DNA of 35,444 nt, taken from assembly GCA_005881715.1 (NCBI GenBank), contig VBEE01000063.1, positions 1 through 35,444 on the forward strand. The letters are read 5' to 3'. This DNA is from Chloroflexota bacterium (lineage in GTDB: Bacteria; Chloroflexota; Dormibacteria; CF-121). Below, piece by piece: positions 1 through 35,444 of the stretch. The notes beneath the pieces were generated by a model. The model made no database searches, was not told the origin of the DNA, and saw nothing but the letters and a program-made list of their open reading frames with translations. The position numbers and the translations under genes were made by a program. Each line of letters opens with the position of its first letter. The first letter of the stretch is position 1.

Positions 1-201
1 GGCGCGGTGCAGGCCTATCTAAGCCAGACTGCGGATCCGCAGCCGTGCCCATCCGCGCTGCCGCCGGGCTATGCTGCATTTGTCAGCGTCAGCAACGGTG
101 CGCCGCAGGTCTGCACCGGCGGCACGGGCCACAACTCGTGGTACGGCGCCGGTCAGGTCGATGCCCTAAACGCAGTCACGCATACGACATCGTCGAAGTA
201 G
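1..201 (+). CDS. C-terminal fragment of subtilisin-like (S8) serine peptidase, truncated by window start
   Basis: Frame 1 is open from base 1 to TAG at 199-201; C-terminal ...NSWYGAGQVDALNAVT resembles the subtilase C-terminal G.G.vdA..Av motif. Confidence 0.6.
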   Translation, partial: GAVQAYLSQTADPQPCPSALPPGYAAFVSVSNGAPQVCTGGTGHNSWYGAGQVDALNAVTHTTSSK

Positions 202-213
202 GCGACTCGCGAG

Positions 214-247
214 AACGGCCGGGCCCGCGCCCGGCCGTTTCTTTTTC
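214..247 (+). terminator. Rho-independent terminator downstream of S8 peptidase
   Basis: Perfect inverted repeat AACGGCCGGGC-CCGC-GCCCGGCCGTT (214-239) followed by a T-rich run TTTCTTTTTC. Confidence 0.85.
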
Positions 248-639
248 TAGGCGATCTTTGCCTGCGGTTCAGCCGGTCCGACGTAGTGGTCGGCCACGGC
301 GATCAGCTCGTCGAGCTCGTAGGGCTTGGTGAGGCACTCGGCGCAGCCGGCGGCGATCGCCGTCTCTCGATCCCCGACCATCGCGTGGGCGGTGATGGCA
401 ACCACCGGGATCTGCGCCAGCGCGGGGTCGGCTTTGAGCGCTCGAGTGGCCTCCCAGCCGTTCATCTCCGGCAGCGAAAGATCCATCAGGATCAAGCCCG
501 GCTTGAGCGCGGCAGCCATCGCTACCGCGGCTCGGCCGTTTGGCGCGGACTCACAGATAAAGCCGCGTGAGCGCAGGATTTTGAGCGCCATCTTTTGCAT
601 CGTCGGGTCGTCTTCAACCACGAGGATCAGTTGACTCAT
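247..639 (-). CDS. Single-domain response regulator (REC, CheY/DivK-like)
   Basis: ILVVEDDPTMQ, LILMDLSLPEMNGWE phospho-Asp, conserved Lys in CLTKPYE; ATGA overlap with upstream kinase. Confidence 0.92.
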   Translation of the reverse strand: MSQLILVVEDDPTMQKMALKILRSRGFICESAPNGRAAVAMAAALKPGLILMDLSLPEMNGWEATRALKADPALAQIPVVAITAHAMVGDRETAIAAGCAECLTKPYELDELIAVADHYVGPAEPQAKIA

Positions 640-3347
640 GCGGCAGCTCCTTGCGTTTTACTCTGACCAAGCAGCTGGCGAACCGCATTGGTCAGGCCCT
701 CCGGTTCGATCGATCCCTTCGCCACGAATCGTTGAATGTGACCATTCAGCGTCAGCACGTCTTCCGCGGTCAGCTCTTTTGCGCTGACGATCATCACCGG
801 GATGTTGGTCGCTGCCGGCAGGGCCCGCATCCGCGCCACCATCTCGAAGCCACTCATCCCGGGCATCATCAAGTCGAGCAGCACGAGATCGGGCGGTGAT
901 TGGGTGACCAGAGCCATCGCCTCATCACCGCTCGCCGCAGGAACGACGGTGGCGTGCTCCTCTTTGAGGATCTTGGTCAGCATGGCGCGGGCCTCGGGAT
1001 CATCGTCGACGACCAGCACCCGCTTGCCATCGAGCTGGGGCAGCAGCCGGTGGATCTTGGCGATCAAGGCGCCGCGGTCGTAGGGCTTGCCCAGGTAGTC
1101 GGACGCGCCGAGCGCAAAGACCAGCCGCTGATCCTCCACGATGGTGACCACCAGCACCGGGATGCCCGCCGTCTCCGGATCTTCCTTCAACTTCTCGAGC
1201 ACCCACCAGCCGGAGGCGTCCGGCATCATGATGTCCAGCGTGATCAACATCGGCCGGCTTTCACGCGCCAGTTGCAATGCATCGGTGGCGTTGGAGGCTT
1301 GCACCGTCTTCCAGCCCTCCTGTTCCAGGTGCCGGGAAATCAGCTGCCGGACGCTCGGGTCGTCGTCCACCACCAGGATCGCGGTGCCCGGCAGGCCCTG
1401 ATTGGGACGGCGGAGCGGCCGGCGCTGAAGCGAGGTCACGGCGCCCTGGCCGGTGGCCCAGGCTGGCACGGTGAAGGTGAAGATACTGCCCTTGCCTGGT
1501 TCGCTGCTGACCGTGATCGCGCCACCGTGCATCTCGACCAGCTTGCGGACGATGCTCAGGCCCAGCCCGGTGCCGCCGTGCCGTCGGGTGCTGCTCCCGT
1601 CTCCCTGGACGAACTCTTCGAAGATCACCCGCTGCGAATCAGCCGAGATCCCGATGCCGGTGTCCTTGACGGCGATCCGGACCATGCGGCCCGATGGCTG
1701 AGCGATGACTTCGATGTGACCGCGCTCCGTGAATTTGACGGCGTTGGACAGCAGGTTGATCAGGACCTGCTTGAGGCGGGCGGCATCGCCCTCGACCGCC
1801 GGCAAGCCGGGCGCGAATCGGGTTTCGATGCGAAGCCCCTTTTCCTGGGCGAGCGGGCTGATGCTCTCCAGGATCGACGTGATCAGCCCCGGCAGCTCGA
1901 CGCGCTCCAGCGTCAGCTCCATCTTGCCGGCCTCGATCTTGCTCAGATCGAGAATCTGGTTGATCAGCGCGAGGAGCGACTGTCCGCTCTTGTTCACTTG
2001 CAAAATATCCTGCTGCTGTTCCTCGCTCATTTGCCCGTCGATCCCGTCGAGAAGGATCTGCGAGAAGCCGATGATGGCGGACAGCGGGGTGCGGAGCTCG
2101 TGCGAGACGTTGGCCAGGAACTCCGACTTCAGCTTGTTGGCTCGGGCAAGTTCCTGGTTGGCTGCCTGCAGTTCGGACGTTCGTTGGGAGACCTTGTCCT
2201 CGAGCGTCAGATAGGCGCCACTGAGCTGGCGGACCATCTGATTGAACGTGTGCGCTAGCGCCCGCAACTCCTTGGCGGCGAAGCGCTCGCGAACCGTGAC
2301 CGGCGTGACGAAATCACCCTGGGCGATGCGGCCCGCGGCACGGGTCAGCTCGTCCACCGGCCGGGTGATCCAGGCGGCCGCCAGGAAGCCCAACACCAGG
2401 GCCAGGACGATCGCTACCAGCAGCCACTCGACGGTACTCACGATCAACGGCGTCAACTCCGTTCGCAGCTCGGCAACAGGCTGCGAGACCCAGACCTTCC
2501 ATGCGACCACTGGCACCGTGGCATACCCGGCGGCTCGCGGGACGTTGCCATCGAGGTCGGTGTACCAACTGACGCCGGTTTCCTGCCCGAGCGACTGCTG
2601 AAAGATCGCGGAGGACGATAGGTCTTTTGCCTCCACTCGCCAGTCCTCGCGGGGATGAGCGATGACGCGACCGCGTCGGTCGACCACGACAGCCTGGCCG
2701 GATGCACCAATCCGGCTGTAGTTGGACAGGCGCTGGACTTCGGAGAGGTCCACCGTTCCAGCGAGAAACCCGATGAGGTTGCGCTGGGCGTCGAGGATTG
2801 GAACCGCGATCACGACGGCGGCGACGCTGGCGTCGCCGCGAGAACGAATCACGTCCGAGTATTTGGGTCCGATTCGCCGGGTGTTGAGCACGTCTTTGAC
2901 GTAGTTCCAGACGCTGTAATCGACCCCGACGCCGGCTGGCGGCGCCGCGGCCACCGCACGCCCGGCCAGGTTGCCGACGTAGAGCTGCAGCATCGCCGGC
3001 TGAGCAGAGTGCGCGGCGGCGAGCTCCTGGTTCAGGTGCGTCGCGTTGAAGCCGGCGTCGTTCAGGCGGGCGATACTGGAGTCGTTATCCGACGCGATTT
3101 GCGAAGCTGTGCTCTGCAAGGCCGAGGTCTGATCCAGGAGATAGCCATAGATCGCCTGGGCGAGACTTTCCGCCATGGGCTCGTGCTTCTGCTGGATGCT
3201 CTCGTTCTGGGTGCCGAACAGCGCGGAGAGGCGCTGGGCGCCAAAGAAGATCAGGGGGCCGACCCCGACCATCAGGAAACCGACACTGATATACCAGCGC
3301 AGGCTGTGGATCGAGGCGCGGCCGCCATTGGTCGAAGGCGAGCCCAC
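636..3347 (-). CDS. Hybrid sensor histidine kinase (Cache-like sensor, HAMP, HisKA, HATPase_c, REC, REC)
   Basis: H-box SEFLANVSHELRTPL, N-box LINLLSNAVKFT, G-boxes DTGIGIS and GGTGLGLSIV, two REC domains (LITLDIMMP, LVLLDLMMP). Confidence 0.93.
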   Translation of the reverse strand: MGSPSTNGGRASIHSLRWYISVGFLMVGVGPLIFFGAQRLSALFGTQNESIQQKHEPMAESLAQAIYGYLLDQTSALQSTASQIASDNDSSIARLNDAGFNATHLNQELAAAHSAQPAMLQLYVGNLAGRAVAAAPPAGVGVDYSVWNYVKDVLNTRRIGPKYSDVIRSRGDASVAAVVIAVPILDAQRNLIGFLAGTVDLSEVQRLSNYSRIGASGQAVVVDRRGRVIAHPREDWRVEAKDLSSSAIFQQSLGQETGVSWYTDLDGNVPRAAGYATVPVVAWKVWVSQPVAELRTELTPLIVSTVEWLLVAIVLALVLGFLAAAWITRPVDELTRAAGRIAQGDFVTPVTVRERFAAKELRALAHTFNQMVRQLSGAYLTLEDKVSQRTSELQAANQELARANKLKSEFLANVSHELRTPLSAIIGFSQILLDGIDGQMSEEQQQDILQVNKSGQSLLALINQILDLSKIEAGKMELTLERVELPGLITSILESISPLAQEKGLRIETRFAPGLPAVEGDAARLKQVLINLLSNAVKFTERGHIEVIAQPSGRMVRIAVKDTGIGISADSQRVIFEEFVQGDGSSTRRHGGTGLGLSIVRKLVEMHGGAITVSSEPGKGSIFTFTVPAWATGQGAVTSLQRRPLRRPNQGLPGTAILVVDDDPSVRQLISRHLEQEGWKTVQASNATDALQLARESRPMLITLDIMMPDASGWWVLEKLKEDPETAGIPVLVVTIVEDQRLVFALGASDYLGKPYDRGALIAKIHRLLPQLDGKRVLVVDDDPEARAMLTKILKEEHATVVPAASGDEAMALVTQSPPDLVLLDLMMPGMSGFEMVARMRALPAATNIPVMIVSAKELTAEDVLTLNGHIQRFVAKGSIEPEGLTNAVRQLLGQSKTQGAAA

Positions 3348-3408
3348 ATCGCAGTAACGGGTCGATCACTCCAACTTTGCGCCGCCCTTCGTTACCCGAC
3401 CGTTACGC

Positions 3409-4158
3409 TTGAGCCTTATGGCAGGGCTAAGAGCCAAAGACCGCGCGCGCCTCGCTGTCGACCGGCTGAAGGCCATCTACCCGGCCGCCTCCGAGCTCGA
3501 ACACCGCAACGCGTTCCAGATGCTGATCGCGACCATCCTGTCGGCGCAGACCACCGATCGATCGGTCAATTCCGTGACGCCGGCGTTATTCGCCAGGTAT
3601 CCCGATGCCGCCGCGCTGGCGCATGCCAATCCCCAGGCGGTGGAGGCCATGATCAAGCCCACCGGGTTTTTCCACGTCAAGGCAAAAACCATCATCGCCT
3701 GCAGTGCGGCCCTGGTGGAGAAGTTTGGCGGTGAGGTGCCGCCCCGGATCGAGGATCTGGTCACCTTGCCCGGCGTCGGCAGGAAGACCGCCAACGTTGT
3801 GCTTGGTGTGGCGTTCGGCATCCCGGGATTCGCCGTCGACACCCACGTCACCCGGCTCACCCGGCGGCTTCGCCTGACCAAGAGCACAGATCCCGTCAGG
3901 ATTGAAGCGGACGTGACCAAGCTGATCCCGGCTTCCGAGTGGACCGGCTTCAGCCTGCGGCTGATCCTGCACGGCCGCCGGGTCTGCGTCGCCCGGGCAC
4001 CCCGCTGCCCGGAATGCGTCATGAACGATTTCTGTCCGTCGTCGACAGTGCGAGCCAAACGGTCGCGCCCATTGACGGCGCCGGTAGCGGGCGTAAAGTT
4101 GGGGCATGGCCGAGGGACTGCCGCCAAGCGCCCCGGTCGCGCAGGCGCCCGCCGCTAG
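3409..4158 (+). CDS. nth: Endonuclease III; start may be 3418
   Basis: HhH LPGVGRKTANVVLG, catalytic Asp in FAVDTHVTRL, 4Fe-4S signature C-X6-C-X2-C-X5-C (CVARAPRCPECVMNDFC). Confidence 0.95.
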   Translation: MSLMAGLRAKDRARLAVDRLKAIYPAASELEHRNAFQMLIATILSAQTTDRSVNSVTPALFARYPDAAALAHANPQAVEAMIKPTGFFHVKAKTIIACSAALVEKFGGEVPPRIEDLVTLPGVGRKTANVVLGVAFGIPGFAVDTHVTRLTRRLRLTKSTDPVRIEADVTKLIPASEWTGFSLRLILHGRRVCVARAPRCPECVMNDFCPSSTVRAKRSRPLTAPVAGVKLGHGRGTAAKRPGRAGARR

Positions 4159-4714
4159 TCAGACGCCGGTTCGGCCACGGCGTCAGTCGACCATTCTTGG
4201 CGGGTTGCTGGTCCTGATCGGGGCGATCCTGCTGATCGGCCAGTTCGTTCGGATCGACATCGGCCACTACGGCTGGCCCTTCTTTGTGATCGCCCCTGGC
4301 GTGCTGCTCATCGTCGTGGGGCTGGCAGCCCGCGGCGCCGTGAGCGAGGGGCTGGCGATCACCGGCAGCATCATCGCGGTGTCAGGGCTGATCCTCCTCT
4401 ACCAGAACTCGACGGACCACTTTGAAAGCTGGGCCTACGCCTGGGCCCTGGTGTTCCCCGGGGCGATCGGTGTTGGCATGATCCTCTACGGCCTGACCGC
4501 CGGTCGGCCGGGCAACCTCCGCGCCGGGACCCGCCTGGTGGGGATCGCGGGGGTCCTCTTCCTGCTGGGCGCCGCGTTCTTCGAAGGGGTGATCGGCATC
4601 GGCGGCTACCAGTTCAACCAGACCGCGGGGATGGCCGTCGGCGCCCTGATCGTTGTGCTGGGCGGCCTCATGCTCATTCTGAATCTGACCTCGGGTCGCC
4701 GGGATTCGCACTGA
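4106..4714 (+). CDS. Small multi-TM membrane protein (LiaF-TM/DUF5668-like)
   Basis: Multiple hydrophobic helices; overlaps nth by 53 nt out of frame. Confidence 0.65.
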   Translation: MAEGLPPSAPVAQAPAASQTPVRPRRQSTILGGLLVLIGAILLIGQFVRIDIGHYGWPFFVIAPGVLLIVVGLAARGAVSEGLAITGSIIAVSGLILLYQNSTDHFESWAYAWALVFPGAIGVGMILYGLTAGRPGNLRAGTRLVGIAGVLFLLGAAFFEGVIGIGGYQFNQTAGMAVGALIVVLGGLMLILNLTSGRRDSH

Positions 4715-4735
4715 GCGGGTCTTAAACTAAGCGTC

Positions 4736-5779
4736 GTGCGCATCGGCGTTCTGACTGGTGGGGGAGACGCGCCCGGCCTCAATGCCGCCATTCGCGGCGT
4801 GGCCCGTCGCGCCTTTCAACGCGGGTTCCAGGTCACCGGGATCAAGAACGGATGGGCCGGCGTGCAGGGCGCTGGTGACCTCGAAGAGCTGACCACTGCC
4901 TCGGTTCGCGGCATCCTTCCCCTGGGGGGAACGATCCTGGGCACCTCCCGCACCAATCCCCTCAAGGATCCCGGCGGCATCGATCAGGCGATCAGGCTGC
5001 TTCGGGCCAGTCAGGTGGATGGTCTGGTGGCGATCGGCGGCGACGACACGCTGTCGGTTGCGGCCGCGATGAGCGATGCCGGCTATCCGGTCGTTGGGGT
5101 GCCGAAGACGATCGACAACGACCTCTCGGCGACCCAGTTCTGCATCGGCTTCGATACCGCGGTTGGCGTCGTGGTGGAGGCTCTCGATCGATTGCACACC
5201 ACCGCTTCGGCCCATCACCGCGTCATGGTCGTTGAAGTGATGGGCCGGGACACGGGCTGGGTGGCGATGGTCGGTGGCCTGGCGGGCGGTGCCGACATGA
5301 TCATCATTCCGGAGTTCGAGACGAAGCTTGAGGCGGTGGTCGCGCACCTGCACCGGCGGCGCGCCGAGGGGAAAGACTTCAGCATCATCGTGGTGGCGGA
5401 GGGGGTGCGGATGGGTGCGCTCGAGCCGGCGATGGCGGTGGCGGCCACCGCGGAGAAGCGCGACGCGTTCGGTCACGTACGGCTGGCGAAACAAGGGGTG
5501 GGCGACGCGCTGAGCAACCGGATCGAGGAGGCGACTGGCTTCGAGACACGGGTGACCGTCCTGGGGCACCTGCAGCGTGGTGGGTCGCCGTCGCCGGTCG
5601 ATCGGATCTGGGCCACGCGTCTGGGCGTGGCCGCCACGGATCTCTTGGCCGACAAAGAGGCCGGGGTGATTCCGATTCGGCAGGATGGGCAGATCTCCGT
5701 GGTCCCGCTTCGCGACGTCATCGCCGAAACCCGAAAGGTCCCTCGCGAGCTTTACGACCTGCAGCAGGTCTTCGGGTAG
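4736..5779 (+). CDS. 6-phosphofructokinase, group III; residues suggest PPi dependence
   Basis: GVLTGGGDAPGLNAAIRG, GGDDTLSVA, PKTIDNDLSAT, GRDTGWVA, GHLQRGGSPSPVDR; GTG start. Confidence 0.93.
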   Translation: MRIGVLTGGGDAPGLNAAIRGVARRAFQRGFQVTGIKNGWAGVQGAGDLEELTTASVRGILPLGGTILGTSRTNPLKDPGGIDQAIRLLRASQVDGLVAIGGDDTLSVAAAMSDAGYPVVGVPKTIDNDLSATQFCIGFDTAVGVVVEALDRLHTTASAHHRVMVVEVMGRDTGWVAMVGGLAGGADMIIIPEFETKLEAVVAHLHRRRAEGKDFSIIVVAEGVRMGALEPAMAVAATAEKRDAFGHVRLAKQGVGDALSNRIEEATGFETRVTVLGHLQRGGSPSPVDRIWATRLGVAATDLLADKEAGVIPIRQDGQISVVPLRDVIAETRKVPRELYDLQQVFG

Positions 5780-5782
5780 GGC

Positions 5783-8173
5783 TTAACCGGCCTTTCGCTT
5801 TTCCTGGTAGAGCGTGGCGTCGGCCGAAGCTAGCAGCTCCTCGGCGGTGGCGCCGTCGCGGGGAAACGTGGCGACCCCGAGGCTGACGCCGGGGATCTGC
5901 AGCAGCTCGCGGCCGGCCATGAAGCGGTGCCGTGCGATGCCATCCGAGATACGCTGGGGCAGGAGAACAACGAATTCATCGCCGCCGTAGCGGGCCACGA
6001 CGTCCTCGCCGCGAACCGCGTCCATCAGGGCATTGGATACCTCGCGAAGGAGGGCGTCGCCCGCCAGGTGACCGTAAGTGTCGTTGATTCGCTTGAGCTC
6101 GTTGACATCGAGGAAGACAATCGAAAAGCTCTCATCTGCCCCACCCGCGCGAATCACCTCCTGCTGGATCCGCTCCAGGAAAAGCCGCCGGTTATTGAGC
6201 CGCGTCAGCGGATCGTGGCTCGCTTCGCGTTTCAGCGTGTCGTGTAACTGCGCCACCTCGAGGTACGAGGCGAGCTGTGACCCAACCGCCGACATCAACC
6301 CGACATCCGCCTCGGAGAAGGCGTCGACGTGCTGGCTCTCCGCGTTGAGCACGCCGACGACGCGACCGCGGCTGATCAGTGGGAAGGCCAGTTCCGAGTA
6401 AACCTTCTCATCGAGTCCGATGTACCGCGGCTCGGTCTTCACGTCGGCGATGATCTGGGGAACGCCATGCGTGAAGACCCAGCCCGTGATGCCCTGCGCG
6501 GTGGGAATCGTCAGCCCGGTGATGTCAATCGAATAGCCGCTGTGCGCCCCGACGCGGAGCTCATCCCTCTTGTTCCCGGGCAGGAGGATCGACACCATGT
6601 AATAGCCCATCACGTCGCGGATGATATTCACGATTCGGGTCAGCAGGGTATCGAGGTCGAGCACCGCGTTGGTCTCCTGCGCGATGCGATAGATGATGCG
6701 CAGCTCGCGCGAATCGGCGACGCTGAGGATGTCTCTTGGGCCAGCCGGCACGCTGGGCGGTTGGGACCTCATAAGCGAGTCGAGCATCCGCTGATACCAG
6801 GGCGCCTTACTGGAGGCCGCCTCGCGGCACATCGCCGTAAATGACTCGGTGAGCGCCGGGTCGAGGTTGATGCCCGCAAATCGGGTGAGCTCTTGCAAGC
6901 CTTCGTCCACCGTGGTTTCCGTTTTGATCGGGAGATCGTAGGTGACGTTGAAGAAAGCATTGACGATCGAGATGATCCGGGTCTCCGCCGAAATCGCCTC
7001 GCCCTTGAGCCCGTCGGGGTATCCTTCACCGTTGAACCATTCGTGGTGCGCTCGCACCAACGGCGCCAGGTCGGCGAGTGGGGCGAATCGTCCGAGCAGG
7101 TCCGCCGCGACGCCCGGATGCGTCATCATCAGCGCCCGCTCCTCGGAGTCGAGGCGGCCCCGCTTCTTGATGATGCTGTCCGGCAAACTCAACTTGCCCA
7201 GGTCCTGCAGGAGCGCCGCGTAGCGCACTCGTCGCCGGCGCGTCGGGTCGAGCCCGAGGTGCTCGGCGAACCGCTCAGCCAGCTCCGCGTGTTCTCCGGC
7301 GCGGCTATGCAGGGCGTCGCGCAGCTCGATAGCCCCGGCAAGGGCCAGCACGGCGGCCTCCTCCGTCTTGCGCGACTCGTCGAGGAGCCGCGCGGCCTCG
7401 AGCGCCGCGGCCGTCTGGTTGGCGAAGGCCATGACGGCCGGCAGATCGGCCTGGCGCAATCGAGGGCCGACGACCACGATGGCGCCGATCGCCCTGTCGC
7501 CAACCACCAACGGGGCCGCAATCATCGTGCTCATGTGGAGCAGCTCGCTCACCCGACGGGCGTTGGCCGCGACCGTGGGGATCGCCACAGCCATGCGACC
7601 GACCAGCTCGTCAGCGTCAGCGATGTAGTGCGGCCGGAGCGAGGTACAGACGCCCTGGAGGACAGGGGCCCGGTCGAAGGGGATGATCGTGCCGACGGCT
7701 GGCTGTCCCGCCACCTTTTCGAAATCGGTGTCGGGCTCCGTGACCCGTCGAAATGCGCAGCGCAATCCCCTATCGTCCGCAAGCAAAAAGACAAATGTCG
7801 AGAATCCGGCGTCCGCCAGACGCCGGCCGACAACTTCGAAGATCGCGTCCTGCTCGGGGCGCCGGAGCGCCTCGAGTCCGGCTTCTCCCAAGGCGCGTAC
7901 CAGGCTTTCTGTCGGCGAATCCGTCGCCGGTGTGGCGGGAGCCTCGCTTGGCGTCATCGTGGGCAGAAACTGGGTGAACCCCGCCTCGGCCAGCCGCTCC
8001 GGGCGAAAGAACCACACCCGGCCGATCTTCTCGGCCGGCAGCCGGCCGCTCCGCGCCTGGCGCCGAACTACCTCCGGGTGCCTGCGGATGGCCGCCGCCA
8101 CCTCTTCCACCGACAGGAGATGAGGCAGCTTCAGGGCGAGCGGCACCGACGGTTGTGTGACGCGACGTTTCAC
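5783..8173 (-). CDS. HTH_17-GAF-HD-GYP (degenerate)-GAF-GGDEF signalling protein; likely start GTG 8173 or GTG 8146, not 8725
   Basis: N-terminal HLLSVEEVAAAIRRHPEVVRRQARSGRLPAEKIGRVWFF (HTH_17), HHEWFNGEGYPDGL (HD-GYP), ARYGGDEFVVLLP with RGED I-site five residues upstream. Confidence 0.85.
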   Translation of the reverse strand: MKRRVTQPSVPLALKLPHLLSVEEVAAAIRRHPEVVRRQARSGRLPAEKIGRVWFFRPERLAEAGFTQFLPTMTPSEAPATPATDSPTESLVRALGEAGLEALRRPEQDAIFEVVGRRLADAGFSTFVFLLADDRGLRCAFRRVTEPDTDFEKVAGQPAVGTIIPFDRAPVLQGVCTSLRPHYIADADELVGRMAVAIPTVAANARRVSELLHMSTMIAAPLVVGDRAIGAIVVVGPRLRQADLPAVMAFANQTAAALEAARLLDESRKTEEAAVLALAGAIELRDALHSRAGEHAELAERFAEHLGLDPTRRRRVRYAALLQDLGKLSLPDSIIKKRGRLDSEERALMMTHPGVAADLLGRFAPLADLAPLVRAHHEWFNGEGYPDGLKGEAISAETRIISIVNAFFNVTYDLPIKTETTVDEGLQELTRFAGINLDPALTESFTAMCREAASSKAPWYQRMLDSLMRSQPPSVPAGPRDILSVADSRELRIIYRIAQETNAVLDLDTLLTRIVNIIRDVMGYYMVSILLPGNKRDELRVGAHSGYSIDITGLTIPTAQGITGWVFTHGVPQIIADVKTEPRYIGLDEKVYSELAFPLISRGRVVGVLNAESQHVDAFSEADVGLMSAVGSQLASYLEVAQLHDTLKREASHDPLTRLNNRRLFLERIQQEVIRAGGADESFSIVFLDVNELKRINDTYGHLAGDALLREVSNALMDAVRGEDVVARYGGDEFVVLLPQRISDGIARHRFMAGRELLQIPGVSLGVATFPRDGATAEELLASADATLYQEKRKAG

Positions 8174-8219
8174 TGCACCCTGCAACGAAGGAAGGTCTTG
8201 CTTCCTACGTCTTATAGCC

Positions 8220-9230
8220 GTGGACGCCCCGCCCTCCGGACCGATGCCGGAACGCCGGACCATCCTGGTCACGGATGACAGCGGTGCGAACCGCGACCTG
8301 CTCTGTGGCCAGCTCTCGACGCTCGGCTTCTGGACGGAGGCCGCCACCAATGGTGAGGAGGCCGTCCGCGCGGCCCGGCGGCTCATGCCGGACCTGATCT
8401 TGATGGACGTCGAGATGCCGGTCATGAACGGGCACGACGCCTGCAAACAGCTGAAGGCCGACCCGGCGACCGCCGAGATCCCGGTGCTGATGATGACCGG
8501 CTTCGATCCTCGACCTGAGCGCTCGAAGATGGTGGAAGCAGGCGGCGATGACCTGATCGTGAAGCCGATCCCGATGCGTGATCTCCAGGTGCGCGTGCGC
8601 GCGCTGCTGCGGCTCAAGGAACTGCGGCGCGACCTCCGCAGCACGCAGGAGAGCCTGCGCGAACTGGTCAAGCGGGAGAACCCGACCGAGTCCAAGGCGC
8701 CCTTCGACGACAGCGTCGCGCTCACGGCGCAGGCGCTGGCGCGGCTGATCGGCCTCGACGCCGAGGACCAGGAGGTCGCCTTTCACGCCGGTTTGCTCCA
8801 TGACATCGGCCAGATCGGGTTGTCCGAGGAGCTGCTGAACAAGCAGGGCGGCCTGACACCCGAGGAGTTTGCGCAGATCAAGCAGCACACCATCCTGGGC
8901 GCGGAAATCGCCGGCCCCTTCCGGCCCGCCTCCGTGCTGGCGCCGGCCATCCGGCATCACCACGAACGCTGGGACGGCACCGGTTACCCCGATAAGCTGC
9001 AGGGCCCCGCGATCCCGATGATGGCCCGCATCGTCGCCGTCGCCGACGCCTTCCACGCGATGATCACCGACCGGCCCTACCGGCCGAGACACACCGTTGC
9101 CAGGGCGCTCGAGATCCTGGCTGCCGGTTCCGGCGCCCAGTGGGACCCGCGGCTCACCGCCGCTTTCGCCACTTCCTCTCTGCCGCAGCGGATCGCCGGC
9201 ACCCAGGGCGAAGAAGCGAAGATCGCCTAA
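8220..9230 (+). CDS. Response regulator with HD-GYP output domain (start 8220 GTG or 8244 ATG)
   Basis: ILVTDDSGANRD, LILMDVEMPVMNGHD, LIVKPI; LLHDIGQIGL, HHHERWDGTGYPD, VADAFHAM. Confidence 0.88.
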   Translation: MDAPPSGPMPERRTILVTDDSGANRDLLCGQLSTLGFWTEAATNGEEAVRAARRLMPDLILMDVEMPVMNGHDACKQLKADPATAEIPVLMMTGFDPRPERSKMVEAGGDDLIVKPIPMRDLQVRVRALLRLKELRRDLRSTQESLRELVKRENPTESKAPFDDSVALTAQALARLIGLDAEDQEVAFHAGLLHDIGQIGLSEELLNKQGGLTPEEFAQIKQHTILGAEIAGPFRPASVLAPAIRHHHERWDGTGYPDKLQGPAIPMMARIVAVADAFHAMITDRPYRPRHTVARALEILAAGSGAQWDPRLTAAFATSSLPQRIAGTQGEEAKIA

Positions 9231-9235
9231 ACAGT

Positions 9236-9259
9236 TCGGCCGGCCCGAAGGCCGGCCGA
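9236..9259. terminator. Hairpin between convergent genes, possible bidirectional terminator without U-tract
   Basis: TCGGCCGGCC-CGAA-GGCCGGCCGA, 10-bp perfect stem with tetraloop. Confidence 0.55.
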
Positions 9260-9283
9260 GCCATTGGATGAATCAGCGGACGG

Positions 9284-9754
9284 CTAGTTGTAGATGCAGG
9301 TTGCGTTGCCCTGGATCGTGCCGTGCACGGTTCCCTGCGGCGGAGCGGCCTTGTAGGTAAAGAGCTCGGTGCCGGTCGGAATCGGAGCCGCGGCGTTCCA
9401 GTTGTTGGTCGAGCTGTGCAACAGGTTGGCCATCAGCAGCTCCTGCTGGTTGATCGTGGTGGCCGCGGCCGGGCTGGCCACGTCGCTGGCGCCTGGCAAG
9501 CTGGCTGGCGTCACGGTGCCAACCGGGTAGACGCCGTAGGTATTCCAGTACAGGTCGGCGGCGCCCTGAATGGTCGCGCCATCGGTCTTCATCCCGTTGC
9601 ACGCCGCATTGGCGTTGACACCCGAGATGTTGAAGAGAACGATCGCTGCCAGGATGCCGAGGATCGCGATGACCACGAGCAGCTCGACAAGGGTGAAGCC
9701 TTCCTGGCCGCGATGCGAGCGGCGGCGCGCATCTTTGAGTATGGAGAGAAGCAT
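9284..9754 (-). CDS. pilA: Major type IV pilin-like prepilin
   Basis: Prepilin signal GQEG|FTLVELLVVIAILGILAAIV; strong SD (AAGGAGGT) just upstream; two mature-region Cys (NAACNG, NATCIYN). Confidence 0.92.
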   Translation of the reverse strand: MLLSILKDARRRSHRGQEGFTLVELLVVIAILGILAAIVLFNISGVNANAACNGMKTDGATIQGAADLYWNTYGVYPVGTVTPASLPGASDVASPAAATTINQQELLMANLLHSSTNNWNAAAPIPTGTELFTYKAAPPQGTVHGTIQGNATCIYN

Positions 9755-9825
9755 GATTGTCGTATTACCTCCTTAGTCTCCGTCGAGATTACGGCCCCTT
9801 TCTTGCGAGATTCGTGAAAGTTCGC

Positions 9826-9975
9826 TCAGCGGAGTAGCAGTTGGGAAACGGCGACCGTCACAGCCCCCAGGCTCAGGACGGTGAGCACGAGCGCCACCAG
9901 GGGCCGAGTGCGGCCTGGCCGACGTGGTGGCGCGAAGTCGACAGCGACGCGAGGGGCGTGATCAGGCCGCGACAC
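9826..9975 (-). CDS. 49-aa single-TM protein at the pilN position (mini-PilN candidate), absent from the supplied ORF track
   Basis: GTG start 9975 preceded by GGGAGGTGA SD; translates to MSRPDHAPRVAVDFAPPRRPGRTRPLVALVLTVLSLGAVTVAVSQLLLR*; start overlaps the restored pilM stop. Confidence 0.65.
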   Translation of the reverse strand: MSRPDHAPRVAVDFAPPRRPGRTRPLVALVLTVLSLGAVTVAVSQLLLR

Positions 9976-10886
9976 GGATGTCACCTCCCTGCGACGGACT
10001 GAGCCGGCTCTGCCACTGGTTCTGCTGGATCAGCCCGATCCCGGCAATGTGGGCCTGCCAGGGAAAACCGGGCGGCACGCTGAACCGCGGCGCCGGCTGG
10101 CTAACCCTGAACTCGAAGCGCTCCTCGGCGCGCTGGGGTCCGTCGGGGAGGAAGCTGAAACGCCCGGCGAGAAAGAGGGGCGTCGCCGGCGTGATCGGAA
10201 CGTCTGAGGCGGTCCCCCGCATGAACTTGACGAGCGCGTTCAGGGAAAGCGCCAGCTCGTCAAGCTGAGCGTCAATGTCGTCGGCCGGGGCGTCGAGGAG
10301 GAAGGTGCGAAAGAATCGCGGTCGACCCTCGCGGTCGACCCTGCACCACGAGCACCAGGGTGGCCTCCGCCGCCCCCCACTCGAGCACGAGGCCGTCGGA
10401 GACGCCGATCCCGCGCGCCAGCGCCAGCGGTTTCAAGTCCATGTGCTCGACCTGCAGCCCGGCCGCGCCAATCGCCGCAACCAGGGCGTCGATCATCTCT
10501 CGCCTCGCGGCCACCAGATACACGGCATAGCCATTCGGATCACGAACCGCGTGCCAGGCGAAGTAGACGTCGGCGGCGGCCATCGGCACCTGCCGGCGGC
10601 CTTCGAACACGACCGCACGGCTGAGCTCGCTCTGACGAAGGGCGGGCAATCGGAAATCGCGGAAGGCGGTCCCGGTTTCTCCAATCGCCACCCGGGCACG
10701 GGTCGAGGTGAAGGTCCCAGCTTCCAGCGCGCCCCGCACGGCCGCTGTCAATAGTCGAGTCGGCATCCCATCCGCCAGGGCACCTTCCGGGAGCAGGACC
10801 TCAGCATGATTGATGAGGCGGCGGCCGTCGACCTCCAGCAGCTTCAGTTCCCGAGCGCCGAGGTCGATCGCGCAGAGACGAGTCAC
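9962..10886 (-). pseudogene. pilM: pilM-like gene split by a frameshift (intact 5' part 10272-10886, 3' part continuing to 9962)
   Basis: N-part MTRLCAIDLGARELKLLEVDG (actin-like PilM); the frame continues in another register as RFFRTFLLDAPADDIDAQLDELALSLNALVKFMRG...PLFLAGRFSFLP; break coincides with an exact 13-bp duplication. Confidence 0.85.
10316..10341. repeat. Perfect 2 x 13-bp tandem repeat TCGCGGTCGACCC
   Basis: aa[TCGCGGTCGACCC][TCGCGGTCGACCC]tgcacc read directly. Confidence 0.98.
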
Positions 10887-11308
10887 TGGATGCTTTCCCA
10901 GGTGACGACAGATGACGGACCAACCTGGGTGACCAGTGCCGTTAACGTGCGGCTGGTACCGGTCGCGGTGATGGTCACGTTCCAGGTGGCCCCATTGCCG
11001 TGGCAGGGGTTGCCCTTCTGGATCCCTACGTTGACGGTAATCGCGCCGCTCGGGTAGTTCAGTGTGAGCCCGCTGGTCTTGGGGGCGTTGCAGCCGTTGC
11101 CATTCTTCTCGTCGATGACCTGCATGGCGTAAGCCAGCCCGGCATCGAGGGCATATGTCGATCGCGTGTCTGCGTTTACGGTTCCCAAGCCGAGGAAGGC
11201 GCTGCTGGCCAGCGTCAGGCCTGCCCAGAGGATGAGCAGGAAGGCGGCGACAAACGCCAACACGATGAGAAGCGCCTGTCCGCGCTGGCGATGGCGATGC
11301 CCGAACAT
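10883..11308 (-). CDS. PilX-like minor pilin/assembly protein (start ATG 11308; upstream ORF extension is spurious)
   Basis: MFGHRHRQRGQALLIVLAFVAAFLLILWAGLTLA N-terminal helix; TGATG coupling with the upstream gene; position in pilus operon. Confidence 0.7.
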   Translation of the reverse strand: MFGHRHRQRGQALLIVLAFVAAFLLILWAGLTLASSAFLGLGTVNADTRSTYALDAGLAYAMQVIDEKNGNGCNAPKTSGLTLNYPSGAITVNVGIQKGNPCHGNGATWNVTITATGTSRTLTALVTQVGPSSVVTWESIQ

Positions 11309-11775
11309 CAGATGCACCCGCCCGGGCGGTTGCTCACGTTGAGCACCACGGCCGACGCTCCTGTGGCGGATGGCTGGATGGTGACGGTGCCGTAGCAGCC
11401 GGCCCAGCTGACGGTCACGCTCGTCATGCCGCGGGCGACGACCTGCGGACTCCCATTGACGGTTCGGATCAAGTTCCGGCCGGCATCCACGATGTACACA
11501 ACCGTCACAGGCGGGACCCCGTAGGTCAGCGTCATTGGCCCACCCACCTGAATCGTGCACGGGCAGCCGGCGGTTGACGTCGCGCTGTTGAGGTCTCGAG
11601 TCAGCCAGATGCTGGCGCCGCTAACGGCGGTATCGGCGGCGATCACTCGCGCCTCGTTGCTGATCGCCCGATAGCCCACGAGGAACGTGCCGGCCATCGC
11701 CAGCGTGAGCACGGTAAAGATGGCCACGCCAACCATGGCCTCGACCAGCGTGAAACCACGCTGCCGGCGCTTCAT
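11308..11775 (-). CDS. Minor prepilin (PilW-like)
   Basis: MKRRQRG|FTLVEAMVGVAIFTVLTLAMAG. Confidence 0.88.
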   Translation of the reverse strand: MKRRQRGFTLVEAMVGVAIFTVLTLAMAGTFLVGYRAISNEARVIAADTAVSGASIWLTRDLNSATSTAGCPCTIQVGGPMTLTYGVPPVTVVYIVDAGRNLIRTVNGSPQVVARGMTSVTVSWAGCYGTVTIQPSATGASAVVLNVSNRPGGCI

Positions 11776-12152
11776 GGCAACTCCTTGAGGAAATCGAGTT
11801 GCTCCCGAATGCCATTTGGCCCGCTGACCGTCAGGATGATTTCCTGCAAGCCCGTGTCGGCATTGCCCGCGGCGAAGTTCGGGTTCAAGTTCTTGTTGTA
11901 GTGCAGGACCTGCGTGCTGAATGAATAGCCGCCCAGGGAGAGATGCGCGTAGTTGGCTGCCGCCAGGTAGGGCTGGCTCTTGATGTACTCGGCATCGGAG
12001 CGGGTCATGCGGTCGAGCGTGGTCTCCTGCTGATGGCGGGTCGCGGCCAGTGTGGTTGCCGAGAACCCGCCGAGCACGGTGACGACAATAACGGCCAGGA
12101 GCGCCATGGCAACCGTGGTTTCGATCAAGCTGAAGCCGCGCTTGACGGTCAT
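11772..12152 (-). CDS. Minor prepilin (PilV-like)
   Basis: MTVKRG|FSLIETTVAMALLAVIVVTVLGG; overlaps both neighbours by 4 nt. Confidence 0.86.
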   Translation of the reverse strand: MTVKRGFSLIETTVAMALLAVIVVTVLGGFSATTLAATRHQQETTLDRMTRSDAEYIKSQPYLAAANYAHLSLGGYSFSTQVLHYNKNLNPNFAAGNADTGLQEIILTVSGPNGIREQLDFLKELP

Positions 12153-13360
12153 TTCAGGGCTCCCACCAGGCCGTACATCGCCGAGATCAGCGAGACGGCG
12201 ATGAAGCCGACGATGACGCCGACCGCCACGGTCATCACGGGCTCGATCAGCGACGTCATCGCCCGGATTCGATACTCCAGCTCCTCCTCGTAGAACTCGG
12301 CGGCTTGTTCCAGGTAGGTATCCAGCGTTCCCGTCTCCTCGCCGACGCGAACCATCTGGGTCAGCATGGGCGGAAACAGGCGCGTCCGAATCAGCGGTCC
12401 GGCAAACCCCTCACCACTCGTCATCTGCTCCTTCACGGTGGCCAGTCCTTTCTGGAAGACCCTGTTGCCGGTGCTGGCGATGACGGCCTCGAAGGTCTGT
12501 CCCAACGGCACGCCGGCCTTCAACACCATCGCCAGTGTCCGGGCAAAGCGATTGAGCACGGCCGACAGGACGATCGGCCCCAGGATCGGCGCCTTGATCG
12601 AGAGCTGGTCTTTGGCGTAGATCCCGCGTGACGTTCGCAGCGCGAGGACCATGGCGCCCGCGATCGTGATGATCACCGCGGCGATGATCAGTGCCCACTG
12701 GCGGGTGAAATTGACAATGCCGATCAGGATCCGGGTTGATAACGGCAGCTCCACCCGGAACTCCGCGAAGATCCGAACAAAAGCGGGTAGCGCGAAGAAA
12801 ACAAGAATGATGACAACCCCGGTCGCGACCACCAGGATGACGGCGGGGTAGATCATGGCGGCTTGAACCCGGCGCGCCGTGTTCAGGTCCCGCCGCAGAT
12901 ATCCCGCCAGCTCGGTCAGCGTCGCCTCGAGGTTACCGGTGAGCTCCGCCACGCGTACCAGGTCGATGTAGAGGGCGGGGAACACCTTGGGGTGCTTGGC
13001 CAGCGCCTCCGAAAGATTCTGGCCACGCTCGAGGTCGTCGAGCACCGCCAGGATCACCCGCTTGAACAGGGGTGACGCCGTTTCCTGCGCGATGGTTCCG
13101 AGTGCCCGACTCATCGGCACCCCGGCGCCGACAAAGGTCGCCAGCTGGCGCGTGAAGAGAATGATGTCCGCGCGGGAGATCTGATAGAGGGATGGAAAGT
13201 AATCCGCCATCGTTTTCTTCGGCGGCGCCGGGTTGAGTTCGACGATCTTGAGGCCCTCCAGCCACAGAGCCTGCTCGGCGGCCGAACTGCCTTCGGCCTC
13301 GATTCGTCCGTCGCGCCGCTGCCCGGCTTCCGTGTAAGCCCGGTACGCGTAGCTAGGCAT
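12149..13360 (-). CDS. pilC: Type IV pilus inner-membrane platform protein
   Basis: Two GspF-type halves (FTRQLATFVGAGVPMSRAL; FARTLAMVLKAGVPLGQTFEAV), MVRVGEETGTLD, C-terminal TM. Confidence 0.94.
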   Translation of the reverse strand: MPSYAYRAYTEAGQRRDGRIEAEGSSAAEQALWLEGLKIVELNPAPPKKTMADYFPSLYQISRADIILFTRQLATFVGAGVPMSRALGTIAQETASPLFKRVILAVLDDLERGQNLSEALAKHPKVFPALYIDLVRVAELTGNLEATLTELAGYLRRDLNTARRVQAAMIYPAVILVVATGVVIILVFFALPAFVRIFAEFRVELPLSTRILIGIVNFTRQWALIIAAVIITIAGAMVLALRTSRGIYAKDQLSIKAPILGPIVLSAVLNRFARTLAMVLKAGVPLGQTFEAVIASTGNRVFQKGLATVKEQMTSGEGFAGPLIRTRLFPPMLTQMVRVGEETGTLDTYLEQAAEFYEEELEYRIRAMTSLIEPVMTVAVGVIVGFIAVSLISAMYGLVGALK

Positions 13361-15080
13361 CGTCGGCCTCGCTCAGGTGCACGGAACGCATCACCTCGGC
13401 GATCGTGGTCAGGCCCTCATCGATCTTCGCCAGGCCCGAGGAGCGCAGCGTCGTCATGCCTTCGGCGATCGCGCGCTCGCGCAACGCCTCGGGTGGCGCA
13501 TCACGCACCAGTTCCCGCTTGATGGTGTCGCTCATGCGGAGAACCTCGAAAACGCCGATGCGACCGTGGAAGCCGGTGTGCGCGCAAAAGGCGCAGCCGT
13601 TTCCGCGGTGGAAGATCTGGCCCGCGCCGCCCATCGCTCGGTAGAACTCCAGCTCCTCGGTTGGAGGCTCGTACAACACGCTGCACTCGGGGCAGATCCG
13701 CCGGACCAGGCGCTGCGCCAGGACGCCAGTTACCGCCGAGGTCACCATGAACGATTCGATGCCCATCTCCAGGAATCGGTAGATCGCACCGACCGCATCG
13801 GTCGCGTGCAGCGATGACAGGACCAGGTGCCCGGTGAGCGCCGACTGCACCGAGATCTCGGCCGTCTCTTTATCCCGGATTTCGCCGACGAGGATGGCGT
13901 CCGGGTCCTGGCGAAGGATGGCGCGAAGCCCATTCGCGAACGTGATCCCCGCCAGGCGGTTGATCTGGATCTGGTTCACGCCCTCGAATGTGTACTCGAC
14001 CGGATCCTCGATGGTCATGATGTTCTGTTCCATCCGATTGAGCTCGTTGAGGGCCGCGTAGAGCGTGGTCGTCTTTCCGCTCCCCGTCGGGCCGGTGACC
14101 AGGATCATGCCGTAGGGCGATCGGACCAGCGCGCGGAAGGTCAGCAACGACGCCCGTGAAAAGCCCAGCGTGTCGAGACCAAGGATGGAGCGCGACCGCT
14201 CCAGGAGGCGCAGCACGACCTTTTCGCCCCAGATGGTCTCGATGGTTCCCACGCGGATATCGAGCGGCCGGCCGTCGACCGTCGTCTGAATCTGTCCGTC
14301 CTGGCTGTGGCGCCGGTCGACGATGTCGAGGTTGGCCAGCAGCTTCACGCGCGAGGCGATCGGCGCGGCCAGGGTCGCCGGCAGCCGGGTCGCATCGTGC
14401 AGCACGCCGTCAATCCGAAAGCGCACTCGCAGGTGATCCTGCTGCGGCTCGATGTGAATGTCCGATGCTCGCTCCTCCGCGCCCTGGGCGATGATCAAGT
14501 CGACGATTTGCACCACCGGCGCGTCTTGCTTGACCTCCGCCAGCCGTCGGGTCGCCACGGTGGGCCGGCGTGTCTCCTCGAAGGAGCGGACGTTGCGGTC
14601 GACCCCGGTTCGAAGTTTGTAAGCCTGGGTGATCGCGTGCTCGATCTGCGATCGCACGCCCAGCACGGGCTTGATGCGCTTCCGGGTCAGCACCTTCAGC
14701 TCGGCGAACAGTGCCAGGTCACCCGGGTCGACCGTTGCGAGTTCAAGCTCGTCCTTGTCCACCCGAATGGGCAGGATGATGTGTTCGCGGGCGTACGACT
14801 CGGAGATCAGCGCGAGCGCCTGGCTCTCGATCCGCGTCCGGCTGAAATCGACTTGCGGGACATTGAAATGCAGGCTGAGCACACCGGCCAGCGCCTTTTC
14901 GTCGACGAGCCCCTGCGCGAGCAGGATCTGTCCCAATGGGCGGCGCTGTCGCTTTTGCTCAGCCAGGGCCGCCTCCAGCTGTTCCGCGGTCAGCAGCCCG
15001 CTCTCAAGCAGGAGCTCACCAAGGCGCTTTTCCTGGCGAAGCCCAAACCGTCCGGCGGGCTGGCGCTCCACGGCGCTCAC
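13353..15080 (-). CDS. pilB: Type IV pilus assembly ATPase with N-terminal MshEN domain
   Basis: Walker A GPTGSGKTTTLYAAL, IMTIEDPVEY, Walker B AILVGEIRDKETAEI, CPEC...CAFC zinc motif; MshEN motifs near N-terminus. Confidence 0.95.
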   Translation of the reverse strand: MSAVERQPAGRFGLRQEKRLGELLLESGLLTAEQLEAALAEQKRQRRPLGQILLAQGLVDEKALAGVLSLHFNVPQVDFSRTRIESQALALISESYAREHIILPIRVDKDELELATVDPGDLALFAELKVLTRKRIKPVLGVRSQIEHAITQAYKLRTGVDRNVRSFEETRRPTVATRRLAEVKQDAPVVQIVDLIIAQGAEERASDIHIEPQQDHLRVRFRIDGVLHDATRLPATLAAPIASRVKLLANLDIVDRRHSQDGQIQTTVDGRPLDIRVGTIETIWGEKVVLRLLERSRSILGLDTLGFSRASLLTFRALVRSPYGMILVTGPTGSGKTTTLYAALNELNRMEQNIMTIEDPVEYTFEGVNQIQINRLAGITFANGLRAILRQDPDAILVGEIRDKETAEISVQSALTGHLVLSSLHATDAVGAIYRFLEMGIESFMVTSAVTGVLAQRLVRRICPECSVLYEPPTEELEFYRAMGGAGQIFHRGNGCAFCAHTGFHGRIGVFEVLRMSDTIKRELVRDAPPEALRERAIAEGMTTLRSSGLAKIDEGLTTIAEVMRSVHLSEADDA

Positions 15081-15271
15081 GCGACCGCCTCGCGGACCGG
15101 CCCTTCCAGCCGGCGGCGGATCTCGGTGAGCGCCTCCGGGGTGAAGCGCAGATGCCGGCCGGGAGTGCGGAACGCGGGCTGAATGTCACCCCGGTTCACC
15201 GCGCGGATCAGCGTCGACTTACTGATCCCCAGCCAGCGTGCCGCCTCGCTCGTCGACAGCGCCGGCTTCAT
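15077..15271 (-). CDS. Small HTH_17 / BldC-like DNA-binding protein
   Basis: LSTSEAARWLGISKSTLIRAVNRGDIQPAFRTPGRHLRFTPEAL: winged HTH with RTPGxHxRF wing; ATGA overlap with pilB. Confidence 0.85.
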   Translation of the reverse strand: MKPALSTSEAARWLGISKSTLIRAVNRGDIQPAFRTPGRHLRFTPEALTEIRRRLEGPVREAVA

Positions 15272-15316
15272 GGGTGTCCAACCGGAGCAAACGCGTCAAG
15301 CGGGGCAAACCTGCGG

Positions 15317-16342
15317 CTAAGCGGCGAGGCGACGCAACTCCTCTGGGTGCTGTGCCCGGGCGGCGGCCGCGCCAAAATCCACGAGGCCGGCTTTGACCAG
15401 TTCGCCCAGGCTTCGCTCCATCGTGTTCATGCCGTCCTTGACCCCCGTCTCGAGCACATTGCGCAGCTGGCGCGTCTTGCCTTCCTTGATCAGGTTCTGG
15501 ACGGCGATGGTGTTGAGCAGCACCTCGAAGGCGGCGACTCGGCCGGGGCCGTCACGGCGGGGCAGTAATTGCTGGTAGATGACGGCCGTCAGCGTGTTCG
15601 AAAGCTGGACCCGGACCTGCTGCTGCTGCTCGGCGGGGAAGACGTCCACCACGCGGTCGACGGCCTGGGCCGTGTCATTGGTATGCAGGGTAGCCAGTAC
15701 CAGGTGACCGGTTTCGGCGATCGTGATCGCCGCCGAGATGGTCTCGAGGTCCCGCATCTCGCCGATGAGGAGCACGTCGGGCGTCTGGCGAAGGGCCGCC
15801 CTCAAGCCGTCCGCGAAGGAGGCGACATCCGCGCCGACCTCACGTTGCTCGACAATACTGCGCTGGTGCCGGTAGACGTACTCGATCGGGTCCTCGATGG
15901 TGATCACGTGGCACGGCCTGGTCGCCACGATGTCGTTCACCATCGCCGCCAGGGTGGAGGACTTGCCCGAGCCGGTCGGACCGGTCACCAGGATCAGACC
16001 CTGGCCCAGCCGGGTCAGGCCGCGCACCACCATGGGCACGCCGAGCTGGTCGAAGTTCGGAATCTGGTAGGGAATCAGCCGCAACGCCAGGCCAACGGAT
16101 CCGCGCTGCCTGAAGGCGTTGATCCGGAAGCGCGCCTGCCCTTTCCAGTTGAAGGAGAAGTCGAGATCGCCCTGTCCCTGGAAGCGGGCCCACCGCTCGG
16201 GCGACGCCACTTCCCGGGCCATCTCCTCGATCTGGTCAGGGCGAAGTGGATCGCGGGCGATTGGGACCAGGGCACCGTCCTTGCGCATGGTCGGCGGCGC
16301 GCCGGCCGACAGGATGAGGTCGGACGCTGCCTGCTCCAGCAA
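15317..16342 (-). CDS. pilT: Type IV pilus retraction ATPase; true start probably slightly upstream of 16342
   Basis: ASDLILSAGAPPTMRKDG, GPTGSGKSSTLAAM, HVITIEDPIEYVYRH, LIGEMRDLETI, ATLHTNDTAQAVDR. Confidence 0.94.
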   Translation of the reverse strand: MLEQAASDLILSAGAPPTMRKDGALVPIARDPLRPDQIEEMAREVASPERWARFQGQGDLDFSFNWKGQARFRINAFRQRGSVGLALRLIPYQIPNFDQLGVPMVVRGLTRLGQGLILVTGPTGSGKSSTLAAMVNDIVATRPCHVITIEDPIEYVYRHQRSIVEQREVGADVASFADGLRAALRQTPDVLLIGEMRDLETISAAITIAETGHLVLATLHTNDTAQAVDRVVDVFPAEQQQQVRVQLSNTLTAVIYQQLLPRRDGPGRVAAFEVLLNTIAVQNLIKEGKTRQLRNVLETGVKDGMNTMERSLGELVKAGLVDFGAAAARAQHPEELRRLAA

Positions 16343-16408
16343 GACCTGGAGGTAGGCATCGATGATCAGAGGGTGCGAGTCGGCCGGCTGGCCCGGAGGC
16401 GTGATTGA

Positions 16409-16822
16409 TTGCTTGACATCCTGTGCAACCTGCTGGGTGCGGCCTTCTTGCTTCCGCTCGGGGCCGCCCTGGGCAGCTTTACCGAGGTCGTTTACGATCG
16501 CCTCCCCCGGGGAGAGTCACTGCTCTGGCCGCCTTCGCACTGCCGCACCTGCGGCCACCGGCTGAGCGCCGACGAGCTCGTCCCGGTGATCAGCTACCTG
16601 GCCCAGCGGGGCCGTTGCCGTGCCTGCGATATTCCGATCGGGCGGGGCGTGCCGATCCGCGAAGCCCTGAGCGGGCTGGCCCTGGCGCTCCCCTGGGCGG
16701 TCACGGGCTGCGCGCATCCGGTGGCCGCCCTGGTGATCGGCGTCGCTCTGCTGGTGGCGGTCTGGGTGGTGCGCGGCGCGCTTGTTGGCCGGGCCTCGAG
16801 CCCAGGCCGCGGAAGCAATTAA
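16409..16822 (+). CDS. Stand-alone prepilin peptidase N-terminal (A24 N / methylase-type) domain, no aspartic protease domain
   Basis: GAALGSFTEVVYDRLPRGESLLWPPSHCRTCGHRLSADELVPVISYLAQRGRCRACDIPIGRGVPIREALSG; ORF ends after about 137 aa. Confidence 0.85.
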   Translation: MLDILCNLLGAAFLLPLGAALGSFTEVVYDRLPRGESLLWPPSHCRTCGHRLSADELVPVISYLAQRGRCRACDIPIGRGVPIREALSGLALALPWAVTGCAHPVAALVIGVALLVAVWVVRGALVGRASSPGRGSN

Positions 16823-16851
16823 GGCCGCAACCGCGCGTTACCTAGGCAGCC

Positions 16852-17709
16852 TTGAAGCTGACGCGGCCCCTGTTCCCGAAAGAAACGCTCGGAATCCGCC
16901 GGATCCTCGGCCTGGCCGTCATGATGGCGGCGGTGGCGGCGGTCGCCTACCTTGAGCGATTTCTTGGCCATGACCTTGACCTGCGACTCCTGTACTTCCT
17001 GATCGTTCTGTGCGGCGCCATTCTGCTGCCGCGCTTGCTGGCCCTGGCGGTGGCCACCAGCGTTGCGATCGTGAGCGTGGGCGTCAGCGGCATCGAGGGG
17101 AGCAACCTCGTCATCAATGGAATCACCCATCTCTTGATGTACGGCTACGCCGCCCTGCTGACCAACAACTGGGAACAGGAACGCCGGCGGCTGATGCGGA
17201 TGAGCCGCGTCGACGAGCTGACCGGTCTGCACAACCTGCGAGCGCTTCACGAGCAGCTCCCCACCTGGCTGGGACCGGCCGCCCGAACCGGCCGGCGGAT
17301 GGCGCTGATGATGATGGACGTGGACGGCTTCAAAGCCGTCAACGATCGGCTCGGGCACGGCGTCGGCAACGAGTTGCTCAAGGAGGTGGCAAACCTGCTT
17401 CGCTTTGCTGTGCGCGTCGGCGACGAGCCGTTCCGATTCGGTGGCGACGAATTCGTCCTGCTGCTGTCGGATGCAGACGGTGCCGGCGCGCTGATCGTTG
17501 CGCAGCGGATCCAGGACATCTACCGGTCGATGGGTCAGACCCTGCGTGGCACGGACGTCGAGGTGTCCTTCAGCATCGGGGTCGCGGTCTTCCCCGAGGA
17601 TGGGTCAACCCCGCAGACCTTGCTGGAGCGGGCCGACGAGGCGCTCCTGATCGCCAAGCGCACCGGACCGGCCAACGTCGTCCGCTACGTCGAGCGCGCC
17701 GTAGCCTAG
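16852..17709 (+). CDS. Membrane-anchored diguanylate cyclase (GGDEF)
   Basis: N-terminal TMs, [25 protein letters not shown] with RVGD I-site five residues upstream; TTG start. Confidence 0.9.
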
Positions 17710-18818
17710 GTCCGGCAGGTCCAGGACTGCGGCGTGACCGCGAAGCCCGGGATCGTAAAGACCAGCTGTTCGGTGCCGGCTGAGGCAGGTGTCCAGCTAT
17801 CGGTCACGACGCTGTGGGCCGCGGTGTCGCCCGCCGCGATGACGATGCTGTAGGTCACGCTGACAGCCGTCCCGTTGAGGTCCTTGCGGGTCCAGTGGTA
17901 CTGCACGGTGCCGCCGGGTCCACCAGCCTGCATCCGGAAGGTCCCCGTTGCGGTGACCGTGCCGAGCTTGCACTTCGTTGAGTTGTTGACGTTGATGGTC
18001 ACGTTCTCGGTCGGCGTCGGCGCGAATGCGAAGGGCGCGGGCGGGGGCGTGGGCGTCGGGGTAGGGGTCGGGGTCGGCGTCGGCGTCGGCGTGGGCGTCG
18101 GGGTTGGCGTGGGCGTGGGCGTCGGCGTAGGAGTCGGGGTCGCTGTCGGCGTTGGGCTTGCTGTGGGGGACGTCGAGGGCGAAGGGCTCGGGCTTCCCGA
18201 CGGTGATGCGCTGGCCGACGGCGAGGGGGTTCCGCTCGGCGAGGCGGTGGGGGTGGCGGTGCCGGACGGCGATGGCGTTGCGGTCGCGGTCGGCCCAAGG
18301 GCGACGGGCTGCGAAGACGGCTTCGGTCGCGCCGCAAAGAACCGTGGCGGAAGGTTGAACGTTGGGACCAGCAGCCAGAAGGGAGCGTGCGGATCATCCG
18401 CGAAGTACAGGCTCGCTTCCGGATCGCCGGCGCTGCCGCTGGCGTCGATCCGGAACGGACCGATTTCCCAGTCAGCGGGAATGGCGCGCACCATGAAGAA
18501 AACCGCGATCAACCCGGCGAAGAAGAGCAGAAAGCCGGCCTTCCGGCGCCGGCGACGATTCCGTTCGCTGGTCGCGGTGTCACCATCATCGCCGCGCTTC
18601 TGCGACTTTACGGGGAGCGCGACGGCATCCAGCACGACGCCCACCTCGGCTGGTTTGCCAGGGTCGGGCACGATGGCCTCCACCGCCGGGGCGGGCACAG
18701 GCGTGGCTCCAGCGACTGGGCCACCAACGAGCTTGGCCAGCCGTTCCTCCAGCCTCTCTTTATCGAGGCCGGAGTTCGCATCCTTCGGCCGCCGGGCACG
18801 CCAGGGTGTAAGGCGCAT
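17706..18818 (-). CDS. Membrane-anchored surface protein with Ser/Thr-Pro stalk and C-terminal beta-rich (Ig-like?) domain
   Basis: [29 protein letters not shown], long (TP)n tract, C-terminal TKCKLG...SWTCRT with a Cys pair. Confidence 0.75.
18043..18160. repeat. Degenerate hexanucleotide array (GGNGTN)n encoding the (Thr-Pro)n stalk
   Basis: gggcgtcggggtaggggtcggggtcggcgtcggcgtcggcgtgggcgtc... on + strand. Confidence 0.9.
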
Positions 18819-18955
18819 CTGCGCCCACCCTATCGCCCGCCGATTACGGCGCCTGTTTCACGCGTGGCTGTTCAGCCATGCCGCTGTGACGGGCTTGCCA
18901 CGGAGGGTTTACGACCGCGTTGCAGCCGTCTACGCCGCTCGGGCGGTGAAGGAGT

Positions 18956-19309
18956 TTACCCGGGAGGCCAGGCCATGGCGCGCCCGCCGAGGAGATGGAG
19001 GTGGAGGTGATAGACGCTCTGGCCGGCCTGCGGTCCCTTGTTGAAGACGAGTCGATAGCCATCGCGATCCACTTTGCGCTCGTCGGCGATGCGGTTCGCC
19101 ACCTCCATCATCCGCGCCAGCATCGGGGCCTGGTCGCGGGTGAGATCGTGGATGGAGGGAATGTGCACTTTCGGGATGACGAGCACGTGGGTTGGCGCCA
19201 CCGGCCGGATGTCCTCGAAGGCGACGATGTCGTCCTCGCGGAAGACTTCTTTCGCGGGAATCTCCCGCGCGAAGATCTTGCAGAACAGGCAGTCCTCAGC
19301 CACCGGCAC
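18956..19309 (-). CDS. HIT family (histidine triad) hydrolase
   Basis: CLFCKIFAREIPAKEV...HVLVIPKVHI...QSVYHLHLHLLGGR (HxHxH). Confidence 0.94.
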   Translation of the reverse strand: MPVAEDCLFCKIFAREIPAKEVFREDDIVAFEDIRPVAPTHVLVIPKVHIPSIHDLTRDQAPMLARMMEVANRIADERKVDRDGYRLVFNKGPQAGQSVYHLHLHLLGGRAMAWPPG

Positions 19310-19312
19310 AGC

Positions 19313-20542
19313 TTACGCGCCGAGGAGACCGTCCCCGCAGCTGGCCACCGGTCGGATGGTTGCGAGCGCGCCCAGCGTCTGACCGCGCGCGGGCGCGTAC
19401 ACCGTGATGTAGTTGTCACTCAGGCCACGCATCCGGGTCGGATAGCGCCGGTCCCAGATCACTTCCAGTTCCCGGTCGACGAAGCGCGCCTCGTACGCCC
19501 GGCGCTGGGCCTCAGCCTGCGTCTGCAGCCGGTGGCTGCGTTCTTTGCTGACCGGGTCGTCCACGGGCAGGCCGAGCCGGGGGGCGGCCGTTCCCGCTCT
19601 CGGTGAGTAGCGAAAGACGTGCATGCCGCTGAGGCCGGCCTCCGCCGCGATATTCTCGGTATCCGCAAAATCGGCATCGGTTTCCCCTGGGAAGCCGACG
19701 ATCACGTCGGCGGTCACCGCCAGCTCGGGGGATTGGCTGCGCAACGCGGCCACCAGGTTCAGATAATCGCGCCTGCGGTAGAGGCGGCCCATCCGCTTCA
19801 GCACCCGGTCGCTGCCGGATTGGAGCGGAATGTGGAGATGACGGCAAAAACGTGGGGCGCCGGCGAGCTCCACCAGCTCCGGCGTGAAGTCATTCGCATT
19901 GATCGAACTGAGCCGCAGTCGGGCGGGAGCGATCGCCTCGAGCAGTCGCCGCAGGAACGACGCCAGCGACTCCCCCCGCTCGCGCCCAAAGGCGCCGAGA
20001 TCGACCCCGGTGAGCACGATCTCCCCATATCCATCGAAGACCGCCCGGCGCGCGCGCTCGATGAGGCTAGTTTCCGCCTCGCTGCGCGAGGCCCCACGGG
20101 TGCGCCACACGATGCAGTAGGTGCAGCGATGGTTGCAGCCATCCTGCACCTTGAGGAAGAAGCGGGAGCGGGCGAACGTCGTCGAGCCATGAGCCGCCAC
20201 CGGGGCGAAGTTTGCCGAAATGTAGTCGAAGATCTCATTCTTTCGTGCGTTGGGAAAAGCCACGTCCACGCTGGGCACGGCCGAAACGCGCGGATGCGGA
20301 TTGTCAACGTGACAGCCGGTCAGGATGAGATGGGCCTGCGGATGACGACGGCGCAGTCCGTGCACCAGGGTGCGGAGCTTGCGGTCCGCCTGGGCGGTGA
20401 CGGTGCAACTATTGATCACGCAGACGTCGGGGTTGTCGGCTGAGTCCGTTACCGAGAAGCCAGCCCGCGCCAGCCCGTCGCCGAGCTCGGCCATCTCGGC
20501 AAAATTCACCTTGCATCCCAGCGTTTCGATCGACACGTTCAT
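19313..20542 (-). CDS. mtaB: tRNA t6A37 methylthiotransferase (MtaB/MiaB-like radical SAM)
   Basis: TLGCKVNFAEM, radical SAM CNHRCTYC, VGFPGETDADF, C-terminal TRAM-like part. Confidence 0.92.
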   Translation of the reverse strand: MNVSIETLGCKVNFAEMAELGDGLARAGFSVTDSADNPDVCVINSCTVTAQADRKLRTLVHGLRRRHPQAHLILTGCHVDNPHPRVSAVPSVDVAFPNARKNEIFDYISANFAPVAAHGSTTFARSRFFLKVQDGCNHRCTYCIVWRTRGASRSEAETSLIERARRAVFDGYGEIVLTGVDLGAFGRERGESLASFLRRLLEAIAPARLRLSSINANDFTPELVELAGAPRFCRHLHIPLQSGSDRVLKRMGRLYRRRDYLNLVAALRSQSPELAVTADVIVGFPGETDADFADTENIAAEAGLSGMHVFRYSPRAGTAAPRLGLPVDDPVSKERSHRLQTQAEAQRRAYEARFVDRELEVIWDRRYPTRMRGLSDNYITVYAPARGQTLGALATIRPVASCGDGLLGA

Positions 20543-21237
20543 CGCTGTTGGACGAGGATAGCAGCGGCCACGATCGGCGCCAGTCGGGCCCGCAGGATCC
20601 GCGGGCCGAGGTTGACGGCGACGCCACCGTGCTCACGCAATGCCGACAGTTCATCGTCGGTCCATCCCCCTTCGGGCCCGACCGCCATCGCGTAGGCAAG
20701 CGAGCCGTCGAGCGCATCGAGCAACGGCATGGTTGCCGTGGGCTCGAGCACCACGAGCCGGGTCCCGGCCACCTGTTCGAGGGCGTCCGGCAGCGACATC
20801 GGTCCGATAACGTCCGGCACCTCGCCGCGACGGCTCTGCTCGGCGGCCGATCTGGCGATCGCCTGCCAGCGCGTCAGGCGGGCTGCCGGCGGGCGGCCGA
20901 CCGAGCGCGCGGCCCGCACGGCGACGAAGCGGCGGATCCCCACGGCGGTCCCACCTTCGACGACGGCATCGAAGTCGGGGTTCGGCAATACCGCCTGCAG
21001 CAGCGCGACCGACGTGCGCGCCTCTCCTTGAACGGGCCGGTCGCCGACGATCCGGCCGACGACCCGACCGCCTTCGACCTCAACCAGCTCGAGCTCATAT
21101 TGCCGGCCGCCCGCAACCGCGACCCCGCGCTCGCCGCGACGGAGGCGCAGGACCCGCGCAAGGTGATGACCCTGCGGCCCCCGGATGGTGACCTGCCCAT
21201 CGGCCACCTGGGACTCATCCACGAACGTCCAGAACAT
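20539..21237 (-). CDS. rsmE: 16S rRNA (uracil1498-N3)-methyltransferase; start ATG 21237 preferred over 21510
   Basis: GHHLARVLRLRRGE, AVLPNPDFDAVVEGGTAVGIRRFV, AVGPEGGWTDDEL. Confidence 0.93.
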   Translation of the reverse strand: MFWTFVDESQVADGQVTIRGPQGHHLARVLRLRRGERGVAVAGGRQYELELVEVEGGRVVGRIVGDRPVQGEARTSVALLQAVLPNPDFDAVVEGGTAVGIRRFVAVRAARSVGRPPAARLTRWQAIARSAAEQSRRGEVPDVIGPMSLPDALEQVAGTRLVVLEPTATMPLLDALDGSLAYAMAVGPEGGWTDDELSALREHGGVAVNLGPRILRARLAPIVAAAILVQQR

Positions 21238-21309
21238 GCCGGCCCCATCGTATCGGGGGCCCGGAACCCGACGACGGAAGGCCGTCGAGCTCGCGTTGTA
21301 TTCGCCAGC

Positions 21310-23454
21310 ATGCCACCCGCGCAGGTCCCGCTGCCGTTGCATCGTGCGACGCTCAGGGTCGCCGCCATCTCCTTCTGGGGACTGGCCAGCATCGTGATGG
21401 CCACCGACTTCATCGGAAACGACCTGCACGTGAACTTCACCACGGAGTGGGTCGTGACCGGCCTTGCATACCTCGCCGGGGTCCTCTGCTGGTTCCTGCC
21501 CTGGGGGCAAGTCCGGGGAAGGCGTTTCATTCCCGTCGTTTTCGGCAGCATCGGCATGCTGACGGTCGGTCTCTTTGCGACAGGCGGGACGCGCTCACAC
21601 CTCTCCGTGCTATTCCTCGTCATCGTCGTGTTCGTTGCCGCGATTCTCGAGTTCCGCATCGCCGCCGGGACCCTGGTGGCCTGCGTTTTCGCGGCCGGGC
21701 TGCCGCTCGTGCTACAGGGGTGGGATGGCCTCTATGCGCGCTCCTTCGTGTTGCTGGCGGTGTCCATGGTGATTTGTGCCTACATTCCGGCCATCGGTCG
21801 CAGGGCGCTGAGCAAAGAAAATCAGCTCGCCGAGCGGCGGCGCATGGAGCTCGAAAACAGCTATCTGTCCACCATCGAGGCGCTGGCGGCGGCGCTGGAC
21901 GCGAAGGATCGCCACACCGAGGCGCACTCGCGAGAGACCGCCGCGCTGGCCCGGGCGGTGGGCCACCGCCTGGGGCTGGAGGATGAAGCCCTGCGCTTCC
22001 TCGAGTACGGAGCGCTGCTGCACGACATCGGGAAGATCGGGATCCCGGGCTACGTTCTCAACAAGCCGGGCGCGCTCGACGAGGAGGAGACGGCCATTAT
22101 GCGGGAGCACCCGGTGATCGGCGAGCGCATCGTCGCCTCAGTGCCCTTCCTCAGCCGCATCCGCCCGATCGTCCGCGCGGAGCACGAGCGATGGGACGGC
22201 CACGGCTATCCGGATGGGCTCAAGGCCGACCAGATCCCGATCGAGGCTCGCATCATCCATGCCTGCGATGCCTTTCAGGCGATGTCGAGCGACCGGCCGT
22301 ACCGGCGTGCCAGGCCGCGCGACTGGATCCTCAACGAAATTGCCGCGCAGGCCGGCCAGCAATTCGACCCGCGGGTGGCGGAGGCGCTGCTCGCGGTGAT
22401 CGCGTCCGGGGAGGCCACCGTCAGCGGCACCGCCCACAGTGCCGCCCACGAGGACAAGCGACTGCCGGAGGCCCACTCCTGGACCCAGCATCTCGACGCC
22501 ATCCAGCAGCTCGGCGCGCGCCTCGCCAATATCGGCAGCGTTCCGGAGATCTCCGAGACCATCGGCCAGGCGATCACGACCCTGCTGCCCTACGACCAGT
22601 GCCGCATCTACCTGCTCGAAGACGACGGGCAAACGCTGAGGCCGGTTTATTTCAGCGATACCCGGCGGTCGGAGTACGACGGTGTCACCGCCGAAACGCT
22701 AGCCATCGAGGTCGGCCAGGGAATCACCGGCTGGGTAGCCGAAACCAAACAGGGGGCGCTGGTTGGCGACACGGAGCGCCATCCGAAGGCGGTCCACATC
22801 CCGAGCACCACCGAAACCGACGAGTCCATGCTCGCCGTCCCGGTCATCTTCGAGGACCACCTGATCGGGGTCATCGTCAACGTCAAGGTCGGCCTGCATC
22901 AGTACAACGGCGATCACCTGCGGTTGCTGACCATCCTGGCGAACCAGGCTGCCGTCTCGATCTCCAACGCGCGGCTGATCGAGCGCCTGGCCGCCACGGC
23001 CCGGACCGACCCACTGACCGGGCTTTCGAATCGACGCGCCTTCGAACAGGCGCTCGAAGTCCGGCTGGGTGCCGCACTCCCCGAGCCGTTCTCCGTGATC
23101 ATGCTCGACGTTGATGGGCTCAAGCAGGTGAATGACGCCCGCGGTCACGCGGCCGGCGACGCCGTGCTGAAGCGCGTGGCGTCGGTCCTTACCGCTCACC
23201 TGCGCGAAACGGACGTCGTCACCCGGTGGGGCGGCGATGAGTTCGTCCTCCTGATGCCGGGAATGGATCAGGTAGGCGCGGTGTCGCTCGCGCGCCGGGT
23301 TGGTGGCACGCTGCGCGATGCGGACGACCCGGCCGGCGCTATCTCGGTATCGATCGGCACGGCCTCGTTTCCCGCGGATGCCACCACCGCAGACGGATTG
23401 CTGGCGGCTGCCGACCGCTCGATGTACGTCGACAAGCGACAGCGGGTCGCGTGA
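21310..23454 (+). CDS. Membrane HD-GYP-GAF-GGDEF bifunctional c-di-GMP protein; start ATG 21310, upstream ORF antisense to rsmE
   Basis: N-terminal TMs; [55 protein letters not shown] with RETD I-site. Confidence 0.9.
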   Translation: MPPAQVPLPLHRATLRVAAISFWGLASIVMATDFIGNDLHVNFTTEWVVTGLAYLAGVLCWFLPWGQVRGRRFIPVVFGSIGMLTVGLFATGGTRSHLSVLFLVIVVFVAAILEFRIAAGTLVACVFAAGLPLVLQGWDGLYARSFVLLAVSMVICAYIPAIGRRALSKENQLAERRRMELENSYLSTIEALAAALDAKDRHTEAHSRETAALARAVGHRLGLEDEALRFLEYGALLHDIGKIGIPGYVLNKPGALDEEETAIMREHPVIGERIVASVPFLSRIRPIVRAEHERWDGHGYPDGLKADQIPIEARIIHACDAFQAMSSDRPYRRARPRDWILNEIAAQAGQQFDPRVAEALLAVIASGEATVSGTAHSAAHEDKRLPEAHSWTQHLDAIQQLGARLANIGSVPEISETIGQAITTLLPYDQCRIYLLEDDGQTLRPVYFSDTRRSEYDGVTAETLAIEVGQGITGWVAETKQGALVGDTERHPKAVHIPSTTETDESMLAVPVIFEDHLIGVIVNVKVGLHQYNGDHLRLLTILANQAAVSISNARLIERLAATARTDPLTGLSNRRAFEQALEVRLGAALPEPFSVIMLDVDGLKQVNDARGHAAGDAVLKRVASVLTAHLRETDVVTRWGGDEFVLLMPGMDQVGAVSLARRVGGTLRDADDPAGAISVSIGTASFPADATTADGLLAAADRSMYVDKRQRVA

Positions 23455-23472
23455 TCGCCCGGTGGCGCTTTC

Positions 23473-23880
23473 CTAGCTCGCCGCCATCCGGGCCCAGTCG
23501 TCGATGTTCCAGGTCAAACCACTTGGACCGGGGTCGGCTCGCACCACGTAATCCATCACATCAGCCTTGAAGCCGCGACCGGCCATCTCGTTCACCGCAC
23601 GGCTCGACAGGATGATCACCGGAAGATTCCGAGTACCGTCTGTGGCGCGAATGCGTTGCAACGTGGCAAAGCCGAGCTCTTCACCCAACCGCAGGTCGAG
23701 GAAGATCATGTCCGGCCGAAGCGCAGCCGCCTCCTGCATCACCTGGTCGTCGTTCGAGACCACCTTCACCTGATAGCCATCGAGTTCAAGCTTGAGCTTG
23801 TACATCTCGGCAACCGCCGGATCGTCCTCGATGAACAAAACCCGGATCGTATCTTCGACGGGATGCTTGATCGTGGCCAT
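23473..23880 (-). CDS. Response regulator (REC only), atypical C-terminal half; SD supports start at 23880
   Basis: VLFIEDDPAVAEMYKLKL, DMIFLDLRLGEELG, PVIILSSRAV; AAGGGGA upstream of ATG 23880. Confidence 0.85.
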   Translation of the reverse strand: MATIKHPVEDTIRVLFIEDDPAVAEMYKLKLELDGYQVKVVSNDDQVMQEAAALRPDMIFLDLRLGEELGFATLQRIRATDGTRNLPVIILSSRAVNEMAGRGFKADVMDYVVRADPGPSGLTWNIDDWARMAAS

Positions 23881-23967
23881 GTGGGTCCCCTTCACGGATG
23901 AACGATGCCGCCTACCTGCCGTTCACACTAGAGATGTCGCGGACGGCTGTCAATAACGGGTTAGGTT

Positions 23968-24738
23968 CTAGTCCCGCTGGTACGGCTGGCGAACCTCCTC
24001 CGGTAACTCGTACCAGCTGATCCGGTCGCCGATCCTCGCCCGCAACTTCCACTTGAGTGACTTCGGCTGCATCTCGATCCGCTCCCACAGCTGATCAAGG
24101 CGTTGATTGACGCGGCCGGCGTCCACGGCGAGCTCGGTGGCGGCACCGCGGACGCGCTCGATGTTGATCTGCAGCGTTCGGTACAGACCCCAGTCTTCAG
24201 AGGTGAGTCGGGCGAGATAGGCCGCGTTCATCGCGTCGTCGTCGTGGTCGGCGATGGGATGATCGAGCAGCAGCGCGATGGTATCGACGAGGTCCTTCAT
24301 GTTGACCTCGTAGACCTGCAGCTTACTGAGCAAAAGATCGGCCGGGGTGAGCGTCGGACCGTCGTGGCTGAGACGGCCTCCCAGTTCGATGACATGACAC
24401 ATCTTCATCCGGTCGATGAAGATGTCGATCTGTCGACCGTTCAGACTGTCGAGATAGAGCAGTCGCTGGTGCCCGTTGAGGGTGTTGAATCGGCGGTCGC
24501 CCTGGTAGCCAAGCGACTCGAACAGCCGCTGCACGGATGGCTGCTGTTTCGAAGCCGCGACGAAGTCGAGGTCCCCATATCGGCGCTTCAGTGGCGGTTG
24601 TCGGGCGCTGGGCGAATGCAGGTTGACGGCCGCGCCGCCCACCAGCTTGACCGGAACGTTGGCCTGTTGCGCGGCCGCCGCAATCCGCTGCGCCTCGGCG
24701 ATGACGTCGCTGACGGGGACGTTGACGTTAGCCGCCAG
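23968..24738 (-). CDS. Nucleotidyltransferase-fold protein; start uncertain (CTG 24738 or GTG 24642)
   Basis: KLVGGAAVNLHS...RRYGDLDFVAA (GG...DxD pattern of minimal NTases). Confidence 0.6.
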   Translation of the reverse strand: MAANVNVPVSDVIAEAQRIAAAAQQANVPVKLVGGAAVNLHSPSARQPPLKRRYGDLDFVAASKQQPSVQRLFESLGYQGDRRFNTLNGHQRLLYLDSLNGRQIDIFIDRMKMCHVIELGGRLSHDGPTLTPADLLLSKLQVYEVNMKDLVDTIALLLDHPIADHDDDAMNAAYLARLTSEDWGLYRTLQINIERVRGAATELAVDAGRVNQRLDQLWERIEMQPKSLKWKLRARIGDRISWYELPEEVRQPYQRD

Positions 24739-24739
24739 C

Positions 24740-26206
24740 TCAGGCCTCCTGCACGTCGACGATGATGGTCTTCAGATCCGTCATCTGCTCGATCGCCCGG
24801 TGGCCGCCCACCCGGCCGATCCCGCTCTCCTTGCCCGCGCGGCCGCCGAAGGGGATGTGCGCCTCCCAGTAGTTGGATGACTCGTTCACGTTGACCCAGC
24901 CGGTCTCGAGCCGCTGGGCGAAGCGCAGCGCGCGATCGATATCCCGGGTGTAGACGGAGCCCAGCAGGCCGTAGGGTGAGTCATTCGCGATGGCAAGGGC
25001 GTCCGTCTCGTCAGCGAACGGAATCAAGGGAGCGATCGGGCCAAACGTCTCCTCGCGGCTGACCCGCATCGCCGGCGACACGTTGCGCAGCACCGTGGCT
25101 TCGTAATAAAGGCGGGTTGGATATCCATCGGCCCGCCGCCCGCCCTGGACCACGGTCGCGCCGCGGTCGACCGCGTCTCGCACATGCTCGTCCATCTTCT
25201 GGGCGACGCCTTCGTTGTTGAGCGGACCCATCGTGGTGCCGTCGTCGAACGGATCGCCCAGCCTGATCGTGGTCATTGCCGCCGTCAGTCGCGCCAGGAA
25301 CGCGTCCTGAATCCCGCGCTGAACCAGGATGCGCTCCCCAGCCGTGCAACTCTGCCCGGCGCACAGGAAGCAGCCGGTGATCGTTCCTTCCGCGGCCCGG
25401 CCGAGGTCCGCATCATCGAAGATCACGATGGGGCCGTTGCCGCCCAGCTCCAGCATCACATGCTTGCCGGCAGCCCGCCGGGCGACCGATCGGCCGGTTT
25501 CGGTCGAGCCGACGAAGCCCACGCCGGCGACCAGCGGATGGCCGGCGATCTCATCGCCCACCACCGAGCCGGGGCCTGTGACCAGATTCAGGGCGCCCGC
25601 CGGGAGGTCCGCCTCCGTCAGGCACTCCATCAACTTCACGCTGATGGCCGACGTCGAGGTGGCCGGTGCCCAGACCACGCTATTGCCACCGGCGAGTGCC
25701 GGGGCGATGAGCTCCGTGGCCATCGTCAGCGGCCAGTTCCAGGGGGTGATCACACCGTACACGCCGCGGGGAACCCTCAGCGTAAACACGAGCTTGTTGC
25801 GCGCCATCGACGGGATGACATTGGTCTCCAGTCGTTTGATGTCTTCGGCGGCGATCCGGAAATACTCGACGGCTTCCCCGACTTCTCCCAGCGCTTCCGC
25901 CTTGTACGGCTTCCCCTGATCGAGGCTCAGCCATCGGGCCAGCTCCTCGCGCCGCCGGTCCATGACGTCGGCCACCCGGTGCAGCAGGGCCGCCCGCTCG
26001 AAGGCGCCGAGCCCGGCCATGGCCGCCCGCCCCCGATGCGCCGCCTCGACGGCGAGCGCCGCATCAGCCCGGGTGCCTTTCGGCAGCGTGGCGATCACCT
26101 CGCCGGTCGCGGGGCTTACCGCTTCGAAGGTGGCCTGGCTCTCGGAGTCGACCCAGCGGCCACCCACGAACATCTTCAGCGCCGGGGTTTTTTCGACAAC
26201 CTTCAT
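24740..26206 (-). CDS. NAD(P)-dependent aldehyde dehydrogenase
   Basis: TPWNWPLTMATELIAPALAGGN, MLELGGNGPIVIFDDADL, GQSCTAGERILVQ catalytic Cys, EETFGPIAPL. Confidence 0.95.
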   Translation of the reverse strand: MKVVEKTPALKMFVGGRWVDSESQATFEAVSPATGEVIATLPKGTRADAALAVEAAHRGRAAMAGLGAFERAALLHRVADVMDRRREELARWLSLDQGKPYKAEALGEVGEAVEYFRIAAEDIKRLETNVIPSMARNKLVFTLRVPRGVYGVITPWNWPLTMATELIAPALAGGNSVVWAPATSTSAISVKLMECLTEADLPAGALNLVTGPGSVVGDEIAGHPLVAGVGFVGSTETGRSVARRAAGKHVMLELGGNGPIVIFDDADLGRAAEGTITGCFLCAGQSCTAGERILVQRGIQDAFLARLTAAMTTIRLGDPFDDGTTMGPLNNEGVAQKMDEHVRDAVDRGATVVQGGRRADGYPTRLYYEATVLRNVSPAMRVSREETFGPIAPLIPFADETDALAIANDSPYGLLGSVYTRDIDRALRFAQRLETGWVNVNESSNYWEAHIPFGGRAGKESGIGRVGGHRAIEQMTDLKTIIVDVQEA

Positions 26207-28797
26207 CGTGCTCCTCCCGAGCCTGCCAGCACCGGCAGCTCTTTGAGCCTTGTCATCTGCGCGTCGTACAACGGCTCCTTGACGACGCTGGCCGGGTAGC
26301 GCCGGCCGAAGTACTGGACCTCGACGCTCGACCCCTCCTCGGCGCCGTCCAGTGGCAGGTAACCATAGATGATGCTCTTTCCCACCGTGTAACCGAAATT
26401 CGCGCTGGTCACGTAACCAAGCACGCCTCCACCGTGTCCTCCCCCAGCGGGGGAGGGTGACTGGAAGATTGGTTCTTTTCCGAGCACCGCGACCGCCGGG
26501 TCATCGAACGTCATGCATGCCAGCTTCCGAGTGATGCCCTGTTCCTTGATCCGCAGCAGCGCGTCACGACCGATGAAGGCGCCTTTGTTGAGACGGACGG
26601 CAAAGCCCAGGCCTGCCTCATAGGGGTTGTGCTCGCTGTGGATGTCGGCGCCCCATAACCGATATCCCTTCTCCAGCCGGAGCGAGTCGAAGGCCCCACC
26701 CCCGAGCGCTGCCACCCCGAGCGCCTCACCCGCCTTCCACAGGATGTCCCAGAGACGCAACCCGTATTCCGTCGGCGTATAGAGCTCCCAGCCCAGCTCA
26801 CCGACATATGAAATCCGAATCGCATAGGTGGGAACGCTGCCAATCGTTAGCGAGCGGGCGGTGAGATAGGGAAACGCCGCGTTCGAAACGTCCTCCTGGC
26901 TCAACGGCTGCACGAGATCGCGTGCCCGGGGGCCCCAGACGCCGATGCAGCACCAGCCCGAGGTCAGGTCTTTCAGGTGGACACTGGAATCGTCGGGCAG
27001 GTGGCGACGCATCCAGGCGAGGTCGTGCATCCCAACGCCGCCCCCGGTGACGACCCAGAACCGGTCGTCGTCCACGCGGGTGACTGTCAGGTCGGTCATG
27101 ATGCCGCCGCGCTCGTTGAGCATCGCGGTGTACGTCACCTTGCCGGCCGGGTGGTCCATCTGGTTTGCCGCCATCCGCTGCAGATAGGTAAGCGCCCCCG
27201 GCCCCGACACCTCGATCTTCTTAAAGGGCGTCGCGTCGAAGAGCACGACGCGCTCGCGCGCCGCTCGATGCTCGGCAGCCTGGATCGGTGACCAGAACCG
27301 GGCCGCCCATTCGGAACGGCCTGGGATAGCCCTCGCCGAATCTCCCTCCCCCCTTGTGGGGAAGTTCGGTACGAAATCTCCCTCCCCCCTTGTGGGGGAG
27401 GGTCGGGGTGGGGGGCTATTGCCCTCATACCACTGGGGCCGCTCCCAGCCTGCCCCCTCGAGGAACATCGCGCCCAGCGCCTGCTCCCGCTCGTAAAAGG
27501 GCGTCAGGCGGAGTTTGCGCGGCGTTTCCATCGGCTGCAACGGGTGGATGATGTCGTACACCTCGCGATAGTTCTGGGCTCCACGGGCGCGCAGATACGA
27601 GCGGGTGAACGCATGTGGGTAGAACCGGTTGAGATCTTCTTCGCGAAGGTCGAGATCCGGGACACCCTCCACCATCAACTCGGCCACGGCGCGGGCCGCC
27701 CCCACGCCGTGGGTGATCCAGACGGCCTCGCAAGCCCAGAAGCCGCGCACATCGAGCGACTCGCCGATCAGGGAATGCCCGTCCGGCGTGAACGAGAACA
27801 TGCCGTTGATCTTCTCCACCAGCTCCGCCGACTCGAGCGGGGGGTAGAGCTCCGACGCATAAGCCATCGAGGGGGCGAAGAGGTCGTCGCGGAACGGCGC
27901 GCAGGACGGCATCAGGCCGTCGTCCCAGCTCGAGCGAAGCTCCTGAGGATCAACCAGGACGGGTTCGTGCCGGTAAGCACCGATCACGTAGCGGCGGTAA
28001 TCCTGGCGGAAATACATCGAGTGATCCTGATGGCGAACGATGGGCATGGATTGCCAGCCGGTCTCGCCCGACAGCTCGGGCAGGGGATCGGTGATGCCGA
28101 CCAGGTGCTGCAGTGGCTGAAGGGGGATTGGCACGCCGGCCATGCGGCCGATGACCGGGCCCCAGATGCCGGCGGCGCTGAGGACGTGCTCCGTTACGAT
28201 GCGGCCCCGATCCGTCTCCACGGCGGTGACGCGCCCCTGCTTGACGTCGATGCCGGTCAGGCGCGTGCGGGCAAGAAATCGAGCTCCCGCCTCCTCAGCC
28301 ACACGGGCCAGGGCTTCCGATGCCTGGACCGCCCTCACGGTCCCATCGCTCGGTACATGAATCGCGCCGTGCAGGTGATCGGTGCGCATGATCGGCACCA
28401 GGCGGCTGATTTCATCGGGGCCGATCAGACGGGTCTTGAGCCCCCAGGAGGTCGCGTGGCCATGCTTGCGTTTGAGCTCCTCCCACCGTTCCGGAGTTGC
28501 GGCCACCTCGAGGCTGCCCACCTCCCAGTAGACGGGCTCGCCGTCGAGCTGGAGGTTGCGGTAGGTCTCCACCGTGTCGATCGCGAACCGGCAGGTGGTG
28601 CGCGCGACATTGTTCTGAAACACCAGCCCCGGCGCGTGCGAGGTCGAACCCCCCGCGCGGAACAGCGGTCCCTGGTCGATCACGACGACATCGCGCCAGC
28701 CGAGCCGGGTGAGGTGATAGGCCGCGCTACAGCCGACGATCCCGGCGCCGATGATGACCACCCGGGCCTGGTCCGGCAGGCGTTCAGACCCGGGCAT
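26203..28797 (-). CDS. Dimethylglycine/sarcosine dehydrogenase-like FAD oxidoreductase fused to GcvT-like THF domain; start ATG 28797
   Basis: VVIIGAGIVGCSAAYHLTRLGW, GGSTSHAPGLVFQ (candidate His-FAD), C-terminal GcvT AAFPYLTARSLTIG...SYVGELGWELYTP...DSLRLEKGYRLWGADI. Confidence 0.93.
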   Translation of the reverse strand: MPGSERLPDQARVVIIGAGIVGCSAAYHLTRLGWRDVVVIDQGPLFRAGGSTSHAPGLVFQNNVARTTCRFAIDTVETYRNLQLDGEPVYWEVGSLEVAATPERWEELKRKHGHATSWGLKTRLIGPDEISRLVPIMRTDHLHGAIHVPSDGTVRAVQASEALARVAEEAGARFLARTRLTGIDVKQGRVTAVETDRGRIVTEHVLSAAGIWGPVIGRMAGVPIPLQPLQHLVGITDPLPELSGETGWQSMPIVRHQDHSMYFRQDYRRYVIGAYRHEPVLVDPQELRSSWDDGLMPSCAPFRDDLFAPSMAYASELYPPLESAELVEKINGMFSFTPDGHSLIGESLDVRGFWACEAVWITHGVGAARAVAELMVEGVPDLDLREEDLNRFYPHAFTRSYLRARGAQNYREVYDIIHPLQPMETPRKLRLTPFYEREQALGAMFLEGAGWERPQWYEGNSPPPRPSPTRGEGDFVPNFPTRGEGDSARAIPGRSEWAARFWSPIQAAEHRAARERVVLFDATPFKKIEVSGPGALTYLQRMAANQMDHPAGKVTYTAMLNERGGIMTDLTVTRVDDDRFWVVTGGGVGMHDLAWMRRHLPDDSSVHLKDLTSGWCCIGVWGPRARDLVQPLSQEDVSNAAFPYLTARSLTIGSVPTYAIRISYVGELGWELYTPTEYGLRLWDILWKAGEALGVAALGGGAFDSLRLEKGYRLWGADIHSEHNPYEAGLGFAVRLNKGAFIGRDALLRIKEQGITRKLACMTFDDPAVAVLGKEPIFQSPSPAGGGHGGGVLGYVTSANFGYTVGKSIIYGYLPLDGAEEGSSVEVQYFGRRYPASVVKEPLYDAQMTRLKELPVLAGSGGAR
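26438..26456. repeat. Palindromic insert CCTCCCCC-AGC-GGGGGAGG inside the DMGDH-like CDS
   Basis: Perfect 8-bp arms; encodes SPSPAGGGHGG loop. Confidence 0.85.
27339..27417. repeat. Two copies (36-bp period) of AATCTCCCTCCCCCCTTGTGGGG plus G-rich tail, in frame within the DMGDH-like CDS
   Basis: Identical 23-mers at 27339-27361 and 27375-27397; encodes PPPRPSPTRGEGDFVPNFPTRGEGD. Confidence 0.92.
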
Positions 28798-30238
28798 GCA
28801 GGATGGCGTCCTTGCGGACCTCGATGAACGCCTGGAGCTGTTCATCCACCCCCGAATCGATGCCGGGGTCGGCGTAGTCCTTGAGCAGCTGCTTCCATTT
28901 CTCATTCGCCACCCGATCGGCGGTCCGCGAGCCGTTCCGCTGCCAGCGGTCGAAGTTCTCGGTGGAGGAGATCCAGGGTCGGTAGAAGCCGGTCCGGTAG
29001 TGCCGCATGGTGTGCTCGGAGCCGAGATGATGCCCACCCGGGCCGACCTCGCGGATGCCGTCCATGGCGAACCCTTCGTCATCGAAGGGGATGCCCCGAC
29101 TCAGGATCCACTCGAACATCCGGAGCGCCTCAACATCGATGATGAATTTTTCGTACGAGGCCAGTAGCGCGGATTCCAGCCAGCCGGCTGCGTGCAGGAC
29201 AAAGTGCACGCCGCCGAGTACCGTCGGCCACATGCACATCAGCGATTCGTAGGCCGCCTGCGCGTCCGGGCCCTTCGACGAGGTCAGCGCCCCTCCGCCC
29301 CGGAATGGCAGCTTGTAATGCCTGGCCATCTGGGCGCTGGCCAGGATGCCCATCGCTGACTCCGGGGTGCCGAAGGCAGGACTGCCGGACTGCATGTCGA
29401 TGTTCGTCAGGAACGACCCGTAGATGCACGGTGCTCCGGCGCGGACGAGCTGGATGAGCGCGATGCCGGCCAGCGCCTCGGCGGTTTGCTGGGCCAGGGT
29501 GCCGGCCAGGCCCATGGGCGACATCGCGCCGGCCATCAGAAATGGGGTCGCGATCACGGGCTGATTGGCGGCCGCGTACTCGAGCAGAGCGCCGAGCATC
29601 CGGTCGTCATATCGCAGCGGACTGTTGACATTGACCAGGGCGAGCAGGGCGGGCGTCTTCTCGATGTTCTCCCGGCCGCCGAACAGGATCGACGACATCT
29701 CGATGGAGTCGCGCGCGCCCTCCTCTGAGATGACGCTGCCCATGTAGGGCATGTCGGTCCAGCGGATGTGCGAGTAGACCATGTCCAGGTGGCGGGTTTC
29801 CAGCGGAAGATCCTCCGGTTCGACGATGGTGCCGCCGGCACAGTGGATCTGCGGCGTCGCCTGCGCCATCTTGTCGAAGTTCGTGAAGTCCTCGATGGTG
29901 GCGCCCCGCCGGCCGCGATCCAGGTCGGTGATGAAGGGCGGGCCGTAGACGGGCGCGTTGACCATGTGGTTGCCGCCGATGACGACTGAATTTTTCGGGT
30001 TCCGCGCCTGCACCTCGAAGGTCGCCGGGACTTTCCTGATCTGTTCCTCGATGAAGGCGCGTTCGAAGCGAACCCGATTCTCTTCGATCTTCAATCCGGC
30101 GCCCCGGAAGAGGTCGAGGGCTCTGGGGTGCAAGAAGTCGACGCCGATCTCCTGCAGGATCAGCATGGCGTGGTCGTCGATCTGCTGAACCTGCTCGGCA
30201 GAGAGGATGTCGTACGGCTTGAGCGTGTTGGTCCACAT
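28784..30238 (-). CDS. Trimethylamine/glycine betaine methyltransferase family (MttB superfamily, non-pyrrolysine); start ATG 30238
   Basis: MttB-family sequence with GGTIVEPEDLPLETRHLDM, FLMAGAMSPMGLAGTLAQQTAEALAGIALIQ, FGTPESAMGILASAQMARHYKLPFRGGG. Confidence 0.9.
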   Translation of the reverse strand: MWTNTLKPYDILSAEQVQQIDDHAMLILQEIGVDFLHPRALDLFRGAGLKIEENRVRFERAFIEEQIRKVPATFEVQARNPKNSVVIGGNHMVNAPVYGPPFITDLDRGRRGATIEDFTNFDKMAQATPQIHCAGGTIVEPEDLPLETRHLDMVYSHIRWTDMPYMGSVISEEGARDSIEMSSILFGGRENIEKTPALLALVNVNSPLRYDDRMLGALLEYAAANQPVIATPFLMAGAMSPMGLAGTLAQQTAEALAGIALIQLVRAGAPCIYGSFLTNIDMQSGSPAFGTPESAMGILASAQMARHYKLPFRGGGALTSSKGPDAQAAYESLMCMWPTVLGGVHFVLHAAGWLESALLASYEKFIIDVEALRMFEWILSRGIPFDDEGFAMDGIREVGPGGHHLGSEHTMRHYRTGFYRPWISSTENFDRWQRNGSRTADRVANEKWKQLLKDYADPGIDSGVDEQLQAFIEVRKDAILHARV

Positions 30239-30242
30239 ACCG

Positions 30243-31460
30243 TCAGCCGGCGTGGGCCAGCGCCCGGGCGACCTTGCGGTGGCGGCCCGCCTCGAAGGCG
30301 CGGGCGTAGATCCTCTCGTAATTCTTGGCATCGACGTCCCGCGGATTGCCGATGCTTTGCGAGTCGGCCGCGGCCTTCTCGGCGAGCATGGGAATCTCCT
30401 CCTCGGAAAAGCCGAGCTGGTTGAGCGAGGGGATATCGAGGTCCTCGGTTAGCTGGTAGACGTATTCGACCCCGACCTCGGCCGCCTTCCAGACCGGTTT
30501 GTTGGCGACCTCGAGCCCCAGCGCCTGGCCGATCCGGGCGAAGCGCTCGGGCTCGCCGGCGTAGTTGTACTCCATCACCGGGGCGAGCAGACGGCCAGTC
30601 AGCGCCCCATGCGGCGCGTCGTGCACGCCGCCCGCGGTCTGGCTCATCGCATGGGCCGCGCCGGCGGAATCCGTGCCATAGGCGAGGCCGGCCAGCATCG
30701 CCCCCATGCTCATGTGGTACCGCGCCTCGAGGTTGTGGCCCTGCGCGTATGCGACCCGCAGGTAGCGGCCACAGTACTCCATCGCCAGCAGCGCCACCGC
30801 ATCGGTGAAGGGCTGGTGATAGGCCATGGTGTAACACTCGATCGCGTGGGTCAGCGCGTCCATGCCGGTTCCGGCCGTGACGCCGGCCGGGAGATTGACG
30901 CTGAGCGCGGGATCGACCAGCGCCACCCAGGACGCGATGTTGGGCGTGCCGCCGACATTGAATTTCACCTTTCGGTCAGGGTCCGTGATCACCGCCCAGA
31001 GCGTGACTTCGCTGCCGGTGCCGGCGGTGGTGGGGACCGCCACCAGTGGTGGGATGCGGGAGTGGATCGGGTCTTTGCCCCATTCGTACTGCGCGATGCT
31101 GCCGCCATGGACGACGACCACGCCGATCCCCTTCGCGGCGTCAATCGAGCTGCCGCCGCCGATCGCCACCAGGCCGTCACAGCGTTCCGACTGGTAGTAG
31201 CGGGCGCCGGCGTCGACGAGCGCGATGCCGGGGTTGGCGCGCACCTGGTCGTAGGAGACCGGGTCGAGACCAGCGGCGCGCAGCGGCTTGAGCGCCTCGT
31301 CGAGCAGCCCGGCTTTCACGATTCCCTGGTCGGTGACGACCAGCGGGCGCTTGATGTTCAATGCTGCGGCCTCCTGGCCAAGGGCGGAGAGCGCCCCGAT
31401 GGCATGCACCATGCGGGTCGGCGACTGATACGCCTTCAGGACACTGTCAAGCACGGCCAA
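30243..31460 (-). CDS. Iron-containing (group III) alcohol dehydrogenase; TTG start
   Basis: GGGSSIDAAKG, PTTAGTGSEVT, GMDALTHAIECY, AHAMSQTAGGVHDAPHGAL. Confidence 0.94.
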   Translation of the reverse strand: MAVLDSVLKAYQSPTRMVHAIGALSALGQEAAALNIKRPLVVTDQGIVKAGLLDEALKPLRAAGLDPVSYDQVRANPGIALVDAGARYYQSERCDGLVAIGGGSSIDAAKGIGVVVVHGGSIAQYEWGKDPIHSRIPPLVAVPTTAGTGSEVTLWAVITDPDRKVKFNVGGTPNIASWVALVDPALSVNLPAGVTAGTGMDALTHAIECYTMAYHQPFTDAVALLAMEYCGRYLRVAYAQGHNLEARYHMSMGAMLAGLAYGTDSAGAAHAMSQTAGGVHDAPHGALTGRLLAPVMEYNYAGEPERFARIGQALGLEVANKPVWKAAEVGVEYVYQLTEDLDIPSLNQLGFSEEEIPMLAEKAAADSQSIGNPRDVDAKNYERIYARAFEAGRHRKVARALAHAG

Positions 31461-31537
31461 CGAATCTCATCCTCCTTCCACAGTTGAGCGGCGCCGTTTG
31501 GTATACGCCGAAAGTCTCTTCTGAGATACGAACTCTG

Positions 31538-32458
31538 TCAAGGGCCCGCACCTCGCGCCTCCCGCAACCAGGCTGCAACGCGATCCGACTCCATGACCGT
31601 AAGCGCCCGATTCCATCGCGTCGTGTAGTAGTCAGTGAAATCGAAATCCAGCGTCGAGATCTTGGCCTGGATGGCTCCCCAGAGCGTCCAGCCGACGTCG
31701 GACATGAGGGCAAAGAGGTTCATCCGGGCGAGTTGCTGCCGGTCCAGCCGGCCAAAGTACGCCTCGCACAGGACCGCTCGCAACTCATCGTCGAGGCTCG
31801 CCTCCTGCGCCGTGTTGCCCAGGTCGAAGCACGCATCATTGTTCCCGCTGAGCTCGTAATCGACGATCCGCAAGCACTGCCCGTCGTCGATGAAGTTCTC
31901 GCAGAGCAGGTCATTGTGACAGGACACGTTGGGGAGCGCCCCAACCCGGACCGCCCGCTCGATTTCCGCCAGCAGGGGCAGCCGCTGCCGGTAATCGGCG
32001 GGGATCCGGACCTGGTGCTCCTCGACGATCTGGAGGTAGGCCTCGATCAGCCGGAACATGTCGAACGCCTTCAGGAAGGGAGACGCGGCGTGCAGGCGCT
32101 TGAACGACTCGGCCATTCGCCGCACCATCCGCTCCGACTGCAGGGTCTCGGCCGACATCGTCGGACCGGGGATGAACTCGAGAACCATGACGTCAAGCTG
32201 CGGGACATGCTCCAGAACGGCCGGTCCGATGCCGGTGCTGGCCGCCGCCCTGGCGTTATAGACCTCATTGACCCGGTCGATCGACAGCAATTCCGTCGAC
32301 GTCCCGGGGATCCGCATCACGTACCGCTCGCGGCCGGCTTCGACCAGGTAGTTCTCGTTGGTCAACCCGCCCGACAGCGGAGAGATCTTGACGTCCTTGC
32401 CTCGCCACAGCGAGACGCGTCCGGCCGCGGCCTCAGCTCGCGACAGGCTTTGCGTCAT
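31538..32458 (-). CDS. Choline/ethanolamine kinase-like phosphotransferase
   Basis: LSGGLTNENYLV, SCHNDLLCENFI (Brenner motif), IVDYELSGNNDACFDLGN. Confidence 0.9.
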   Translation of the reverse strand: MTQSLSRAEAAAGRVSLWRGKDVKISPLSGGLTNENYLVEAGRERYVMRIPGTSTELLSIDRVNEVYNARAAASTGIGPAVLEHVPQLDVMVLEFIPGPTMSAETLQSERMVRRMAESFKRLHAASPFLKAFDMFRLIEAYLQIVEEHQVRIPADYRQRLPLLAEIERAVRVGALPNVSCHNDLLCENFIDDGQCLRIVDYELSGNNDACFDLGNTAQEASLDDELRAVLCEAYFGRLDRQQLARMNLFALMSDVGWTLWGAIQAKISTLDFDFTDYYTTRWNRALTVMESDRVAAWLREARGAGP

Positions 32459-34883
32459 GGCCGACCAGTTGCTCGCGCTTCAGCACGGCGTCAGTGCTGA
32501 CCTCGGCCGGCACGCGCCGGCCGAATAACTCCACCTCGACCTGCGCTCCGGGCCCCAGTCCGACCGGCAGATAGCTGTATGCGATGTTGCGCCGGACGGT
32601 GAATCCATACGCGCAGCTGCGGACCCGGCCGACGATCGAACCATCGGCATAGACCGCCTCTCCGCCATAGATGGTCGCGTACTCGTGGTCGCCGACCAGC
32701 AGGGTGCGCAAACGCCGCGTGATGCCAGCAGCCTTCGCCGCCAGGAGCGCCTCCCGTCCATTGAATTCGCCCTTGTCGAACCGGACGCAGAACCCGAGCC
32801 CGGCCTCCAGCGGATTGTCGAGGAGGGTGAGGTCGGAGCCGTAGTACCGGTAACCCTTCTCCATCCGAAGCGAGTCCAGCGCTCGGTAGCCACCCGGCCG
32901 AATGCCAAACGTTTCCCCGGCGGCCATCAAGCGATCCCACACCTGCACCGCGACGCGGGGATCGAGATAGAACTCCCACCCCAGCTCGCCGACGTAGGTC
33001 ACGCGCTGGGCGAAGACAGCGAATCCCGCGATCCGGATGTCGCGTGCCTGCATGAACGGGAAACCTCCCTCCGACACGTCGTCGTCGGTGACGCCCTCCA
33101 GCACCGCACGGGCATGCGGGCCCCAGATTCCGACGACGCATAGATCCTCCGTTGTCTCGCGCAAATCAACCCGCCCATCCTCCTCGCGTTGCTCCAGGCG
33201 CAGCCACCCCAGGTCGCTGTTCACATATCCGGCACCGGTGATCAGCCTGAAGCGATGCGGGCCGAGCCGGGTGATCGTGACGTCCCCCGCGATTCCGCCG
33301 CGGCGGTCGAGCAGCTGGGTGTAGACGACACTCCCAACCGGCCTGGCGATCAGGTTGCCCGTGACACGTTCGAGCAGCGGGAGCGCGCCCGGACCGTCTA
33401 GCTCGACCTTCCCGAACGATGTCATGTCGATGATCCCGACCCGTTCGCGGAACGCGCGATGCTCCTCTGCCTGCAGCTCGAACCATGGCGGACGGGTCCA
33501 GCCGAAGCGCCGCTGGTCTGCGCCTGCCCGCCGCCAGGGCCTGTCCGGCTCGAAGTGCTCGGGCCGTTCCCAGCCATGTTTTTGTCCGAAGACCGCGCCC
33601 AGGTCCTGGACCCGGTGGTGCAGGGCGCTCGTCCGGCGCGGCCGGCCCCACTCGTCGGCGTCGTACGGATAGCGGAGGAAGTAGTAATAGCGGTACGCCT
33701 CTCTCGCCAGCTCGGCCACATAACGATGGTCGCGATGGACCGGGCCGAAGCGCCAGGGCCGGTAGGCATAGAGGTCGAGCTCGCTGTCTCCCGCGGTGAT
33801 CAGCTCAGCCAGCGATTTCCCGATTCCGCCGGCGCCGCCAAACCCGTTCAACGACAGCCCGGCCGCCATGAAGAGCCCACGTACGCCCGGCACCGGACCC
33901 AGCAGGGGATTCGCGTCGGGGGTCATGGCGTCCGGATGACAGACGAGCTTCACGATCCCGGCCTCGCTGATGAAGGGAAACCGCCGCGCCGCCCCCGCGA
34001 GCAGGGGCTCGAACCGATGCTGGTCAGGCGGCAGAGAAGTTCCGGCGTGCTCCCAGGGAACGCCGTCGATCCATCGCGCGTTTGGGTCCAGCTCGTAGCC
34101 GCCCAGCACCACGCCGCCCGCCTCGGCCTTCCCATAGATGAGGTTGTCTGGGTCGCGGAAGCAGGGCATCTCTGGCGGCAGCTCGGCGCCCTCGACCGCC
34201 TGCAGCGCGGCGTGCTGGTGATCGACCGGGGTGGAGACGACGAATGCTCCGGCCATCGCCGCCACCTGCGGGGCCCAGATGCCACATGCGATCACCACCA
34301 CCTCGGCCTCGATCCGCCCGGTCTCCGTCCGGACCGCCCGGACGGCGCCGGCCGAGGACAGCTCGATCCCGGTCACCCGCGTCCCGGTCAGCACCTTGAC
34401 TCCGAGGTCGCGGGCGGCCTTCGCCAGGGCGAAGGTGGCCGTATGCGGATCGATGGCCCCGTCCCCCGGCACCCAGACCGCACCAAACAACGAGTCTTTA
34501 CTGATCGCCGGCATCAGCCGCGCGGCTTGCTCAGGCGAAACGACTTCGACGTCGAGCCCTATCGCTCGGGCGCGGCTCACGCCACGCTGCTGCTCCAACA
34601 GTTGCTCGCGACTGGAGGCAAAGCGAAGGCTACCGACGGTCTCAAAGATGCCCAGCCGGCGATAGAGCTCGATGCTGTAACGACGGAACCGCATCATGGT
34701 GGGTGAGGGGTTGAACTGGGTGACCAGCCCGGCCGCATGACAGGTCGAGCCGCTGGTCAGCTCGGCTTTCTCCAGCAGCACCGTATCTCGCCAGCCGGCC
34801 TGCGCCAGATGGTAGGCGACGCTGGTGCCGGTAATTCCGCCGCCGATCACGATGGCGCGCGCACGGCTCGGTAGTTGAGTCAT
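32433..34883 (-). CDS. Second DMGDH/sarcosine dehydrogenase-like FAD-GcvT oxidoreductase
   Basis: AIVIGGGITGTSVAYHLAQAGW, SGSTCHAAGLVTQ, GcvT portion GGFPFMQARDIRIAGF...VTYVGELGWEFYLDP...DSLRMEKGYRYYGSDL. Confidence 0.93.
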   Translation of the reverse strand: MTQLPSRARAIVIGGGITGTSVAYHLAQAGWRDTVLLEKAELTSGSTCHAAGLVTQFNPSPTMMRFRRYSIELYRRLGIFETVGSLRFASSREQLLEQQRGVSRARAIGLDVEVVSPEQAARLMPAISKDSLFGAVWVPGDGAIDPHTATFALAKAARDLGVKVLTGTRVTGIELSSAGAVRAVRTETGRIEAEVVVIACGIWAPQVAAMAGAFVVSTPVDHQHAALQAVEGAELPPEMPCFRDPDNLIYGKAEAGGVVLGGYELDPNARWIDGVPWEHAGTSLPPDQHRFEPLLAGAARRFPFISEAGIVKLVCHPDAMTPDANPLLGPVPGVRGLFMAAGLSLNGFGGAGGIGKSLAELITAGDSELDLYAYRPWRFGPVHRDHRYVAELAREAYRYYYFLRYPYDADEWGRPRRTSALHHRVQDLGAVFGQKHGWERPEHFEPDRPWRRAGADQRRFGWTRPPWFELQAEEHRAFRERVGIIDMTSFGKVELDGPGALPLLERVTGNLIARPVGSVVYTQLLDRRGGIAGDVTITRLGPHRFRLITGAGYVNSDLGWLRLEQREEDGRVDLRETTEDLCVVGIWGPHARAVLEGVTDDDVSEGGFPFMQARDIRIAGFAVFAQRVTYVGELGWEFYLDPRVAVQVWDRLMAAGETFGIRPGGYRALDSLRMEKGYRYYGSDLTLLDNPLEAGLGFCVRFDKGEFNGREALLAAKAAGITRRLRTLLVGDHEYATIYGGEAVYADGSIVGRVRSCAYGFTVRRNIAYSYLPVGLGPGAQVEVELFGRRVPAEVSTDAVLKREQLVGHDAKPVAS

Positions 34884-34915
34884 GCGCGCGCCGCTCCGCT
34901 CAGAACGTCGAAGAA

Positions 34916-35444
34916 CTACTCAACCGGGATCTCTCGGTGAATCCGGGCCAGGTCGATGCCCTGATTCTTGCGGATCACTCGCGCAGCTACATAGATGGCG
35001 ATCGCCAAGAGGTAGGTGCCTGCGAAATAAACGAGTGTGGACGGGTTGGATATGTGAACCTTGGACCCGGTCACGTCAACTAGCTGGGTACCGTAGATGG
35101 CACTGAAGGACCACTCGGCCAGCATAAAGAGCAGGAAGGCCGCGCTGACCAGACCTGTGATGGTGATGACCGGGACGCCGACGATCTTGTAACGAGCGAT
35201 CGGCGAGTTCTGGAAGATGTCAGGGCGCCGCCAGGGCAGGATAGCCCCGGCGATCGAAGTCCCCAGGAAGGTGATCGCGATCACGCCAGTCGCCCAGAGA
35301 AACCAGGTCTGGATGCTTGGTGCAAAGGACCAGGCGAGACTTATCAGAATCGCCGGCACGATCATGAGGAGCAGTGCACCGTACGGCACTCGGCGCTTCG
35401 AGGAGATGTTCGCTGCGAACTCGGGCAGCACCCGGTCGAAGGCG
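34916..35444 (-). CDS. APC-family amino acid/amine permease, C-terminal part, truncated by window end
   Basis: Frame open to window edge (AFDRVLPEFAANISSKRRVPYGALLL); multiple TMs. Confidence 0.85.
   Translation of the reverse strand, partial: AFDRVLPEFAANISSKRRVPYGALLLMIVPAILISLAWSFAPSIQTWFLWATGVIAITFLGTSIAGAILPWRRPDIFQNSPIARYKIVGVPVITITGLVSAAFLLFMLAEWSFSAIYGTQLVDVTGSKVHISNPSTLVYFAGTYLLAIAIYVAARVIRKNQGIDLARIHREIPVE

Follow-up and report, generated by a model that had tools for sequence, protein, structure and literature searches.

A perfect 13-bp tandem duplication in pilM of a Chloroflexota bacterium: probably a recent loss-of-function mutation, with assembly artefact as a serious rival

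In P. aeruginosa PAO1 a 12-bp tandem duplication in pilD (pilD12) was selected by phage PO4, and reversion was observed in 45% of the colonies and in none when the duplication was recoded (PMC13170266). Phage-selected frameshifts in pilM of the same species (V168FS and G224FS) accompany the loss of twitching (PMC13170266), and PilM is needed for type IVa pilus assembly in the bacteria studied (PMC6916266). In B. subtilis 168, gudB carries a 9-bp repeat, one copy of which is deleted precisely at 1e-4 (PMC3681913). Here, we describe a 13-bp tandem duplication in pilM of a soil Chloroflexota bacterium, whose genome was assembled from metagenome reads, found on a stretch of 35,444 nucleotides (contig VBEE01000063.1 of assembly GCA_005881715.1), hereafter the window.

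Like pilD12, the duplication is perfect, short, of nearly equal size and located in a type IV pilus assembly gene, and slipped-strand deletion of one copy is expected. However, pilD12 is in frame, lies in pilD and was obtained in culture under a known selection with measured reversion, whereas the present duplication shifts the frame, lies in pilM and was seen once, in an assembly. In analogy to gudB-CR of B. subtilis 168, two perfect tandem copies inactivate a gene which is intact in wild relatives, and the precise loss of one copy, which restores gudB, would restore pilM as well; in contrast to the pilM repeat, gudB-CR is in frame, affects an enzyme gene and has been demonstrated to revert. 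V168FS and G224FS of P. aeruginosa likewise cut PilM short near its middle, but they are single-base deletions and thereby differ from the 13-bp duplication. The number of repeats sets the frame as in slipped-strand contingency loci (simple-sequence-repeat phase variation), but the pilM repeat forms no multi-copy array and is not repeated in any relative.

The repeat consists of two adjacent, perfect 13-mers TCGCGGTCGACCC at positions 10316–10341 of the window, within pilM on the minus strand, as the earlier note had described it. In a four-genome alignment copy 1 (10316–10328, unstranded) appears as the insertion, while copy 2 (10329–10341, unstranded) aligns with the single copy of all relatives. 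The identity of the repeat extends one base past the second copy, to 10342. The flanking microhomology common to both copies amounts to 1 bp only, which counts against a real duplication in the cells. The pair is the sole perfect tandem repeat with a unit of at least 10 bp in the whole window, the 26-mer occurs once in the window and never in shuffled sequences, and no exact match to it was found in other genomes of the public genome collection. Furthermore, sample stretches of 306 kb of the window's genome and 245 kb of its relatives (551 kb in total) were surveyed, and among the perfect tandems with a unit of at least 11 bp the pilM repeat alone had a unit length not divisible by three. Further perfect tandems with units longer than 10 bp were present in this survey, with units of 12, 18 and 30 bp, each a multiple of three. 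Since an order-3 Markov model generated no perfect tandem with units above 10 bp, and since the repeat stands alone in the survey, we conclude that it is no chance pattern of composition. Each copy contains the palindrome GGTCGACC, which among the relatives aligned occurs in the window and in genome G008 only. Between the two palindromes an 8-bp stem with a 5-nt loop is predicted in single-stranded DNA, with modest z-scores of −1.6 and −2.2. As would be demanded of a phase-variable repeat, the unit lies within a coding sequence and its length is not divisible by three; as would be demanded of a loss-of-function tandem duplication, the copies are perfect, adjacent and missing from the ancestral state.

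The truncated pilM ORF (10272–10886, minus strand, GTG start) encodes 204 amino acids instead of the 303 expected and thus lacks the full-length frame. The assignment to PilM made in the earlier note is corroborated by the match of residues 7–160 to PF11104 (PilM_2, E 1.2e-09), with a score of 38.1 bits at a cut-off of 27; the intact proteins of relatives score between 38 and 43 bits. The match to TIGR01175 remains below the cut-off (53 vs 133 bits). The frame is lost after ...VVQGRPR and the ORF ends in ...VVQGRPRGSTAILSHLPPRRPGRRH. Directly beyond the repeat, the out-of-frame 3′ part (9962–10315, minus strand; codons 187–303 plus stop) is open and conserved: read from 10315 to 9962 in the other frame, it translates as FFRTFLLDAP...GGDIRVAA followed by the stop, with 117 codons and 0 internal stops. 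Positions 9965–10330 align at 80% to residues 182–303 of an intact relative, and dN/dS of the 3′ part is 0.11 against G008, the nearest relative there (91% DNA identity). Changes private to the window number 6 in these 354 bp, with 0, 2 and 4 of them at codon positions 1, 2 and 3. Because the 3′ half is undecayed and the remaining pil genes of the cluster are intact, selection must have acted on pilM up to very recent times, if it does not act still, and the duplication is either very recent or an assembly artefact; the lack of decay fits the artefact equally well. The closest relative switches near 10650, inside pilM, with G008 below and G014 above this position, suggesting recombination or uneven rates. 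A chimera of two strains, fused at the repeat, was considered and rejected, as sliding identity to the three close relatives showed no jump at 10316–10341; the change in rank between G008 and G014 occurs about 300 bp away. No other pilM was found in the roughly 89%-complete genome. Two further PilM_2 matches, which were examined as possible intact stand-ins, turned out to be an FtsA, encoded beside ftsZ, and a protein resembling FtsA.

For comparison, 60 related genomes were searched for pilM. Of the 15 genomes in the genus (the window's own among them), 14 contain a relative of the gene, as do 3/3 genomes of the same family. A full pilM is present in 16 relatives, 13 from the genus and 3 from the family, and each of these carries a single equivalent of the 13-mer in an intact frame of 300–304 residues, counted from the matched start; neither a two-copy allele nor a partial repeat at the site was found among them. 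This alignment, which had been proposed in the earlier note, yielded no relative with a short PilM and, together with the intact 3′ half, bears out the claim that one extra 13-mer causes the frameshift. Removal of one copy gives the 304 codons that had been calculated; this number includes the stop, hence the protein has 303 amino acids, the length of PilM in G014, G002 and G008. The 13 bases are the sole insertion at the site, the 5′ part of pilM aligns without any further gap, and the insertion falls within the motif GRPRFFR (G183–R189), which is invariant in the family alignment. As all 16 relatives have one copy, the duplication is private to the window's assembly. The bin of one relative, G009, contains two pilM versions (L007, L050 and L088), one of which is divided between two contig ends, apparently reflecting two coexisting strains. 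The break in G009 pilM was also considered as a mark of a difficult site and dismissed, since the end of contig C402 matches the second G009 strain (C121), so that a strain fork is likelier.

The genomic context is that of a type IV pilus gene cluster, all on the minus strand, with a pilT retraction ATPase (15317–16342, TIGR01420 above cut-off), a pilB-like extension ATPase (13353–15080, with an MshEN domain), a pilC-like platform protein (12149–13360, T2SSF), two minor prepilin genes (11308–12152, i.e. 11772–12152 and 11308–11775) and a major-pilin-like gene (9284–9754, N_methyl) adjacent to pilM. The other pil genes of the cluster are intact; only pilM is split relative to all three close relatives. 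The MshEN domain of the PilB-like ATPase is a possible cyclic-di-GMP sensor. Between pilM and the major pilin lies a conserved ORF of 49–52 amino acids with a single membrane span and the ribosome-binding site GGGAGG (9826–9984, minus strand). This ORF shares 23 nt with the end of pilM and follows pilM in most relatives. The overlap of the restored pilM stop with a following ORF equipped with a Shine-Dalgarno site, pointed out in the earlier note, is real and conserved. The pattern of this ORF is SRPDxxxxVAVDFAPPxRPxRxRPLxALVLVVL..TVAVTQLLLR. Since no Pfam PilN or PilO match was found in the window's genome, it could be a reduced PilN-like partner. RNA families were not found in the window.

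Taken together, the repeat is in our reading a loss-of-function tandem duplication of an ordinary kind, which is potentially reversible and to which an assembly artefact is a serious rival. A very recent, lineage-private slippage or template-switch event, truncating an ancestral PilM of 303 residues, is in our view the somewhat more probable origin. The ancestral pilM would have had one 13-mer; the second could have arisen at the palindrome GGTCGACC, either by slippage or by a template switch, and would have put the gene out of frame at the invariant GRPRFFR, leaving a PilM of 204 residues. The two-copy allele, which we infer to exist in cells, is possibly present in only part of the population. 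Without its C-terminal 117 residues the truncated PilM would be expected to abolish pilus assembly, and pilus loss is thus the presumed phenotype; the early stop may also reduce the translation of the overlapping downstream ORF. Pairing of the GGTCGACC copies in the 8-bp stem would favour slipped-strand deletion of one copy, at an appreciable rate. A perfect tandem repeat able to pair in this way should shed one copy by slippage, and the two-copy allele would accordingly be reversible in principle without being an evolved switch. Such loss is a general property of perfect short tandem duplications.

The main competing explanation is that the cells have one copy and that the second 13-mer arose when two paths of contigs or reads, both ending in these 13 bases, were joined and their overlap was not collapsed. 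We consider this artefact a real possibility, although a tentative one, and estimate a true mutation to be about twice as probable, which is a judgement and no measurement. The window is a single consensus contig from an assembly fragmented into 125 contigs, which counts against the duplication being real, and the perfect identity of the copies, the undecayed gene and the lack of a second case among the relatives would all be expected of a faulty join. Moreover, the genomes of the relatives, twelve of which come from one soil series, are MAGs scaffolded from short reads, of the kind reported in PMC6784897 (IDBA-UD), and the G009 assembly also breaks within pilM near the site, between residues 166 and 186, although this break resembles a fork between two coexisting strains which share sequence there. 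However, the window is free of N, while uncertain joins elsewhere in the genome appear as N runs, and 26 bp are far below the 200-bp reads described (PMC6784897). Curation that drops regions without closely matching reads (PMC5079060) would also speak against an error, even though gapped alignments could let one pass and the window presumably, rather than demonstrably, belongs to that study. Furthermore, the identity to three relatives is steady across the junction, and no other duplication of this kind occurs in the 551 kb of own and related contigs.

Phase variation typically affects surface structures. An evolved contingency locus, in which piliation is switched by gain and loss of the 13-mer, would suit the pilus as such a structure, as well as a perfect, frame-shifting, structure-forming repeat in the sole pilM found in the genome. 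Nevertheless, we regard it as highly unlikely: a repeat that is kept or recurs in related lineages would be anticipated, but 0/16 relatives have two copies or a partial repeat and 16/16 have one, the GGTCGACC palindrome is limited to the window and G008, two copies form no array, and similar loci are missing from the sample of the window's own genome. The slipped-strand ON/OFF switch suggested in the earlier note thus finds no backing, as the site carries no repeat in any relative and only two copies in the window. There is at most a slight chance that pilus loss is stable and pilM a pseudogene heading for decay; the sole pilM found is indeed truncated, yet its 3′ half is undecayed and every other pil gene of the cluster is intact. 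That the short PilM is functional, or that ribosomal frameshifting yields the full-length protein, is compatible with both parts of the gene being open and still seems barely credible to us. Short PilM proteins do not occur among the relatives and the break lies within a motif invariant in the family, frameshifting is backed by no slippery-site analysis, and the extra 13 bp have no counterpart elsewhere.

If both states occur in the soil population, the locus would be a field example of the culture result obtained with pilD, in which short tandem duplications bring about a reversible loss of type IV pili, perhaps under phage pressure. That the duplication toggles piliation in wild soil Chloroflexi and is kept at intermediate frequency, e.g. 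by pilus-targeting phages, is a very improbable extension. If the cells are one-copy only, the case cautions against reading single frameshifts in assembled genomes as biology.

Among the indels specific to the window, only the pilM 13-mer shifts the frame of a gene which the three close relatives have intact. Further window-specific indels (5779, 9228, 18239, 18647, 21265, 23466, 26422 and 27340) were inspected as candidates and discarded, as none of them breaks up a gene when all three close relatives are taken as the reference. A dehydrogenase/GcvT-like ORF of 959 amino acids (26203–29082, minus strand) contains in-frame insertions of a short palindromic repeat of the CTCCCTCCCCCCTTGTGGGGGAG type, which translate as PPPRPSPTRGEG and SPSPAGGGHGGG.
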